NCBI RefSeq assembly: GCF_030296055.1
Contig: NZ_AP027370.1
Location: forward strand, 186,001-250,000
From: Hydrogenimonas cancrithermarum
GTDB taxonomy: Bacteria > Campylobacterota > Campylobacteria > Campylobacterales > Hydrogenimonadaceae
Length of the DNA stretch: 64,000 nt
Reading direction: 5' to 3'
Below the pieces are notes generated by a model. That model saw nothing but the letters and a program-made list of their open reading frames with translations. It made no database searches and was not told where the DNA came from. This document shows positions 1 through 64,000 of this stretch, piece after piece (within the stretch, counting starts at the first letter, position 1; every line of letters begins with the position of its first letter). The position numbers and the translations under genes are program-made.

Positions 1-61
1 GGGAAGCGACGGAGCGGGAGAGGGGTACTGTTCCATTCTGGCATGTAACGTATAGGAGAAA

Positions 62-610
62 TTACCAGTAGCGCACGCGGCCAGTATCGACATGGATGAA
101 GCCCGATTTCGGGTAGTATCCGACGCCCCCGCGTTTCAGATGGCGGGCGGCAAGCCTCAGGTCGTTCAGATGCGCACCCGGAAGATTGATATCGATCGCC
201 TTTCCCTGCATGTGAAGACTCCGTTTGGCGACGCCGTTCGTACGTCTTCGAAGTGTTTCGTTGGTTTTCGCGGAGCGGTATCCCGAGATGACATGAAAAG
301 GTTTTCGGCAATGGTCGAACCGGCAGCTGAGATCATAAAGAAGATCGAAGAGGGCAAGGTCCATGGCATGCGTCTCTCCGGTGCGGAAATCACGCAGCAG
401 CCGGTTGAGCGATTCGATCTCTTCGGCGATGTATCGCCCATCCGCCCAGTAGGTCGCCTTTGCCAGCTCTCCCGTGTGAATGTTGTAGAGCGTCACCTTT
501 TTCTCGAGTTTTTTGGTTGCACCGTTAGCCAAAATGATATTTGGAAAAGCACAGAGTGCCAGTGCACCTGCACTTTTTTTCAGAAAATCCCTGCGTGTCG
601 TTTTCTTCAT
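62..610 (-). CDS. Tat-exported M15-family (YcbK/DUF882-like) murein peptidase
   Basis: Predicted zinc peptidase acting on peptidoglycan in the periplasm. The N-terminus is a Tat signal with the twin arginine in TTRRDFLKKSAG followed by a hydrophobic stretch. The mature part carries the family pattern: HVISGYRS, then SLHMQGKAIDI, then GFIHVDTG, which supply the usual His/Asp metal ligands. At 182 aa it is the normal length for YcbK-type proteins. It lies 68 nt downstream of an L,D-transpeptidase gene on the same strand, so a shared role in cell-wall remodelling is likely. The family assignment is firm. The exact bond cut (endopeptidase or carboxypeptidase) is inferred. Confidence 0.88.
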   Translation of the reverse strand: MKKTTRRDFLKKSAGALALCAFPNIILANGATKKLEKKVTLYNIHTGELAKATYWADGRYIAEEIESLNRLLRDFRTGETHAMDLALFDLLYDLSCRFDHCRKPFHVISGYRSAKTNETLRRRTNGVAKRSLHMQGKAIDINLPGAHLNDLRLAARHLKRGGVGYYPKSGFIHVDTGRVRYW

Positions 611-678
611 CGTTTCGCTCTCAAAGTGTCGTTATTTAAAACTATTTTACCCAAAAAAGTTCCATTTCGCCACTTCGC

Positions 679-1929
679 TTAATCTCCGTTCATATATTCG
701 ACCATTCGACGGTCATACCCGTAGATATCTTTTACGAAGTGAATCTCGCCCGCTTCATCCACGAAAGCCGTCATGTAGAGGATATATATCGGCAACGGTC
801 GTGGCAATCCGACGAGTTTCTCCTCTTTTTTCAGAAGTTCTTCGACGATCCTCTTGTAACGCCATACGCCCGTACCATTCTCGTAAAGTGCGTGAAAGAG
901 CTCTATCGGTTTTTCTACGCGAATGCATCCCGAGCTTTTCGCCCGGTTGTCGTATCGGAAAAGATAGTCGTCCGGCGTATCGTGGATATAGACGTCGAAT
1001 TCGTTGGGGAACATGAACTTGACGAATCCCAGATAGTTTTTCTCTCCCGGTTTCTGCAAAAAGATATAGGGGATATCCGCGTTATCGTAACGATGCCAGT
1101 CGATACTTCTCATATCGATCGAGTCGTTGCCGTCGGCACGCTGGGTCACGACGATACCGATACTCTCCAAATAGTCGAACCGGCCCGCTTTCAGCTTGGG
1201 AAGAATATCTTCCGCGACAATGGTTTTCGGTGCTCGCCAGTATGGGTTGAGCACCGCATAGGTCAGCGTATCCGAAATCATCGGGGTGGCCCTCTCTTTC
1301 CGTCCGACCACCGTTTTCATCGAAAGCACACACCTGTTATCACGATAGAGCGCCAGTGTAAAGGTTGGAATGTTCGCAGCGATGAAGTCATGGCTGCCAG
1401 TCGTCAGCCAGCGAAGCCGAACGATATTGATTTTGATCGTTTCGACTCTTTTTTGTACCGGGACATTCATGGCTTCGAGGGTATCGGGCCCGACGATCCC
1501 GTCGGCTTTGAGAGCGTGGCGGAGCTGAAAACGGCGCACTGCATCGGCAAGTTCCCTGTCGAAGGTTCGGTTCGCATCAAGCGAACAGTTATAGTCGCCG
1601 GTGACACAGAGGCGCGATCTTATGGCAGGGACCGCATCGTGCAGGTCGCCCGTTTTCAGGATCGGAAAATTGTCGGGAATGACGGGCCAGCCACCATCGA
1701 ATGCGATATTTTCATACTTCGAAAGGGCATTTTCAAGACGCTGAAGCAGAATGTTCTCTCCATTCGAAGAGAGATTGGCTTCACGTTTGTCGATGCCGAT
1801 CTGTCCAGGGTAGACGGCATATGGGTCGAGTTTTTCGTAACCTTCGCCGATCCATTTCGATCCGCTCCCGGCAAACAGGCAGATGCCACCTAAAAGAAGC
1901 AAAGAGGCAAGCGTTCGGCAAAGGGACAT
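679..1929 (-). CDS. L,D-transpeptidase (YcbB-like) with peptidoglycan-binding domain
   Basis: Predicted periplasmic enzyme forming 3-3 peptidoglycan cross-links or attaching proteins to the wall. A hydrophobic signal/anchor occupies residues 5-20. A PG-binding-1 helix bundle lies near residues 120-158 (AVRRFQLRHALKADGIVG). The YkuD catalytic domain covers about 185-345, with His316 (YIHDTP) and the catalytic Cys335 in KSSGCIRVEKP. A C-terminal tail of about 60 residues follows. At 416 aa it is shorter than Escherichia coli YcbB but has the same domain order. It follows cysS with only 5 nt between the genes and precedes an M15 peptidase gene, so it is probably transcribed from the murJ side. 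Confidence 0.92.
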   Translation of the reverse strand: MSLCRTLASLLLLGGICLFAGSGSKWIGEGYEKLDPYAVYPGQIGIDKREANLSSNGENILLQRLENALSKYENIAFDGGWPVIPDNFPILKTGDLHDAVPAIRSRLCVTGDYNCSLDANRTFDRELADAVRRFQLRHALKADGIVGPDTLEAMNVPVQKRVETIKINIVRLRWLTTGSHDFIAANIPTFTLALYRDNRCVLSMKTVVGRKERATPMISDTLTYAVLNPYWRAPKTIVAEDILPKLKAGRFDYLESIGIVVTQRADGNDSIDMRSIDWHRYDNADIPYIFLQKPGEKNYLGFVKFMFPNEFDVYIHDTPDDYLFRYDNRAKSSGCIRVEKPIELFHALYENGTGVWRYKRIVEELLKKEEKLVGLPRPLPIYILYMTAFVDEAGEIHFVKDIYGYDRRMVEYMNGD

Positions 1930-1934
1930 GCCGG

Positions 1935-3338
1935 CTACTCTCTCTTCTCCCAGACAGTCCCCTGCGGCGTATCCATCAGCTCGATCCCCATCTGTGCCAA
2001 CTCTTCGCGAATGGCATCGGCCGTGGCGAAATCTTTCTCCTTTTTCGCCGCTTTACGCGCTTCGATAAGCCTGTTGATATGCATAATCTCCTTTTCGCTC
2101 ATACCGAGCTGAAACCAGGCGTAGGCATCTTTCCCACCGATGCCGAGAAGTTTATGGAGCCATGCGATATTGGCGGCGATACACTGTTTGATGCCTCTGT
2201 TTTTTGGATCGGCATCGAGCTGTTCGTTTGCATTGGCAACCATTTCATCGACGACAGCGAGTGCTTTTGAGATATTCAGATCATCACCGAGTGCATCGAG
2301 AACCTCTTTTTGGAACGCTTTGTCGGGCGTACCGGTTTTGACGCCATAGAGCCGCTTTTTGAGGCGGTAGATCTTGTCGAGACGTTTTTTCGAGGCGAGC
2401 AGATCCTCTTCGTTGAAGTTGAAATTGGCCCGGTAGTGGGTGCTCAGAAGATAGAAGCGAAGAATCTCGCCATCGTAGACTGCAAGGGCGTCTTTGACGA
2501 AGAAACTGTTGCCAAGGCTCTTGCTCATCTTTTCTCCGGCGATCGTCACGAATCCGTTGTGCATCCAGTACTTGGCCAGCTTCTGGTGTGTCGCGCATCT
2601 GGTCTGTGCCGCTTCGTTCTCGTGATGCGGAAAGAAAAGATCGGCCCCGCCACCATGGATGTCGATGGCGTACTCTTCGTCTTTATACGCCAGATAGCGA
2701 TCGATCATCGCCGAACATTCGATATGCCATCCTGGACGTCCGCGTCCGAAGGGCGAGTCGTAGCAGACATCGTTTTCCTTGCACGCTTTCCAGAGCGCGA
2801 AATCTCTCGGATGACGTTTGCCCTCCTCATGCTCGATGCGTGCTTGTGCCTCATCCTCGTCGCCGCAACGATGCGAAAGGGAGCAGTACTCGGTGTCTTT
2901 GGAGGTATCGAACCAGATGGTTCCATCTTCGCTTCGGTAGGCACATTCATTCTCGATAAGTTTCGAAATCATTTCGACGATGGCGTCCAGTGAGGTCGTG
3001 GCACGCGGAGAGATGTCGGCATCGAGGACGCCGAGCGCATGCATGTCGCGAAGGTAGTGTTCGGTATAGCGCTTCGTGATCGATTCGATCGGTTCACCCG
3101 TTTCGATCGACTTTTTGATGATCTTGTCGTCGATATCGGTAAAGTTTCTGGCAAAGGTAACACGGTAACCGAGTGCCGTCAACGTCCGGCGGAGCAGGTC
3201 GAACGCGATGGCACTGCGTGCGTGACCGAGATGGGCGTCGTCGTAGACTGTCGGGCCGCAGACATAGATGCGCACCTGTTTGTCGTGAAGCGGTTCGAAA
3301 GAGACTTTCCGCTTTTTTACCGAATCATAGATAATCAT
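1935..3338 (-). CDS. cysS: Cysteinyl-tRNA synthetase
   Basis: Class I aminoacyl-tRNA synthetase charging tRNA-Cys in the cytoplasm. The N-terminal zinc Cys lies in RIYVCGPTVYDDAH. The HIGH motif is HLGH at residues 36-39. The zinc/adenylate region reads HIECS and HGGGADLFFPHHENE, and the KMSKS loop is KMSKSLGNS. Length of 467 aa is normal. The gene starts inside the 3' end of murJ (14-nt overlap), which indicates co-transcription with murJ and the following L,D-transpeptidase gene. Identification is very secure. Confidence 0.98.
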   Translation of the reverse strand: MIIYDSVKKRKVSFEPLHDKQVRIYVCGPTVYDDAHLGHARSAIAFDLLRRTLTALGYRVTFARNFTDIDDKIIKKSIETGEPIESITKRYTEHYLRDMHALGVLDADISPRATTSLDAIVEMISKLIENECAYRSEDGTIWFDTSKDTEYCSLSHRCGDEDEAQARIEHEEGKRHPRDFALWKACKENDVCYDSPFGRGRPGWHIECSAMIDRYLAYKDEEYAIDIHGGGADLFFPHHENEAAQTRCATHQKLAKYWMHNGFVTIAGEKMSKSLGNSFFVKDALAVYDGEILRFYLLSTHYRANFNFNEEDLLASKKRLDKIYRLKKRLYGVKTGTPDKAFQKEVLDALGDDLNISKALAVVDEMVANANEQLDADPKNRGIKQCIAANIAWLHKLLGIGGKDAYAWFQLGMSEKEIMHINRLIEARKAAKKEKDFATADAIREELAQMGIELMDTPQGTVWEKRE

Positions 3339-4761
3339 GTATCGCTACCTTCAAACCCCATGAAAGAAGTGTTGCAGCTCCGATAAAAAGAAGCGCATAA
3401 GGGGCATATTTTGATCGCATTATATCCAAAAAGATGCCGTGTCCGACCGCTTTGAGCGTCAGAGCCAGAAGCACCCATCCACTGATACTGCTCGCCAATG
3501 CGAGTCCGGGTGCGGCCATCGGAGAGATAAGCAGAAGCGAAAAGAGGATATTGACCCCCAGTGACTTGGCTGCGATTTTGGCGGCATCGCCCTGGCGATG
3601 GGTCGCATAGAGCCACAGGGAAAAGAGCTTGGCGATACCGAACGGCAGCAATCCGGCGATATACATCCGAAGCACCATCGCCGTATCTTTTGTATCCTCG
3701 GCGTTAAATGCACCACGTTCGAAGAGAAGCTCCACCATCTCTTCGGACAGGATCAGGGCGATGGCGGAAGCACCTCCCAGCATCGCGACGAGCAGCCAGA
3801 ACACCCGTCTGGTCTGCGCTTTGGCATCGTCGAACCTCTCCTGCTTGAGCAGTTTGCTGATAGTCGGAAAGAGGGCCGTGGAAGCGGCGGTGGCGAAGAG
3901 TGCCAGCGGCAGCTGAAAAAGACGGTTGGCATAGAAGAGATAACTGATGGATCCGCTGACCAGAAACGACGCCAGCCATGTATCGATAAACGATGATATC
4001 TGAGCCGTGGAATTGCCCAGTACCGAGGGAAAGAAAGCACGGCTGAAACGATCGATGTCCTCTTTGACGGCATCCTTCTTCCGTTTCAGGTATTTGAACC
4101 CGCCCACGAGCAGCTTGTCGAGCCCTTTTCGACGAATCATCCACAGATGCAGCAGCAGTTGAAGCGCTCCGCCGGCCAACACGGCGAAACTGAGTGCATA
4201 GACGATCGTTTCGGGATCGTCGTGGCGAAAGAGTACGAGCGCCGTGATCATCGAAATATTGAGCAGCGTCGTGCCGAAAGCCGTCGTCGCGAAATGCTCT
4301 TTGTACTGTAGCAATGCAGAAAGAAACGTCACCAGAAAGATGAAGTCGAGATAGTAAAAATTTATGGCGACAAGCGGTGCGGCGGCACGAACCGCCTCTT
4401 TGCTGAAACCGATGGCGATCAGCCGCGTCACAATTTCGGAAAAGAGCGTCACGAACAGCGATGCGATAAGCAAAAAGAGGAAAAACCGTATCAAAATGGC
4501 GACGGCGAACACGCTTCGATGGCGCGATAGGATAAATGTCGGCATGAAACTCTGGACGAACGCACCTTCGGCAAAGATCCGTCGAAAGAGGTTGGGAAGT
4601 TTGAACGCAACGAAAAAGATATCGGAAAAGATATTGGCTCCGAGAATCGAAGCCATGAGTAGATCGCGTATAAAACCGAAAATCCGGGAGGTCAAAATAC
4701 CTGCACTGGTGGTGAAAATGGAGCGAAAACGCATAAATATCGAGCCTTTGGTACGGTACAT
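3325..4761 (-). CDS. murJ: Lipid II flippase MurJ (MviN family)
   Basis: Integral membrane protein of the MOP superfamily that flips lipid II across the inner membrane for peptidoglycan synthesis. The family signature is clear at the N-terminus (GFIRDLLMASILGAN, then AFKLPNLFRRIFAEGAFVQSF), and a long series of hydrophobic segments runs to the end. Length is 478 aa; an internal ATG at 4734 (protein beginning MRFRSIFTT) is an equally good start and would give 469 aa, close to the usual size. It heads a minus-strand run with cysS, an L,D-transpeptidase and an M15 peptidase. It diverges from the FapA gene across a 93-nt AT-rich gap that must hold both promoters. Confidence 0.95.
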   Translation of the reverse strand: MYRTKGSIFMRFRSIFTTSAGILTSRIFGFIRDLLMASILGANIFSDIFFVAFKLPNLFRRIFAEGAFVQSFMPTFILSRHRSVFAVAILIRFFLFLLIASLFVTLFSEIVTRLIAIGFSKEAVRAAAPLVAINFYYLDFIFLVTFLSALLQYKEHFATTAFGTTLLNISMITALVLFRHDDPETIVYALSFAVLAGGALQLLLHLWMIRRKGLDKLLVGGFKYLKRKKDAVKEDIDRFSRAFFPSVLGNSTAQISSFIDTWLASFLVSGSISYLFYANRLFQLPLALFATAASTALFPTISKLLKQERFDDAKAQTRRVFWLLVAMLGGASAIALILSEEMVELLFERGAFNAEDTKDTAMVLRMYIAGLLPFGIAKLFSLWLYATHRQGDAAKIAAKSLGVNILFSLLLISPMAAPGLALASSISGWVLLALTLKAVGHGIFLDIMRSKYAPYALLFIGAATLLSWGLKVAIHDYL

Positions 4762-4854
4762 TGGAGACTTGATGAGATTTTAACGATAAATAGATTAAAA
4801 TATAGTCATTTTAAAACCTGACTTACTTGTGGGTATCCAAACGAAAGTAGATGC

Positions 4855-6795
4855 ATGGGACTTTTTGACAAAGTTTTTAAAAGCGACAAGAAAAAAAGCC
4901 GAAAAAAGGCGGAAGAGAAGAGGCCCGGATTTACGCCGGTTGTCGTAACGACCGACGATGTGGCGAAAACTCTGCAAGAGACCGCGGTCAAGCACAACAT
5001 AAGTTCCAACCTTCTCGATATCCGGCTCATCGACTATCGATCCTTGATCAAAATGGATACCAAAGACAAAGATTGGATCGAAATGGAAGAGGATGACTGG
5101 GTGAAACTGAACAAACCGGAAATCCTGCTCAATCCCAATTTCGAAGTCAAACAGACCTATGAAATCGAAATATTGAGATACAAAGAAGAGCCATGGATGA
5201 GCGACCTTCTGCTCCATATGGGTTCGAACAAAGAGAGAAACAGAGTCGTCTGTACCATCAAGGCGGGCTCCATCGTCCGGTATGTAGACGAGCTCGAGAA
5301 GAAAATAAAGCTTCTGATACAAAAAAAGATGCTCCGGTCACATCTTCTCATCAACCTCTGGGACGTCGATTATAGAAACGTACTCGATGAAATCGTCGCG
5401 AAAGCCCGGGTGCAGGACCAGTATATCGTCCCTGAAGACATCACGTTCGACGTGGCGGTCTGTTATGCTTCCCAACCTTCCGTAGACGATGAACTGATTT
5501 TCCATTACAAAAAGAAGTTGGAAGTTCCGGATGAAAAAGACCGTATGGACTATTCGAAGCGCGGATTCATCCAGGCAGTCGAAAAAGGCGAAGTGATCAT
5601 AGAATATATCAAACCGCAGCAAGGCAAACCGGGACGCAACTGCCAGGGCAAATACATTCCCATCGAAGAACCGAACGAGACCAACAAACCCGACTTCAAA
5701 ACCAGTGAAAACATTGAAGTCGAAGAGACGGATAAACATATTCTGTATCGCGCGAAACGGGGCGGCTATGTCGTATTTCACGACAACACCTACGACATCA
5801 AAGAGGAGATGGAACTCGAAGAGGTGAGTTTCAAAAAGACCGGTTCGATCGATGCCGGCGTCGAGACCGAGGTAAAACTCCATATCAATGAGCGCGATAT
5901 TATGAAAGACGCCATCGGGACAGGTGTGGAAGTGGAGGCGACGGAGGTAAGAGTCGAAGGCAATGTCGGCTCTTCCGCCGTCGTAAAAGCCGAAGAGGTC
6001 GTCATCGGGGGACAGACGCACCAGACAAGCAAAATTTTTGCCGAAACGGCAAAAGTCAACGTGCTTCGCGGTTATCTGAAGACGCAAGAGCTCGCGAAGA
6101 TAACCCGTCTCGAAGGCGGTGTCGTGGAAGCGAAAACAGCGGAGGTCGCTCAGATGATCGGCGGAGAGATCAAGGCGATGCGGGTCGATGTCGGGCTTCT
6201 CGCATCCAATGCGAAGATCTTCGCAGTCAGTGAAATCGTCATCGACAAGATGGTTGGAGAGAACAACAAACTCGTTATCGATGCCTCGAAAATCGATGCC
6301 TACCATAATGAAATAGTCTCCCTCGAGGAGGAAGCGGAAGTTTTGAAAAAAGAGATCGAAAAACTCGAAGAGGATCTGGCCCGAAAAGTCGAACTGAAAC
6401 AGAAAAGCGAGCCTACCATCGCCACCTTGAAACAGAAAATCCTCCAGGAGACGAAAAAAGGCATCAAACCGAAACCCGCGTTCATCGCAAAGATCAAGCA
6501 GTTCCAAAAACTCATAGAGGCGATCGAAGCGGTTCGCAAAAAGAGAGACGAGAGAAAAGGGCAGCTGCACAACATAAAACAAAAGCTTTTGACTTTCCAG
6601 GAAATGGTCGTCAACGCGAAAATCGTGAATCATGGGGAATGGAAAGATTACACCAGCGTAGAGTTCCACCTGCTCTATCCTCAGATCACGCTCGAGTACA
6701 CGCCGGTACCGGGTGCCAAAAACCAGCAGATCTATCTGAGAAAGGCCGGTGAAGAGGATGGTTACGAAATCGCCGTCAAGGAGGCGGATGCATGA
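4855..6795 (+). CDS. FapA / DUF342 domain protein
   Basis: Large acidic cytoplasmic protein of the DUF342 (FapA, flagellar assembly protein A) family. The lysine-rich N-terminus ([17 protein letters not shown]) is followed by a variable region. From about residue 230 comes the DUF342 core with the signature [14 protein letters not shown], then a beta-helical repeat region. A long charged coiled coil spans roughly 485-600, with a short C-terminal beta domain after it. In Campylobacterota such genes are often linked to flagella or surface structures, but no flagellar gene lies next to it here. Its stop overlaps the ruvA start (ATGA), so the two are translationally coupled. The family call is firm and the function is inferred. 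Confidence 0.85.
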
Positions 6796-7355
6796 TCGCA
6801 GGGATCACGGGAAAAGTGGAGAAAAAAGATCCCACCCATCTGCATATTTTGACCGCCGGCGGACTGATTTACGAGGTCTTCGTTTCACTTCACTGCAGTG
6901 CCGCCGTCAAAAGCGGCGAGGTAAAGCTTCATACGACCCACATCATCCGCGAAGATGCACAGCTGCTCTACGGATTCCTGGATCTGAACGAAAAACGGAT
7001 GTTCGATACCCTGATCAAGATCAACGGCGTGGGACCGAAGGTGGCGATGGCGATCTGTTCCACCTTCACCCCCCGATCGTTTGCCCAAATCGTGGAAGCC
7101 AAGGATGTGGGGATGCTCAAGCGGGTTCCCGGCATCGGTCCCAAAAGCGCGAGCCGTATTCTTGTGGAGCTGGGCGGCTTTTCGCTCGAGCTGGCACAAG
7201 AGAGCAGCCCGGCGAGCCAGGCACACAACGAAGCGGCGATGGCGCTCGAGAGCCTCGGCTTCAAAAAAGAGCATATCACCAAAGTGCTGGCGCAGTGCAG
7301 CGGCGGCGATACAGAAAGCCTCATCAAAGAGGCATTGAAAAAATTGAGCAAATAG
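6792..7355 (+). CDS. ruvA: Holliday junction branch-migration protein RuvA
   Basis: DNA-binding subunit that tetramerises on Holliday junctions and loads the RuvB motor. The N-terminal OB domain begins [19 protein letters not shown]. Two helix-hairpin-helix motifs follow ([16 protein letters not shown] and [16 protein letters not shown]), and a flexible linker leads to the small C-terminal domain III. At 187 aa it has the standard length. It overlaps the FapA-gene stop by 4 nt and is followed by ddl after 11 nt. RuvB and RuvC are not in the window. Confidence 0.97.
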
Positions 7356-7366
7356 GATTTTAAAAG

Positions 7367-8416
7367 ATGAAACCGGCCATACTCTTCGGCGGAGCGAGCT
7401 ACGAACATGAGATCAGCATCGTCAGTGCGATTGCTTTGAAAAAGGTTTTGAACGTTCCCCTGACATTCATTTTTCTCGATACGGAGGGAACTTTCTATCA
7501 CATTCCCGCGGAAAAGATGAAGTCGAACCACTTCAGCTCGGGGAGTTACAAAAAAGACGATACCCTGCGGCTGGTACGCGGCGGTTTTGAAAAGCAGGGC
7601 CTTTTCAAGGCCAGAGCGCTCGAAGGGTTCGACGTCGTCTTGAACCTCGTACACGGCGGGCAGGGAGAAGACGGCACGGTTGCGGCACTTTTCGACTTTT
7701 ACGCCATCCCCTACATCGGACCGCGCAAAGAGGCATCGGTTCTGAGCTTCAACAAGTGGCTCACAAAACTCTATGCGCAGGGGCTCGGTATAGAGACGAT
7801 CGACTTCCAACTGCTGCGTATCGACAGTGAGAGAAGAGTCGATTTTGACTATCCCGTCATCGTCAAACCGCTCAGACTCGGCAGTTCGATCGGCGTGAGT
7901 ATCGTCAAATCGGCGGACGAGCTCGACTTCGCACTCGACGTGGCGTTCGAGTTCGATGACGAAGTACTTGTCGAACCCTTCATAGAAGGGATCGAAGAGT
8001 ACAATGTGGCCGGTTGCAGAGCAGGTGACAAGTGGATTCTCAGCCGTATCGAAGCACCGCAAAAGAAGGAGTTTCTCGACTTCGATCAGAAATATCTCGA
8101 CTTTTCGAGAACCGAAAGCGTCAGCGAAGCGAAAATCTCCGCCGAGCTGGAAGAGCGACTGAAAGAGGCCTTCAAAATCGTCTACGGCGCGCTTTTTGAA
8201 GGCGCAGTGATCCGTTGCGACTTCTTCGTCCAAGATGGACGCGTCATCCTCAATGAGATCAACCCGATCCCGGGATCGATGGCGAATTACCTCTTCGACG
8301 ACTTCACGGAGGTGGTTTCATCGCTGGTGTCGCATCTGCCCAAAAGCAGAACGATCAAGCCCGACTACGCCTACATCGACAAAGTACAATCGGCCAAAGG
8401 GCCGAAAATCGGGTAA
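7367..8416 (+). CDS. ddl: D-alanine--D-alanine ligase
   Basis: ATP-grasp ligase making the D-Ala-D-Ala dipeptide for peptidoglycan precursors. Visible landmarks are the N-terminal LFGGASYEHEISIVSA, the hinge loop VLNLVHGGQGEDGTV, the ATP-grasp segment VKPLRLGSSIGVSIV, and the metal-binding C-terminal NEINPIPGSMANYLF. At 349 aa it is full length. Its product is the substrate of MurF, encoded about 3.4 kb downstream on the same strand, which supports a cell-wall theme for this long gene run. Confidence 0.96.
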   Translation: MKPAILFGGASYEHEISIVSAIALKKVLNVPLTFIFLDTEGTFYHIPAEKMKSNHFSSGSYKKDDTLRLVRGGFEKQGLFKARALEGFDVVLNLVHGGQGEDGTVAALFDFYAIPYIGPRKEASVLSFNKWLTKLYAQGLGIETIDFQLLRIDSERRVDFDYPVIVKPLRLGSSIGVSIVKSADELDFALDVAFEFDDEVLVEPFIEGIEEYNVAGCRAGDKWILSRIEAPQKKEFLDFDQKYLDFSRTESVSEAKISAELEERLKEAFKIVYGALFEGAVIRCDFFVQDGRVILNEINPIPGSMANYLFDDFTEVVSSLVSHLPKSRTIKPDYAYIDKVQSAKGPKIG

Positions 8417-8419
8417 TCC

Positions 8420-10132
8420 ATGAAAAAATTTTTAGCCACCTATCTGCCTTACTATCGTGATTACAGCGGCAAGATCGCTATGGCGATCGTCGGGATGTTC
8501 CTCGCCTCCGCCGCTACTGCGGCGATCGCCTATATGGTCAAGCCGTTGATGGACAGGATATTCGTCGAACACGACGTGCAGATGCTCTACATCCTTCCCG
8601 CTTTCATCATTCTCGCATTCGTCGGAAAGGGTCTCGGAACCTTTATGCAGTCCTATGCCCTGAGCTTCATCGGGCAGGATATCATCCGCAAGCTTCGCAA
8701 CCGGATGCTGAACCACATGATGCACCTGGACATGGATTTTCACTTCCGCTTTCACAGTGGCGAGTTGATCAGCCGTATCAGCAACGACATCCTCCGCGTA
8801 CAGAACGCCATCTCATCCGATATCGCTATTTTGCTTCGGGAATTCGTCACGGTTGTCGCACTTTTGGCTGTCGTGATCTACCAAAGTCCCATGCTCGCGC
8901 TCTACTCGCTTATCATCATTCCCCTTGCGGTCTATCCGGTCGAAGTGATTTCGAGAAAGATCAAGAAGCTCTCCCATCAGTCGCAGGAGCAGAACTCCGA
9001 TCTGCTCTCCTCGCTGTCGGAAATTTTCGCCAACTACGAGATGATCAAATCCTACAATGCTCAAGAATATGAGCTGGGAACGTTCAAAGAACGCAATCTA
9101 CGCTTCTTCAAGACCAACATCAAGACCGTCAAAGTTCAGTTGATGCTGGTACCCATTCTGGAGCTCGTCGCCGCCGTCGCCATTACGGCCGTCATCATCA
9201 TCGGTGGACGGGAAGTACTCATTGCCAAAACGCTGACGACCGGCGAATTCTTCTCGTTTCTGACCGCATTGTCGCTCCTGATCGATCCGCTGCGCCGCAT
9301 CTCGACAGCGTACAGCCATCTACAGGACGCCGTGGCGGCCAATGAACGGATCGAACAGGTTTTACACTACAAACCGATGATCGTAAGCGGAACCAAACAG
9401 CTCGACCATGTCGATACCATCGAGTTCGAAAACGTCACGCTGCGATACGGAGATACCGTCGCACTCGAAAACATTTCGCTTCGTGCCCAAAAAGGAGAGG
9501 TGATCGGCCTCGTCGGCGACAGCGGAGGCGGCAAGAGTTCGATGGTCAACCTGATTCTGCGCTTCTACGACCCGGCCGAGGGTGTCGTCAAAATCAACGA
9601 TATCGACGCGCGCGAGATCGACGTCAAGTCGCTCAGAGACCGCATCGCCATCGTCACGCAGCGTATCTACATCAGCAACGACACGATCGCCGCCAACATT
9701 GCCTACGGCGTCGAACCGGATGAAGAGAAAGTGATCGAAGCGCTGAAAAAAGCGAATCTCTGGGACTTCGTCGCTTCCCTTCCCGAGGGGATCCATACGG
9801 TGCTGAGCGAAGGAGGCACCAACCTATCCGGCGGCCAGCGGCAGCGCATCGCGATCGCACGGGCCCTCTACAAAAATCCCGACATTCTGATCCTGGACGA
9901 AGCGACCAGCGCGCTCGACAACAAGAGCGAAGCGGCCATCATCGAGACGATTTACGCACTCAAAAAGGATCTCATCGTCTTCATGATCGCCCATCGCCTC
10001 ACGACAATCGAACGGGCCGACAAGATTCTGGTTTTCGAGCATGGACACATCGTCTGCCAGGGCAGCAAAGAAACGCTTTCCAAAGAGTGCGAAACATTCA
10101 AGAAACTTTACCACATAGCGAGCGATGTATGA
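8420..10132 (+). CDS. MsbA-like ABC exporter (fused membrane and ATPase domains)
   Basis: Half-size ABC exporter expected to act as a homodimer in the inner membrane, most likely a lipid or lipid A-core flippase. Residues 1-320 contain six transmembrane helices. The nucleotide-binding domain has Walker A GDSGGGKSS, a Q-loop, the signature LSGGQRQRIAIARAL, Walker B ILILDEATSALD and a switch His in IAHRLTT. Length of 570 aa fits MsbA. It follows ddl by 3 nt and its stop overlaps the next start (ATGA). MsbA identity is likely in this cell-envelope context, but drug or peptide exporters share the same fold. Confidence 0.85.
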   Translation: MKKFLATYLPYYRDYSGKIAMAIVGMFLASAATAAIAYMVKPLMDRIFVEHDVQMLYILPAFIILAFVGKGLGTFMQSYALSFIGQDIIRKLRNRMLNHMMHLDMDFHFRFHSGELISRISNDILRVQNAISSDIAILLREFVTVVALLAVVIYQSPMLALYSLIIIPLAVYPVEVISRKIKKLSHQSQEQNSDLLSSLSEIFANYEMIKSYNAQEYELGTFKERNLRFFKTNIKTVKVQLMLVPILELVAAVAITAVIIIGGREVLIAKTLTTGEFFSFLTALSLLIDPLRRISTAYSHLQDAVAANERIEQVLHYKPMIVSGTKQLDHVDTIEFENVTLRYGDTVALENISLRAQKGEVIGLVGDSGGGKSSMVNLILRFYDPAEGVVKINDIDAREIDVKSLRDRIAIVTQRIYISNDTIAANIAYGVEPDEEKVIEALKKANLWDFVASLPEGIHTVLSEGGTNLSGGQRQRIAIARALYKNPDILILDEATSALDNKSEAAIIETIYALKKDLIVFMIAHRLTTIERADKILVFEHGHIVCQGSKETLSKECETFKKLYHIASDV

Positions 10133-10815
10133 GCAAAAAAACGCCCGTCAAGTACGAAACGCTCTGGGACAAGATCAAGGCGTGGTTCACATCGATGATC
10201 ATCGAGCACAACTTCACCAACATTTTCCGCCTCAATCTCCACAAGGTGAACGACGACCTCTACCGCTCCAGCCAGCCCACGCCGTGGCAGCTCAAAAAGA
10301 TCGTCAAAGAGAAGGGGATCAAATCCGTCATCAACCTACGTGGTACGCAGCCCCACAGCCCCGTTTATATGCTGGAAAAAAAGACGTGTGAAGAGATCGG
10401 TGTGAAGATGATCGATGTCGAGATCTATTCGCGGGCGATCCCCGACAGAGAGCGGCTCGAAAAACTGGCCAAAGCCTTCGAAGAGGCGGAGTATCCCGTG
10501 CTGATGCACTGCAAGGCGGGAGCCGACCGCACCGGTCTCGCCGCGACGTTCTACCTCTATTGGAAAGAAGGAATGCCGCTGGAGAAGATCGACCAGCTCA
10601 AGTTCATCCCCTATGGCCATATCAAGAGCTCCGACGCAGGGATCATCGATTACTACTTCGAAGAGTTCGCCAAATACAAGAAAAGCCACCCCGAAGCCGA
10701 CATCTTCGAGTGGACCGAACAACTTCCGCGCGAAGAGATGAAGAGACGTTTCAAAGAACAGAAAGAGAGCTATCTCTCCGATTTTCTCAACAACGTCATC
10801 CTCAGAAGAGAGTAG
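10129..10815 (+). CDS. DSP/tyrosine-phosphatase-fold phosphatase
   Basis: Cysteine phosphatase of the dual-specificity type. The start is ATG at 10129, overlapping the stop of the upstream exporter gene; this gives 228 aa. The substrate-recognition part begins LYRSSQPTPWQLKKIVKEKG, and the P-loop is HCKAGADRTG with catalytic Cys128 and Arg134. An aspartate-containing loop (SRAIPDRERLEKL) may supply the general acid. There is no signal peptide, but a hydrophobic patch lies near residues 19-26. Related bacterial enzymes dephosphorylate proteins or lipid phosphates. The coupling to an MsbA-like exporter suggests an envelope-lipid substrate, which is inference only. Confidence 0.82.
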   Translation: MSKKTPVKYETLWDKIKAWFTSMIIEHNFTNIFRLNLHKVNDDLYRSSQPTPWQLKKIVKEKGIKSVINLRGTQPHSPVYMLEKKTCEEIGVKMIDVEIYSRAIPDRERLEKLAKAFEEAEYPVLMHCKAGADRTGLAATFYLYWKEGMPLEKIDQLKFIPYGHIKSSDAGIIDYYFEEFAKYKKSHPEADIFEWTEQLPREEMKRRFKEQKESYLSDFLNNVILRRE

Positions 10816-10817
10816 CC

Positions 10818-11543
10818 ATGGCCATCAAACCGATCGTTTACAAAAATGAGAGATTCAAGCTCTCCTACGACATGCTCAATCCGTCGAAAGAGAAGACACT
10901 GCTCTTTCTTCACGGCTGGGGAAGCAACAAGGAGCTGATGAAGCAGGCGTTCGGCGGCTCTTTTCCCGACTACCGCCACCTCTACCTCGATCTTCCGGGC
11001 TTTGGAAAGAGTGAGAACGAAGCGGTACTTACGACGCATGACTACGCTGCGATCGTAAGCGAATTTCTCGAAACCGTCAAGGTTCGGGCCGATGTCGCGA
11101 TCGGCCACTCCTTTGGCGGGAAAGTGGCGACACTGCTGCAGCCTGAGCGCCTGATTTTACTATCGAGTGCCGGAATCGTCATGCCCAAACCGCTGAAAGT
11201 CCGCGCGAAAATCGTGCTTTTCAAGCTGCTCAAACCATTTGGCGGCGATACGCTGAGAGAGCTTTTCGTTTCGAGCGACGCCTCGGGGATGCCCAGAAAC
11301 ATGTACGAAACCTTCAAAAAGGTGGTCGACGAAGATTTCAGCGGTACCTTCGCCGCCTTCAGGTCGCCGGCACTGCTTTGCTGGGGGAGGGAGGACAGCG
11401 CCACACCACCGGAAGCGGGCCGAAAGATCGCGGGACTGATAGAGGGGAGCCGGCTCGAGTTTTTCGACGGCGACCACTACTTCTTTTTGCGGCAGAAAGA
11501 TGCCGTCGTCAAAGCGATGGAGAAGTTTCTTGAAACGGTATAG
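10818..11543 (+). CDS. Alpha/beta-fold hydrolase
   Basis: Predicted serine hydrolase of 241 aa starting at ATG 10818, two nt after the previous stop. The oxyanion motif is LFLHGWGSNKEL. The nucleophile elbow is GHSFGG with Ser98, the acid is probably the Asp in WGREDSATPP, and the catalytic His is in FFDGDHYFFL. All three triad parts are present, so it should be active. Size and sequence fit the general esterase/lipase group, and the substrate cannot be predicted. It sits within the tightly spaced run between the DSP phosphatase and an acylphosphatase. Confidence 0.85.
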   Translation: MAIKPIVYKNERFKLSYDMLNPSKEKTLLFLHGWGSNKELMKQAFGGSFPDYRHLYLDLPGFGKSENEAVLTTHDYAAIVSEFLETVKVRADVAIGHSFGGKVATLLQPERLILLSSAGIVMPKPLKVRAKIVLFKLLKPFGGDTLRELFVSSDASGMPRNMYETFKKVVDEDFSGTFAAFRSPALLCWGREDSATPPEAGRKIAGLIEGSRLEFFDGDHYFFLRQKDAVVKAMEKFLETV

Positions 11544-11802
11544 ATGTATCGTCAGCGGAAAAGTGCAAGGGGTCTGGTACAGAAAGTTCGTCTCCGAAGC
11601 GGCGCGTGCGGCCGGCTTCCGCGGCTATGTCAGAAACCTTTCCGACGGCACCGTCGAAGCGGTCGTCGATACCCCCGAAAGCGGCTTGGAGGCTTTCAAA
11701 TCGATACTTAAAAAAGGATCCCCGATGTCTGATGTTCAAGAGATTGTATGTAAAGAGATTCCATTGGATGCGCCGTTTGGCGATTTTGGGGTGATACGAT
11801 GA
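11530..11802 (+). CDS. acyP: Acylphosphatase
   Basis: Small enzyme hydrolysing carboxyl-phosphate bonds such as acetyl- or carbamoyl-phosphate. The family motif VSGKVQGVWYRKFV carries the phosphate-binding loop and catalytic Arg, and the catalytic Asn is in VRNLSDGTVEAVV. I prefer the TTG start at 11530, which has GGAG about 7 nt upstream and gives 90 aa, the family's typical size. An in-frame ATG at 11500 would add ten residues. The start lies inside the 3' end of the hydrolase gene and the stop overlaps murF by 4 nt, so expression is coupled on both sides. Confidence 0.9.
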   Translation: MKRYRCIVSGKVQGVWYRKFVSEAARAAGFRGYVRNLSDGTVEAVVDTPESGLEAFKSILKKGSPMSDVQEIVCKEIPLDAPFGDFGVIR

Positions 11803-13232
11803 TCTGGTTTCAGCTCTTCTCCCATATCCTGCTGGTTATGGCACTGGGGTGGTACCTCGCGACCAATCTCCAGTGGTACAGTTACAAGATCGAACGTGTG
11901 ATCCTGCACCACACCAGGTATGTATGGCATCTCATCTATTTTCTGATTCCGCTCTTCGCCTACTACTTTACCGGCATCTATTTCTGGATCTATTTCTACT
12001 TCGCCTATCTTCCGACTCTCTGGCTCTGGCACAGAAAACTCGACAAGAAACTGGTCCTCACCGGGCGTATCAAGCGCTTTTTCGCACTCCTTGCGATGCT
12101 CACGCTCTTTCAGGACCTTCTATGTCTGGCGAAAGAGGCGTGCGAGGTTTTCGGTGTAATTTTACCGCTGACGATGGCGGTCATAGGTTCGATGATGATC
12201 GAGAAGGTGCTTTTCCACGGCTTCAAACTCCAGGCAAAACGGAAACTCGAAAGTATGCCCGATCTCATCGTAATCGGTGTGACGGCGAGCTACGGAAAGA
12301 CCAGTATCAAAAACTTCATCGCCCAGATCGTCGGGCATGAGAAGAGAGTCTACGCCACACCAAGAAGCGTCAATACGCTTGGTGGCGTCATGAAAGATAT
12401 CAACGACGATCTGCCCGAAGAGACGGAAGTCTACATCGTCGAGATGGGCGCGCGCGGCCCGGGCGACATCGCCGAAATCACCGAGTTCGTCCAGCCCCAC
12501 TTCGCCGTCGTCGGTGTCATCGGGCCGCAGCATATCGAGTACTTCAAAACGCTCGAGCGCATCCGCAACACGAAGATGGAGATCCTTGCGAGCAAACGTC
12601 TCGAGCATGCATGGGTCCACACATCCGCCCATGTCGAACCCGACGATCGGGTCACCCTGTTTGGCGACGAAATCGAACATCTCGAAGCGACCCTCGAAGG
12701 CGTCGACTTCGACCTCGATCTGCCACAGGGAAAGGTCCATGTACACATCCCTGTTCTGGGTGCCTTCAATGCCGTCAACGTCACTGCCGCACTACATGTC
12801 GCGAACGCATTGGGAATCCCCTACGAAAAAGGGGCCGAATACGCCAAAAGCCTCGAACCGGTCGAACACCGCCTCCAGCGTATCGATGCCGGCGGCAAGA
12901 TCATTCTCGACGATAGCTTCAACGGCAATGTCGACGGAATGCTTGCCTCCTTCGAGCTTGTGTCGCAGTATCCGGGGCGTAAAGTACTCGTCACGCCGGG
13001 CCTGGTCGAGAGCGACATCGAATCGAACGAGAAGATCGCAAAACGGGCCGACGAGATTTTCGACCTCGTCATCGTGACGGGAAAGATCAACCAGCCGATC
13101 TTCAAAAGATTCGTGGATGGGAAGAAACTTCATCGACTGGACGACAAGTCGAAAATGCAGGAGATGCTGGGAGCGTTGACACGGCCGGGAGACCTGATTC
13201 TTTTTGCCAACGACGCACCAAATTTCATGTAA
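11799..13232 (+). CDS. murF: MurF-type Mur ligase with membrane-anchored N-terminus
   Basis: UDP-MurNAc-tripeptide--D-alanyl-D-alanine ligase, the last cytoplasmic Mur ligase step. Residues 1-150 hold several hydrophobic, aromatic-rich helices (e.g. LIYFLIPLFAYYFTGIYFW) in place of the soluble N-terminal UDP-binding domain. The central ATPase domain follows with P-loop GVTASYGKTSIKNFI, then GVIGPQHIEYFKTLE, HRLQRIDAGGKIILDDSFN and the C-terminal DALVIVTG-like strand. Length is 477 aa. As I recall, Campylobacterota MurF proteins share this membrane-anchored form. Ddl is encoded upstream in the same run. It overlaps acyP by 4 nt. Confidence 0.9.
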   Translation: MIWFQLFSHILLVMALGWYLATNLQWYSYKIERVILHHTRYVWHLIYFLIPLFAYYFTGIYFWIYFYFAYLPTLWLWHRKLDKKLVLTGRIKRFFALLAMLTLFQDLLCLAKEACEVFGVILPLTMAVIGSMMIEKVLFHGFKLQAKRKLESMPDLIVIGVTASYGKTSIKNFIAQIVGHEKRVYATPRSVNTLGGVMKDINDDLPEETEVYIVEMGARGPGDIAEITEFVQPHFAVVGVIGPQHIEYFKTLERIRNTKMEILASKRLEHAWVHTSAHVEPDDRVTLFGDEIEHLEATLEGVDFDLDLPQGKVHVHIPVLGAFNAVNVTAALHVANALGIPYEKGAEYAKSLEPVEHRLQRIDAGGKIILDDSFNGNVDGMLASFELVSQYPGRKVLVTPGLVESDIESNEKIAKRADEIFDLVIVTGKINQPIFKRFVDGKKLHRLDDKSKMQEMLGALTRPGDLILFANDAPNFM

Positions 13233-13249
13233 TCATCGGGAGAAGATAG

Positions 13250-13765
13250 ATGCTGAAAATTTCTTACTGGATCGATGCACTGAGCAGATGGGCAGGGGCA
13301 CTTGGGGCGTCGGCTTCGATCGCGCTGGCGCTTCTGATCGTCTACGACGCATCGATGCGCTACATCTTTCACGAAGGCTCCGTCGCGCTGCAGGAGCTGG
13401 AGTGGCATCTGTTCGACATCCTCTTTCTGCTGGGGCTCTCCTACGCGCTCAAACACGACAAGCACGTGCGGGTCGACATCCTCTATACCCGCTTTTCACC
13501 GCGTCTCAAAGAGATCGTACGAATCGTTTCGATGCTCTTTTTCGTTATACCGCTGGGGCTGCTGGTGGTCTGGTTCAGCTGGGACTTTGTGGCACAGAGC
13601 TTCGCACAGCATGAAATGAGCCCCGATCCGGGTGGACTCTGCTGCCGCTACATCATCAAATCGTTCGTCATCGCGGCGTTTGTACTGCTCGTTTTGCAGG
13701 CGGTAAGTGAATCTATCAAAGCCTTTTACCGTCTGGGAGAGTTGAAAAAGGAGAGCGGAAAATGA
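13250..13765 (+). CDS. TRAP transporter small permease (DctQ family)
   Basis: Small membrane subunit of a tripartite ATP-independent periplasmic transporter. The 171-aa protein has four hydrophobic segments and the family-type stretch LQELEWHLFDILFLLGLSYALKHDKHVRVDI (seen as LQELEWHLFDI then DKHVRVDILY). A ribosome-binding site (GGGAGAAG) precedes ATG 13250. The stop overlaps the large-permease start by 4 nt. The extracytoplasmic binding protein (DctP or TAXI) that normally completes the system is not encoded nearby, so the substrate cannot be guessed. Confidence 0.9.
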   Translation: MLKISYWIDALSRWAGALGASASIALALLIVYDASMRYIFHEGSVALQELEWHLFDILFLLGLSYALKHDKHVRVDILYTRFSPRLKEIVRIVSMLFFVIPLGLLVVWFSWDFVAQSFAQHEMSPDPGGLCCRYIIKSFVIAAFVLLVLQAVSESIKAFYRLGELKKESGK

Positions 13766-15057
13766 TCGGCATGCTGATGTTTCTGACCGCGCTCGTCTTT
13801 CTGCTTTTCGGCATCCCTGTCGCATTTGCGTTCGGGGGCGTGGCGATTCTGTTCGCACTCCTTTTTCCGTGGGATGTGGGCCTGCAAGTCTTCGAACTGC
13901 TGCCGTTTCGTATCTACGGCATCATGCAGAACTTCACACTGATGGCGGTACCGCTCTTCATCTTCATGGGACTGATACTCGAAAAGTCGAAGATGGCGGA
14001 AGAGTTGCTGGAGTCGATGGGCAAGCTCTTCGGTCCCGTGCGCGGGGGACTCGCCATTTCGACGGTCCTTGTCGGGGCGATCCTGGCGGCCAGCACCGGC
14101 ATTGTCGGGGCGAGTGTGGTGATGATGGGGCTCATCACGCTGCCGATCATGCTCAAACACCGTTACGATCCGAAACTTGCCTCCGGCACGATCGTCGCCA
14201 GCGGAACACTGGGGCAGATCATCCCTCCATCGGTCGTTCTGATCGTCCTGGGTGACGTGATGTACGTCAGTGTCGGCGACCTTTTCAAAGCGGCTGTCAT
14301 GCCGGGGATCGTGTTGACATCGCTCTATATCCTCTATATCCTGATTTTGGCGTGGCTCAAACCCTCCGTCGCACCGGCGATGGAGCGCGAACCGATCCCC
14401 TACGCAAAGCTTCTGCTGAAGGCACTCAAGGCGATTCTGCCGCCACTGCTGCTCATCGTCGCCGTTCTGGGCTCCATCTTCGCCGGTATCGCCAGCCCCA
14501 CCGAATCGGCCGCAGTGGGTGTCGTGGGTGCAATTTTTCTGAGTATTTTAAAGCGTACTTTTTCGCTCGAGACACTTCGTTACGCTTCGCTCGAGACGGT
14601 CAAGCTGAGTGCGATGATTTTCATGATCCTCATCGGTGCCACAGCCTTCAGTCTCGTCTTCAACGCTTTCGACGGCGGTGACTTCGTCCATCGATTCTTC
14701 ACCGAAGAGCTCGGCAGCAAATGGACCTTCATCCTCGTCACGATGGCCGTCATCTTCGTACTCGGTTTCTTCGTCGACTTTATCGAAATCTCCTTCATCG
14801 TCGTACCGATTCTCGTGCCCATCGCCGCCAGCTTCGGAATCGATCCAGTCTGGTTCGCGATCCTCATCGCGATGAACCTTCAGGCGTCGTTCCTGACGCC
14901 ACCCTTCGGTTTCGCTCTCTTCTATCTCAAAGGGGCCGCCGGGGACAAAGTGACGACGGGAGAGATCTACAAGGGTGTCGTTCCCTTCATTTTTCTGCAG
15001 ATGACGGCACTGACGATCGTGATGCTATGGCCAAAAATCATCTACTGGCTGGGGTAG
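13762..15057 (+). CDS. TRAP transporter large permease (DctM family)
   Basis: Large membrane subunit carrying out sodium- or proton-coupled uptake with the DctQ partner just upstream. The 431-aa protein has the expected 12 or so membrane helices and family hallmarks such as PLFIFMGLILEKSKMAEELL, ASGTLGQIIPPSVVLIVLGD, ASPTESAAVGVVGA and ASFLTPPFGFALFYLKG. The sequence appears intact. The gene ends the long plus-strand run and overlaps a small convergent gene by 20 nt. Confidence 0.95.
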   Translation: MIGMLMFLTALVFLLFGIPVAFAFGGVAILFALLFPWDVGLQVFELLPFRIYGIMQNFTLMAVPLFIFMGLILEKSKMAEELLESMGKLFGPVRGGLAISTVLVGAILAASTGIVGASVVMMGLITLPIMLKHRYDPKLASGTIVASGTLGQIIPPSVVLIVLGDVMYVSVGDLFKAAVMPGIVLTSLYILYILILAWLKPSVAPAMEREPIPYAKLLLKALKAILPPLLLIVAVLGSIFAGIASPTESAAVGVVGAIFLSILKRTFSLETLRYASLETVKLSAMIFMILIGATAFSLVFNAFDGGDFVHRFFTEELGSKWTFILVTMAVIFVLGFFVDFIEISFIVVPILVPIAASFGIDPVWFAILIAMNLQASFLTPPFGFALFYLKGAAGDKVTTGEIYKGVVPFIFLQMTALTIVMLWPKIIYWLG

Positions 15058-15244
15058 TTCCCGTTTCCAGTTTTTGAAATTTCTTCAACTCTTTCGCCCC
15101 TTTCTGGGGTGTATCGCAGGTTCTGTAGCATGATCGTCCTTTGCTTACATTGTTGATGACCCACGCCGTCGTCACGATCATGAAGATCACGAATCCTCCG
15201 AGAATGACCGATACGAGTGCGATATTTTTATATTCTCCAAACAT
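15038..15244 (-). CDS. Small single-span membrane protein, unknown function
   Basis: I do not recognise this 68-aa protein. It has one strong transmembrane segment (residues 8-31, ALVSVILGGFVIFMIVTTAW) followed by a basic tail with two cysteines (SCYRTCDTPQKGAKELKKF). The gene looks real because AAGGAGG sits 5 nt before the ATG on the minus strand, a strong ribosome-binding site. Its 3' end overlaps the dctM 3' end by 20 nt. It diverges from the HIT gene across 112 nt. No function is offered. Confidence 0.6.
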   Translation of the reverse strand: MFGEYKNIALVSVILGGFVIFMIVTTAWVINNVSKGRSCYRTCDTPQKGAKELKKFQKLETGTTPASR

Positions 15245-15319
15245 GGCATCCTCCTTTTGAAGGCCTTTCTATATTATTAATCTTTCTTATTTAAAAACTG
15301 CTTTGCCGGAAAATTAGTG

Positions 15320-15325
15320 TATAAT
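15320..15325 (+). promoter_or_regulatory. Probable -10 box (TATAAT) of the HIT gene
   Basis: A consensus TATAAT lies 31 nt before the HIT ATG in the AT-rich divergent gap 15245-15356. No good -35 box at standard spacing is present, which is common for sigma-70 promoters in this phylum. Confidence 0.55.
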
Positions 15326-15356
15326 TTTTTATTTATGAAAGATTGGAGAAGCGAAA

Positions 15357-15848
15357 ATGGAGCATCTCTATGCGCCCTGGCGGACGGAGTATATCAGGGG
15401 GGAGAAGATCGAGGGATGTGTCTTCTGTCATATCAGCCAACACCCCGATTTGGATGAAAAACACCATCTGCTCTTCCGGGACGAGCGCTGTTTCGTCGTA
15501 ATGAACAAATACCCCTACACCCCGGGGCATTTCATGATCATCCCCCATATACATACGGAGAGGCTCGAAACACTCGATCCTCGAGTATGGCTAAGAATGA
15601 GCGAACTCACACAGCGGGGTGTGGCGATGCTCAAAGAGGGTTTTGGAGCCGAAGGCGTCAATATGGGAATGAACCTCGGAGCCGCTGCCGGTGCGGGCAT
15701 CGCAGAACATATCCACTTGCATCTGGTACCGAGATTTTCACGCGATACCAACTTCATCACGACGATCGGCCATACACGTGTTTACAGCACCGACTTTCAA
15801 AAAGTGTATGAAAAACTGAAAGGGTTGGTTCCGAAATACTTCGTTTAG
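15357..15848 (+). CDS. HIT-family nucleotide hydrolase/transferase
   Basis: Histidine-triad protein of 163 aa with the active motif EHIHLHLVPRF (H-x-H-x-H-xx) near residues 120-130. N-terminal cysteines in GCVFCHIS probably belong to a zinc site. Related enzymes cleave diadenosine polyphosphates or nucleoside phosphoramidates. A ribosome-binding site (GGAGAAG) precedes the ATG. Campylobacterota often place a HIT gene close to murF, as here. The gene has its own -10 box and a hairpin with a T-run 65 nt past its stop codon. Confidence 0.93.
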   Translation: MEHLYAPWRTEYIRGEKIEGCVFCHISQHPDLDEKHHLLFRDERCFVVMNKYPYTPGHFMIIPHIHTERLETLDPRVWLRMSELTQRGVAMLKEGFGAEGVNMGMNLGAAAGAGIAEHIHLHLVPRFSRDTNFITTIGHTRVYSTDFQKVYEKLKGLVPKYFV

Positions 15849-15851
15849 GCA

Positions 15852-16121
15852 TTACGCTTTGCAGCAGCTGGTCGTATTTCCTTGGCAGCAAAGCAGCATA
15901 TACTCCCCGTCCAGGCTTCCTTGACGGGAAGCCTTTTTGAACCACTGCTTCGCCGTTTCGATATCTTTTTCCACACCGAACCCTTCGTAGTACATCATTC
16001 CCAGATAGTACTGCGCCTCCGCATTTTTTCTGTGCTGTTTCAACGCGACCAGTGCCTCGTCGTACTTGTCGTTCTCGTAAAAACCGATCGCTTCTTCGAG
16101 TGTATAACTTTTCTCTTCCAT
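15852..16121 (-). CDS. Small Sel1/TPR-repeat protein
   Basis: An 89-aa protein built of one TPR-like and one Sel1-like helical repeat. The first is EEAIGFYENDKYDEALVALK; the second is AQYYLGMMYYEGFGVEKDIE then AKQWFKKASRQGS. The Cys-rich tail (LLCCQGNTTSCCKA) is unusual for the family. It is likely a protein-interaction module. It follows the 175-aa unknown gene with 9 nt between them and probably shares its transcript. Its coding strand runs opposite to the HIT gene's terminator hairpin. Confidence 0.75.
   Translation of the reverse strand: MEEKSYTLEEAIGFYENDKYDEALVALKQHRKNAEAQYYLGMMYYEGFGVEKDIETAKQWFKKASRQGSLDGEYMLLCCQGNTTSCCKA
15913..15938 (+). terminator. Probable intrinsic terminator of the HIT gene
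   Basis: An 8-bp perfect stem (AGGCTTCC pairing with GGAAGCCT) with a 6-nt loop and a T5 run begins 65 nt after the HIT stop. It lies inside the opposing Sel1 gene, where it encodes part of KKASRQGSLDG. Confidence 0.6.
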
Positions 16122-16130
16122 CGTTTCCTC

Positions 16131-16658
16131 CTAAAATCCTACCGAGTAGGCTCCCCAGCCGTGCATCTTTTTGGCCGTAACGACATCGTAATCATCGAAA
16201 ATATCGATGTGGTTGATCGCTACGAAGTAGCTCTCTTCCAGTTTTTTGTCTATCTCTTCTTGCATCGGAGTACCTTTTTCGACAAGTATCGCTACCGTCG
16301 CGGCGTTTTTCATGATGCGGAAAAACTTCTTGAACATCGTTTCCGGGTCCGACTCGAGAATTGCGGGGGCCAACGTGACGAAAATATTCTCATACTTCTT
16401 TGCATGTTTATTATACTGTCTTGCAGCCAGATCGAGCGGTTCCAGATGAAAACCGGGATGATCTTCACTTTGCCATTCATCGAGATCGCTCGCAACCGTC
16501 CGCAGATCGTACTCGAAGCCTTTGGCTTTCGTGAAGTCGTAGAGTGCTTTGTGAAGATCGTTGCTTCCGTCGGTCAAATGCAAAATCTGCTGATTTGGAT
16601 AGTGTGTCGAAATGATCTGCATCAGCTGAGCAGTCTGTTCGCGTTTAAGTTTTTTCAT
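16131..16658 (-). CDS. Conserved hypothetical protein, Rossmann-like
   Basis: A 175-aa soluble protein that I do not recognise by name. Alternating hydrophobic strands (QQILHLTDGSND, YENIFVTLAPAILES, TVAILVEKGTPMQEEID, YFVAINHIDIFDDYDVVTA) look like a Rossmann or methyltransferase-like core, but the glycine-rich SAM motif is absent. This suggests a degenerate or divergent member. It starts on the last base of the upstream inositol-monophosphatase stop (TAATG overlap) and is followed by the Sel1 gene, so the three form an operon. Confidence 0.7.
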   Translation of the reverse strand: MKKLKREQTAQLMQIISTHYPNQQILHLTDGSNDLHKALYDFTKAKGFEYDLRTVASDLDEWQSEDHPGFHLEPLDLAARQYNKHAKKYENIFVTLAPAILESDPETMFKKFFRIMKNAATVAILVEKGTPMQEEIDKKLEESYFVAINHIDIFDDYDVVTAKKMHGWGAYSVGF

Positions 16659-17440
16659 TATGCCTCCTCGTAATCGGCCAGTTTTTCGACAAGTGCCTCG
16701 TGATTCCGGCCATTGGTCGCTACGATGACCGGATCGCCGAGCCGGTAGGGTTCGCCCCTGTGGTTGCTCACTTTCCCGCCGGCCTCTTCAACGAGCAAAA
16801 TGCCCGCAGCGACATCCCATGGCTTGAGATTGCACTCATAGAACCCGTCGAAAATTCCGTTGGCGACGTAACTGAGATCGATCGAAGCGGCACCGAGACG
16901 GCGGATATCCTGTGTATGGGGCAGAAGATTCTCCATCGTTTCGAGTACCCAGCGAAAATCACGCCCCATCTCGACTTTCGTATAGGGAAAACCGGTAGCC
17001 AAAAGCGACTGCTGCAAGTCGGCCGTTTCCGAAACCACGATTTTTTTGCCGTTGCAAAAAGCTCCTTCTCCCCGTCCGGCACTGAAAAGTTCGTTCAAAA
17101 CGGGATTGTAAACGATACCCGCAACCGGTACGCCATCTTCCCATACGCCGATCGAGATGGCACATAACGGGATTTTATGGATAAAATTGGTCGTTCCGTC
17201 GATCGGATCGATGTAGATCGCTCTGTCGGCGCGCTGATGTTCATCCGAACTCTCCTCGCCGATGATCGTAAACGCGGGCAGAGCATCCGCGATTCTCTCC
17301 TTCAGAAGATTTTCGACGGCGACATCGAACTGCGTAACCAGATCGACGGTCCCTTTGTGATGCACCTCTTTGACCGCATTGAACCCCTCTTCGAAGAGTT
17401 TTCCCGCTTCGAGCACAATCTCTATAAGTTTATTTAACAA
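16658..17440 (-). CDS. Inositol monophosphatase family protein (SuhB-like)
   Basis: Metal-dependent phosphatase of the IMPase/FBPase superfamily. Metal-site motifs are complete: GEESSDE, then IDPIDGTTNFIH, then KPWDVAAGILLVEEAGG. At 260 aa it has standard length. The substrate may be inositol phosphate, NADP, 3'-phosphoadenosine 5'-phosphate or fructose-1,6-bisphosphate, and sequence inspection does not settle this. It heads a three-gene minus-strand operon and diverges from an HD-domain gene across 58 nt. Confidence 0.92.
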   Translation of the reverse strand: MLNKLIEIVLEAGKLFEEGFNAVKEVHHKGTVDLVTQFDVAVENLLKERIADALPAFTIIGEESSDEHQRADRAIYIDPIDGTTNFIHKIPLCAISIGVWEDGVPVAGIVYNPVLNELFSAGRGEGAFCNGKKIVVSETADLQQSLLATGFPYTKVEMGRDFRWVLETMENLLPHTQDIRRLGAASIDLSYVANGIFDGFYECNLKPWDVAAGILLVEEAGGKVSNHRGEPYRLGDPVIVATNGRNHEALVEKLADYEEA

Positions 17441-17498
17441 AATATTCCCTTTTTTGGTAAACTTCCAGATCCAATTTTTTCTATACCAAAGTTTTCGA

Positions 17499-18044
17499 AT
17501 GATACCAAATACAGATCTGTTTCACAAAGCCCTCCGTCTTGCGGCATGGGCACATTACGGCCAGATCACCAAATTCGGTGATCCCTATGTTACGCATCCG
17601 ATGGCGGCTGCCTATGAGGTGGCGGCTGCCGTCATGGCGGGCGAAAAAGCGAATATCGACGTTGCGGCGATTACGGCTTTATTACACGATGTCGTCGAAA
17701 AGAGCGATGTCACCATCGGTTCGATCAAAAAAGATTTCGGAAAAACGATAGCGGACGGTGTCTTCGCGATGACCAAAAACCAGGAATTGCCGAAAGAGGA
17801 GCAGCTCAGAGATTCTCTCGTACGAATTCTCGAGCAACCCAAAGAGATCGCGATGGCCAAACTTGGCGACCGCATCAGCAGTATGCTCCCACCGCCACCC
17901 GAATGGAGTGTCGAAAAACTCGAGACCATTACCGGCAACGCCAGGATGATCTTGCAAATGTTGGGAGAAGCGAGTCCTTTTTTGCAAAAACGTCTCGAAA
18001 AAAAGATAAAATTCTATGAAACCGTTATGGAAAAGAGACAATGA
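17499..18044 (+). CDS. HD-domain phosphohydrolase (RelA/SpoT-hydrolase-like)
   Basis: A 181-aa protein starting at ATG 17499; the longer upstream reading frame is the antisense of the IMPase gene and is discarded. The HD metal site is visible as a His in YVTHPMAAAYEVA, the doublet in ALLHDVVEKSDV, and a later Asp in KLGDRISSM. This arrangement resembles stand-alone ppGpp hydrolases and general HD phosphohydrolases. There is no synthetase domain. Its stop overlaps the dgkA start by 4 nt. The nucleotide substrate is inferred only. Confidence 0.85.
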   Translation: MIPNTDLFHKALRLAAWAHYGQITKFGDPYVTHPMAAAYEVAAAVMAGEKANIDVAAITALLHDVVEKSDVTIGSIKKDFGKTIADGVFAMTKNQELPKEEQLRDSLVRILEQPKEIAMAKLGDRISSMLPPPPEWSVEKLETITGNARMILQMLGEASPFLQKRLEKKIKFYETVMEKRQ

Positions 18045-18406
18045 GGAACCAACCGAAATACCATCTATGGAAAAATGCCGGCTACGCGGTCGAAGGCTTT
18101 TTTGAAGTCTTCAAACACGAAACTTCCTTCAAAATCGAAGTCTACCTCTCCCTTGCCGTCTGGATCGGCCTTCTTTTCGTTCCGATGCCGCTGATCGCGA
18201 AAGCGATACTGGGGCTTTCGATGCTCTTTGTCCTGATCGCCGAGTTGGCCAACAGTGCCATCGAGCGAACCGTCGACCTCGTAACCAAAGAGCAGCATAC
18301 ACTGGCCAAACACGCCAAAGACGCAGGTGCGACGATGGTGCTCTTTACCGTCATCTTTACGGCTATCGTCTGGATCGTTACACTCTACAGCGTCTATTTT
18401 GCATGA
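18041..18406 (+). CDS. dgkA: Diacylglycerol kinase
   Basis: Small trimeric inner-membrane kinase phosphorylating diacylglycerol or undecaprenol. It is 121 aa with three transmembrane helices and the active-site motif AELANSAIERTVDLV. An amphipathic N-terminal segment (YAVEGFFEVFKHETSFKIE) is also typical. It is translationally coupled to the HD gene and overlaps the convergent TauE/SafE gene by 13 nt. Confidence 0.95.
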   Translation: MRNQPKYHLWKNAGYAVEGFFEVFKHETSFKIEVYLSLAVWIGLLFVPMPLIAKAILGLSMLFVLIAELANSAIERTVDLVTKEQHTLAKHAKDAGATMVLFTVIFTAIVWIVTLYSVYFA

Positions 18407-19158
18407 TGCCTCGCCGCATCGTGCGGCAGAATCTTCAACTCTTCATGCAACTTTTGCATCTTCTTCTCGATCATCTCCGGATAAAAGATCATCATATACC
18501 CTTTATAACTCGTATAAAGTCCAAAAAGCATGACGATGACGGCTGCGATTTTGATAACGAGCTGTCGATAGGACGAACCTTTGATAAGCGAAGAGAAAAT
18601 GCCGACCCCAAGCATCGCCGGAATCGTCGCAACGCCGAAAACGCCCATCACGATGGCACCTTTCAGTGCCGATCCGGCGACGATGGCGGCCGTTGCGAAA
18701 AAGTAGACCAGCCCACAGGGGATGAACCCGTTGAGCATCCCCATGAAATAGAAGCTGGGCAGGCTTTTGGAGTGGATGACCATTCGAAAGAGTTTGCCGA
18801 ACCACGAACTCTGCGCGATGGAGGATTCGATGGAGTTGAGAAATTTGATCTTGCCGATCAACGAGAGCCCGATAAAGAGCATCAAAACGCCAACGGCGAT
18901 AAAAAGCGTCCCCTTGGCCGTCATGTCGAAGCTAACCTTCTGTCCCACATAGCCGAAAATCGCGCCGATCGTCATATAGCTCGTCACACGGCCGAGCGAA
19001 TAGAGTAAATGGGCGATCATCTGGTGGGTTTTGGACCATTCGGCATCCACCTTCGCCGCCGTGTAGGCCAGCACGAAGCCGCCGCACATACCGATGCAGT
19101 GGCCGAACGATCCAAGCAGTGCCACCAGAAAGATCGTACTGAGCTCAACGCTTCCCAT
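18394..19158 (-). CDS. TauE/SafE (UreH-like) membrane protein
   Basis: Polytopic inner-membrane protein of 254 aa. The start is ATG 19158, which has AGGAG at good distance; a GTG six nt earlier is less likely. The N-terminal motif GSFGHCIGMCGGFVLAYTA is the family signature for UreH/SafE-type proteins that accompany cytochrome oxidase maturation or metal handling. About six hydrophobic helices follow, including FYFMGMLNGFIPCGLVYFF. The CxxxC and GFIPCG cysteines could bind copper. No partner cytochrome gene is adjacent, so the function remains open. Confidence 0.85.
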   Translation of the reverse strand: MGSVELSTIFLVALLGSFGHCIGMCGGFVLAYTAAKVDAEWSKTHQMIAHLLYSLGRVTSYMTIGAIFGYVGQKVSFDMTAKGTLFIAVGVLMLFIGLSLIGKIKFLNSIESSIAQSSWFGKLFRMVIHSKSLPSFYFMGMLNGFIPCGLVYFFATAAIVAGSALKGAIVMGVFGVATIPAMLGVGIFSSLIKGSSYRQLVIKIAAVIVMLFGLYTSYKGYMMIFYPEMIEKKMQKLHEELKILPHDAARHHAK

Positions 19159-19206
19159 CGTCACTCCTATGTTGTTAACTGTTTTATGATTCTATCCAAT
19201 TCCCGG

Positions 19207-20772
19207 TTAATCGACGACAAGCTCCGGCCGGTTGCGGTAGAGAGCGACGCGTACACGTTTCAGTGTGACATTTTCACCGCTTTTGGGCCGGGCCTTCCTC
19301 TTTCGATAGTAGAGTTTGATCTTTTTGCCGTTGCCGTAGTAGAGATAGCCTCGCTTGTAGGTACCGGAAATTTCACGTACCACTTCGTTGACGTAATCGG
19401 GACGGTTCAGATCGTCGAAATCGTCGAGCAGCAGAGGTTCTACATCCGTTTTTCCGAAATCTTTCAACAGATCGAGTTTCGTCACTTCGCGCAAACCGCG
19501 GTAGTCGTAAAGTTTGCGTACGGCGACCTTGCAACGGTGCCCTTTTTTGAGCCTTCGGGTATCTTTATAGACCAGTATCGCCCGTCCGCCGGGCTCTTTG
19601 AGTATGGCGACGCCACCTTTTTTGTAGATGACGGCCGCATCGGGAATAACGGCGTTGGTCCATCCCAACGGCATCGTGTAGAGGTCGGCGATATGGACGG
19701 TTCTGGGCGCGATGTCGCCCGATCGTTCCATCGTCTCTGCTTTCTTTCGCTTTTTGAGAAAAACGAACGGTTCGGTCGTAAAGTGCGCATAGATCGGCAG
19801 ATGGTCCGAGTAGCCGGCATTCAGATGCTTGCCGTGCCGTTTTTTCGCAATTTGCCAGCGGAATACCGCCCCCTTTTCGGTAAAGAGGTAGTTGGGCTTG
19901 AAGACTTTGAAGGAGCGGTCTTTGTAGTTGATCCCTTTTGTGTCGAACATCCCTGCCGGCAGGATCATATGGTCGAGCGCGCTTTTGAGGCCGTAGAAGT
20001 TGTGCGACCACCGGCGTTGCGGCGGAAGTTCCAGCCAAAGATCGTAGTGGTAGGGCCAGCCGATGTCGTACTTGCTGACCGGTTTGTCGTTTTTGATGGT
20101 TTTCAGGATGTGGTTGATGCCCGTGATGCCATCCGTGTCGTTGAGGCGGGGTGATCGTTTAATCGTACGCCACTCGTTCCAATCGCTGTTGAAGTCCCCC
20201 AACAGAATGTAGTCGGCATCTTTGGAAAGCTTCATCAGCCGCCGCATCAGTGCCTTTGCACTGACGATTCGGCGGCTCTCGGCCCCGCTGCGCGATTTCC
20301 AGTGGTTGACGAAGATCCGGACCCTTTTCCCATCGACATCGAGGAGAACTTCGAGAATGTTTCGGGTGCTCAGCGTGCCGTCCGGATCGATTTCGCGTTT
20401 TTGCAAAATCGGATATTTCGAAAGCAGAGCGGTTTTGACCGTCGTCGCCTTCTCGTCGGCGATCGCGCGGTATGCCATCGGCCAGCCGCACCGTTTCACC
20501 CCGGCCTGCAGCGCCTCGAGCGCCTCATCGCTCTCGATCTCCTGCAGCCCGATGATCTCCAGTTTCAGATCGCAGATGACACGGGCGATGTTGTCCACTT
20601 TGATCGTGAAGGCTTTTTTGTTCCATCCGTATCCCGTGTTGGGGATGTACTCGGTATACTCCGATCCGCTTTTTTGCAGATCGAAGAGATTTTCGACATT
20701 GTAGCTCGCCACCCTGAACTCTTTGGAAAAGAGGAACAGGGGAAGCAAGAGGAGGAGAATCAGCGTTTTCAT
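19207..20772 (-). CDS. Exported endonuclease/exonuclease/phosphatase-fold protein
   Basis: The start is ATG 20772, directly before a clear signal peptide (MKTLILLLLLPLFLFS); the longer frame upstream is non-coding. The mature protein has the EEP core: ASYNVENLFD, LQEIESDEAL, NHWKSRSG, LGDFNSDWNEW and YSDHLPIYAHF. A C-terminal region of about 170 residues (YRKRKARPKSGENVTLKRVR near the end) probably forms an OB-like or nucleic-acid-binding domain. At 521 aa it fits secreted DNases or phosphoesterases. It lies 19 nt after the metal-transporter permease gene and may be co-transcribed. Confidence 0.88.
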   Translation of the reverse strand: MKTLILLLLLPLFLFSKEFRVASYNVENLFDLQKSGSEYTEYIPNTGYGWNKKAFTIKVDNIARVICDLKLEIIGLQEIESDEALEALQAGVKRCGWPMAYRAIADEKATTVKTALLSKYPILQKREIDPDGTLSTRNILEVLLDVDGKRVRIFVNHWKSRSGAESRRIVSAKALMRRLMKLSKDADYILLGDFNSDWNEWRTIKRSPRLNDTDGITGINHILKTIKNDKPVSKYDIGWPYHYDLWLELPPQRRWSHNFYGLKSALDHMILPAGMFDTKGINYKDRSFKVFKPNYLFTEKGAVFRWQIAKKRHGKHLNAGYSDHLPIYAHFTTEPFVFLKKRKKAETMERSGDIAPRTVHIADLYTMPLGWTNAVIPDAAVIYKKGGVAILKEPGGRAILVYKDTRRLKKGHRCKVAVRKLYDYRGLREVTKLDLLKDFGKTDVEPLLLDDFDDLNRPDYVNEVVREISGTYKRGYLYYGNGKKIKLYYRKRKARPKSGENVTLKRVRVALYRNRPELVVD

Positions 20773-20791
20773 GCCGCAATTGTACACCATT

Positions 20792-21550
20792 TCATGAAGC
20801 GACGGGCGGACGTTTCGATTTTGATAGCACGAAAACCGATGCCGCGCCGACGACACAGAAGATGATGGTATAGCCCGTCGGAAGATCGTAAAGATAGGAG
20901 ATCCCAAGCGCGACGATCATCGAGACCGAGCCGAAGCCCCATGCGAAAAGCAGAGGTTCGAAACGACGCTGCACGAGCGCCGCGTACGCCGGTGCGACGA
21001 GGAGGGCGAAAACAACCAGGACACCGGCACTTTGAACGGAAGAGGTGACGGTAAGAGCCAGGGCGGTGAAGAAAAGTATTTCTTTAACGAGCCCCGATGT
21101 TTTAGGATAGAGTAAAAACATCACCGCGGCAATGGTACCATAGGCCGCCGACGCCAAAAAGAGATCTTCGGGCATCGTAAAGAGAATGTCAGCCGCACTG
21201 AGGCGGTTGAAAAGCTCCATCCCTTCGCTGCTTTGGGCGAGGATGAGCATGATCGACGAGATGCCCAGTGCGTAAAGCAGGCCGATGAAGGCTTCGATGT
21301 GGGCGACCCTTCGGCTCGATATCGCAATCACAATAGCCGCAAGCAATGCGAAAAGGAGTGTCAGCGGCGTCTGGTACATCCCGTCGAAAAACGCCACGCT
21401 GATCGCCATCCCGACCGCGGCGATCTGCCCGATCGCAAGGTCGGTGAAGATCACGCCGCGTCTGATGATTTCAAGCCCGAAAATGGCATGAATGAAGACA
21501 AGCAAAATGCCCAGCGCGAAAGCCGGCCACAATATCTCGATCAGCGACAT
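20792..21550 (-). CDS. Metal ABC transporter permease (ZnuB family)
   Basis: Inner-membrane permease of the zinc/manganese/iron ABC uptake family, 252 aa with seven or eight hydrophobic helices. Recognisable parts are HAIFGLEIIRRGVIFTDLAIGQ near the N-terminus and SSVQSAGVLVVFALLVAPAY. Its start overlaps the binding-protein gene by 10 nt, confirming that the two work together. The cognate ATPase (ZnuC type) is not found next to it or elsewhere in the window. Confidence 0.92.
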   Translation of the reverse strand: MSLIEILWPAFALGILLVFIHAIFGLEIIRRGVIFTDLAIGQIAAVGMAISVAFFDGMYQTPLTLLFALLAAIVIAISSRRVAHIEAFIGLLYALGISSIMLILAQSSEGMELFNRLSAADILFTMPEDLFLASAAYGTIAAVMFLLYPKTSGLVKEILFFTALALTVTSSVQSAGVLVVFALLVAPAYAALVQRRFEPLLFAWGFGSVSMIVALGISYLYDLPTGYTIIFCVVGAASVFVLSKSKRPPVAS

Positions 21551-22422
21551 AAACGTTTCGCGATCGTTTCATAAAAGGTCTGAAGCGTATCCGCCCCGTT
21601 CACGGCACCCACATCGTGAGGAAGGAGGACGACCTCTGCACCTGTCTTGGAGACGATAAAGCGTGCCGTTTTCCTCTCATGGTAGAGATCCTGCAAGATC
21701 TTCCCAATCCCCTCTTTTTGGATCAGACGGATCAGTTCGATCGTATGTTTCGAACTCGGAGCGATCCCGGGCAGCGGCTCGATCGTTCCGACGGAAACGA
21801 TACCGTAACGCTTAAGAAGATAGTTGTAGAGTTCGTGATACTGCACCACTTTCATTCCTTTGCATCGGTGCATTTTCATATCGAAATCTTTCAAAAAATC
21901 GTTCCATCGCTCCAAGAATTTTTCGAGATTGGCTTCATAGGTACTCCGATGTGCCGGATCGATCGTTTCAAGTTTGTAGGCAACCAGTTTCGCGATGCGA
22001 ACGATGTTATGCGGGTCGAGCGCATAGTGCGGATTGCCTTCCGGATGAACGTCGCCGTAAGCTCTCGAAACGGCGGCCGGCTTATCCAGCAGATCGATCA
22101 CTTGCGAGGCATCGACGAAGCCGATGCTTCCCGGCTGGATTTTCGGGTTGTGTGCCCGTTTCAGCAAAGGAGGCAGCCAGCCTATTTCCAGGCCCGCCCC
22201 GTTCATGACAAGCATGTCGGCTCGGCTCAACAGAGGGATCAACGAAGGTTTCGGCACGATGAAGTGCGGGTCCATTCTGGCCGAGGCAAGCGCCTTGACA
22301 CGTACGAGGTTTCCTCCGACAGCTTTGACGGTTTCGGCCAAATAGGGGTAGGTGGTGACAACGTTCACCTTTGCGGACAAGAGTGTCGTAAATGCAAAAA
22401 GTGCTATGAAGATCTTTTTCAT
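21541..22422 (-). CDS. Metal ABC transporter substrate-binding protein (ZnuA family)
   Basis: Periplasmic cluster A-I binding protein, 293 aa from ATG 22422; the upstream extension is discarded because a signal peptide (MKKIFIALFAFTTLLSAK) begins there. Metal ligands expected for the family are visible: His in MDPHFIVPK, His in NPHYALDPHN, and His in KVVQYHELYN. It lacks the long His/Asp-rich loop of many zinc-specific ZnuA proteins. It lies 8 nt after the outer-membrane protein gene and overlaps the permease gene. Confidence 0.92.
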   Translation of the reverse strand: MKKIFIALFAFTTLLSAKVNVVTTYPYLAETVKAVGGNLVRVKALASARMDPHFIVPKPSLIPLLSRADMLVMNGAGLEIGWLPPLLKRAHNPKIQPGSIGFVDASQVIDLLDKPAAVSRAYGDVHPEGNPHYALDPHNIVRIAKLVAYKLETIDPAHRSTYEANLEKFLERWNDFLKDFDMKMHRCKGMKVVQYHELYNYLLKRYGIVSVGTIEPLPGIAPSSKHTIELIRLIQKEGIGKILQDLYHERKTARFIVSKTGAEVVLLPHDVGAVNGADTLQTFYETIAKRLCR

Positions 22423-22430
22423 CGTTTCTC

Positions 22431-23654
22431 CTAAAACGCGTGTGCGCCATGCGCACCCGCTTCGATAGTGAGGCCGAGGAGGATTTCGTGAATATCCCTG
22501 CGCTCGCCTTCGATCCATTTCGATCGGTCGTAAGTGTACTGGAGCCTCAGTTTCGAAAATTCGAACGGTTTGTACTGCATCATCACTGTATAACGATCGA
22601 GGTCGTTTGGAAGATCATCGGTATTTTCAAAGAGGGTATCGTACCGGATCCCGGCGGCCCAGTTCTGATCGTAATCGTAGATCAGTTCGCTGTAAAGCCC
22701 CGCCTGTTTTCCCGTACCATCTTTGTCTCGCCAGAGTAGCTCGTTCTGCCATGTCAGGGCGCTGTAGCTTCCGAAAAAACTTTTGAGTGTCAGGTCGGCA
22801 CCGAAAATATCGGTGTGCCCGTCCGGGTTTTTTCCATGCATGAAGGTGACGCCCGCGAGGATGGAACTCGTTTCCGTTATATCGGCACTACTTTTAAGGT
22901 AACCGATCGTGAGATTGTTGGTATCGGTATTGCCGAAACTTCTTCCATTGCCTCCTTGCATCGCTTCGAAACCGGCCATCCAATAGGTCTCGGTCGGGAG
23001 GTTCCACTGTATCTGAACCCCCTCGTCACTCAAACCACCGGGACCGAAAAACGTTTCAAAGACCAGAGGAATGGATGAAAAGTTCCAGGCATGCTGATGC
23101 TTTGGATTGATTCGTCCAAATTCACTCTTGAATTTTCCCGCCTTGATGCGAAGGTTGTAGGGAAGCGCACGCGTCGTGACGAAAAGCTCGCCGATATGCA
23201 ACCCCTCTTGTTCGATATGCAGTGCCGCCGCAACATCGAAATAGGGATCGACGGTCGAGCTGATCTCCAGTTCGGCATAGTTGAGGTTGAATCCGCGCTT
23301 GGGATTGAAGGGGATCTCCCCCGGATTGTCGAAAAATCCGGGAATTCGATAGTTCGCATAGGCGTCGTTTCCGATATTCCGGCCGACGGCAGCCATATTG
23401 GCTATCAGCGCGATATCCGGCAAGAACGCCTGTTGGCTGAACGAGGCCGAACCGCTTCCACTCTTCTCGATCCTGGCATCGAGCTCACGCTCCTGTGCTT
23501 TTTTATTTCTGTTTTCCAACTCATCGACGCGTTTTAGCAGTTTCTCGATCGTTTCCTGCTGTTGACGCATCTGTGATTTCAGCTGCTCCATTTCATCGCT
23601 GCCGGCAAAGAGCGCGGCTGCGGCAAAAAGAGAGCAGACAACACTTTTTTTCAT
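22431..23654 (-). CDS. Outer-membrane beta-barrel protein of the metal-uptake cluster
   Basis: A 407-aa protein with a signal peptide (MKKSVVCSLFAAAALFAG) and a coiled-coil segment (residues 22-55, QQETIEKLLKRVDELENRN). A porin-like beta-barrel follows with many alternating aromatic/polar strands, e.g. YDQNWAAGIRYDTLFEN and FSKLRLQYTYDRSKWIEGER. The C-terminus HGAHAF is histidine-bearing. Similar barrels are found next to ZnuAB-type genes, where they are thought to let metal cross the outer membrane. The barrel call is solid. Metal specificity is inferred from the neighbours. Confidence 0.8.
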   Translation of the reverse strand: MKKSVVCSLFAAAALFAGSDEMEQLKSQMRQQQETIEKLLKRVDELENRNKKAQERELDARIEKSGSGSASFSQQAFLPDIALIANMAAVGRNIGNDAYANYRIPGFFDNPGEIPFNPKRGFNLNYAELEISSTVDPYFDVAAALHIEQEGLHIGELFVTTRALPYNLRIKAGKFKSEFGRINPKHQHAWNFSSIPLVFETFFGPGGLSDEGVQIQWNLPTETYWMAGFEAMQGGNGRSFGNTDTNNLTIGYLKSSADITETSSILAGVTFMHGKNPDGHTDIFGADLTLKSFFGSYSALTWQNELLWRDKDGTGKQAGLYSELIYDYDQNWAAGIRYDTLFENTDDLPNDLDRYTVMMQYKPFEFSKLRLQYTYDRSKWIEGERRDIHEILLGLTIEAGAHGAHAF

Positions 23655-23701
23655 AGTACTCTCCTGAATGAATGTTGATATGATTTAATATGATCGGTTT
23701 T

Positions 23702-23977
23702 TCAGAAGAAAAGAGGCGGTGAACGGGCCGAAAGCCTGGTCGGTTTGCTGGAGAGTTTTAACGTTTCGAAGGATGATGTAATGGGAACGAAAAGATTTTC
23801 GATCTGTGCGACATCGAATGTTTCGGGCAAATCCCCGCTCGAGATATTGGACTGAAATGTACAAATCGGGCAGTTATGATGGGTCTTTAGATCGTGGTGG
23901 TGGTGGAATGCACCCAGCAGCGTCGCAACGAGAAGAATACCGCTGAAGAATTTTTTGACTGACCCGGCCGTTTTCAT
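23702..23977 (-). CDS. Small exported His-rich protein of the metal-uptake cluster
   Basis: A 91-aa protein from ATG 23977. The N-terminal hydrophobic signal (FFSGILLVATLLGA) is followed by a metal-binding-like patch FHHHHDLKTHHNCPICTF with six histidines and a CxxC. The rest is polar without a known domain. Its place at the head of the outer-membrane protein, binding protein and permease genes suggests a periplasmic zinc chaperone or sensor, which is inference. Small His/Cys proteins of the DUF2946 type are comparable. Confidence 0.65.
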   Translation of the reverse strand: MKTAGSVKKFFSGILLVATLLGAFHHHHDLKTHHNCPICTFQSNISSGDLPETFDVAQIENLFVPITSSFETLKLSSKPTRLSARSPPLFF

Positions 23978-23984
23978 GTCGCTA

Positions 23985-26582
23985 TTATACCCGGTTGTTT
24001 CCAATCCTGTTGCGAATCCACTTTTCCGTCTCCATGACCACGATGAGTCCAAGTGCGAGCAGCAGCAGTTCATCCCACACTTTCACGGGAACCGGTTCGA
24101 CCGAGAGAAGCTTCTGTGTCAGCGGAATGTGCAGCGCCGCAACGTGGACCGCCTGTGCCGCGATCACCGAAAGTATCAGCAGGGGATTTTGCAGATGGTT
24201 GATTCTGAAAACCGGCAGATGTTCGCTGCGGCTGTTGAAGACATGGACATTTTCGAAAAGGACCATCAGCATCAGTGTCAGGTTTCGTGCCGAATCGGCA
24301 TCGTAACCACCGGTGTTCAAGAGGTAATAGAAGAGTCCAAAAGCCAACAAGCCCATATAAAATCCACCCACGGCGATACGGCTGATCATGACACCGTTGA
24401 AGATCGGTTCGTTGGGGCGACGGGGCGGACGCTCGAGAATGTCGGGTTCCGCCTTCTCGAGCCCCAATGCCACATCCTGGATACCGTTGGTGACGAGGTT
24501 GAGCCAGAGCAGGTGGATTGGCAGCAGCGGGACCGGCGTAGCGAAAATGAGCGAGAGCAGAACCAGAACGATTTCGGCAAATCCGGTCGATATGAGCAGG
24601 TGAACCACTTTTCGGATATTGTCGTAGGCACGGCGTCCCTCTTCGATGCCACTCACGATCGAGGGAAAGGCGTCGTCGGTGAGGATCAGGTCGGCACTCT
24701 CTTTGGCCACATCGGTCCCGGAGAGCCCCATCGCGATGCCGATATTGGCGAATTTGAGCGCGGGAGCGTCGTTGACTCCGTCGCCGGTGACCGCCACATA
24801 GTGGCCAAGCTTTTGAAATGCCTGGACGATCTGCAGCTTCTGCGCCGGCGCCACGCGTGCGAAGACGCGTTTATCCTCGATCTCTTTGGGGTCGCTTCCG
24901 TTCTCCGCCCATCGATTCAGCGCTTCGGCATCCATCACCTCTTCGGGACTCATCGCGATCTCGAGCTCCTTCGCGATATGGTAAGCGGTGGATGGGTGGT
25001 CGCCCGTCACCATCGCGACGGCGATTCCGGCTTTCTGACACCGCTTCACAGCCTCTTTGACACCCTCTCTGAGCGGATCGGCAATCGCAGCGAAACCGAC
25101 CCACTCGAACCGCATCTTCTGCAGCAACGGCTCGATCTTCGGCGTATTGGCCACCGCTTTCGCGACGGCGATAATACGAAAACCGTCGGCTGCCCACTCT
25201 TCGACCGCTTCCATCAGCTCACGCTTTTGACGATGGTCCAGGTGAAGGTGGCGTAAAATCACCTCCGGCGAGCCTTTGATGACATGCAGGTAGCGCCCAT
25301 CGTCCTTTATGGCGGCACCTGCCATCTTCTTCGCCGATTCGTAGGGCATCACGTCGGCTCTGGGCGCTTCGAGAAATTCGGCAAGTGCCGGATCTTTTTG
25401 CAATGCGAACATGGCGAACGCCACATCCACCTGATCGCCCTCGAGCGAGGAGGGATCTTCCGGTTTTGCCAAATGCGCCTCGTTTGCGACTAGAATGGTT
25501 TTGGCGAGTTCCCGCGAGGTTTTATCCGGCGAATCGACCACATCTTTCGGCGTCACGAAGGCTTGAATCTGAAGTCTGTTTTGCGTCAGTGTACCCGTTT
25601 TGTCGGTTGCGATCATCGTACAGGACCCCAACCCTTCGATCGCCGCCAGTTTCCGGACAATGACGTTTCGCCTGCTCATCGCGACCGCAGCCGCAGCCAG
25701 CGCCACCGTAATGGCCACCGGCAGGCCTTCGGGAACGGCAGAGACGAAGAGGGCGAGAATCAAGAAGAAGATCTGCGTGATCTCCATATGTTGGTAGAGC
25801 GCGATGAAAAAGAGAAAGACGGAAGCCACCGTCACGGCAATGGCGATATTTTTCGAAAAGAGTTCGAGCCGTTCGATCAGAGGGATCTTCGCCTCGCTCT
25901 TTTGGGCCAGCATCTCGGCAATCCGTCCAATCTGCGTCTGCAGGCCGACCGCCACGACGACCCCCATACCGCGTCCCGAGGTTACATAAGTGCCGGCAAA
26001 GAGCATATTGGCCTGGTCCGCGACGGGCAGTTCCGGGTCATCGTAAATTTTGGAAGCGTTTTTCTCCACCGCGACAGATTCTCCGGTCAGCAGCGACTCG
26101 TCGACCATCAGATCGCGGCTTTCGACAAGGCGGATATCCGCCGGCACCTTGTCGCCACTCTCGAGCATTACGATATCGCCGATCGTCAGATCTATCGCTT
26201 CGATACGCCGCACCCGGCCATCGCGCAGAACGTTGGCATACGTCTTGACGCTCGACTTCAATGCATGTGCCTTCTGCGCGGCGGAGTGCTCGAGGTAGGT
26301 TCCGATGACCGCGTTGATCGACAAAACGGCCAGAATGAACCAGGCATCGAGCGTCTCGCCGATAGCGAAACTGAGGATCGCCGCGATAAGAAGTATGAGG
26401 ATGATGGGGCTTTTGAACTGCTCAAAAAAGGTGAGAAGCAGAGGTTTTGGTTTCGACTCGGGAAGGGCGTTGGGCCCGTAGTGCGCCCAACGTTTTTTGG
26501 CCTCCGCCTCGGTAAGGCCCTTGGGAGAGCTCTCTGTCAGCTCGAGACTCTTCTCGACACTCAGGGTATGAAACGCCTCCAT
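23985..26582 (-). CDS. P2-type cation-transporting ATPase (calcium pump-like)
   Basis: Full-length 865-aa P-type ATPase; the start is ATG 26582 with GGGAGG six nt upstream. Visible parts in order: N-terminal cation-ATPase domain, actuator loop TGES at 166-169, helix-4 motif PEGLP at 284-288, phosphorylation site DKTGT with Asp327, hinge GDGVNDAPALKFANIGIAMG, and helix-6 LNLVTNGIQDVALGLEKAE. The PEGL and N..D pattern is that of calcium or related P2A pumps rather than copper/zinc P1B pumps, as CPx and HMA motifs are missing. It ends 7 nt before the His-rich small gene. Confidence 0.92.
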   Translation of the reverse strand: MEAFHTLSVEKSLELTESSPKGLTEAEAKKRWAHYGPNALPESKPKPLLLTFFEQFKSPIILILLIAAILSFAIGETLDAWFILAVLSINAVIGTYLEHSAAQKAHALKSSVKTYANVLRDGRVRRIEAIDLTIGDIVMLESGDKVPADIRLVESRDLMVDESLLTGESVAVEKNASKIYDDPELPVADQANMLFAGTYVTSGRGMGVVVAVGLQTQIGRIAEMLAQKSEAKIPLIERLELFSKNIAIAVTVASVFLFFIALYQHMEITQIFFLILALFVSAVPEGLPVAITVALAAAAVAMSRRNVIVRKLAAIEGLGSCTMIATDKTGTLTQNRLQIQAFVTPKDVVDSPDKTSRELAKTILVANEAHLAKPEDPSSLEGDQVDVAFAMFALQKDPALAEFLEAPRADVMPYESAKKMAGAAIKDDGRYLHVIKGSPEVILRHLHLDHRQKRELMEAVEEWAADGFRIIAVAKAVANTPKIEPLLQKMRFEWVGFAAIADPLREGVKEAVKRCQKAGIAVAMVTGDHPSTAYHIAKELEIAMSPEEVMDAEALNRWAENGSDPKEIEDKRVFARVAPAQKLQIVQAFQKLGHYVAVTGDGVNDAPALKFANIGIAMGLSGTDVAKESADLILTDDAFPSIVSGIEEGRRAYDNIRKVVHLLISTGFAEIVLVLLSLIFATPVPLLPIHLLWLNLVTNGIQDVALGLEKAEPDILERPPRRPNEPIFNGVMISRIAVGGFYMGLLAFGLFYYLLNTGGYDADSARNLTLMLMVLFENVHVFNSRSEHLPVFRINHLQNPLLILSVIAAQAVHVAALHIPLTQKLLSVEPVPVKVWDELLLLALGLIVVMETEKWIRNRIGNNRV

Positions 26583-26622
26583 AAACAACCTCCCTTTCGT
26601 TGGTTGAATCTATTGTAACAAA

Positions 26623-27285
26623 TCAGGAAGGTTTGTAAGCTTTGAGCAGCCTCAGGTAGTTTTTGAAGTAAAAACGCTCTTCGAAACGATCGAAACCGAA
26701 AGGCCTCAGCATCGCTTGCGTATCGCGGTCGATGAAATCTTCCGCAAGCGGGCACTCGACCTTGCGGATGGCGTACCTGACGTACCAGGCCGCTTCGTCG
26801 ACATTGAAATTGTTGTAGTCCAGAATCGCGAAACGCCCGCCGGGCTTGAGGGCTCTGACAGCGTTTTGGATGATTCGGCCGCGAAGCTCCTGGACGAATC
26901 CGTGCAGGACAAACGAGATGAAGACGACATCGTATTCATTTTCATACGGCAGCGGTCCGTCGATGCGCCGGTCGACCAGTTCGATGTTGGGGTAGGGCGC
27001 CGTGTTCTTTTTAAACTGCGCCTGCATCTCGGGACCGATCTCCAGCGCCGTAATCTTGCCGCTGTCGCCGATATGCTCGTGCATCAAAAGCGCGTTTCTA
27101 CCCGTGCCGGCACCGAAATCGAGCACACATTCGCCCGGCTTCAGTCCGATATCGGCAATCGCTTTTCGGATGAATTTCGGATACCATCCAAGGGTGATGA
27201 TATCCATCAGGCGGTCGTAATAGCGCGCCTCGAAGCCTTTGACTTCGACCTTGGAGTCCTCTTGTCTGAATTCTTTTTCGCTCAT
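26623..27285 (-). CDS. Class I SAM-dependent methyltransferase
   Basis: A 220-aa methyltransferase starting at ATG 27285. SAM-binding motif I is VLDFGAGTGRNALLM, motif II ITALEIGPEMQAQF, and the post-I acidic residue and later motif FAILDYNNFN are present. It overlaps the stop of the upstream DUF3365 gene by 4 nt. Substrate unknown. The closest functional groups by motif style are small-molecule or quinone methyltransferases (UbiE-like), not arsenite methyltransferases, because the needed cysteine set is missing. Confidence 0.88.
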   Translation of the reverse strand: MSEKEFRQEDSKVEVKGFEARYYDRLMDIITLGWYPKFIRKAIADIGLKPGECVLDFGAGTGRNALLMHEHIGDSGKITALEIGPEMQAQFKKNTAPYPNIELVDRRIDGPLPYENEYDVVFISFVLHGFVQELRGRIIQNAVRALKPGGRFAILDYNNFNVDEAAWYVRYAIRKVECPLAEDFIDRDTQAMLRPFGFDRFEERFYFKNYLRLLKAYKPS

Positions 27286-27884
27286 TTTTTGATCGTGACG
27301 ACAATGGCACCGCGCAGGTCGCCCATCTTGTAGCCTGTCGCCTTGTCGGTCGGATAATTTTTCGCGATCGTCGCCTCGAGCTTCGGATCGATATTCACGC
27401 CGTGGCACTTCAGGCACACTTTTTTGCCGATCTTGAGCGGTTTGTAGTATTTATACCCATCTTTGGTCTTTTGGACAAGGTGCCGCGGCAGACGCACATG
27501 GTTTTTGTTAAGCGTCTCGAGCGCTTCGAGTACCTCTTTTTCATCGCCTTCCGCTGCATTCGCAGGGTTGCGCGGTTTGAGGGTAATACGCTTGATGCTG
27601 ACATTTTTGCCCAGATCTTTGTCGACCTTCGCCGTAAGATCGGCGGCATTCATTGCACAGAAGTTCAGTGCATCGGCGGGGCCGCCTTTTTTCATATGCT
27701 GTTTGAGCTGCCCACCGAGCGTCTTGAGAAGAAGCTGGCTCGCTTCGTTACCGGTTTTGACCACCTGAGCGATTTCACCATTCCCTTTTTTTGCCTTTTT
27801 GGCGTTCGCTTTCGGTTCGCCTTGCGAAGCGAAAAGCATCGCTGAAGCCATCAATCCGATAAGAGTCAATCGTCCAAGTTTCAT
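27282..27884 (-). CDS. DUF3365 haem-binding periplasmic protein
   Basis: A 200-aa exported protein from ATG 27884 with signal peptide (RLTLIGLMASAMLFASQ) and a lysine-rich linker. The DUF3365 (Tll0287-like) domain contains the single haem c site CLKCHG. Upstream parts such as LNFCAMNAADLTAKVDKDLG and KRITLKPRNPANAAEGDEKE are family-typical. These domains act as haem sensors or electron carriers. It overlaps the methyltransferase gene and is separated by 59 nt from the permease genes upstream. Confidence 0.88.
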   Translation of the reverse strand: MKLGRLTLIGLMASAMLFASQGEPKANAKKAKKGNGEIAQVVKTGNEASQLLLKTLGGQLKQHMKKGGPADALNFCAMNAADLTAKVDKDLGKNVSIKRITLKPRNPANAAEGDEKEVLEALETLNKNHVRLPRHLVQKTKDGYKYYKPLKIGKKVCLKCHGVNIDPKLEATIAKNYPTDKATGYKMGDLRGAIVVTIKK

Positions 27885-27943
27885 TCTTCTCTCCTCTTTT
27901 TTTGAGTCAATTATAATCAACTTAATTATATTCCGATTTAATT

Positions 27944-28438
27944 TCAATCATTACATTTCCTGCACAACCAATCGATCAGCAATCCCTGAATGACGGATGC
28001 GGCCAGAATGTAAAAGGTCAAAATGGCCGTAAAGGCGAAACCGAAATAGTCGATCATGATCGGCAGCAGGGGAATTTTGACGGAGCGTGCATAGAAAAAT
28101 GCGGCGATCAGGCCGTTTTTGAGCCCATGCTGTTTGAGATCTTCGAGCATCGGGTACCATGCATACATCGGCCCATGGCTTATGATGCCCGCAGTCAGCG
28201 CGATCGCCCACCCTTTGACTCCGCTCTCCTCACCAAGATGGGATGCGATCTCTTTGGGTTTTAAAAGATAGTTGATCAAAGCCGTAAAGCCAATGACGAG
28301 CAGAAAAATCGGAAGGATTTTCACAAGCACCGCACCGCTTTTGTAGAGTGCCAGCACGGTTTTGTCCGCATTGAAAAGATAGAAGAGCAGATAGGCCACA
28401 CCGACTGCGGCAAGCAGGCGCAAACCTCTGAATTTCAT
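27944..28438 (-). CDS. Permease half, second (COG0701/DUF318-like)
   Basis: A 164-aa inner-membrane protein starting at ATG 28438 (MKFRGLRLL). It has four or five hydrophobic helices, e.g. ILPIFLLVIGFTALINYLL and AIALTAGIISHGPMYAWYP. Its start overlaps the stop of the first half by 4 nt, so the two are probably made together. They resemble the two internal repeats of ArsP/DUF318 permeases, but the CxC metal motif of arsenic or mercury permeases is not seen. The substrate is unknown. Confidence 0.75.
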   Translation of the reverse strand: MKFRGLRLLAAVGVAYLLFYLFNADKTVLALYKSGAVLVKILPIFLLVIGFTALINYLLKPKEIASHLGEESGVKGWAIALTAGIISHGPMYAWYPMLEDLKQHGLKNGLIAAFFYARSVKIPLLPIMIDYFGFAFTAILTFYILAASVIQGLLIDWLCRKCND

Positions 28439-28875
28439 CCAAAAACTCCCAGCGTCCACACGGTCGCGATGGAGACAAGCAGCGTCGAAACGAACGCCAG
28501 AATGTTTCGGTACACGGTAAACCGCACGCCAAGCACCTCCGCTTCCGCCGGAAGCTGAACGACCCCCAATGTCACCCACGCCAGAATAAACGCCGTCACC
28601 GCATACATCGAGATCCCCTGTTCGAGCAGTTCGCCACCCAGAATGTAGCTGATGAGTGCCTGCCCCACGGCGATGCCGCCTGCCACCGTCCCGATGAACG
28701 TGTCTTTCACCGGATCGCCAGTAAAGAGCGACGCGAGCATCTCTTCGGTCACGAACGCCTGGAAAAGCCCCACCAGGCCGATGACCGCCAAAATCATCGG
28801 CATCATCGAAACAAGCCCCATCGATGCCTGTTTCAACGCTTTTTTAAAGGAGCGGCCACCATCTTTTCGTTTCAT
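28435..28875 (-). CDS. Permease half, first (COG0701/DUF318-like)
   Basis: A 146-aa inner-membrane protein with a basic start (MKRKDGGRSFKKALKQ) and four hydrophobic helices, including LISYILGGELLEQGISMYAV followed by FILAWVTLGVVQLPAEAE. This last pattern is characteristic of a small permease family usually encoded as pairs. It overlaps the upstream MBL-hydrolase gene and the downstream partner by 4 nt each, so all three form one coupled operon. Confidence 0.75.
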   Translation of the reverse strand: MKRKDGGRSFKKALKQASMGLVSMMPMILAVIGLVGLFQAFVTEEMLASLFTGDPVKDTFIGTVAGGIAVGQALISYILGGELLEQGISMYAVTAFILAWVTLGVVQLPAEAEVLGVRFTVYRNILAFVSTLLVSIATVWTLGVFG

Positions 28876-29579
28876 ACTTCGATGACTCTCCCGATACCAC
28901 CCTGGATATACCGCTCACCGAAACGCTCTTTGAACATTTCGATCGCCAGATCGCCGCTGCAGTGGGTCGGGCAGACGTTTTGGACACCCAGACGCTGAAG
29001 CGTTTCGATCACGGATGCGATATGCATCCTGTCGGAGTACATCAGGTGAAAACCGCCCATCAGAAGCCAAATCGATTTGCCCAGCATCTCCACCGCCCGT
29101 ACCGCGATATTTTCGATACCCGGATGCGCACATCCCGTAATGACGACAAGCCCTTTGTCGGTGTCGATCACCACCGCCTGTTCTCCGATCTCACCCATCA
29201 CCCCGGTCGACCAGACCGAAGGCAAAATCTTCCGCGGCTCTTTGTCGATGACCGTCACCCCCAGACTCAAACTGTTCAAATCCTGAACCAGATGTTTTGA
29301 AAGTGAACTGGGAACGAAGAGGCGCATCTGAGGATGAACTTCAAGCACCGAATCGACCCCGCCGATATGATCCCAGTGCGGATGCGAAAGCACCAATGCC
29401 TCCGCCCTCTGCAGATCGATTCCGAGACGCTCCATATTTTGCAAAAGCATGCGCCCGTTGCTGCCCGTGTCGAAAAGGAACGTCGTTTCGTCCGTTTCGA
29501 CGAAACAGGAGAAACCCCAGAGTGTTGGGAAACCTTCGAGATAAGCGTAATTGTCGAATACGATCGTGAGTTTTGTCAT
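28872..29579 (-). CDS. MBL-fold metallo-hydrolase
   Basis: A 235-aa metallo-beta-lactamase-fold enzyme from ATG 29579. The metal motif is LVLSHPHWDHIGG (HxHxDH). A second ligand lies in VITGCAHPGIENI and a third His in LMGGFHLM. The pattern and size match the group annotated as dihydropterin ribofuranosyl-aminobenzene phosphate synthase-like or phosphoribosyl cyclic phosphodiesterase-like. It leads the coupled operon with the two permease halves. Confidence 0.85.
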   Translation of the reverse strand: MTKLTIVFDNYAYLEGFPTLWGFSCFVETDETTFLFDTGSNGRMLLQNMERLGIDLQRAEALVLSHPHWDHIGGVDSVLEVHPQMRLFVPSSLSKHLVQDLNSLSLGVTVIDKEPRKILPSVWSTGVMGEIGEQAVVIDTDKGLVVITGCAHPGIENIAVRAVEMLGKSIWLLMGGFHLMYSDRMHIASVIETLQRLGVQNVCPTHCSGDLAIEMFKERFGERYIQGGIGRVIEV

Positions 29580-29722
29580 GGTTTTTCCAAAATATTGTGA
29601 TAATGCAATTATACCGTCCATAAATCAGAATACAACGTCAAACATTAAAACTATCGGCGCGATGTAATAAGGCTGCGCTATGGCCCAGCCGCTGCTTCGC
29701 TTCAATTATATTACACCCCATC

Positions 29723-29751
29723 TTGACGACCTCAATCAAAAAGGATAAAAT
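29723..29751 (+). promoter_or_regulatory. Sigma-70-like promoter of the Phd/MazF module
   Basis: TTGACG at 29723-29728 and TAAAAT at 29746-29751 are separated by 17 nt, 26 nt before the antitoxin ATG. A second TATAAAAT run at 29753-29760 could be an alternative -10 box or an antitoxin-binding site. The rest of the gap 29580-29722 shows no gene. Confidence 0.6.
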
Positions 29752-29777
29752 GTATAAAATAGACAAAAGGCTCATTT

Positions 29778-30077
29778 ATGAAAATAACTGCGACACAGAT
29801 CAAGCAAAACAGCGCCATTTTACAAGAGGCTCTTAAAGAGGATATCGTCGTCACCCGCCACGAAAAACCCTTCGTTGTCATCGTGGGGTACGAGAAGTAC
29901 CGGGAAATGGAGAGCTTGGCACAGCGCTACAAAGAGGAGAAAAAAGCCCGCTCCATGCAGTCATTGTGGCTAAACAGCGCCAAAGAGAGCGAAAAAAGCC
30001 TGAATGAAGAAGATGAGGAACTTTTCGACGACATCAACGACCAGGCCGCAAAAATATTGGACAGAAACGATGCTTGA
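29778..30077 (+). CDS. Type II antitoxin, Phd/YefM family
   Basis: A 99-aa antitoxin. The N-terminal DNA-binding fold reads MKITATQIKQNSAILQEAL followed by VVTRHEKPFVVIVGYEKYRE, which is the Phd/YefM pattern. The acidic C-terminus (EKSLNEEDEELFDDIND) is the toxin-binding tail. It overlaps the downstream toxin gene by 8 nt. The pairing of a Phd/YefM-type antitoxin with a MazF/PemK-type toxin is a mixed combination. Confidence 0.85.
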   Translation: MKITATQIKQNSAILQEALKEDIVVTRHEKPFVVIVGYEKYREMESLAQRYKEEKKARSMQSLWLNSAKESEKSLNEEDEELFDDINDQAAKILDRNDA

Positions 30078-30450
30078 AAGAGGCGGCATCTATCTCGTCG
30101 ATTTCGGCAAACGCTACCACAGCAACCTCGGCAAACGCCGCCCCGCCGTCATACTTTCATCCCAAAGCTATCTCGATATCGTCTCTCAACTCGAATTCCC
30201 ATCTATCCTTGTTCTGCCGCTGACCACCCGATGCGTCGATAATCCCGGCAACCTTCTAAGAGTCTACCTCCCACCCCGCGACCACCTGGAAAAACCGTCG
30301 GAGATTATCGTCAATTGGAGTTGCAGCGTGGATGCGAAAAACCTCGATATGAAAACCGGAAAATTGACCGTTTTGTCACGGGAAGAGCTCAAAGAGTTGG
30401 AAGAAAAGTTTGCATTGTATTGTGGTATATCCGGTGAGACACGGTCATGA
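30070..30450 (+). CDS. Type II toxin, MazF/PemK-family mRNA interferase
   Basis: A 126-aa toxin from ATG 30070. The family core GGIYLVDFGKRYHSNLGKRR leads to RPAVILSSQSYLD, with a later basic and hydrophobic core (SILVLPLTTRCVDNPGN). These are hallmarks of sequence-specific ribonucleases of the MazF/PemK fold. The sequence looks intact. A 24-nt repeat shared with two other sites begins 69 nt after its stop. Confidence 0.88.
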   Translation: MLERGGIYLVDFGKRYHSNLGKRRPAVILSSQSYLDIVSQLEFPSILVLPLTTRCVDNPGNLLRVYLPPRDHLEKPSEIIVNWSCSVDAKNLDMKTGKLTVLSREELKELEEKFALYCGISGETRS

Positions 30451-30518
30451 AACACATCGATCAACATATTACCTACCATATCAAACGTGGTCCCCAATCA
30501 TGAGCAACGTAAAGAGCG

Positions 30519-30542
30519 ATTTATGAAGTTATCAGTTATCAC
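30519..30542 (+). repeat. Dispersed 24-nt repeat, copy A
   Basis: First of three identical 24-nt cores; it contains the tandem heptamer GTTATCAGTTATCA. The similarity with copy C extends over about 45 nt (30511-30555) with five mismatches. It lies 69 nt after the MazF-family toxin stop, in the same orientation. Confidence 0.8.
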
Positions 30543-30565
30543 CTGACCTATGATGACTTAACCCA

Positions 30566-30625
30566 TAGGATCGTTTTACCGACCGACAATACAAAAACAA
30601 TCAAACGATCGGTAAAACGATCCTA
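30566..30625. repeat. Perfect 17-bp inverted repeat
   Basis: TAGGATCGTTTTACCGA at 30566-30582 pairs with its exact complement at 30609-30625 across a 26-nt spacer. No T-run follows, so it is not a standard terminator. It separates the toxin-antitoxin module from the convergent XRE-like gene. It may be a remnant of a mobile-element end or a binding site. Confidence 0.7.
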
Positions 30626-30642
30626 CAGCTTTCATGAAGGTC

Positions 30643-31650
30643 TTACCCTTCAGGTGCATCATTTGGGCTGAACAGTATTTTAATGATCTGCTCGGTTAGC
30701 AATACATCTTTTATGGTCCCGCTATAGGCGATGAGATCATCTTCTTTGGCAACTTTTTTCAAACCAAAGTTAGTCGCTATTTCTACAGCATCTTCTTCGG
30801 AAACCAAGGCACCAATATGAGTGATTGTTTTTTGATTTAAAATAAGATAGGCATAAAATCGTATAAACATTAAGGCGAGGGCTTTCTCGTTCATCGCAAA
30901 CAGGCTTACAGACAGATAAGAGCCATCCTCTCCATCCAATGCCAGATCCGTTGTGGATATGTCCAAATAATCCATTTGAAAAGTCATAATTTTATGATAA
31001 GCCTCGGTTTTGAGACAGATGAAAAAACAGTGCCCAAAATATTGTTTTTTATACTCGCAAACCAGGAAGAGTGAACGTGGTGATAGTGAAAATTCTTTGA
31101 GCATCTTTTCGGTATTACACATATCTGGTCCATACATATCTTCACAGATATTGATGGTTGTTGAAAAGGCTATATTCATATTGGAAGACTCATGTGCCAA
31201 TGTGATAGTGAAATTTTTGTTCTCCGCTCGTTTGGTTGGGAAACTCATGACAATCTGCTTATGTTTTCCCAAAAGTTTTTTTATCTTTTTTGTTGAAAAT
31301 TGCTTTTCTATGGTTGGTATGCTATCCATTTCCAAAAAAGGGAAATAATAATCAAGTTTTTCGAAAAAATATTCAAGGATTTTTACTTGTCTGGAGATGG
31401 AAGGCTTTGTAATCGCCCTTTCCCATCGACCCAATGCGTTGACATCGAGTCCTCTAAATGCCGCATCGAAATTATAGAGTTCGGATACAAGATCTTTCTG
31501 CGTGAAGTGAAGATTCTGTCGGCATAACTTCAGATATGTGCTGAAATTCAACTTTTCACTTTCATAAATTTTTGCATTTATTATACCGAATACAACGAAA
31601 AAAGTGTACGGCAAATTGAAAATATTAATTTTTGAATATGCTCTTTTCAT
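30643..31650 (-). CDS. XRE-like HTH protein with unknown C-terminal domain
   Basis: A 335-aa, AT-rich gene. A helix-turn-helix region is visible near residues 36-95 (STYLKLCRQNLHFTQKDLVS, then NALGRWERAITKPS, then RQVKILEYFFEKL). The remaining 240 residues form an unrecognised domain. No ribosome-binding site is evident before the first ATG, and a TTG at about residue 35 could be the true start. It is divergent from the amidohydrolase cassette across 181 nt, so it may regulate that cassette. That role is inferred from position only. Confidence 0.65.
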   Translation of the reverse strand: MKRAYSKINIFNLPYTFFVVFGIINAKIYESEKLNFSTYLKLCRQNLHFTQKDLVSELYNFDAAFRGLDVNALGRWERAITKPSISRQVKILEYFFEKLDYYFPFLEMDSIPTIEKQFSTKKIKKLLGKHKQIVMSFPTKRAENKNFTITLAHESSNMNIAFSTTINICEDMYGPDMCNTEKMLKEFSLSPRSLFLVCEYKKQYFGHCFFICLKTEAYHKIMTFQMDYLDISTTDLALDGEDGSYLSVSLFAMNEKALALMFIRFYAYLILNQKTITHIGALVSEEDAVEIATNFGLKKVAKEDDLIAYSGTIKDVLLTEQIIKILFSPNDAPEG

Positions 31651-31750
31651 TGATTACAGATGATTATATAATGAAAAAACAAATGACAGAAGAAAAAAAT
31701 AAGTAAGAATTATGTTCTGTATTTGCGACTGTTTACAAAATGATCACAAT

Positions 31751-31780
31751 AATCGCACTGAAGTCGTCAACAGTGTGATT
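31751..31780. promoter_or_regulatory. Imperfect inverted repeat, candidate operator
   Basis: AATCGCACTG and CAGTGTGATT form 10-bp arms (9 of 10 pair) around a 10-nt spacer, within the divergent gap between the XRE-like gene and the amidohydrolases. It sits 52 nt before the first amidohydrolase ATG. Confidence 0.4.
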
Positions 31781-31831
31781 TATGAAAACCGAAATGAATA
31801 ACTCTAAAAATTAAATCAAAGGAGAAAGACA

Positions 31832-33625
31832 ATGAGATCATTGAAATATAAGTTCGGCGCATTTGCGATTGCAAGCACCATGTTTGCAGGGAGTTCTGTC
31901 ATGGCATCCACGGAAATCGACATGATTTATACCAATGGAAAAGTTTATACTGTCGATGCCTCGCACCCTTGGGCAGAAGCATTTGCCATCAAAGGTGATA
32001 GGTTTTACGCTGTTGGTAAAACAGAAGATATGCTGAAACTCAAAACGAAAAATACCAAAGTTGTGGATCTGAAGGGAAATTTTGTCATGCCAGGAATGGT
32101 GGAAGATCATATTCACCCCGATATGGCTGCTGAGAATATTATGAATATAAATATTCCGACTCCGGATATGACTTATGAGGCGTTTGGTGCAGAGATTACA
32201 AAATATCTCAAAGAACATCCCGATACCAAATGGATTTTTGGTGGGCCTATGAATTGGCTCAAAGACCATGAAGGAAATATCGATGGCTGGAATCTGCCGT
32301 CAAATCATACAGTACTTGACAAATGGGTCAACGACCGTCCATCTTTCTTTTGGGATTTGGGAGGGCATGCCGCTTTACTTAATAAATTTGCTATGGAAAA
32401 ATATGGTATCAATAAAGACAACAAACCGCCAAAAGGTGGGTCATGGGATTATGATAAAGATGGCAATCCGACAGGTGTTATCAGGGAAGTCGCTGCAAAT
32501 ATGATCTGGGAAGAGTTTCTAAAAGAGAGACCATCTCCGGAGGAACAGGCAAAACGAGGTTTCCTCCCCGTATTTCACGAGTTGAACAGTTATGGATTTA
32601 CCTCTATTACCGATATTTGGGCAAGACCCTGGAATGTTGAAAACTATCAAGCTCTTGAAAAAATGGACAGCTTGACTACAAGAGTCACCATCTATGTTAC
32701 CGATCCTGTAGATTGGCATGGGGAGTGGATCAAAAAAATGACAGCAGACCTCATCAGTAAAGGCCCGCATAAATATTCTGACAAGATTAACCTGATAGGG
32801 ATCAAATTTGTACTGGATGGCTCAGCAGGTGGACAAACCGCTGTAATGAAAGAGCCTTTTGTAGGAACTACCAACCGAGGCTTTTGGCGTAATGATCCTG
32901 AATATTACAAAAAGAAAGTGGTTGAGTATGACAAGATGGGGTATGTAGTCAGAGCACATGCAGTAGGGGATAGAGCTATCAGTACGGTTATCGATGCCAT
33001 AGAGCAGACTAGAAAATACGGAAGCAAACTTCGTCACGGAATAGCACACACAGTATTTGTCGACCCTGCAGATTATGACCGTATTAAAGCCAATGATGTA
33101 CTTTGTGATATGTCACCATACTTTTGGATGCCGGATCCAGCCGTTGAGACCATAAAAGCAGATGTTGGCGAGAAACGCTTGAAACTGATATTTCCTTTTC
33201 GACCGCTCTTGGATCGTGGTGTCCACCTTTCTGTCGGTTCAGATTTGACTGTATCGCCAATCAATCCCTGGAAACCGATGGAAGGTATGATCACAAGACA
33301 GTTGCCCGGAGGTGCGGGAACACCTATGAATGCAAAAGATATGGCTATCACTATAGAAGAGGCTATCTATATCTACACTATGGGTGGTGCTTATAGTGAA
33401 CAAAAAGAGAAAGAGATTGGTTCAATAACCCCCGGTAAATTTGCCGACTTTATTGTGTTGGATCAAAATTTAATTGAGATTAAACCGACAGATATTCATA
33501 AAACTAAAGTACTAAGTACATTTCTGGGTGGCAGACAGGTTTACCGCGAAAGTGATGAGGTCCCTCATATTACCTATGAAGAGAGAAAGAATGCACCATT
33601 TATGGGTTCTCCGACACATCAATAG
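31832..33625 (+). CDS. Exported amidohydrolase-3 family protein (YtcJ-like), first copy
   Basis: A 597-aa metal-dependent hydrolase with a Sec signal (FGAFAIASTMFAGSSVMAS). Metal ligands HIH lie at 93-95 in MVEDHIHPDM. Later His and Asp ligands are in RAHAVGDRAIS and SVGSDLTVSPINPW. The C-terminal strand pattern ADFIVLDQNLIEI is typical of the family. It is probably periplasmic, hydrolysing an amide, imide or similar C-N bond; the substrate is unknown. A strong AAAGGAGAAAG site precedes the ATG. It is clearly paralogous with the following gene. Confidence 0.88.
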   Translation: MRSLKYKFGAFAIASTMFAGSSVMASTEIDMIYTNGKVYTVDASHPWAEAFAIKGDRFYAVGKTEDMLKLKTKNTKVVDLKGNFVMPGMVEDHIHPDMAAENIMNINIPTPDMTYEAFGAEITKYLKEHPDTKWIFGGPMNWLKDHEGNIDGWNLPSNHTVLDKWVNDRPSFFWDLGGHAALLNKFAMEKYGINKDNKPPKGGSWDYDKDGNPTGVIREVAANMIWEEFLKERPSPEEQAKRGFLPVFHELNSYGFTSITDIWARPWNVENYQALEKMDSLTTRVTIYVTDPVDWHGEWIKKMTADLISKGPHKYSDKINLIGIKFVLDGSAGGQTAVMKEPFVGTTNRGFWRNDPEYYKKKVVEYDKMGYVVRAHAVGDRAISTVIDAIEQTRKYGSKLRHGIAHTVFVDPADYDRIKANDVLCDMSPYFWMPDPAVETIKADVGEKRLKLIFPFRPLLDRGVHLSVGSDLTVSPINPWKPMEGMITRQLPGGAGTPMNAKDMAITIEEAIYIYTMGGAYSEQKEKEIGSITPGKFADFIVLDQNLIEIKPTDIHKTKVLSTFLGGRQVYRESDEVPHITYEERKNAPFMGSPTHQ

Positions 33626-33661
33626 TGTAACGAAAAGAACAAGGCCTAAAGGGGTGTGATT

Positions 33662-35440
33662 ATGCAAAAAGGTAAGGTGTCGGACGAGAGACGAAAAATC
33701 ATAAAAACAGGCGCAAAAACATTTATGGTTGCTGCCGCTATGACACAATTTGGCGGACTTATGGGAACATTAGATGCTGCAATCCCTTCTTCAGAAGAGA
33801 AAGCCGATCTTATCTATATTAATGGAAAAGTCTATACTGTTGATGATAAAAAGGCATGGGCAGAAGCTTTTGCTGTCAAGAATAGAAGGTTTATTGCTGT
33901 CGGAACCAACAAAGAGATGGAAAAACTCAGAGGCAAAAAGACAAAGATGATCGATCTCAAAGATCATTTTGTGATGCCGGGGCTGATCGATGATCATATT
34001 CACCCGGATATGGGTGCCGATAACTACCTGAATGTATTTATCAAGACAACCGATAATTGGGAAACCATCATCCAAAAAATCAAAGATTACAGGAAAAACA
34101 ATCCCAATAAGAAATGGATATTTGGCAGCAGTATCGATTGGCTTTTGGATGATAATGGCATCATAAAAAACTATAATCTGCCATCCAACAAAAGTATTTT
34201 GGACAAAATTGTAGATGACCGTCCTGTCGCATTGTGGGATCAAGGTGCGCATGCTATGCTCTTGAATACCAAGGCACTCGAAGCGTTGAACATTACAGAA
34301 AAAACTCCAAACCCGGCAGGAGGTATGCTGATAAAAGATAAAAGCGGCAAACTTACAGGGGTCATTCGCGAAACGGCTACAACACTGGTCATCAATGCCC
34401 TTGATAACTTCTCATTGGCAGATTGGACCAAAAAAGGGATGCAGCCATTTTTGAATGAACTCAACTCTTATGGAATCACTGCGCTCAGTGATGCCTATGT
34501 TGTTGAGAGAAATGCCCAGTCTTTTGCGAGTCTTGAAAAAACAGGTACATTAAACTTGTGGATCAATCTCTATATGGCAACACCATTAGAATTCAACAGA
34601 GAAGATAAAAAGAAGGCACAATATGACTTCATTGTCAACAGTGCAAAATATAAAACAGAGCAAATCTCTCCAGCCGGTGTAAAATACCTTTTGGATGGTG
34701 CAGCAGCCGGAAAGACAGCGGCGATGCTCAAGCCGTTTGAGGGGACTGATATTCTTGCTCCGCTTCGTTATCCCAAAGAGAAGATAGAAACAGAGATGAA
34801 AAAATTTGCAAAGATGGGGTATGCTATGAAATCCCATGCCATAGGCGACAGAGCCATCAGAATACTTCTGGATATCTATCAAGAGTTACCCAAAAGAGAG
34901 AAAGAGCTTGCGATGAACAGCATTGCCCATTCTGTTTTCCCGGACCCTTCGGATATAGCAAGATACGAGGCTACCAATACAGTCTACGAAGCATCCCCTG
35001 CCATATGGTTTCCTACCAATGCCATCCCCATCATTGAAGCAGATATTGGAAAGGAACGTCTAAGCCATGCCTGGCCAATAAAGAAAATGATAGAAAACAA
35101 CACTATAGTCTCCTACGGATCAGACTGGGTCGTTTCCCAAACACCAAATCCATGGCCAGGGATCGAAGGAATGATCACACGTCAAGTGCCCGGTGGGAGC
35201 AAAGATGCTTTTGTGCCTGATGCCGCTGTCGATCTGCCAACTGCATTGAAAATAGTTACTCTCAATGGGGCGATATCTATGGGGATTTCCGACAAGACAG
35301 GCTCAATAGAAAAAAATAAATCAGCTGATTTTATCGTACTCGATAAAAATCCATTTGATATAGATACCTATCAAATTCATAATATCAAAGTGCTCTCTAC
35401 TGTTTTCCGTGGTAGTGAAATTTACACTCTAAAGAGATAA
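33662..35440 (+). CDS. Exported amidohydrolase-3 family protein (YtcJ-like), second copy
   Basis: A 592-aa paralogue of the gene upstream, starting at ATG 33662 with GGGG seven nt before it. The N-terminus has a twin-arginine-like signal (DERRKIIKTGAKTFMVAAAM), unlike the Sec signal of its sister. Metal ligands HIH are at 112-114 in LIDDHIHPDM, and further ones in KSHAIGDRAIR and SYGSDWVVSQTPNPW. The different export signals suggest that one enzyme folds in the cytoplasm before export. It arose by tandem duplication and divergence. Confidence 0.87.
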   Translation: MQKGKVSDERRKIIKTGAKTFMVAAAMTQFGGLMGTLDAAIPSSEEKADLIYINGKVYTVDDKKAWAEAFAVKNRRFIAVGTNKEMEKLRGKKTKMIDLKDHFVMPGLIDDHIHPDMGADNYLNVFIKTTDNWETIIQKIKDYRKNNPNKKWIFGSSIDWLLDDNGIIKNYNLPSNKSILDKIVDDRPVALWDQGAHAMLLNTKALEALNITEKTPNPAGGMLIKDKSGKLTGVIRETATTLVINALDNFSLADWTKKGMQPFLNELNSYGITALSDAYVVERNAQSFASLEKTGTLNLWINLYMATPLEFNREDKKKAQYDFIVNSAKYKTEQISPAGVKYLLDGAAAGKTAAMLKPFEGTDILAPLRYPKEKIETEMKKFAKMGYAMKSHAIGDRAIRILLDIYQELPKREKELAMNSIAHSVFPDPSDIARYEATNTVYEASPAIWFPTNAIPIIEADIGKERLSHAWPIKKMIENNTIVSYGSDWVVSQTPNPWPGIEGMITRQVPGGSKDAFVPDAAVDLPTALKIVTLNGAISMGISDKTGSIEKNKSADFIVLDKNPFDIDTYQIHNIKVLSTVFRGSEIYTLKR

Positions 35441-35453
35441 AAGATCGCAGCTT

Positions 35454-36251
35454 ATGAAAGATAAAAAGATATTATATATTTTGATTACAATTCTAACCCT
35501 CTCTGGCAATGTATATGCAGAAGAAGCCATTGATGCTTCTGATCCGACGAGAGTTTATACCTATGCTGGTGCCGGTATAAAATACACGGATTATACCAAT
35601 GATGAAACTATGATAGAGATGAGAGCGATAGGAAACATCGGTCTCTCACCAAATGATATGCTTCTTTTTGAAGTTGGCTATGGCTGGCATGATGGTGATA
35701 GAGTAGAGGGAGGCAACAGTGATATGACCAATGGACGCCTTCGATGGTTTCACCTTTTTGAGATGGATTACTCTATCACAAGTGGCTACCGCGGATGGGC
35801 AACACAGGTCGACTTGCAGATAGCCGGTGCAATGAAAGGTACGGATGGGCAGAATGTACTTTCAGTCGGTGCTTTGCCTGCATTCGGCATCAACGAGTCA
35901 TGGAGTTTCTTCCTTCCGATGAATGTGGTAAACAGCTGGGATAAAGAGTTCGCGAATTACAACGGGATCGGTCTCAATATCTCACCTCTGCTTGTCTATA
36001 CCCCACACTGGTGGAGTGGATCTTATGTGCAAATATGGCCGGGGTATACCTATTTTGTCAGTGGCGAACTCAAAAAAGAAGGTTCGGGCAATCTCGATCT
36101 CACCACAGGCGGAACCATTACCGATACTGTCTGGTGGGCATTGACCTATCAGAAAAACTTCGATGTCAACCTCATGTCGTTTAGACGTGGGGCAGAGACA
36201 GGATTGAAGAATGATCAGAATATTTTTCTGAACTTCACTACATATTTTTAG
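35454..36251 (+). CDS. Predicted outer-membrane protein, unknown
   Basis: A 265-aa exported protein with signal peptide (MKDKKILYILITILTLSGN) and beta-strand-rich sequence of alternating aromatic residues, such as LFEMDYSITSGYRGWATQ and SPLLVYTPHWWSGSYVQIW. It ends with a barrel-like LNFTTYF ending in Phe, the usual signal for outer-membrane insertion. I do not recognise a named family. It lies 13 nt after the second amidohydrolase gene and is likely part of the same operon, perhaps supplying substrate entry. Confidence 0.7.
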   Translation: MKDKKILYILITILTLSGNVYAEEAIDASDPTRVYTYAGAGIKYTDYTNDETMIEMRAIGNIGLSPNDMLLFEVGYGWHDGDRVEGGNSDMTNGRLRWFHLFEMDYSITSGYRGWATQVDLQIAGAMKGTDGQNVLSVGALPAFGINESWSFFLPMNVVNSWDKEFANYNGIGLNISPLLVYTPHWWSGSYVQIWPGYTYFVSGELKKEGSGNLDLTTGGTITDTVWWALTYQKNFDVNLMSFRRGAETGLKNDQNIFLNFTTYF

Positions 36252-36259
36252 GAGTGAAT

Positions 36260-36508
36260 ATGAAAATGATATCTTTGGCGCTATTGGTAGTGCCAACTGC
36301 ATCAATGGCTTCCATGACAGGATATGCCAGCAGAGCAGTCGAAGGTGCTTTGATAGGTACCGGTACATGTGCATTTTTCAGTTCTCTATTCGGCGGTAGG
36401 AAAGATGGTGCGATAGGCGGTATATCTGGTGCGGTAATTGGCGCAAACGAAGATGAACGATCCATAAGAAGTTACTATGACTACGGAAATAGATATTACA
36501 ATGGATAA
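36260..36508 (+). CDS. Small glycine-zipper envelope protein
   Basis: An 82-aa protein from ATG 36260, with AGGAG overlapping the preceding stop as ribosome-binding site. A short signal (MISLALLVVPTASMASM) is followed by a glycine-zipper stretch (EGALIGTGTCAFFSSLFGG then DGAIGGISGAVIGA). Such segments insert into membranes or assemble oligomers. It is coupled to the outer-membrane protein gene upstream. Confidence 0.65.
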   Translation: MKMISLALLVVPTASMASMTGYASRAVEGALIGTGTCAFFSSLFGGRKDGAIGGISGAVIGANEDERSIRSYYDYGNRYYNG

Positions 36509-36528
36509 TCTCAAGATTTTGCAATTTT

Positions 36529-37776
36529 ATGATGGCATTCAAGAGCTGCAAAATTGATGCCATAACAGCCAGGAGGAGCCATCGAATAATTGTCTGCCTC
36601 CTTATACTGCATCTTCAGGCAGGAGCTGCCTGTACAAAAGGGGACGCAAACGTAGATGAATGCAAAAAACAGAACTTGATATCCGGTGAAGATCCGCTGG
36701 TCAAACAACAAGATAACGTCTCTGATAATGCATCGTTCGATATGGAGTTGTACGGCAGTATCCGGATCCGTTATCGTCATGTAGTCCATGATACATCGGA
36801 ATTTGAAGATAGCGGATCCCGTATCGGTTTGAACAGCTGGTATGAATTCGCCCCTTCTTCCAGGGTGTTCGCTCGCTATGAACTGGGCTTCAATTTATTG
36901 CAAGAGCTCGGATTCGATGATGTTCCCTATCATCACGATCAGGAATTCAACAGTACGCTTTTTACCCGCTTGGGCTACGTGGGTGTTCAGTTTGATAAGG
37001 ATATTGTCACCTTCGGAAAAAATTGGTCTACCTACTATCAGGTAGCAGGATTTACCGACCATTTTGACTCGTTTGGAGGAGAGGCCAGCGGTGCATACAA
37101 TGTTATGACAGATGGCGGCTCTTCCGGTACCGGAAGAGCCGACTCGGTACTTCAGGTACGTTTGAATTATGACCTGAAAAATTTTCTTGACCGTTTCGAA
37201 AAGCTGGAGATCAATATGCAGCTTCAACCGCCTCGACCCATTCCGGGCATGCAAGATTTCGATTACAACTATGGATTTGGAATCAGCACCATTCTCACGA
37301 CATCGAATTATTTCAGCCTTGGTGTTGCCTTCAACTTTTCATCTGTCGATACAGAAGAGATACCAGCGCAAAAGCGTATCGGACTCAATGGAAATATGTC
37401 GGCTCTGCTCCTGGGAATGCGATGGTATAACGATGTCTGGTATCTCGCACTTACTCTTTCCAAAAGCAGCAATCTCCAAGCCTCGGACAATCTTGAATAT
37501 TTCGATGGAAAGGGCATGGAACTGTATGCCCGGTATCGATTCTATCCCAAATTCTATTGGGTTGGCGGGATAAACTATTTGCGGCCGGACTCAGGCCAGA
37601 AACAGGCTGGAGGGTATCTGTTGAACTACTACATTGTTGGAGTGAGATACTCGATCAAAAACTTGTCAAGAATATTGTATATAGAGAGCCGTATCGATAA
37701 TGGCAGGACATATAACAATGATTACAGAAGAGGCCACCAGATCACTGCCGGTGTACGATGGGATTTTGATTTTTAG
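36529..37776 (+). CDS. Gram-negative porin-like outer-membrane protein
   Basis: A 415-aa porin. The start has a basic and hydrophobic signal (RSHRIIVCLLILHLQAGA). Beta strands typical of general-diffusion porins follow, e.g. MELYGSIRIRYRHVV, ARYELGFNL, LGYVGVQFDKDIVTFGKN and, at the end, QITAGVRWDFDF with terminal Phe. The motif SRIGLNSWYEF resembles the conserved SRIG of OmpC-type porins. It closes the AT-rich amidohydrolase cassette. The likely role is passive uptake of small solutes. Confidence 0.8.
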   Translation: MMAFKSCKIDAITARRSHRIIVCLLILHLQAGAACTKGDANVDECKKQNLISGEDPLVKQQDNVSDNASFDMELYGSIRIRYRHVVHDTSEFEDSGSRIGLNSWYEFAPSSRVFARYELGFNLLQELGFDDVPYHHDQEFNSTLFTRLGYVGVQFDKDIVTFGKNWSTYYQVAGFTDHFDSFGGEASGAYNVMTDGGSSGTGRADSVLQVRLNYDLKNFLDRFEKLEINMQLQPPRPIPGMQDFDYNYGFGISTILTTSNYFSLGVAFNFSSVDTEEIPAQKRIGLNGNMSALLLGMRWYNDVWYLALTLSKSSNLQASDNLEYFDGKGMELYARYRFYPKFYWVGGINYLRPDSGQKQAGGYLLNYYIVGVRYSIKNLSRILYIESRIDNGRTYNNDYRRGHQITAGVRWDFDF

Positions 37777-37907
37777 AGCCGCTCTATCGCTATTTTTCAA
37801 GCATCTCTCTGCAGTCATTGAATGGTTTTTTGGCATTGCAAATCGAAAGTTATCATCTGGACTTTTTTCTTTCGGCAGATTAAAAGTAGCCTGCCCCCTA
37901 TTATCGG

Positions 37908-38008
37908 CGTATCAAGGAGGCATCGCAAATCATGGGTATCGAACTGATGGACCATGTGATCGTCACGAAAGAGGGGTGGTTCAGTTTCGCGGAAGAGGGG
38001 GCGCTTTG
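37908..38008 (+). pseudogene. radC: RadC-family C-terminal fragment
   Basis: Only about 33 codons remain. The reading frame gives RRIKEASQIMGIELMDHVIV and then TKEGWFSFAEEGAL before a stop, matching the last strand and tail of RadC JAB-domain proteins (consensus LGIELLDHIIIG..YFSFAEEG). The rest of the gene is absent, and porin-side DNA lies directly upstream. It is a deletion scar marking recombination at the edge of the AT-rich cassette. The remaining gap 37777-37907 holds nothing recognisable. Confidence 0.7.
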
Positions 38009-38034
38009 ATATGAGATGGGTTCCAGGTAAATCA

Positions 38035-38064
38035 CTTGAAAAATATAACACTATATGTTATAGT
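38035..38064 (+). promoter_or_regulatory. higBA promoter with embedded palindromic operator
   Basis: TTGAAA (38035-38040) and TATAGT (38059-38064) flank an 18-nt spacer. The palindrome TATAACACTATATGTTATA at 38044-38062 has 7-bp perfect arms and overlaps the spacer and -10 box. This is the standard layout for antitoxin autorepression. The predicted transcript would begin almost at the toxin ATG. Confidence 0.65.
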
Positions 38065-38069
38065 ATCTC

Positions 38070-38351
38070 ATGATAAAAAGTTTTGCGGATAGAGAAACGA
38101 AAAAGTTCTTCCAGACCGGTAAAAGTCGAAAGGTCCCCGACACGATCCACAAAGCCGCATTGCGCAAACTGGATTATCTGAATGCCGCCGCTTCGCTGGA
38201 TGATCTGCGCGTACCGCCGGGCAATATGCTCGAAGCACTCACCGGTGATCTGAAAGGCAAATACTCCATCCGCATCAACCAACAATATCGCATCGTCTTC
38301 GCTTTTGAAAAGGGCGATGCGTACGATGTGTCGATCATGGATTATCATTGA
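38070..38351 (+). CDS. higB: Type II toxin, HigB (RelE/ParE superfamily)
   Basis: A 93-aa toxin beginning MIKSFADRETKKFFQTGK, with AALRKLDYLNAAASLDDLRV and GDLKGKYSIRINQQYRIVF, which is the HigB pattern. Such toxins cleave mRNA on the ribosome. The gene precedes its antitoxin by 12 nt, the reversed order characteristic of higBA. The sequence looks intact, including the basic RINQQYRI core. Confidence 0.92.
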   Translation: MIKSFADRETKKFFQTGKSRKVPDTIHKAALRKLDYLNAAASLDDLRVPPGNMLEALTGDLKGKYSIRINQQYRIVFAFEKGDAYDVSIMDYH

Positions 38352-38363
38352 AAAGGAACGACT

Positions 38364-38663
38364 ATGAACGAGTTGCAAAGAGAACCTACCCATCCGGGTG
38401 AAATCCTTCTCGAAGAGTTTCTCAAACCCTTAGGTCTAACTCAAAGTGCATTGGCCAAAGACCTGCACACCTCCTTTCGCGCCGTCAACGAACTGGTCAA
38501 CGGCAAACGGGGCATCACCACCGAAATGGCCCTGAAACTGGCCCGCTATTTCGGCACCACCCCGCAGCTTTGGCTAAACCTTCAAAACAGCTACGATCTT
38601 TACCGCGTCGGCAGGAAAAAGGCCGACGAGATCGAAGCGGTCAAACGATGTGAAGTGGCGTGA
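38364..38663 (+). CDS. higA: Type II antitoxin, HigA (XRE HTH)
   Basis: A 99-aa antitoxin. The N-terminal HigA signature QREPTHPGEILLEEFLKPLG is followed by the helix-turn-helix LTQSALAKDLHTSFRAVNEL and VNGKRGITTEMALKLARYFG, then TPQLWLNLQNSYDLY. It should bind both HigB and the palindrome in the promoter. A broken second copy of its first 20 codons lies about 430 nt downstream. Confidence 0.93.
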   Translation: MNELQREPTHPGEILLEEFLKPLGLTQSALAKDLHTSFRAVNELVNGKRGITTEMALKLARYFGTTPQLWLNLQNSYDLYRVGRKKADEIEAVKRCEVA

Positions 38664-38703
38664 AAGTTGTAGACAAGGGAGGAAAGGGGACATGGGAAAA
38701 TCT

Positions 38704-38727
38704 ATTTATGAAGTTATCAGTTATCAC
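38704..38727 (+). repeat. Dispersed 24-nt repeat, copy B
   Basis: Identical to copies A and C over 24 nt, 40 nt after the higA stop. It lies directly before the Fic remnant, with whose frame it merges. Confidence 0.8.
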
Positions 38728-38735
38728 CTGACCCC

Positions 38736-39037
38736 ATTATCGACCAATCCTTCGGCGGGGTCGATCTGCTCCCCTCCGTCGAACAAAAAGCCGCGCACCT
38801 GCTCTACTACATCGTCAAAGGGCACCCCTTCAGCGACGGCAACAAACGCATTGGCGCCTACCTCTTTGTGTACTCTTTTTGCACAAAAACGGTGTGCTCT
38901 ACCGCGACAGTGGCGAAGCGCGTATCAACGACAACGCCTTGGCGGCACTGACGCTGCTTGTGGCCACTTCCGCACCGGCACAAAAAGAGATTATCATCCG
39001 GCTCATCATGAATATGTTGGTGGAGGGAGAGTTGTAA
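38736..39037 (+). pseudogene. Fic/Doc-family gene remnant, frameshifted
   Basis: The reading frame from 38736 gives IIDQSFGGVDLLPSVEQKAA and continues to the Fic active-site motif HPFSDGNKRIGAYLFV (His codon at 38823). At about 38871-38876 the frame is lost by one missing or two extra bases. The other frame then continues FLHKNGVLYRDSGEARINDN to LIMNMLVEGEL and a stop. The N-terminal part of the protein is missing. The family (Fic with HPFxDGNKR, as in RhuM/Doc-type proteins) is clear, and the copy cannot make a complete enzyme. Confidence 0.75.
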
Positions 39038-39091
39038 AAGAGAAAAATGCTACACTTTTGAAAAGGATCTGACCCATAAACATGAAATAGG

Positions 39092-39156
39092 ATGCAAAGA
39101 GAACCGGCCCATCCCGGAGAGATCTTTTTTGGAAGAATTTCTCAAACGTCTAAGGA
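39092..39156 (+). pseudogene. higA: higA N-terminal fragment, frameshifted
   Basis: ATG 39092 reads QREPAHPGEIF. After a run of six T residues near 39125-39130 the frame must shift to continue LEEFLKRLR. This mirrors the first 20 residues of the intact HigA encoded at 38364. Nothing of the rest of the gene is seen. It is evidence of a second, now lost, higBA module. Confidence 0.7.
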
Positions 39157-39234
39157 GAAAAGAAGAAAGGGATATTGTTGACTTTTTGCAAAACTCCTGT
39201 TTCGAAAGCCCACTTTATCCAAATACAAAGATCG

Positions 39235-39258
39235 ATTTATGAAGTTATCAGTTATCAC
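39235..39258 (+). repeat. Dispersed 24-nt repeat, copy C
   Basis: Third identical 24-nt core, 78 nt after the higA fragment and 36 nt before the end of the convergent metalloprotease gene. The similarity with copy A extends to both sides. Confidence 0.8.
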
Positions 39259-39293
39259 TTGGCCCTTGATGTAAAATCATTTCTTGCAGTTGA

Positions 39294-39986
39294 TCACATC
39301 TTTTCAAAAATTTTGATTCTTTCGATTCTTTTCCGATAATCGGGCATACATTTTTCTACGAAACTCCAGAATTCCCGGGAATGGTTTTTATAGCGGATAT
39401 GGGCAAGCTCGTGGACGACGACATACTCTATCAGGTTAACGGGTAGTTTGATTACATGATAATTGAAAGACAACCGGTCGGTGTTGGAGCAGGACCCCCA
39501 CCGTTTTTGCGCTTTTCTGAAGGATACATGGGCGGGTACCACGCCCATTTTCTTCTGCCATTTCCTGACGAGCGGCACGATTTTTTCTTTGGCTTTGGTT
39601 CTGTAGAACGCCTCGATCGCATTCTCGATTGTCGAGGGGACGGCATCGAAAGGGGTTTTGACGATGAATTTGGAGTAGATAAACCGGACTTCCACCTCCC
39701 GCCTCTCTTCTTTGACGACTCTGACATAGTAGCTCTTTCCGAGATAGTACAGTCGTGAACCGGTTCGTATCTCCTTCTCTTCCGGATCCCTTCGATACGC
39801 TTTCAGATGTTTCAGAATCCAACGGGACTTTTTCAGCACCATTGCTTCGATCTCCCTCTCCGGCGTTGCGGTATGGGTCTTGACCAGTACCCCTTTCCCG
39901 TCGACCTGGATATAGGTGTGTTTCAGTGTCGGTTTGCGCTCGATTTTGTATGCGATGGTATGATCGCCGTAGATCACGCTTCCCAT
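39294..39986 (-). CDS. YgjP-like (M48/DUF45) metalloprotease-fold protein
   Basis: A 230-aa zinc-metallopeptidase-like protein. The zinc motif is VVHELAHIRYKNHSREFWSF (HExxH plus a downstream His), preceded by the family motif KAQKRWGSCSNTDRLSFNYH. It starts directly after the hsdR stop with no gap, an arrangement often seen in type I restriction operons. Its role there is unknown; protein-quality control of the restriction complex is a reasonable guess. Confidence 0.88.
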   Translation of the reverse strand: MGSVIYGDHTIAYKIERKPTLKHTYIQVDGKGVLVKTHTATPEREIEAMVLKKSRWILKHLKAYRRDPEEKEIRTGSRLYYLGKSYYVRVVKEERREVEVRFIYSKFIVKTPFDAVPSTIENAIEAFYRTKAKEKIVPLVRKWQKKMGVVPAHVSFRKAQKRWGSCSNTDRLSFNYHVIKLPVNLIEYVVVHELAHIRYKNHSREFWSFVEKCMPDYRKRIERIKIFEKM

Positions 39987-42929
39987 CTACCCCTCCACCA
40001 GTTTCTGCACGATCGCTTTGGCGAGCGCCCGTTCCGCGCCGTACTTTTTCAGTATCGGTTTGATGCGGTTGCGCATCTCCTTTTGAGCGGTGCTTTGGCG
40101 CATGACGGCGGGATTGGCGAGAAACTCGTCCAGTGCCTCGTAGACGGCGAGAGTGAGCGCCGTCGGGTCGTCGCTGGCCTTTTTGACCAGATCGTAGACG
40201 ATCAGCTGGTTTTCGTTTTCCAGCCCCGCGTGACGATGGCGCGCTTTGTGCCGTTCGATGATCTCCTCCATACGGCTGAAGAGGTCGGCGACCGCCTGTT
40301 TGCGGTCGTGTTTTCGCTCCCGGAGTATCTGCTCCAGCAGCTCCGAGAGTGCCAGCGCCAGTTCGGGATGCTCTTTTTCGTTGGCTTTGATGATGGCTTT
40401 GGCTTTCTCCAGCGGCGTATGGCTCCCTTCCTTCTCCAGCTCCCTGCGGAACTCTTTGTAGTCGGAGATGTCGATGGGCTCCCGCAGCAGGTATTCGATG
40501 CCCCGGCTTCGTAGATGCTCGTCGATGATCGTCTGGAGTTTCCCGCTCTCCTCTCTGGTGATCTTTTCCCGTTCGTCCCTGACCATCAGCCTGATTTCGT
40601 TGAAAAGGGCGAAATCATCCTCGAACCGGGTGGCGAAGGGATCGGGCAGGACGATATCCATCGACTTGTTGAAATCCCGCAGAAGCTCTTTGAACCTCTC
40701 TCTGACATCCTCGGCCTGCAGATACTCCACCGCTTTGAGGATGAAGTCGTCCCGCTTTTCGCGTCGGTCGTAGCGGATTTTGGAGAAGAAGTTGACCAGC
40801 TTCGTATGGCGGTTCTCCAGCACGGTCTTTTCGCTCTCGATGTCCCGCATCACGTCGCCGGGTTCCAGATCGCCGGAGAAGATTTCCAGCGCCTCGACCA
40901 GATGCCGGGTGATACCCACATAGTCGACGATATAGCCCGCGTGTTTGCCTTTGCGTGTGCGGTTGACCCGTGCAATGGCCTGCAGCAGGTTGTGCTCTTT
41001 GAGTACCTTGTCGAGGTAGAGCACCTGCAGGATGGGCGCGTCGTAACCGGTGAGCAGCATGTCGCTGACGATGAGAAAGGCGGTGTTGTCGTACTGCTTC
41101 CTTCCCCCTCTGGTTTTGTCGCTTTCATCGCCGAAGGGAAGCTTGAAATCCTCGATGACCTGTTTGATCTTCTCTTCGGGAGTCGCCAGCTCGAAGTACT
41201 CTTTCGCGTCTTTTTTGGTATCGAAGCTCATCACCACTCTGGAAGCATAAGGGTTGAGGCCCTGTTTTTTGAGCTTTAGCAGCGCCTTCTGGTAGGCGAT
41301 GGCCTGTTTGCAGTTGTGGCAGACGATCATCGCCTTGAATCCGTTGGGATGGATTTTACTGCCGTAATGCTCGACGATATGCCGAGCGATGGTGTCGACC
41401 CTCCGCTCGGCAAGCAGCACGACATCCAGCGAAGTCGATTTCTTCTTGAGATAGCCCCGTTTCTCTTCGCTCACACCTTCGAAAACCTTGCCGAAAACCT
41501 CATCCATCTGCTCCTTTTCGATGAAGAGTTTCGGCAATCCCGTTTCGTAGAGGATGGGCAAGGTGTTGCCGTCGGCGACGGACTGTTTGATGGTGTATTT
41601 GTCGATGTAGTCGCCGCCGTAGAACTCCCGCAGGGTCGATCGGCTCTCTTTGTCGATGGGCGTCCCCGTAAAGGCAATGAATTTGGCGTTGGGGAGCGAC
41701 CGGCGCATATAGGCCGCCGTCAGCCCGTACTGGCTTCTGTGGGCTTCGTCGATGAGCACGAAGATATTCTCTTTCTCGCTGAGCACTTCGACCTCGGGCT
41801 CCTGCATATACTTCTTCGCTTTCGCCGCCGCTTCCGCCCGCTCCTGAAACTTGTGGATAGTGGTCATCAGAGTCTTGCCGTAGCTGTCTTTGAGCAGGGT
41901 TTTGAGATGGGAGATGGAAGCGGCCTGGATGGGGTTGGGAAAGCCCGTGCGCCGGAAGGTGGAGCTGATCTGGTTGTCCAGGTCGATGCGGTCGGTGACG
42001 ACCAGGATGGTCGGGTTGTCGAAGCCGCTGTTCTGCGCCCGGAGTTTCGTGGCGAGGTAGACCATCGTGATCGATTTGCCCGACCCCTGGGTATGCCAGA
42101 CGACCCCGCCCTTGTTCTCGGTTTTGAGCCGGCGGATGATTTTGTTGACGGCTCTGAGCTGCTGGTAGCGGGGGAGCTTTTTGACGGTCCTGCCCTCGGT
42201 CACCTCGTAGATGACGAAGTATTTGACGATATCGAGAAAGCGCTCTTTCTTGAAGAGGTTGTAGAGCATCAGATCCTGCGGGGTGATTTCTCTGTCGCCT
42301 ATCAGCGCTCTCAGCTCGTCGTCGGGCGTTTTGTTGTACTTCGAGTAAAACGCCATCGGGCTCTCGATGGTGCCGTAGAGAGCGTTGACGCGGTTGATGG
42401 CGGCGCAGATCTGGTTGGTGTGGAAAAGTTTCGGCGAGTTCTCCTGATAGTAGAGCAGGTCCGGGATGTCCGTGATGTCCACCGTCTGGTTCTTCGCCTC
42501 GATGACCGCCAGCGGCAGGCCGTTGACAAAGAGCACGATGTCGGGGATGGAGTTGGCGCGGCTCCCTTTGAACTTCATCTGGTTGACGACGAGGAAGTCG
42601 TTGGCCTCGATGTTTTCGAAATCGATGAATTTGACGGGTATGGGATGCTCGTCGGGCGTGGGTTTGAGCGTCAGGGCGTCGGGGCGTGTGAGCAGGCGGT
42701 GGGCCTCGGCGTTTATCTCCATCAGGGAGCTTCCATGGATCGAAGTGATTTTGCGCAGGGCTTTTTGGAGGTTGTTTTCGTTCAGCCACGGGTTGAGGCG
42801 TTTGAGAGCCGCATCGAGGCGGTCGGCGAGAATGGCGTCGTGCATCTCGCCTTTGGCGTCGATATGTTCGTAGCCGAGCTTTTGGAAGAGTTCGACGGCG
42901 GGGCGTTCGGATTGAGTGTATTCGCTCAT
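39987..42929 (-). CDS. hsdR: Type I restriction enzyme, R (motor/nuclease) subunit
   Basis: A 980-aa subunit with an N-terminal PD-(D/E)xK nuclease (PDIVLFVNGLPLAVIEAKN). The SF2 motor has Walker A HTQGSGKSITMVYLA, motif Ia-like LVVTDRIDLDNQI, DEAH box LIDEAHRSQYG, motif III FTGTPI and motif VI ARVNRTRKGKHAGYIVDY. The C-terminal helical region binds the methylase complex. All catalytic parts are present. It overlaps the AbiH-family gene by 4 nt. Confidence 0.96.
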   Translation of the reverse strand: MSEYTQSERPAVELFQKLGYEHIDAKGEMHDAILADRLDAALKRLNPWLNENNLQKALRKITSIHGSSLMEINAEAHRLLTRPDALTLKPTPDEHPIPVKFIDFENIEANDFLVVNQMKFKGSRANSIPDIVLFVNGLPLAVIEAKNQTVDITDIPDLLYYQENSPKLFHTNQICAAINRVNALYGTIESPMAFYSKYNKTPDDELRALIGDREITPQDLMLYNLFKKERFLDIVKYFVIYEVTEGRTVKKLPRYQQLRAVNKIIRRLKTENKGGVVWHTQGSGKSITMVYLATKLRAQNSGFDNPTILVVTDRIDLDNQISSTFRRTGFPNPIQAASISHLKTLLKDSYGKTLMTTIHKFQERAEAAAKAKKYMQEPEVEVLSEKENIFVLIDEAHRSQYGLTAAYMRRSLPNAKFIAFTGTPIDKESRSTLREFYGGDYIDKYTIKQSVADGNTLPILYETGLPKLFIEKEQMDEVFGKVFEGVSEEKRGYLKKKSTSLDVVLLAERRVDTIARHIVEHYGSKIHPNGFKAMIVCHNCKQAIAYQKALLKLKKQGLNPYASRVVMSFDTKKDAKEYFELATPEEKIKQVIEDFKLPFGDESDKTRGGRKQYDNTAFLIVSDMLLTGYDAPILQVLYLDKVLKEHNLLQAIARVNRTRKGKHAGYIVDYVGITRHLVEALEIFSGDLEPGDVMRDIESEKTVLENRHTKLVNFFSKIRYDRREKRDDFILKAVEYLQAEDVRERFKELLRDFNKSMDIVLPDPFATRFEDDFALFNEIRLMVRDEREKITREESGKLQTIIDEHLRSRGIEYLLREPIDISDYKEFRRELEKEGSHTPLEKAKAIIKANEKEHPELALALSELLEQILRERKHDRKQAVADLFSRMEEIIERHKARHRHAGLENENQLIVYDLVKKASDDPTALTLAVYEALDEFLANPAVMRQSTAQKEMRNRIKPILKKYGAERALAKAIVQKLVEG

Positions 42930-43831
42930 CGATTTTTCTTTCTCTTTAGTTTTGAGAGTTTGATAAGTTTGATATTGGATCTTGGAATACCTATACTTTG
43001 GAGCTGCTTTTTATGTTTTTGCTTCTCATTAGGATTATGATAACTTACAATCCATTGAGTCTTTCTCAACTTGATATGCATTACAATGGCATGAAAATAT
43101 GCGATATCAACATTGGAAATTGAATGTCCAAGTACATATATCATTCGGACATCCTTTAGGTTCTTGAAAAACTTTCGATGCTTTTTAATGATTTTATCGG
43201 TCGGCTTAAATGTTCGTAAAAAATAGTCTTCAAGGATAGTGTTGCCTTCAAGAATCCTCACATCAACTTCTGAAGGCTCAAATGGGTCTTCGACATATTG
43301 ATTATCTTTCGGTTTCCATCCATGTCCAAGTATGATATTTTTCGGTTGTTTTAGAGAACCGTGAATGTGTAAAATATTTTGATTTGAAATTTTGTAAGTG
43401 TTCTGTAGCGTATTGGTATAATTAAACGTGAGATATTGTGCTTTCTTCTTAAACTTGAGTGATTTTTTATGGGGAATTTTGAGTTGTTTTAGCCACGCTA
43501 TGAAGTGTTGTTTAAGTGTAGTTGAGAGTTCTGATACTACTCGGTCAATCTCAAATTGATAATCGTGATGAGCGGAATCACGCCAATCATCTGCACCATA
43601 CGACTTGAGAAACATACTCGCATAATCTATCAAAGAATCTACATCAATAGAAGCAAGTGCCTCTTCAAAATCTGACCAATCATCTTTAATTTGAAGATAT
43701 TCCTCCACAAGGTTATACAGTGTGCTATCTGTCTGTTGAACATATTCCATAAAATTTTGATAGGATGAAGATATATGATGGTGTAGGTCAAAACCATTTC
43801 CCATGATGTAAAGAGTTTTTGTACTTTTCAC
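42926..43831 (-). CDS. AbiH-family abortive-infection protein embedded in the RM operon
   Basis: A 301-aa protein with the N-terminal AbiH signature LYIMGNGFDLHHHISSSYQN. Further family-like segments are DWSDFEEALASIDVDSLIDY, AQYLTFNYTNTLQNTYK, ILHIHGSLKQPKNIILGHG and IYVLGHSISNVDIAYF. The known family blocks phage growth by an unresolved mechanism. The gene overlaps hsdS and hsdR by 4 nt on each side, so it is translated in step with the restriction system. It is notably AT-richer than hsdR and hsdM. Confidence 0.82.
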   Translation of the reverse strand: MKSTKTLYIMGNGFDLHHHISSSYQNFMEYVQQTDSTLYNLVEEYLQIKDDWSDFEEALASIDVDSLIDYASMFLKSYGADDWRDSAHHDYQFEIDRVVSELSTTLKQHFIAWLKQLKIPHKKSLKFKKKAQYLTFNYTNTLQNTYKISNQNILHIHGSLKQPKNIILGHGWKPKDNQYVEDPFEPSEVDVRILEGNTILEDYFLRTFKPTDKIIKKHRKFFKNLKDVRMIYVLGHSISNVDIAYFHAIVMHIKLRKTQWIVSYHNPNEKQKHKKQLQSIGIPRSNIKLIKLSKLKRKKNR

Positions 43832-45051
43832 ACTTTTACTCTCACTTCCCCCATAAGGAGTTTTTGCATCAGTCCCTTCTTGAGCGTCTCATATCGTATC
43901 TTTCTCTCTCTAAGGGCGTCGAGTTTGTTGTCCGTGGAAGAAAGGATGGTAGCAATTTTCTGCTGCTCTTCTATAGGTGGAACTGGACACTTATACTTTG
44001 CAATAGCCTTCCCCGTTAATTGTGGTATTCCACTACTTTCTGAAAAAATTCTTATTTTATAATTGATATACTCAGTAAGGAAATGAGGGTATATTTTCTT
44101 TGTAGGGAAGAGTACTATTAATCTACCTATGGCACCATATCCACCATTTTTTGTAAATGCAGTACCCACTCCAATTCCTCTACCTACAACGGTTAAGCTC
44201 TGCCCTTCAAACTCTTTGAAGTCGTAGTATCCATATAGTCCTTGATTATCAACAGTATTGGAGAATACAGGATATATATGCGTAGCAGTTTTCTTTTTAG
44301 AAAAGTGCTCTTCTTGTAAATCTCTCCCGATTGATATGACTACAACTTCTCCAATGGTACTTACTTCCCACTCCTTCGGTATCCTCCCAATCTCACTCTC
44401 CTTGAACTCCGTATGCCCGATGCCCTCGCTCAGGAGCTTCTGCATCAGCCCCTTTTTGAGCTCTTCAGTCTTGGCTATCTGCTCGTCGATGACCTCGATC
44501 TTCTTATCGACGCTGGTGAGGATGGCGGCGATTTTTTGTTGTTCTGGGAGGGATGGAAGAGGAATGTATAAATTTTCTATCTGTCTTGAACTTATATTAG
44601 GCTGTGCCCCTCCAATAGCATTAACAAGGAGTTTTTCTATAAATCTGCTGTCGGTGACATTATAGTAAAGATATTGGCTATAGAGGCGAGAAGGATTTGT
44701 AATATCAAATTTACCCACCCGTTGATTTAAGTATAATGGCAAATGTTCTTTTTTTATTTTCCCAATTTTCCCAGTTGTTGCTCCAGACATCGCAATAACT
44801 ATATCTTGTTCATTTAATAAGTATAAATTATATTTTTTATCTTCTTTTACTTTAACACAATTTGACAAATCTATATTTCCGCTGGATAATATGTTCGAGA
44901 TTTTTAAGACAGGTATACCTATTTTTTGAAAGTCTTTACTTTTAAAAGCATTCCCACCCTTAAGTTTTAAGAAATCTCCTAATTTCACAACCTCCCACTC
45001 CTCAGGAATCATCCCAATCTCCGTCTGCTTATACCTCTCCCTAACCGACAT
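43828..45051 (-). CDS. hsdS: Type I restriction-modification specificity subunit
   Basis: A 407-aa subunit with two target-recognition domains. Each half begins with a similar phrase: TEIGMIPEEWEVVKLGDFLK and later SEIGRIPKEWEVSTIGEVVV. Each ends in a conserved helix (LPEQQKIAAILTSVDKKIE and IEEQQKIATILSSTDNKLD, then LKKGLMQKLL). Intact dimeric layout, so DNA specificity should be a bipartite sequence. It overlaps hsdM by 11 nt. Its AT-richness is common for recognition subunits that move between strains. Confidence 0.95.
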   Translation of the reverse strand: MSVRERYKQTEIGMIPEEWEVVKLGDFLKLKGGNAFKSKDFQKIGIPVLKISNILSSGNIDLSNCVKVKEDKKYNLYLLNEQDIVIAMSGATTGKIGKIKKEHLPLYLNQRVGKFDITNPSRLYSQYLYYNVTDSRFIEKLLVNAIGGAQPNISSRQIENLYIPLPSLPEQQKIAAILTSVDKKIEVIDEQIAKTEELKKGLMQKLLSEGIGHTEFKESEIGRIPKEWEVSTIGEVVVISIGRDLQEEHFSKKKTATHIYPVFSNTVDNQGLYGYYDFKEFEGQSLTVVGRGIGVGTAFTKNGGYGAIGRLIVLFPTKKIYPHFLTEYINYKIRIFSESSGIPQLTGKAIAKYKCPVPPIEEQQKIATILSSTDNKLDALRERKIRYETLKKGLMQKLLMGEVRVKV

Positions 45052-46600
45052 AGCCCAGTTCCTTCAGGTAGCCGCCCAGCTCTTCGTCGATCGCCTTCTC
45101 TTTGACTTCAAGCTCGGCGATCTCTTGTAGCACCGTTTCGATGTCGACGATCTCTTCGGGCTCGGAAGTGTCGATGTAGCGGGCGATGTTCAGGTTGTAG
45201 TCGTTTTCGCGTATCTTCTCCATATCGACGATGCGCATGAATTTGTCGATATCGTTCAATCCGTCGTAAGCGTCGATGATCTTTTCGATATTTTCCTGAG
45301 TGAGGGTGTTCTGGTTTTTCCCCTCTTTGTATTCGTTGCTGGCGTCGATGAAGATGACCTTGTTTTTGAGGTTTTCGGCCTTGTGCTTGTTGATGACGAC
45401 GATGGCGGCGGGGATGCCGGTGTTGTAAAAGAGCTTTTCGGGCAGTCCGACGATGCCTTCCACGAGGTCGTCTTCGAGGATGCCTTTGCGGATCCTGCCT
45501 TCCGCTCCGCCGCGAAAGAGAATGCCGTGGGGCAGCACCACGCCCATTCTGCCGCTTTGTTTGAGGACGGCGATCATGTGCTGCACGAAAGCCAGGTCAC
45601 CGTATCCCCGGGGCGGGATGCCGTATTTGAAGCGGCCATACTCGTCGGTGACGGCATCGTTGTATCTGGGCGCGATCTCCTTGCCCTTCTCGTCGGTTTT
45701 GACATCCACTTCGGCGGGCGCCCACCACTTCTTGAGCGAAAAGGGAGGATTGGCGATGACCCGGTCGAAGGTCATCAGCTCGCCGTTTGCGGTATGCTGC
45801 GGATGGGCGAGGGTGTCGCCTTTGCGGATGTCGGCGTCGATGAAGCCGTGGACGATCATGTTGATCTTGGCGATGGCCCAGGTGCCGAGGTTCTTCTCCT
45901 GGCCGTAGAGCGAGGCGTTGACGTACCTGCCGTCGACCACTCCTCCCCGCTCTTTGATGTAGTGGGCCGACTCGATGAGCATCCCGCCAGAGCCGCAGGT
46001 GGGGTCGTAGACGCTGTCGCCCGCTTCGGGTTTGATCAGCCCGACCGCCAGCCGCACCACCTCTTTGGGCGTGTAGAATTCGCCGCCCTTTTTCCCCGCG
46101 TCGTCCGCGAACATCCGGATGAGATACTCGTAGGCGTTGCCCAGGATGTCGGGGTTCTCCAGGTCGGCGTTGGCGAGGGAGTATTTGTTGAAATGCTGCA
46201 GCAGGCGCTGAAGAAGCGTATCGGGCAGCTTCTCGCTGTCGCCGAAATGGACGGCGGTCATCACCCCTTCGAGCTGGGGGTTGTGCTCCTCGATGGCTGC
46301 GAAGGCTTTGTCGAGCGCCTGACCGATGTTTTCGGTCTTTTTGGCCAGTTCGCTCCAATAGGCCTCCCGGGGAATGAAAAACTGGTGATAATCCTCGTCC
46401 TCCAGCGCCTCTTCGAGGGTGATGTCCTCCTCATCGACGGCGGCGTGCGCCTCTTCGAAAAACTGGTCGTTGGCGCGCTTGAGAAAGAGCAGCCCGAAAA
46501 TGTAGTTTTTGAAATCGCTGCTGTCGATGTGGCCCCGCATCAGGTCGGCGGAGTCCCAGAGCCAGCGTTCGAGCGTTTCGAGAGTCAGTTTCATCATCAA
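45041..46600 (-). CDS. hsdM: Type I restriction-modification methylase subunit
   Basis: A 519-aa N6-adenine methyltransferase. The N-terminal helical domain is followed by the SAM motif DPTCGSGGMLIESAHYIKE and the catalytic NPPFSLKKWW. The start has three possible ATG codons in a row (46594-46600); AGAGG lies just upstream. It is the first gene of the five-gene unit hsdM-hsdS-abiH-hsdR-metalloprotease. The 409-nt gap upstream (46601-47009) shows no convincing gene. Confidence 0.95.
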   Translation of the reverse strand: MMMKLTLETLERWLWDSADLMRGHIDSSDFKNYIFGLLFLKRANDQFFEEAHAAVDEEDITLEEALEDEDYHQFFIPREAYWSELAKKTENIGQALDKAFAAIEEHNPQLEGVMTAVHFGDSEKLPDTLLQRLLQHFNKYSLANADLENPDILGNAYEYLIRMFADDAGKKGGEFYTPKEVVRLAVGLIKPEAGDSVYDPTCGSGGMLIESAHYIKERGGVVDGRYVNASLYGQEKNLGTWAIAKINMIVHGFIDADIRKGDTLAHPQHTANGELMTFDRVIANPPFSLKKWWAPAEVDVKTDEKGKEIAPRYNDAVTDEYGRFKYGIPPRGYGDLAFVQHMIAVLKQSGRMGVVLPHGILFRGGAEGRIRKGILEDDLVEGIVGLPEKLFYNTGIPAAIVVINKHKAENLKNKVIFIDASNEYKEGKNQNTLTQENIEKIIDAYDGLNDIDKFMRIVDMEKIRENDYNLNIARYIDTSEPEEIVDIETVLQEIAELEVKEKAIDEELGGYLKELGYVG

Positions 46601-47009
46601 ACCTCTTCCAAGTGGAAATAATGCATATTATAACCCTTATCCCACAAATATAAAAGAGCATTTTGGCCCAAATTTTTTTTGAAAAACGCCCATGTTATTT
46701 AGAATTTGATATCTTATGGGTTCAATTGTACCGATTTCGGCATACTCTCCCCATGCAGACACCCAAACCGAAACCATCGATACGCACCATTGCCGAAAAA
46801 CTCTCGAGCCTACTTTACATGGATTCGACCAGCTGGAAAGAAAGGGGATAGGCTACTTTATACTTCACCTGACCCATTTTCGTTGCAATAGAGTCAGGAT
46901 TTGCTTTTTGCATCCTGCTCCTCCCAAAACTGTAACAAAAAGCAGTCTTGATCCATTGGGCTGAAAAAAGAGGAAGATGAGGAGTGTTAAAAACGTATTA
47001 CAGCAAAAT
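46601..47009. other. Gene-poor spacer between hsdM and brnA
   Basis: No gene can be supported. Short open frames (e.g. the plus-strand frame beginning at 46754, TPKPKPSIRTIAEKLSSLLY) have no recognisable domain. CACCTGACCCATT near 46866 resembles the downstream flank of repeat copy B. The stretch should contain the hsdM promoter and looks like eroded mobile DNA. Confidence 0.4.
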
Positions 47010-47234
47010 TCACGCCGCTCCGAGCCTCTCGGCCAACCACATTTTGATGATCGCCTGACGGCTGACACCCAGATGTCGGGCTTCACGGTCGAGCCGATCG
47101 ACCATCCATTTGGGGAAGTCGATATTGATCCGTTTGGGCTCTTCGTTGGGTTTTGTCATCTTTTCGGTATCGAACCACTCCAATATATCTTCCTGGCCTT
47201 CGTCAAAGATTTTATCGAGTTCTTTGGCTTTCAT
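47010..47234 (-). CDS. brnA: BrnA-type antitoxin
   Basis: A 74-aa antitoxin with a C-terminal ribbon-helix-helix-like region, RINIDFPKWMVDRLDREARH and LGVSRQAIIKMWLAERL. It overlaps the toxin gene by 23 nt, the usual toxin-first order for BrnTA. Promoter repression through the palindrome upstream of brnT is expected. Confidence 0.88.
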   Translation of the reverse strand: MKAKELDKIFDEGQEDILEWFDTEKMTKPNEEPKRINIDFPKWMVDRLDREARHLGVSRQAIIKMWLAERLGAA

Positions 47235-47487
47235 AAAGCATCCTTTCTTTTTGGCGGGATCGTCTTACCGATATGATCCGAATAGCATTATTTCGATAGG
47301 TGATTATGGCGGTATAGTGCTTCTTTTCGATACAGGCAACAATCAACCATCTAGGCTCATCAAGTGACTGCCGGGATGGTAGCTGTATCAAATCTTCATC
47401 CTCCCATAACTTCTGCGCCTCTTCGAAATTAATACCATGCTTTTGCATGTTGATTTCACTTTTTTTCGGATCGTATTCGAATCTCAT
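47212..47487 (-). CDS. brnT: BrnT-family toxin
   Basis: A 91-aa toxin opening with the family signature FEYDPKKSEINMQKHGINFE, then EAQKLWEDEDLIQLPSRQS, and ending in the basic ISVRRSRQKERMLYE. BrnT has a RelE-like fold and cuts RNA. Complete length. It lies next to an AAA ATPase fragment and 421 nt before hrpB on the other strand. Confidence 0.93.
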   Translation of the reverse strand: MRFEYDPKKSEINMQKHGINFEEAQKLWEDEDLIQLPSRQSLDEPRWLIVACIEKKHYTAIITYRNNAIRIISVRRSRQKERMLYESQRTR

Positions 47488-47493
47488 ATAAAA

Positions 47494-47522
47494 ATTATAT
47501 TGTTAATATACATTTTTGTCAA
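47494..47522 (-). promoter_or_regulatory. Consensus promoter of brnTA with small palindrome
   Basis: On the minus strand TTGACA (47517-47522), a 17-nt spacer and TATAAT (47494-47499) form a perfect sigma-70 consensus just before brnT. TATATT and AATATA (47496-47510) make a small inverted repeat across the -10 region, a likely BrnA operator. Confidence 0.75.
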
Positions 47523-47523
47523 T

Positions 47524-47739
47524 TTATACTGTATATTTCAATAGACCATGTGAGAAAAATAAAGATTTTGAAGCGACCTTTTCACGTCCAGAATATTCCG
47601 TGGCCCAGATAGGGGGATTGCCCAACGACTTGAGATACTGGATCAGGTAGGTCGTCTTGCCCACTTCTTTAGCACCAACGATGCCGACCAGCTTTTTATC
47701 GAGATCTCTTTCATCGAAAAAAGTAGCGTCTGTAGGCAA
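47524..47739 (-). pseudogene. AAA ATPase N-terminal fragment
   Basis: Seventy-one codons with a P-loop (VGIVGAKEVGKTTYLIQYLK) as found at the start of DUF4143/AAA_14-type ATPases, followed by unrelated sequence and a stop. The remaining roughly 300 residues of such a protein are not found in any frame. It is a truncated gene at the border of the accessory region. Confidence 0.6.
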
Positions 47740-47907
47740 TGGTGTTTTTGGGTGTTTTTGGCAAAGATTTTTCTTTGATACTCTTTTAATTCGTTCAAAT
47801 TAAATATGGAAGTAAGAAGTTTTCCATATATTTAGACTTTCATATCGAAAAAAGATTTCCCGCTTCAAAATTTTGACACATTTGCATCGAGACGCTACCA
47901 TTACACC

Positions 47908-50361
47908 ATGCATCGATATTTACCCATCCACACCATCCTTGGCGAGCTGAAATCGGCCCTTCGTGTTCATCCCTCACTCATCTTGCAAGCCGATCCCGGG
48001 GCGGGGAAGACCACCGTCGTGCCGCTGGCGCTACTTGACGAACCGTGGTTGAAAGGCCAAAAGATCGTCATGCTCGAACCCCGCAGGCTGGCGGCGAGGG
48101 CGGCGGCGCTTCGCATGGCCGAGACGCTGGGTGAAAGGGTGGGCGAGACGGTAGGCTACCGGATGAAAGGCGAGACGAAGGTGACATCCAAAACCCGCAT
48201 CGAGGTGGTGACCGAAGGGGTACTCACGCGGATGCTGCAAAGCGACCCGGAGCTACATGGCATGGGGCTGGTGATCTTCGACGAGTTTCACGAGCGCTCT
48301 TTGCAGGGCGATCTGGGGCTGGCGCTGACGCTTCAGGCGCAGGAGATATTTCGGGAGGATCTGAAGATTCTTGTGATGTCGGCGACGCTGGAAGGGGTCG
48401 ATCTGGCGCGGGTGATGCCAGAGGCTCCCACCGTGCGGAGCGAGGGGCGGAGCTTTCCGGTCGAGGTGCGTTACCTGGAACCGACACAAACACCACCCAC
48501 ACCCAAAACCCTGCCGGATGCCGTGGTGAAAGCGGTGCTCGATGCGCTAAGGGATGAAGAGGGGAGTCTGCTGGCCTTTTTGCCGGGTGCCAGGGAGATC
48601 CGGCGGGTCGAAGAGGCGCTCAAAAGCAAAATTTCCGATCCCGGCATCCTCATCGCGCCGCTGTATGGTGCGATGGATCAAAAGGCGCAACGTCTGGCCA
48701 TCGAGCCGGCACCCGAAGGCCACCGCAAAGTGGTGCTGGCCACCAATATCGCCGAAACGAGCCTCACGATCGAGGGGGTGCGCGTCGTCGTCGACGGAGG
48801 GTTCGCGCGGCGGGTGCGTTTTGATGAGCGAAGCGGCATGGACCATTACGAGACGTTGCCTGTGAGCCGAAACGCCGCCACCCAGCGCGCGGGCAGGGCG
48901 GGGCGGACGGCGCCGGGGGTCTGCTACCGTCTGTGGCACGAAAACAGAGCGCTGGTGCCCTCCTATCCGCCCGACATCCTCACCTCCGACCTGTCACCGA
49001 TGCTGCTGGATCTGGCGGCGTGGGGCGCGGCGCCGGAAGATCTGGCATGGATCGACACTCCGCCCGAATATGCTGTAAAAAACGCCAAAAGCACGTTGAT
49101 ATCACTTAATATGATGAAGGAATCGGGTGTTTTGACGGAGCTCGGCAAGGCCGCTTTGAAACTGGGGCTCCATCCGCGGCTGGCGCATATGTTGCTTGTT
49201 GGCAAAGAGAAAGGGGCAGGGTACGAAGCGGCGCTGCTGGCGGCATCGCTGAGTGAAGGGACCCTGCGGGGCGGCCTGATAGAATCCGTCGAAGCGCTGC
49301 ATCGCCGAAACGTACCCGACAGGCTCGCCAAAAACCTGCAGAACCTTTTGAACAAGATGGGTATCGCCGCCAAAAAACGGATCGACCCGAACGTGATAGG
49401 CCCGCTGGCGGGGTTGGCCTATCCGGAGCGCATCGCCAGGCGCCGTGGGCAGGGGCCCGGCTACCAGACAGTGGGCGGCAGAGGGCTCAAAGCCCGTCTG
49501 GACGATGCGCTTGCGGCCCACGAGTGGCTGGCTGCGGCTTACGTGGGCGGAGAAGGGAGCGAAGCGACGATTTTCGCCGCGGCACCGCTTGAAAAGTCGC
49601 AGATCGAGGCGTGGTTCGGCGATCGGATCGAAACCGTCGAAAAGGTGGCGTGGAACGAGAACACCGGACGGGTCGAAGCCCGCCGGCTGCGAAAGCTTGG
49701 AAACATCACCCTCTCGTCCGAACCGCTGCCGAACCCGGACGGCGGCCTCATCGCCAAAGCGCTGCTCGAGACGGTGCGAAAGAGGGGGCTGGTGATCCTG
49801 CCTTGGAGCGAAAAAGCCCGGAGACTTCGAAACCGGGCGCTGTGCGTGAATTTCACGATGCCCGGCACACTGCCCGACCCCGATGACGAAACACTGATGA
49901 GCACGCTGGAAAAGTGGCTGCTGCCGTGGCTGGAGGGCGCACAAAGCCTCAAAGAGCTGCAAAAACTCGATCTTTACGGGATATTGGCCGTGTACCTGGG
50001 ATACGAAGGTGTGCAGAAACTCGACCGCCTTGCCCCCGAGCGCCTGGAAGTGCCCAGCGGCTCGAAGATCGCCGTCGACTACGGCGATCCCTCCGCTCCC
50101 GTGTTGGCGGCACGCCTGCAGGAGCTTTTCGGATGGATGGATACCCCCAGGATCTGCGAAGGGAGGGTATGGCTGACGGTGCACCTGCTCTCACCAGCCC
50201 GGCGCCCTCTGGCAGTCACGACCGATCTGAAAAGCTTTTGGACAAACGTATATCCCGAGGTGAAAAAAGAGATGCACGGACGCTACCCCAAACACTACTG
50301 GCCCGAAAACCCTTTCGAAGCGGTCGCCACCAACAGAACGAAAAAACATATAAAACGCTGA
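47908..50361 (+). CDS. hrpB: ATP-dependent RNA/DNA helicase HrpB
   Basis: An 817-aa DEAH-type helicase. Motif I is ADPGAGKTTVVPLALL, Ia LEPRRLAARAAALRMAE, II IFDEFHERSLQGD, III LVMSATLEG, V TNIAETSLTIEGV and VI QRAGRAGRTAPGVCYRLW. The C-terminal HrpB-specific domain follows. Length is normal for the family. The cellular role is not firmly known. A 7-bp hairpin follows directly after the stop codon. Confidence 0.95.
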   Translation: MHRYLPIHTILGELKSALRVHPSLILQADPGAGKTTVVPLALLDEPWLKGQKIVMLEPRRLAARAAALRMAETLGERVGETVGYRMKGETKVTSKTRIEVVTEGVLTRMLQSDPELHGMGLVIFDEFHERSLQGDLGLALTLQAQEIFREDLKILVMSATLEGVDLARVMPEAPTVRSEGRSFPVEVRYLEPTQTPPTPKTLPDAVVKAVLDALRDEEGSLLAFLPGAREIRRVEEALKSKISDPGILIAPLYGAMDQKAQRLAIEPAPEGHRKVVLATNIAETSLTIEGVRVVVDGGFARRVRFDERSGMDHYETLPVSRNAATQRAGRAGRTAPGVCYRLWHENRALVPSYPPDILTSDLSPMLLDLAAWGAAPEDLAWIDTPPEYAVKNAKSTLISLNMMKESGVLTELGKAALKLGLHPRLAHMLLVGKEKGAGYEAALLAASLSEGTLRGGLIESVEALHRRNVPDRLAKNLQNLLNKMGIAAKKRIDPNVIGPLAGLAYPERIARRRGQGPGYQTVGGRGLKARLDDALAAHEWLAAAYVGGEGSEATIFAAAPLEKSQIEAWFGDRIETVEKVAWNENTGRVEARRLRKLGNITLSSEPLPNPDGGLIAKALLETVRKRGLVILPWSEKARRLRNRALCVNFTMPGTLPDPDDETLMSTLEKWLLPWLEGAQSLKELQKLDLYGILAVYLGYEGVQKLDRLAPERLEVPSGSKIAVDYGDPSAPVLAARLQELFGWMDTPRICEGRVWLTVHLLSPARRPLAVTTDLKSFWTNVYPEVKKEMHGRYPKHYWPENPFEAVATNRTKKHIKR

Positions 50362-50379
50362 GGGAAGAGGCATCTTCCC
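50362..50379 (+). terminator. Hairpin after hrpB
   Basis: GGGAAGA, loop GGCA, TCTTCCC forms a perfect 7-bp stem right after the hrpB stop. There is no T-run, so termination strength is doubtful. Confidence 0.35.
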
Positions 50380-50433
50380 GAGTTCCTACAAAGAAACGCA
50401 CTTTCTACCATCGCTCTCCCTACTTGCTTTCTG

Positions 50434-50450
50434 AGGAAAATAATTTTCCT
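50434..50450. promoter_or_regulatory. katG upstream palindrome 1 (7-1-7 type)
   Basis: AGGAAAATAATTTTCCT is a perfect 17-bp palindrome with a central A. The shape matches Fur/PerR-family boxes. It lies 179 nt before the katG ATG. Confidence 0.6.
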
Positions 50451-50477
50451 TTAAGAGTATTTCGCCATAATTGTCTA

Positions 50478-50494
50478 TGGAAAATAATTTTCCA
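50478..50494. promoter_or_regulatory. katG upstream palindrome 2 (7-1-7 type)
   Basis: TGGAAAATAATTTTCCA shares the central 15 bp with palindrome 1; the centres are 44 bp apart. Two near-identical sites argue for a real operator, most likely for a peroxide- or iron-responsive Fur-family repressor. Confidence 0.65.
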
Positions 50495-50509
50495 ATAAAA
50501 AAATGATAG

Positions 50510-52855
<2,346 letters not shown>

Positions 52856-52877
52856 GGGAAAACGATGGGAGAGAGAT

Positions 52878-53573
52878 CTACCCCAAATCGACGATTTTCG
52901 CTTCGGGAATTTTATGTGTCACGATCCATGTCGCCAGGTCGAACCATGCGACACCGCTGTCGAGAATCACCGCATCGGCGGTGACGACGACACCTTCGCA
53001 CTCCTTCAGCAGCACATCGACCCGGTCGGCCGCCATGGCTCTCATGGGAACGTTCAGCCTCCACGCCGTTTCGTCGACGAGCTGCGCGATGCGCCCGCTG
53101 TTGGAGACGGGACGGTCGAAAAACCAGAGCGCCTCTTTTATGCCGAGCTCTTCGATCGATTCGGCGGCCAGTTCGACCGCTTTTTCCGTCTCTTTGCGAA
53201 AGCTGTAACTGCCGTGGACGTTGGCGATGTCGCGGATGCAGCCATCGACGCCGCGGATCAGGATGCCGCCGCCCAGGGCGGTTTCGAGGGTGATGAGGAG
53301 ATTGAAGCCGTCGATGCAGACGCGTTTTCCCCGCAGTGCGTCGGGTGCGAGGGGCGGGCGGCGTTTTTCATGCCCCCACGCCGCATGGATCAGCGCATGG
53401 CGCTCTCGTCGAGTGAGCTGGTAGCGGTTGCCCACCAGCTCCGTCGCCGCTTTCTGACTGTAGCCGCGTTGTAGCAGCCAACTCAGATCGGTCACCGCCT
53501 CTTTGAGTCTGGCGAGATTCTCCTTGTCGAAGAAACGGCTGTCCTCCGGCGCCAGCCCCCGTGACTTTCTCAT
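52878..53573 (-). CDS. DUF434 domain protein
   Basis: A 231-aa protein of the DUF434 (plus DUF5616-type C-terminal) family. The N-terminal helical part reads SRGLAPEDSRFFDKENLARL and LSWLLQRGYSQKAATELVGN. The following alpha/beta part (KRVCIDGFNLLITLETALGG, EALWFFDRPVSNSGRIAQLV, CEGVVVTADAVILDSGVAWF) looks PIN-like, with acidic residues in CIDGFN and FFDRP that may bind metal. A nuclease role is therefore conceivable but not shown. It converges on katG and follows the methyltransferase gene by 4 nt. Confidence 0.82.
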   Translation of the reverse strand: MRKSRGLAPEDSRFFDKENLARLKEAVTDLSWLLQRGYSQKAATELVGNRYQLTRRERHALIHAAWGHEKRRPPLAPDALRGKRVCIDGFNLLITLETALGGGILIRGVDGCIRDIANVHGSYSFRKETEKAVELAAESIEELGIKEALWFFDRPVSNSGRIAQLVDETAWRLNVPMRAMAADRVDVLLKECEGVVVTADAVILDSGVAWFDLATWIVTHKIPEAKIVDLG

Positions 53574-53577
53574 CCCG

Positions 53578-54216
53578 TCACGCCTCCTGGGGTTTTTTAC
53601 AGCGTATCGCGACGAATGCCCCTTCGCCGTACCCTTCTTTCAGACCGCCTCGCATATGTGCGAGATCGGGGCCGAAAAGTGTCTGAACCGCTTCGCAATC
53701 CGTGAAACCGGCTTGTTGCAGCAGACTCATCACTTCATCGCCACTGAAAAAGTGTGCCGTTTTGTAGAAGCGGCTTTTCTCTTTGTTCTTTTGATAAAGC
53801 CGTCCCAGCGGCGTCTCTTTGTCGACGAAACCGACAATGACGAAACCGCCCGGTTTTAGTATCCGCCAAATCTCCTGCAGCGCCTTTTTGGCGTCATCGA
53901 CGAAACAGATGGTCGTGACCATCAGAACGAAGTCGTAGGAGGCGTCGGGCAGCGGCATCGCTTCCGCCTGGCCCGGGATCACTTCGATGCCGCGGGTTTT
54001 GGCGATCTGTGCCATTTTCCGGGAGGGTTCGAGGCCCGTTTTAATACCGAGCGGCGCGGCGAAGCGTCCCGTACCTACACCGATCTCGATCCCTTTTTCA
54101 AACGGAGGCAGCAGTGCCTCGATCGCCTTCAGTTCTTCGGCATACACCCCGCTGTGCTCTTCGAACCAGTTGTCATAGTGGTCGGTCAGTTTTTCGAAGG
54201 GTTCGATATTCGGCAT
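53578..54216 (-). CDS. Class I SAM-dependent methyltransferase
   Basis: A 212-aa methyltransferase, start ATG 54216 with AAGGAG five nt upstream. Motif I is GIEIGVGTGRFAAPLG, motif II includes LEPSRKMAQIA, and motif post-II ASYDFVLMVTTICFVDDAKK and LKPGGFVIVGFVDKETPLG follow. The profile is that of Methyltransf_11 enzymes. The substrate is unknown. It lies between a flavin reductase gene and the DUF434 gene on one strand with short gaps. Confidence 0.9.
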   Translation of the reverse strand: MPNIEPFEKLTDHYDNWFEEHSGVYAEELKAIEALLPPFEKGIEIGVGTGRFAAPLGIKTGLEPSRKMAQIAKTRGIEVIPGQAEAMPLPDASYDFVLMVTTICFVDDAKKALQEIWRILKPGGFVIVGFVDKETPLGRLYQKNKEKSRFYKTAHFFSGDEVMSLLQQAGFTDCEAVQTLFGPDLAHMRGGLKEGYGEGAFVAIRCKKPQEA

Positions 54217-54233
54217 CACTGCTCCTTTGGTTT

Positions 54234-54827
54234 TCAGGGGATCTTGGGCGGTACGATCTCTTCACCGAGAAGGGCGTAGCTCTTGCCCACGCGTGCCACA
54301 GGTTCGAACTCGATCGTCAGTCTCTCTTTGTCGGTGATGCAGGCATCATCGACAAATTGATGCTTGATCTCGACGATCAGCGGGATCGTTTTGCTTCCTT
54401 TTAGCTCGATTTCCTGATAGAGTTCGCAGAAAAAGGCGACGGGCGAGCCCTCGACCATCGGGGGAAAACCGTCGACGAGCCGCTTCACGGGGATATCGAA
54501 ACGCTCCGCTTCGCTTGCACCGTGTGCCATCTCCTTGGAGCTGAAGTGCATCCATTCGAGATGTTCCGGTTTGACCATGCAGATCGTGCATTTGCCGGTT
54601 TTACGGATATTCGCCAATGTATCTTTGGGTGTACCGTCACTTTTGTGGCCGACCGACACGATCATCGTGGGCGGATTGGACGAAAGCCCGGTAAAGTAGC
54701 TGAAGGGTGCGACGTTGACGACGCCATCATCTTCCGTCACGACCCAGGCGATGGGGCGGGGGATGATAGTCTGGCTCATCAGTTTGTAGTTCTCGATCGA
54801 TTCGGTATCGGCATAATCGAAAATCAT
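54234..54827 (-). CDS. Flavin reductase-like FMN-binding protein
   Basis: A 197-aa split-barrel flavoprotein starting at ATG 54827 (MIFDYADTES) behind AGAGG. Family motifs: MSQTIIPRPIAWVVTEDDG, NVAPFSYFTGLSSNPPTMIV, DTLANIRKTGKCTICMV and a C-terminal acidic strand. Such proteins reduce or bind FMN and may supply reduced flavin to a partner. It is first in a minus-strand run of three and divergent from the DUF2202 gene, whose promoter repeats lie between. Confidence 0.9.
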   Translation of the reverse strand: MIFDYADTESIENYKLMSQTIIPRPIAWVVTEDDGVVNVAPFSYFTGLSSNPPTMIVSVGHKSDGTPKDTLANIRKTGKCTICMVKPEHLEWMHFSSKEMAHGASEAERFDIPVKRLVDGFPPMVEGSPVAFFCELYQEIELKGSKTIPLIVEIKHQFVDDACITDKERLTIEFEPVARVGKSYALLGEEIVPPKIP

Positions 54828-54923
54828 CTCGGCCTCTCTTTTTTCGACCATTATATTCCAACAGCCATCAAACCCTTCTGATTTATCCATATTTCGTTCA
54901 CCTTGTATCTATAAAATTCAAAT

Positions 54924-54978
54924 ATTAACACTAACTTAACACACGGCTAACGCTGAGCTAACGATCTTTCTTTACAAT
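54924..54978 (+). promoter_or_regulatory. DUF2202-gene promoter: four 11-bp tandem repeats and -10 box
   Basis: YTAAC cores begin at 54925, 54936, 54947 and 54958 (TTAACAC twice, then CTAACGC and CTAACGA), an exact 11-bp period. With the preceding G, the last unit (GCTAAC at 54957) starts 16 nt before a TACAAT -10 box (54973-54978). The unit resembles the GTTCAT sites of the three downstream promoters (shared pattern GYTMAY), so the same regulator is possible. Confidence 0.6.
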
Positions 54979-55006
54979 GCGTTCAATGCCAAAAAGGAGG
55001 AAAACG

Positions 55007-56305
55007 ATGAAGAAGAAAAGTTATGTTGGAATAGGGGCGTCTCTTGGAGCTTTGTTGCTGGTGGGATGCGGTGGCGGCTCTTCAGATACGGCATCGGAGC
55101 TCACCGGCTATGATCTAACGGTCGAAAGAGGGCCGGTATTGCACGCCTTCGTCATCGATAGCAGAGGAAAACAGGCGGTCGAGATAGGTAACGGCCATTA
55201 TCTATTTGCCGAAAATCCAGAATATCCCGTTTCGGTGTTTGGAGGTTTTATCGACCTGAACCGTGACGGAACCGTATCGGCTGGTGATATCAACAACTCT
55301 TTGATACTGAAAGCTTCCGCAGGGAACGCTGCGACACTTGTCAACACGATCGCTCTCAGGGAGGAAATTCGATCATGGTTGAAAGAGAGTTTCGGTCTGG
55401 ATGACGAGACAATCGACAGTGCGACACCTTCGACCGATAGAAGTATCGCGGCGATCAGCGACGAACTCTTCGCGTATTGCATAGAACAGCAAATCAGTGA
55501 TCCTTCTGCCTTGACATTGCAGGAGTTGGAAGCACTGCGCGACCGGATTCAAAGTCGGATAGAGAGCTATCTGGATACGACGGAATCGACTGCGGACCTC
55601 GAAATCGAGCTTGTCGAAGGGCTGGATCTTCCCCTGCTTACGGAAGAAGAGAGTGCAAGCGTCGATATTGTAGCCCAAACCGGTTACGGACATACCGATC
55701 TGAAGACAATCATCGACCAACTACCGGTCTTCGATCTGAATGACGAGCAGAAGTATGCACTGGCCTACATGTGGAACGAAGAGAAGCTGGCGAAAGATAT
55801 CTATCTGGCATTGAATGATTTGAACCCACACCAAACCCTCTACAATATCGCGACACGATCTGAAACGGAGCATGAAGCTGCCGTCGAGGCACTTGTGCAG
55901 AAATATGACATCAATATCACGAATCTCGAAAATTATGAAATCAACTACTCCGAAGAGGAGTTGAGAGCGCTTGCTGCCGGAGAGTTTGCCATTCCGGAGG
56001 TTCAAGAACTCTACAATGCGCTTTATGAAAAAGGAACCAAATCGCTTCAGGATGCGCTTAAAGTGGGATGTATGGTGGAAGTGACCGATGTCGCAGATCT
56101 GGACAAATATATCGAGACCGCAGATGGTGCCGAAGATCTTGTTCAAATCTTTACATACCTTCGCAGCGGCAGCTACAACCACTACTGGGCATTCGACAGC
56201 GCATTGAAAAGTCTGGGCGTAACGGATGGGTGCTGTTCTTTGGGTGAAACATACTGCAAAACGGAAGTTGAGTTTCCGATGAACAACAACGGTAGAGGCC
56301 ACTGA
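55007..56305 (+). CDS. DUF2202 ferritin-like lipoprotein
   Basis: A 432-aa lipoprotein from ATG 55007 (AAGGAGG upstream). The lipobox LLLVGC places the lipidated Cys at 21. Residues 22-230 form an unrecognised domain with an acidic D-x-D-rich loop (LNRDGTVSAGDINNS) resembling a calcium-binding or dockerin-like loop. The C-terminal DUF2202 domain (about 250-420) is ferritin-like, with Glu/His ligand segments NEEKLAKDIYLAL and TRSETEHEAAVEAL and later SYNHYWAFDSALK. It could bind a di-iron centre outside the membrane. It carries its own promoter repeats. Confidence 0.85.
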   Translation: MKKKSYVGIGASLGALLLVGCGGGSSDTASELTGYDLTVERGPVLHAFVIDSRGKQAVEIGNGHYLFAENPEYPVSVFGGFIDLNRDGTVSAGDINNSLILKASAGNAATLVNTIALREEIRSWLKESFGLDDETIDSATPSTDRSIAAISDELFAYCIEQQISDPSALTLQELEALRDRIQSRIESYLDTTESTADLEIELVEGLDLPLLTEEESASVDIVAQTGYGHTDLKTIIDQLPVFDLNDEQKYALAYMWNEEKLAKDIYLALNDLNPHQTLYNIATRSETEHEAAVEALVQKYDINITNLENYEINYSEEELRALAAGEFAIPEVQELYNALYEKGTKSLQDALKVGCMVEVTDVADLDKYIETADGAEDLVQIFTYLRSGSYNHYWAFDSALKSLGVTDGCCSLGETYCKTEVEFPMNNNGRGH

Positions 56306-56334
56306 AATTTATCACTCTTCATCTCTATCGTACC

Positions 56335-56367
56335 GTTCATGTTCCGTTCATGTTGAAACGCTAAAGT
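56335..56367 (+). promoter_or_regulatory. Promoter of the haem-binding gene: two 11-bp repeats and -10 box
   Basis: GTTCATGTTCC at 56335 is followed directly by GTTCATGTTGA at 56346. TAAAGT at 56362-56367 begins exactly 16 nt after the second repeat. The ATG is 23 nt further. The layout fits class II activation by an OmpR-type regulator. Confidence 0.7.
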
Positions 56368-56389
56368 AAACATAGAAAGGGGGTGCGAC

Positions 56390-56833
56390 ATGGGATGGAG
56401 AAAAAAAACACTCATTTCTCTTGTGGCACTTGGATTGGCCATACAATTCGTGCCATATGGAAAAGACCATACAAATCCGGCTGTTTTAAGCGAACCCAGG
56501 TGGGATTCGCTCAAGACGCGTGAGTTATTTATGCTATCGTGTGGTGACTGCCATTCGCATGAGACAAAATGGCCATGGTACAGCAACATCGCACCGATAT
56601 CCTGGATCGTGATGCATGATGTGGAAGAGGGACGTGAACACTTTAATGCCTCGATGTGGGGGCATCAAAAGAAAAACGAAGGGGATGAAGCGGCTAAAGA
56701 AGTCCGTAAAGGAGAAATGCCGCTTTGGCCCTATCTACTCATGCATCCAGAGGCCCGACTGAACGATAACGAGAAAAAGATATTGATCGAAGGGCTCGTA
56801 CGGACATTCGGGGAGAAACAAGAGCACGATTAG
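56390..56833 (+). CDS. Haem-binding domain protein (Haem_bd family)
   Basis: A 147-aa exported or membrane-anchored protein. An N-terminal hydrophobic segment ([18 protein letters not shown]) precedes a single haem c site [20 protein letters not shown], the signature of the PF14376 haem-binding domain. A possible axial Met is in [17 protein letters not shown]. Acts in the periplasm, probably in electron transfer or sensing. It is flanked by DUF2202 and EF-hand genes that share its promoter type. The gap 56834-56934 shows no convincing gene. Confidence 0.88.
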
Positions 56834-56934
56834 AACCTATCTCAAAAATACCTATGGCCGAAAACTTTACACAGATGTTCATTAGACGATGCAAGAGCAT
56901 CGTGGAGGAGCTTAAGTACAGAGAATGGGATCTA

Positions 56935-56967
56935 GTTCATATTGTGTTCATATTGGATCGATAGAGT
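56935..56967 (+). promoter_or_regulatory. Promoter of the EF-hand gene: two 11-bp repeats and -10 box
   Basis: GTTCATATTGT at 56935 and GTTCATATTGG at 56946 are in tandem. TAGAGT at 56962-56967 again begins 16 nt after the second repeat. The ATG at 56998 has AAGGAGG upstream. Confidence 0.7.
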
Positions 56968-56997
56968 TATCTATATCCATTCCAAAAGGAGGAAACG

Positions 56998-57501
56998 ATG
57001 AAACGATTATTGGTATTGGCACTGGTTACAGGTGCTCTTTGGGCAACCGACTTTTCGAGTATGAGTACCGAAGAGTTGATGAATATGCGCGGAACCATTC
57101 CGGCCGAAGATCGTGCGATGTTCCAGCAGGAGATGCAAAAACGGATGCAAAGCATGACGCCGCAGGAACGGCAAACATACATGAAGAAACAAAAAGCCAG
57201 GAAGCAAGCACAGGCGCCCGGATTCACCGCGTTCGATCTCGACCGTGACGGAAGGGTCAGTCGTCAGGAATTCGAAGAGACTCGAACGAAACGGATGACC
57301 GAACGTGCCGAAGAGGGAAAAATGATGAAGCATGCGGGCGATGCTCCGGCATTTGGTGACATCGATGCAAATGGGGACGGTTATATCGACCGCAACGAAT
57401 TTCAGACCCACCAACGCAATCGTATGCAGACAAAAAAACCGGGCTATGGCAATGGCATGGGACGCGGCCGGGGCATGGGAAGAGGTCGCGGCGGTTTTTA
57501 A
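56998..57501 (+). CDS. Exported EF-hand protein with RG-rich tail
   Basis: A 167-aa protein with signal peptide (MKRLLVLALVTGALWA). A helical DUF1104-like region follows (MSTEELMNMRGTIPAEDRAM). Two EF-hand loops come next, DLDRDGRVSRQEFEE (about 79-93) and DIDANGDGYIDRNEF (about 120-134), each with proper Asp/Asn/Glu calcium ligands. The tail GMGRGRGMGRGRGGF is arginine-glycine-rich. It probably acts as a periplasmic calcium or metal sensor; a role with the neighbouring two-component system is inferred. Confidence 0.82.
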   Translation: MKRLLVLALVTGALWATDFSSMSTEELMNMRGTIPAEDRAMFQQEMQKRMQSMTPQERQTYMKKQKARKQAQAPGFTAFDLDRDGRVSRQEFEETRTKRMTERAEEGKMMKHAGDAPAFGDIDANGDGYIDRNEFQTHQRNRMQTKKPGYGNGMGRGRGMGRGRGGF

Positions 57502-57505
57502 CAGT

Positions 57506-57538
57506 GTTCATGTTGCGTTCACCCCAAAAAGGTAGAAT
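57506..57538 (+). promoter_or_regulatory. Promoter of the efflux operon: two 11-bp repeats and -10 box
   Basis: GTTCATGTTGC at 57506 is followed by a weaker GTTCAC at 57517. TAGAAT at 57533-57538 starts 16 nt after the second unit. The ATG lies only 7 nt after the -10 box, so a transcript from it would begin near the start codon. Confidence 0.65.
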
Positions 57539-57544
57539 AGCGAC

Positions 57545-58792
57545 ATGAAAAAAATAACGATTCTACTTACCGTAGGGCTCGTCGGTCTGCATGCGGAGCT
57601 TTTGACGCTTGGCTCATGCATCGACAAAGCCCTGCAAACACATCCCGATGTCCGCGCTTTTATGCTCAAAGTCAAAGAACAACACGAAGGTGTAAAAGTG
57701 CAAAAAGGGGCATGGCGGCCACAGGTTTCGGCTTACGCCGAATATGATCCGCAACGCACCTATGTCATGCCCCAGAACGGGCAGTTCCATACGATCGATG
57801 ATGACGGATGGACCGCCGGTATCTCCGTAACGCAGAAGATTTACGATTTCTCCAAAACCTCCCACACCATCGAATCTTCGAAAATAAAACATGAGATTTC
57901 TACGCTTTCATTCGAAGAGGCCAAGGCGCTGATGCGTTACCGTATCCGTATCGCCTACGCACAGCTATTGGTGCAAAAAGCGGCACTGACGGCTCGTGAA
58001 AAAGACCTCGATGCGAAAAGAGCACTCTATGAACAGGCCAAAGCGCTCGTCGAACAAGGCTTGAAAACCCGGGCTGACGAGAGCCGTTTCCTCTCCGCCG
58101 TCCGTCAGGCCGAAGATGCATTGGCAGTGGCGCGTGCGGCTTACAAGAAGGCGAAAATCTCACTCGAACAGTACATCGGCGAACCGATAGCGGAGAATAC
58201 GACGTTTGAAGAGGGGATTTTGAGCGAAAAAACGGTTCCGGCCATCGTGACGGACGAGGAGACAGTGCTCGAGAACAACCTGCAGCTACAGATCGCGAAA
58301 AAGAGCGAAGATGCTTCCCGTGAACTCTACAAGTCAAAACTGGCCGAGCACTACGGATCGCTCGATGTCGTCGCGGAGGCGAGTCACTTCGATACACTCT
58401 CGCGCTACGACACCACACTGTTTGGCATCCGCTATGCCGTACCGATTTACAGCGGCGGAAGACTGAGTGCCCAGGCACAGCAGACCAAAATTTCCAAAAT
58501 GATCGCCGCCGAAGAGAAGGAGTCGAAGCGGCGTGCCATCCTCGAAGAGATCAAAGCGCTTCTGGCCGATCTCGAAGAGGCCGAGAAGCGCATCGAGGCC
58601 AGACGCTCCCAGACGGTTTCGGCCGAAGAAACCAAAGTCTTGATTGAAGCGCGCTACGAAGAAGGGCTTTCGACCTATATGGAGGTACTCGACGCCGAAG
58701 CGGTCTGGCTCGACGCCAAGCTGGGGCTGCTCGATGCCTTCTACACACGTCTCAACCGACTTTATCGACTGGAGTATCTCAATGCGAAATAA
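57545..58792 (+). CDS. TolC-family outer-membrane efflux channel
   Basis: A 415-aa outer-membrane factor with a signal peptide (MKKITILLTVGLVGLHAE). The long coiled-coil tunnel appears in two repeats (ALTAREKDLDAKRALYEQAK and LEEIKALLADLEEAEKRIEA), each followed by beta strands. A typical C-terminal half is AEETKVLIEARYEEGLSTYM. It would form the exit duct for the adaptor and ABC pump encoded downstream. No classical ribosome-binding site is close to the ATG. It overlaps the adaptor gene by 11 nt. Confidence 0.92.
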   Translation: MKKITILLTVGLVGLHAELLTLGSCIDKALQTHPDVRAFMLKVKEQHEGVKVQKGAWRPQVSAYAEYDPQRTYVMPQNGQFHTIDDDGWTAGISVTQKIYDFSKTSHTIESSKIKHEISTLSFEEAKALMRYRIRIAYAQLLVQKAALTAREKDLDAKRALYEQAKALVEQGLKTRADESRFLSAVRQAEDALAVARAAYKKAKISLEQYIGEPIAENTTFEEGILSEKTVPAIVTDEETVLENNLQLQIAKKSEDASRELYKSKLAEHYGSLDVVAEASHFDTLSRYDTTLFGIRYAVPIYSGGRLSAQAQQTKISKMIAAEEKESKRRAILEEIKALLADLEEAEKRIEARRSQTVSAEETKVLIEARYEEGLSTYMEVLDAEAVWLDAKLGLLDAFYTRLNRLYRLEYLNAK

Positions 58793-59915
58793 TTTTATGA
58801 AATGGGCCGTTATCTTTGCAGTTCTTATCGGCGGTGCCGTGATTTTTTACAACAAAGTTTATCTCCCGAAAGCGACCTATGCCTATGTAACGGCGAAAAA
58901 GGGCGATCTGAAACTGACGGTCTTCGGCATCGGTACCGTCAGCGCAAAAAACATCTACCCTGTCGGTTCCAACAGCGGCGGTAAGCTGCTGAAAGTATTC
59001 AAAGACCAGGGTGAGTGGGTTGAAAAAGGGGAAATCATCGCCACGCTTGATCCGGTCGATCTACCCGACCAGCTGGCACAGGCGGAAGCACTGCTCAAAA
59101 AAGCACGCTACGAAACCCTGGCGGCTCAAAAGGAACTTGAAGGGCTCTACGCGCAGCATGAGCTTGCGGCATTGACATTCAAACGCTACGACACGCTTTA
59201 CCGAAAAGGATATGCGGCGCAGGCGGAGTACGACAAAGCACGCACAGACCTGATATCGGTCGAAGCCCAGATAGAAGCTTCCAAAGCCCGTATCGCATCG
59301 AGCAAAGCGGAGTGTGAGCGTGCACAAAAGAGTATCGATGCACTGAAACAGAAGATCGACCGCCTTGCAATCGTTTCGCCGGTCGACGGTTACATCATCA
59401 GCAAAGATGCTGAAGCGGCTCAGACTATCGCCGCGCAACAACCGGTCGTGACGATCGTCGACACCAAAAATCTCTGGGTAAAAGCCAATGTCGACGAACG
59501 TATCAGCGGCGTGATCAAAAAGGGACAAAGGGCCGATATCGTACTGCGGTCTCAGGATGGTACCCCACTGGCAGGACGCGTGGAACGCATCGAGGCCAAA
59601 AGCGACCCTGTCACCGAAGAGCGCATCGTCGACGTGGCGTTCGACAAAGTGCCGTTCCCGTTCCATATCAACGAACAGGCGGAGGTCTCTATCGAAACCG
59701 GCCGTCTGCATAATGTGGTACTCGTTCCTCTGCATCTCATCCAACGTGGCGGTGTCTGGGTCTACAATGACGGTGAAGCTCACTTCAAAAAGGTTGAAAT
59801 CCTCGGTAAAAACGACAAAGAAGCGGCCGTCGATGGGCTCACTACAAATGAGAAGATCCTCGTTCCGGACAGTCATAAAAAACCGCTTTTTGACGGGGTA
59901 GACATACACATATGA
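58782..59915 (+). CDS. Membrane-fusion (HlyD/MacA-type) periplasmic adaptor
   Basis: A 377-aa adaptor starting at ATG 58782 behind GGAG; the upstream extension overlaps the TolC-family gene and is discarded. One N-terminal membrane helix (WAVIFAVLIGGAVIFY) precedes a lipoyl half (VFKDQGEWVEKGEIIATLD), a coiled coil of about 95 residues, the second lipoyl half (RLAIVSPVDGYIISKDAEAA) and a beta-barrel domain. It should connect the FtsX-type pump with TolC. It overlaps the next gene by 4 nt. Confidence 0.92.
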   Translation: MRNNFMKWAVIFAVLIGGAVIFYNKVYLPKATYAYVTAKKGDLKLTVFGIGTVSAKNIYPVGSNSGGKLLKVFKDQGEWVEKGEIIATLDPVDLPDQLAQAEALLKKARYETLAAQKELEGLYAQHELAALTFKRYDTLYRKGYAAQAEYDKARTDLISVEAQIEASKARIASSKAECERAQKSIDALKQKIDRLAIVSPVDGYIISKDAEAAQTIAAQQPVVTIVDTKNLWVKANVDERISGVIKKGQRADIVLRSQDGTPLAGRVERIEAKSDPVTEERIVDVAFDKVPFPFHINEQAEVSIETGRLHNVVLVPLHLIQRGGVWVYNDGEAHFKKVEILGKNDKEAAVDGLTTNEKILVPDSHKKPLFDGVDIHI

Positions 59916-61063
59916 TCAATCTTGCCTATAAAGATATCACCCATTCGTTTGTCAAATTCATCGTCACGGCGATGGGTGTCGGAATGCTGCTTGGCATCGT
60001 GCTTATTATGATGGGGGTCTACCGTGGTATGGTAACCGATGCCCAGGTGATGCTGGATGATATCGGTGCCGATTTGTGGATCGTACAGGAAGATACGCTT
60101 GGACCCTTTGCAGAGAGCTCCCGTATCCATGAAGATCTTAAAAACACGCTGCGCGTAAATCCCGACATCGACAAAAGTGCGGCACTCGCCTTTTTGAATC
60201 TTCAAGTCAAAACCCCCGAAGGTGTGATGAGACGGGTCTACAGCGTCGGTTACGATCCGCACGGCGATATTTCTGCTATCAACCCCAAACGGCTCGTCGA
60301 CGGCAGGGCGCTCGAGAAGAGCCACTACGAAATCGTCGTCTCCAAAAAGCTCGGCTTTTCATTGAATGACAAGATCAAACTGGGTCGGAACATCTACACG
60401 GTGGTCGGCATCACCGAAGGAGCCGTCTCTTCCGGCGGCGACCCCGTCATCTACGTCAGTCTGAAGGATGCGCAGGAGCTGCAGTTTCTCTACTCCAACG
60501 CACGCATCCGAAACGACCGGGCGAGGGGTATGAAGGTCGATGCCGACAACCACCTCGTCAATGCCGTCGTCGCGACGCTAAAAGGCGGAAGCGATCCTGA
60601 CGATGTGGCAAAAACGATCCGCCGATGGAAACATCTGAGCGTCTATACGGCCGAGCAGCAGCGCAATATTCTGACCAAAAACGTCATCGAGACAGCAAGC
60701 AAACAGATCGGCATGTTTACCGTCATTCTCGTCGGCGTCTCGAGCATCATCATCGCCCTGATCATCTATACGATGACGCTGGAGAAGATCAAGGAAATCT
60801 CCATTATGAAACTGGTCGGACTGCCCAATTTCATGATTACGAAGATGATTATGCAAGAGACTCTAACGCTGGGTGTGCTCGCCTTTATCTTCGGCAACCT
60901 CTTCGCGCATGCCATCTGGGACAAATTCCCAAAGCGGGTCGTGCTGCAGATTCCGGATGCGTGGGCACTCTTCGGCATCATTATCGTCGCTTCGATTCTG
61001 GCGAGCCTCTTTGGGGTCTACAAAGCGATCAAAGCCGATCCACGCGCGGCGATAGGAGGGTAG
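59912..61063 (+). CDS. FtsX/MacB-type ABC transporter permease
   Basis: A 383-aa membrane protein with the type VII ABC layout. One N-terminal helix (FIVTAMGVGMLLGIVLIMMG) is followed by a periplasmic domain of about 220 residues. Three C-terminal helices come next (FTVILVGVSSIIIALIIYTM, ETLTLGVLAFIFGNLFAHAI, LFGIIIVASILASLFGVYKA). Such mechanotransmission pumps push substrates from the periplasm through TolC. Toxin, peptide, lipoprotein or metal-complex substrates are all possible. Confidence 0.92.
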   Translation: MINLAYKDITHSFVKFIVTAMGVGMLLGIVLIMMGVYRGMVTDAQVMLDDIGADLWIVQEDTLGPFAESSRIHEDLKNTLRVNPDIDKSAALAFLNLQVKTPEGVMRRVYSVGYDPHGDISAINPKRLVDGRALEKSHYEIVVSKKLGFSLNDKIKLGRNIYTVVGITEGAVSSGGDPVIYVSLKDAQELQFLYSNARIRNDRARGMKVDADNHLVNAVVATLKGGSDPDDVAKTIRRWKHLSVYTAEQQRNILTKNVIETASKQIGMFTVILVGVSSIIIALIIYTMTLEKIKEISIMKLVGLPNFMITKMIMQETLTLGVLAFIFGNLFAHAIWDKFPKRVVLQIPDAWALFGIIIVASILASLFGVYKAIKADPRAAIGG

Positions 61064-61111
61064 TCGAGTGAATAGTGAAAAATTAAAAGTTAAAAATTAT
61101 TGGATGTTCAG

Positions 61112-61825
61112 ATGAGTGACGTAGGTATCAAAGTCGAAAACCTGACCAAAAATTTCGGATCGGGCGACAGCGAAGTCAGGGTGCTTGAAAATGCGTCGCT
61201 CGAAGTGAAGAAAGGGGAATTCGCTGCACTGGTCGCTCCCAGTGGTGCAGGCAAAACGACACTGCTGATGATGCTCGGCTGCGTCACGAAACCAACATCG
61301 GGAAAGATCTGGCTGGGTGATGAACTGGTCTGGGACGAGAACCACTGGAGTATTCCCGATACCAGGCGCATCCGTCGTGAAAAGATCGGCTTTATCTTTC
61401 AGGCCCACTACCTTATCCCTTTTTTGAATGTCATCGAGAATGTCAAGCTGATTCCGCTTACCAACGGCTGGCCCGCCGAAAAGGCGGAGAAGAAGGCGAT
61501 GGAACTGCTGGATTATTTCGATGTGGCGGACAAACGTGACGCCATGCCGTCGCAGCTCTCCGGCGGCCAGAATCAGCGGGTGGCGATCGCCCGGGCACTT
61601 TCGAACGAACCGGAGATCATCCTCGCCGACGAACCGACGGCGGCTCTGGATATGCAGCGCGCCGTCAGTGTCGTCAAGATGCTGCGCGAAATCGCCCTCG
61701 AGCGGAATGTCGCCATCATCATGGTCACCCACGACGAACGGCTGCTTCCTTATTGCGATAAAATACTTTCGATAGAGAACCGGAAAGTGGTCACGACAAC
61801 CCAGGATGCCAAGAAGATTATATGA
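61112..61825 (+). CDS. ABC transporter ATP-binding protein (LolD/MacB-type)
   Basis: A 237-aa ATPase from ATG 61112. Walker A is APSGAGKTTLLMML, the signature is LSGGQNQRVAIARAL, Walker B IILADEPTAALD, and the switch His is in MVTHDERLL. It is a free-standing partner for the permease upstream. The 48-nt gap between the two is AT-rich with A/T-run repeats, unlike the overlaps elsewhere in this operon. Its stop overlaps the response-regulator start. Confidence 0.93.
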   Translation: MSDVGIKVENLTKNFGSGDSEVRVLENASLEVKKGEFAALVAPSGAGKTTLLMMLGCVTKPTSGKIWLGDELVWDENHWSIPDTRRIRREKIGFIFQAHYLIPFLNVIENVKLIPLTNGWPAEKAEKKAMELLDYFDVADKRDAMPSQLSGGQNQRVAIARALSNEPEIILADEPTAALDMQRAVSVVKMLREIALERNVAIIMVTHDERLLPYCDKILSIENRKVVTTTQDAKKII

Positions 61826-62508
61826 AACCGAAAATATTCCTGCTTGAAGACGATATCGAATTGAACGACACGGTCGCACAATTTCTTCGCCATAACGATT
61901 TCGAAATCGTGCAAAGTTTCGATGCAGAAGATGCGAAAGTAAAAATCTTCGAAACACACTTCGATCTCTGGCTAATGGATGTGAAAGTACCGTTTCAAAG
62001 CGGTATCGGCCTCCTGAGCGAACTGCGCCGTAGCGGGAACGATACACCTGCCATTATCATCACATCGCTTCATGGTGTCGATGACGCCACACGCGGTTTC
62101 GATGCCGGATGCGACGACTATATCCGAAAACCGTTCGCGCTGAAAGAGCTGCTCGCACGTATCGAAGCGGTGATCAAACGCCGCTACAAAAGCAGCGACA
62201 ATTTGATCAAGATCGATGAAAACCGTATATTCGACGCTTTGAATTTCAGACTTACAGTCGATGGAGAGAAGGTGGCTCTTAAACCGAAAGAGGCCAAACT
62301 TCTGGCTCTTTTTCTCCAAAACCCTAACAAAACAGTGACGAAAGAGGAGATTTTCGATCACCTTTGGGATTACGGTGAAACACCCAACGAAGGAAGTTTG
62401 CGTACTTTCGTCAAAGTCTTGCGTAAACATCTTGGAAAAGATCGTATCGAGACTGTCAAAGAGGTGGGTTATCGATTCAATGACCGAAATATGGGGGAGT
62501 TTCTTTGA
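61822..62508 (+). CDS. OmpR/PhoB-family response regulator
   Basis: A 228-aa transcription factor. The receiver domain (1-115) has acidic pocket Asp10 and Asp11, phospho-acceptor Asp53 (LWLMDVKVP), Thr81 and Lys103 (IRKPFALKELL). The winged-helix domain (about 130-225) ends with the typical KVLRKHLGKDRIETVKEVGY and wing. Proteins of this family bind tandem direct repeats about 11 bp apart and activate from sites overlapping -35, exactly the layout seen at four promoters nearby. It is coupled to the kinase gene downstream. Confidence 0.95.
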   Translation: MKPKIFLLEDDIELNDTVAQFLRHNDFEIVQSFDAEDAKVKIFETHFDLWLMDVKVPFQSGIGLLSELRRSGNDTPAIIITSLHGVDDATRGFDAGCDDYIRKPFALKELLARIEAVIKRRYKSSDNLIKIDENRIFDALNFRLTVDGEKVALKPKEAKLLALFLQNPNKTVTKEEIFDHLWDYGETPNEGSLRTFVKVLRKHLGKDRIETVKEVGYRFNDRNMGEFL

Positions 62509-63680
62509 GATACCCAATGTTTGAAAGTGAAAAAAAGAGTCTTTCCCGGTTTCTCGTCATTTATATCGTCTCCACGCTGCTTCTCATCGCCGTCGGATCG
62601 GTCATCTTTTATCGGTACTCTTTTCACCGTATCATCGACCATCAAAATGAAACCCTTAAAATCAAAACTGCGCTCATCCGATCAAAACTGCATGATCTGC
62701 ACACTTCCACGGAAACGAAACTGCTCTATCCTGTCATCGAGGGGATCCATACCGCACTCTACGACGTCGATCGCAACTATCTGATCGGAGATTTCAAACC
62801 GGAAAAAATCGAATGGCATAACGATTTTTGGCAGACGGGTGACAAGCTCTACCACCGTTTCGAGATGCATCCTTACTATCTCGGTACGGCGACAGTCGTA
62901 TCGGCGGCGCCGATCGATGAAGCACCGATTCATGCACTACAGACCAAAATGGCGATCGCTTTCGTTCTCGCTACGCTTTTTGTAGCACTCATCGCCAGGT
63001 GGCTGGGACGCCTCTTTCTGGCACCTGTCCATCAGTCCATGCAGCTGCTCGATCGTTTCATCAAAGATACCACCCACGAACTCAACACCCCCATCAGCAC
63101 CATTTTGACCAATATCGAACTCTTCAAAAGTCTCCATCCCCAGCTGCAGAAAAGTGAAGAACTTCGGCGGATCGAGATCGCTTCGGGACGTCTGAGTCGA
63201 ATCTACGACGATCTGGCCTATCTGCAACTCAACCACCAACGCCACCGGCGTATCGAACCGATCGACTTCTCCGCTCTTTTAAAAGAGCGTCTTGCCTACT
63301 TCGCACCGATGATGGAACGAAGAGGGCTGCAACTCGAAAGCGAGCTTGTGGATCATCTCGTTCGGCAAATGGATAGGGAGGATGCCGCAAAACTCATCGA
63401 CAACCTTCTCTCCAATGCCGTCAAATATACACAGCCGGGCGGTAGTATTCGTGTAAAACTCGACATAAAAGAGCTGTCGATCGAAGATAGCGGTATCGGA
63501 ATGGACGAGAAGGTCAAATCACGGGTAACCGACCGTTTTTTCAGAGCCGATCGGAGTGAGGGAGGGTTCGGTCTGGGACTCAATATCGTCAAAGAGATCG
63601 TCGATTTCTACGGGTTGCGACTCGACATCGAAAGTAAAAAAGGGGTGGGTACGAAAGTGAGGGTTTCATGGGAAAAGTAG
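62505..63680 (+). CDS. Membrane sensor histidine kinase
   Basis: A 391-aa kinase. I use the TTG start at 62505, which has GGGGGAG six nt upstream and overlaps the regulator stop; ATG 62517 is the alternative. Two membrane helices (about 16-36 and 149-166) enclose a periplasmic sensor of about 110 residues with several His and Trp (EWHNDFWQTG, YHRFEMHPYYLG). Phospho-acceptor His191 is in TTHELNTPIST, the N-box is LIDNLLSNAVKYT, and G-boxes are EDSGIGMDE and GFGLGLNIVKEI. There is no HAMP domain. Signal unknown; a metal is conceivable. Confidence 0.94.
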   Translation: MRYPMFESEKKSLSRFLVIYIVSTLLLIAVGSVIFYRYSFHRIIDHQNETLKIKTALIRSKLHDLHTSTETKLLYPVIEGIHTALYDVDRNYLIGDFKPEKIEWHNDFWQTGDKLYHRFEMHPYYLGTATVVSAAPIDEAPIHALQTKMAIAFVLATLFVALIARWLGRLFLAPVHQSMQLLDRFIKDTTHELNTPISTILTNIELFKSLHPQLQKSEELRRIEIASGRLSRIYDDLAYLQLNHQRHRRIEPIDFSALLKERLAYFAPMMERRGLQLESELVDHLVRQMDREDAAKLIDNLLSNAVKYTQPGGSIRVKLDIKELSIEDSGIGMDEKVKSRVTDRFFRADRSEGGFGLGLNIVKEIVDFYGLRLDIESKKGVGTKVRVSWEK

Positions 63681-64000
63681 TTCTGATTTTTCTGTTGGGG
63701 TTTCAATGTATCGCAGCCGAAGGCGATGCCATGAAAACGTGCGCCGGCTGCCACGAAACGACTGCACCACCTTTTTCACTCGTTTACCGCCGATACCTGA
63801 TGCTCTACAGCTCCAAAGCACACATCGAAAAGCGGATGGTCGACTTTTTAACGGCACCCTCGAAGAAGAAAAGCTCGATGCCGGAGGGGATGAAAAACCG
63901 TTTCAATCCCCAAAAACATCCCTCCTACGATCCCACCGAGGCCAAAGAGGCTGTCGGCATGCTCGTTCGACAGGAAGATATCATCCCAAAGATCGTCGTT
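63668..64000 (+). CDS. Haem c protein, partial (cut by window end)
   Basis: The first 111 codons of an exported protein. The signal peptide (MGKVVLIFLLGFQCIAAEG) is followed by a haem c site CAGCHET and a region (YRRYLMLYSSKAHIEKRMVD then KKSSMPEGMKNRFNPQKHPS) that may carry a Met ligand. The start overlaps the kinase gene by 13 nt, so it belongs to the efflux/two-component operon. The C-terminus lies outside the window. Confidence 0.82.
   Translation, partial: MGKVVLIFLLGFQCIAAEGDAMKTCAGCHETTAPPFSLVYRRYLMLYSSKAHIEKRMVDFLTAPSKKKSSMPEGMKNRFNPQKHPSYDPTEAKEAVGMLVRQEDIIPKIVV

Follow-up and report, generated by a model that had tools for sequence, protein, structure and literature searches.

Boxes of the PhoB/PmrA type consist of two direct half-sites that cover the −35 region and keep a fixed distance to the −10 element. 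The closest described counterpart of the locus discussed here is DccRS, a two-component system described chiefly for its part in colonisation by Campylobacter jejuni. According to the C. jejuni data summarised in PMC9449129, the kinase phosphorylates the regulator, activation takes place in stationary phase, and DccR raises transcription. DccRS controls dccR itself together with six genes for periplasmic and membrane proteins (PMC7118207), and has been linked to MacABC and Cj0200c (PMC11365321).

Here, we describe a set of tandem boxes in Hydrogenimonas cancrithermarum, found in a 64,000-nucleotide stretch of DNA that is called the window throughout. From sequence comparison, we consider it likely that a DccR-family response regulator binds these boxes and activates an autoregulated envelope regulon.

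Tandem boxes and the genes behind them

The pattern RTTCAY-N5-RTTCAY-N10-TANNNT stands 39-63 nt 5' of three genes, which encode a haem-binding, an EF-hand/DUF1104, and a TolC-type protein. At each of these promoters, the start of the second unit precedes the start of the −10 box by 16 nt. A search for an ordinary −35/−10 promoter at the RTTCAY box sites returned none, and no −35 hexamer was seen. A preliminary description of this DNA had placed the units, the −10 boxes, and a further set of YTAAC cores; every one of these positions was verified in the sequence, and the OmpR/PhoB-type box that it proposed over the −35 region agrees with the tandem half-sites and fixed −10 distance observed. The features, all on the + strand and numbered within the window, are as follows.

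54885..54917, +, promoter P1 of the DUF2202 gene: ATCCAT-N5-GTTCAC box with −10 TAAAAT (PWM, 1-mismatch genome match, relatives)
54925..54978, +, promoter P2 of the DUF2202 gene: YTAAC array (GCTAAC at 54946/54957) with −10 TACAAT (sequence, genome-wide class, relatives)
55007..56305, +, DUF2202 lipoprotein gene (PF09968, E=4e-26)
56335..56367, +, box and −10 of the Haem_bd gene: GTTCAT-N5-GTTCAT, units at 56335/56346, TAAAGT at 56362 (sequence, exact genome search, PWM)
56390..56833, +, gene for a haem-binding-domain (CxxCH) protein (PF14376, E=1.1e-37)
56935..56967, +, box and −10 of the EF-hand gene: GTTCAT-N5-GTTCAT, units at 56935/56946, TAGAGT at 56962 (sequence, exact genome search, PWM)
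56998..57501, +, EF-hand/DUF1104 periplasmic protein gene (PF13202, PF06518)
57506..57538, +, box and −10 of the tolC operon: GTTCAT-N5-GTTCAC, units at 57506/57517, TAGAAT at 57533 (sequence, exact genome search, PWM; footprint in 8 genomes)
57545..58792, +, TolC-type outer membrane channel gene, first of the operon (PF02321, E=2e-50)
58791..59915, +, MacA-like adaptor gene (PF16576; TIGR01730 above cut-off)
59912..61063, +, MacB/FtsX-type permease gene (PF02687, PF12704)
61100..61825, +, ABC ATPase gene of the pump (PF00005)
61822..62508, +, OmpR/PhoB-type response regulator gene of the DccR family (PF00072 and PF00486; clade with C. jejuni DccR)
62505..63680, +, partner histidine kinase gene (HisKA and HATPase_c; adjoins the regulator gene in relatives too)

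The response regulator gene at 61822 thus belongs to an operon that follows one of the boxes, as first described. Since the pump operon ends with the genes for the regulator and the kinase, the circuit would activate itself.

In the mechanism that we propose, a phosphorylated dimer of the 61822 regulator would bind two RTTCAY half-sites set one helical turn apart. The half-sites, the second at its 16-nt distance from the −10 box, would stand in for the absent −35 element and recruit RNA polymerase. The DUF2202, Haem_bd, DUF1104/EF-hand, and TolC-MacAB pump genes would be switched on in this way, including the self-activating operon that runs from tolC through macAB to the regulator and kinase. 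What the kinase senses is probably a stress linked to the envelope or to the growth phase.

Half-sites that overlap the −35 position would also suit a repressor, which would block RNA polymerase until switched by the kinase. We regard this as improbable: in the absence of a −35 hexamer, the box promoters look activator-dependent, and C. jejuni DccR enhances transcription (PMC9449129). Activation is therefore the predicted action of the regulator at the boxes.

Distribution of the box across the genome

Exact GTTCAY-N5-GTTCAY pairs occur at 4 sites in the 2.38-Mb genome, and three of the four lie in this window. Between positions 54300 and 57600, the full architecture was observed 3 times, against a mean of 0.0003 and a maximum of 1 in 3000 dinucleotide shuffles. 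With at most 1 mismatch, the genome holds 9 sites, whereas the reversed pattern used as a control gives 1. In loci retrieved with homology to the regulator as the sole criterion, which total 259 kb, RTTCAY pairs have a single spacing peak, at 11 bp (12 observed versus 1.2 expected), and TANNNT stands at offset 27 in 7 of the 12 pairs; these two peaks give the arrangement expected of an OmpR/PhoB-type box, namely, tandem direct half-sites about one turn apart at a fixed distance from the −10 element.

One could still ascribe the pattern to chance or to general promoter composition, without regulatory meaning, and a two-mismatch search of the window alone, where the pattern was no commoner than chance, fits that account. 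The latter result confines the signal to near-exact sites, for which the shuffle, reversed-pattern, and spacing controls and conservation in 8 genomes speak against chance so strongly that we give it virtually no weight. Across 150 genomes of the order, the exact pattern matched in 37, mostly at one site each, and was not clearly commoner than its reversed control; at this scale, it is informative only when combined with the −10 box and the regulator.

Elsewhere in the genome, boxes precede the genes for a 17-kDa glycine-zipper protein, an OmpA-like glycine-zipper lipoprotein, and an LTxEQ-repeat protein, so the regulon, contrary to what had been supposed, is not purely local. Genes that follow positions 680239, 749276, and 909814 are predicted members. 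Its character as a set of envelope proteins does hold, and recurs in the loci fetched solely by regulator homology.

Three further sites were set aside. The exact site at G000:C1:2058308 (GTTCACGCTACGTTCAC) has its −10 box off register and lies inside a longer local repeat, and the 1-mismatch sites at 1696116 and 1982606, which have neither an envelope gene nor a ribosome-binding site, look like chance.

Two promoters of the DUF2202 gene

The DUF2202 gene, whose protein is 67-69% identical to copies in the clusters of relatives and for which we found no mention in the searchable literature, carries two promoters of different motif classes. P1 reads ATCCAT-ATTTC-GTTCAC-CTTGTATCTA-TAAAAT and has a PWM score of 19.4, the fourth best in the window; equivalent sites stand 5' of DUF2202 in three relatives (G093, G054, and G140). 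This RTTCAY box, at 54885, was absent from the original list of promoters. P2 holds YTAAC cores at 54925, 54936, 54947, and 54958 and a TACAAT box at 54973, and is kept in the same three genomes and in G105, which retains the YTAAC promoter only and is missing the RTTCAY one.

In the preliminary description, the YTAAC promoter was a form of the same motif, such that all four promoters, the DUF2202 units having diverged, would belong to a single local regulon under the 61822 regulator. All four do share the 11-bp spacing and the 16 nt to the −10 box, and OmpR-type regulators accept degenerate half-sites. However, the YTAAC sites form a separate class (11 genome-wide versus 2 in the control), with members at other places in the genome that stand in front of TonB copper-receptor-like genes, a NosL-domain gene, and others, and YTAAC pairs 11 bp apart occur near a response regulator clade other than the DccR-type one. 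Moreover, DUF2202 has its separate RTTCAY box, with both promoters kept in relatives and the YTAAC one by itself in G105. The array was therefore rejected as a diverged RTTCAY copy, and a single regulon across all four promoters seems to us very improbable. The YTAAC array is probably served by another OmpR-type regulator, for which the one at 912456 is a candidate.

The regulator, its paralogue, and conservation in relatives

The 61822 regulator and C. jejuni DccR share a supported clade of 33 sequences (97/96). The window regulator scores 194 bits against DccR, which was recognised in C. jejuni by gene order, with a hemerythrin-like gene on one side and groEL on the other, and 90 against the next C. 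jejuni regulator. The recognition helices are alike (SLRTFVKVLRK in the window regulator and SLRAYVKNLRK in DccR), and binding of the boxes by this regulator is predicted. A point against this reading is the kinase, which matches DccS at only about 35% over the catalytic core.

A second, conserved regulator of this type, 47% identical to the first, is encoded at G000:C1:1912872-1913528 and has a similar recognition helix (SALRTYIKKLRK). It is the best match of DccR in this genome (48%, compared with 44% for the window regulator), so a one-to-one orthology of the window regulator with DccR does not hold, and the paralogue may itself bind the boxes.

The tolC box is kept as a footprint across 8 genomes, in which the spacers vary and the half-sites stay almost constant, and equivalents of the Haem_bd box occur in the relatives G054/G140 and G093. 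The DUF2202, EF-hand, and Haem_bd genes repeatedly adjoin the regulator/kinase pair across the Campylobacterota, where boxes precede DUF2202, Haem_bd, and cytochrome-like genes in the regulator/kinase loci.

These data bear on whether the paralogue might be the main reader of the boxes, leaving the local regulator to modulate or to serve other targets. Such an arrangement would accommodate the best match of DccR and the similar recognition helix, as well as the copies about 44-48% identical to the window regulator in nearly every genus genome listed and the RTTCAC boxes in same-genus genomes that have no close copy of the window regulator (G040, G152, and G153). Yet the tolC, Haem_bd, and DUF2202 boxes co-occur with the window-type regulator operon, and 11-bp pairs lie near the regulator genes in loci fetched with the window-type clade. 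We thus think the paralogue an unlikely main reader, though one to be taken seriously, and favour the 61822 regulator as the activator of the boxes; the paralogue probably shares part of the box repertoire.

Wider meaning

Environmental, non-pathogenic relatives also have the DccR box and regulator clade, here in association with MacAB-TolC, DUF2202, and cytochrome-like proteins, which suggests that envelope maintenance is a role of long standing. More tentatively, and with some doubt on our part, the box could mark an ancient envelope-stress regulon of the Campylobacterota that takes the place of Cpx/Bae in bacteria lacking those systems. Some genera would then use two DccR-type regulators that are redundant in part, and DUF2202, Haem_bd, and small c-type cytochromes would be core effectors tying envelope repair to the haem or redox state of the periplasm. 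In practical terms, the box provides a precise motif by which members of the regulon can be located in any genome of the Campylobacterota, and hypotheses on what DUF2202 and DUF1104 do become testable.

Comparison with known systems

As in the pho box of PhoB and the box of PmrA/BasR, the half-sites in the window are direct, one turn apart over the −35 region, and at a fixed distance from the −10 element. PmrA/BasR and PhoB are among the solved-structure relatives of the window regulator, and the PmrA and PhoB models give its best NCBIfam scores, both below cut-off; the RTTCAY half-site, the regulon content, and the regulator clade all differ from those systems. With the Cpx/Bae regulons, the window regulon has in common envelope targets that include an efflux pump, and its LTxEQ-repeat protein is Spy-like (a weak match), recalling Cpx/Bae targets. 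Family models do not place it there: the regulator scores 92 bits with the BaeR model against a cut-off of 380, CpxR is outside its best 25 models, and the kinase has no CpxA/BaeS-type match above cut-off.

The likeness to DccRS (Cj1223c-Cj1222c) goes further, since the regulators fall in the same supported clade and both regulons combine the MacABC pump with periplasmic and membrane proteins. In C. jejuni, the box recurs with unchanged spacing, also to the −10 element, in front of macA and of three genes for periplasmic proteins, two of them PepSY-like and one Cj0200c-like, and the Campylobacter form that we read from the genome sequence, TTCAY-N6-TTCAY-N10-TANNNT, matches the window promoters. 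The systems differ in layout: the regulator and kinase genes lie inside the pump operon in the window, whereas those of C. jejuni lie between the hemerythrin-like gene and groEL. No box stands directly upstream of C. jejuni dccR, so autoregulation in that form is not conserved. H. cancrithermarum also has two DccR-type regulators, and its targets include DUF2202, Haem_bd, EF-hand, and glycine-zipper proteins. The phylum-wide spread of the DccR regulon and its DUF2202, cytochrome, and Haem_bd targets appear undescribed in the searchable literature. The response as such had been taken for an undescribed one; with a regulator in the DccR clade and a published DccRS regulon of MacABC and periplasmic proteins, it is not wholly so. 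The cell-envelope circuit is genuine and conserved, and it belongs to a type already known instead of founding a new one.

Promoters of a common architecture

The RTTCAY promoters form a genuine regulon that is conserved and belongs to a known type. Each carries two half-sites whose starts lie 11 bp apart, and a -10 element (TANNNT) that starts 16 nt after the start of the second half-site. We re-read the window sequence and agree with the preliminary description on the positions of three tandem sites:

56335, haem-binding-domain (PF14376) gene: GTTCAT-GTTCC-GTTCAT-N10-TAAAGT, 33 nt, 55 nt before the start codon
56935, EF-hand/DUF1104 gene: GTTCAT-ATTGT-GTTCAT-N10-TAGAGT, 33 nt, 63 nt before the start codon
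57506, TolC-type channel gene: GTTCAT-GTTGC-GTTCAC-N10-TAGAAT, 33 nt, 39 nt before the start codon

The third site precedes six same-strand genes: tolC, a macA-like gene, an FtsX/MacB-like permease, an ABC ATPase, the response regulator, and the histidine kinase. Because these are packed tightly (adjacent genes overlap or leave gaps of at most ~36 nt), the run is most simply a single operon headed by tolC. The KatG catalase-peroxidase gene (50630-52855; score above the NCBIfam cut-off), which lies a few kb upstream of these promoters, is not preceded by any RTTCAY box scoring comparably.

The exact unit pair occurs 4 times in the whole 2.38-Mb genome, 3 of them in the window. With up to 1 mismatch, the pair plus -10 is found at 9 sites genome-wide, versus 1 for a reversed-pattern control; in the 3.3-kb region around these sites, the full architecture occurs 3 times versus a mean of 0.0003 in shuffles. 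The strongest test is a 259-kb set of loci (window stretch included), since these were chosen only for encoding a relative of the regulator, without use of the motif. There, RTTCAY pairs at 11 bp number 12 against 1.2 expected, no other spacing between 6 and 30 bp yields more than 2, and TANNNT stands at the identical offset in 7 of the 12. Further boxes lie 60-63 nt before the ATG of other genes in the window's genome (G000):

909814, 17-kDa glycine-zipper protein gene
749276, OmpA-like glycine-zipper lipoprotein gene
680239, LTxEQ-repeat protein gene (no Pfam match above threshold; a relative in G080 matches LTXXQ weakly)

Conservation in relatives

The tolC box is present in eight genomes of the genus, ~39-40 nt before the start codon, with nearly invariant half-sites and variable 5-nt and 10-nt spacers. 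In a near relative (L136, G129:C49; tolC 94% identical), the flavin reductase gene adjoins tolC directly, without the intervening DUF2202, Haem_bd, and EF-hand genes, and the tolC box remains. Elsewhere in the Campylobacterota, the regulator/kinase pair again adjoins DUF2202, Haem_bd, and EF-hand genes. Boxes of the same geometry precede DUF2202 genes at L008, L012, L014, and L040, a Haem_bd gene at L019, and CxxCH cytochrome-like genes at L010, L019, and L133. In the relative G105, the partner kinase gene (58% identical to the window kinase) has its own box, near a cytochrome gene that carries one on the opposite strand.

Two promoters of the DUF2202 gene

With these three, the preliminary description pooled a fourth promoter, an array of YTAAC units upstream of the DUF2202 gene. 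The array is real, but its motif differs from RTTCAY and belongs to a separate genome-wide class (11 sites versus 2 in the control), including boxes before these genes:

G000:C1:1116063 and 1227080, two identical gene copies, product similar to TonB-dependent copper receptors (scoring under the family cut-off)
G000:C1:726488, NosL-domain gene
G000:C1:742525, gene for a NosZ-like protein (named by sequence only)
G000:C1:680833, membrane-anchored CxxC protein gene

They may make up a copper-related regulon under another regulator of the OmpR type. An 11-bp pairing of YTAAC units is also seen near relatives of a different G000 regulator (G000:C1:912456-913076). One YTAAC tandem box with a TAAAAT -10 (G000:C1:1379077-1379108; L149 2610-) lies ~73 nt upstream of a gene whose sequence points to DnaA as its product.

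A proper RTTCAY promoter for DUF2202, previously overlooked, lies upstream of the array (54885-54917). Both promoters are kept in G093, G054, and G140; G105 has the YTAAC promoter only. With two promoters of different class kept in relatives, the gene appears to integrate input from two regulators. Each OmpR-type regulator may have its own half-site within the common architecture. Tandem TGCAC-type repeats of 11-bp period, with a -10 at a similar distance, occur near other OmpR-type regulators of G000 (L139 148-, L140 325+).

Mechanism and relation to DccRS

The half-sites, near -39 and -28, cover the -35 region, as is usual for PhoB/PmrA-type activator boxes; no ordinary -35/-10 promoter was found at the box sites. 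Most likely, a phosphorylated dimer of the regulator would bind both half-sites and contact RNA polymerase. Since the regulator and kinase genes sit in the tolC operon, positive feedback would be expected.

The response regulator encoded at 61822 is an OmpR/PhoB-type protein. A maximum-likelihood tree places it in a 33-member clade (support 97/96) with a C. jejuni protein whose gene is flanked by a hemerythrin-like gene and groEL; from this gene order we take the protein to be DccR (Cj1223c). The best match of DccR in the window's genome is a paralogue (G000:C1:1912872-1913528), whose regulator/kinase pair is conserved in nearly the whole genus. Its neighborhood (L138, G000:C1:1909500-1917500) holds thioredoxin-like, kinase, and CxxCH protein genes and a small gene resembling DUF1104 by eye (no match in a Pfam search). 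Because of that match, and because RTTCAC boxes still precede glycine-zipper protein genes in same-genus genomes with no close copy of the window regulator, the paralogue may read some or all RTTCAY boxes.

The recognition helices of the window regulator and C. jejuni DccR are alike. A motif-only search of the C. jejuni genome finds this box, identically spaced, 59-66 nt upstream of four genes: macA, two that are PepSY-like, and one that is Cj0200c-like. Published work assigns dccR and six genes for periplasmic or membrane proteins to the DccRS regulon (PMC7118207), and Cj0200c and MacABC (Cj0606-Cj0608) are in or linked to it (PMC11365321). The mechanism draws its best support from this agreement between a window-derived box and a regulon published independently. 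Within the literature searched, which lay outside the main DccRS regulon paper, the members and spread of the regulon extend what is published on DccRS.
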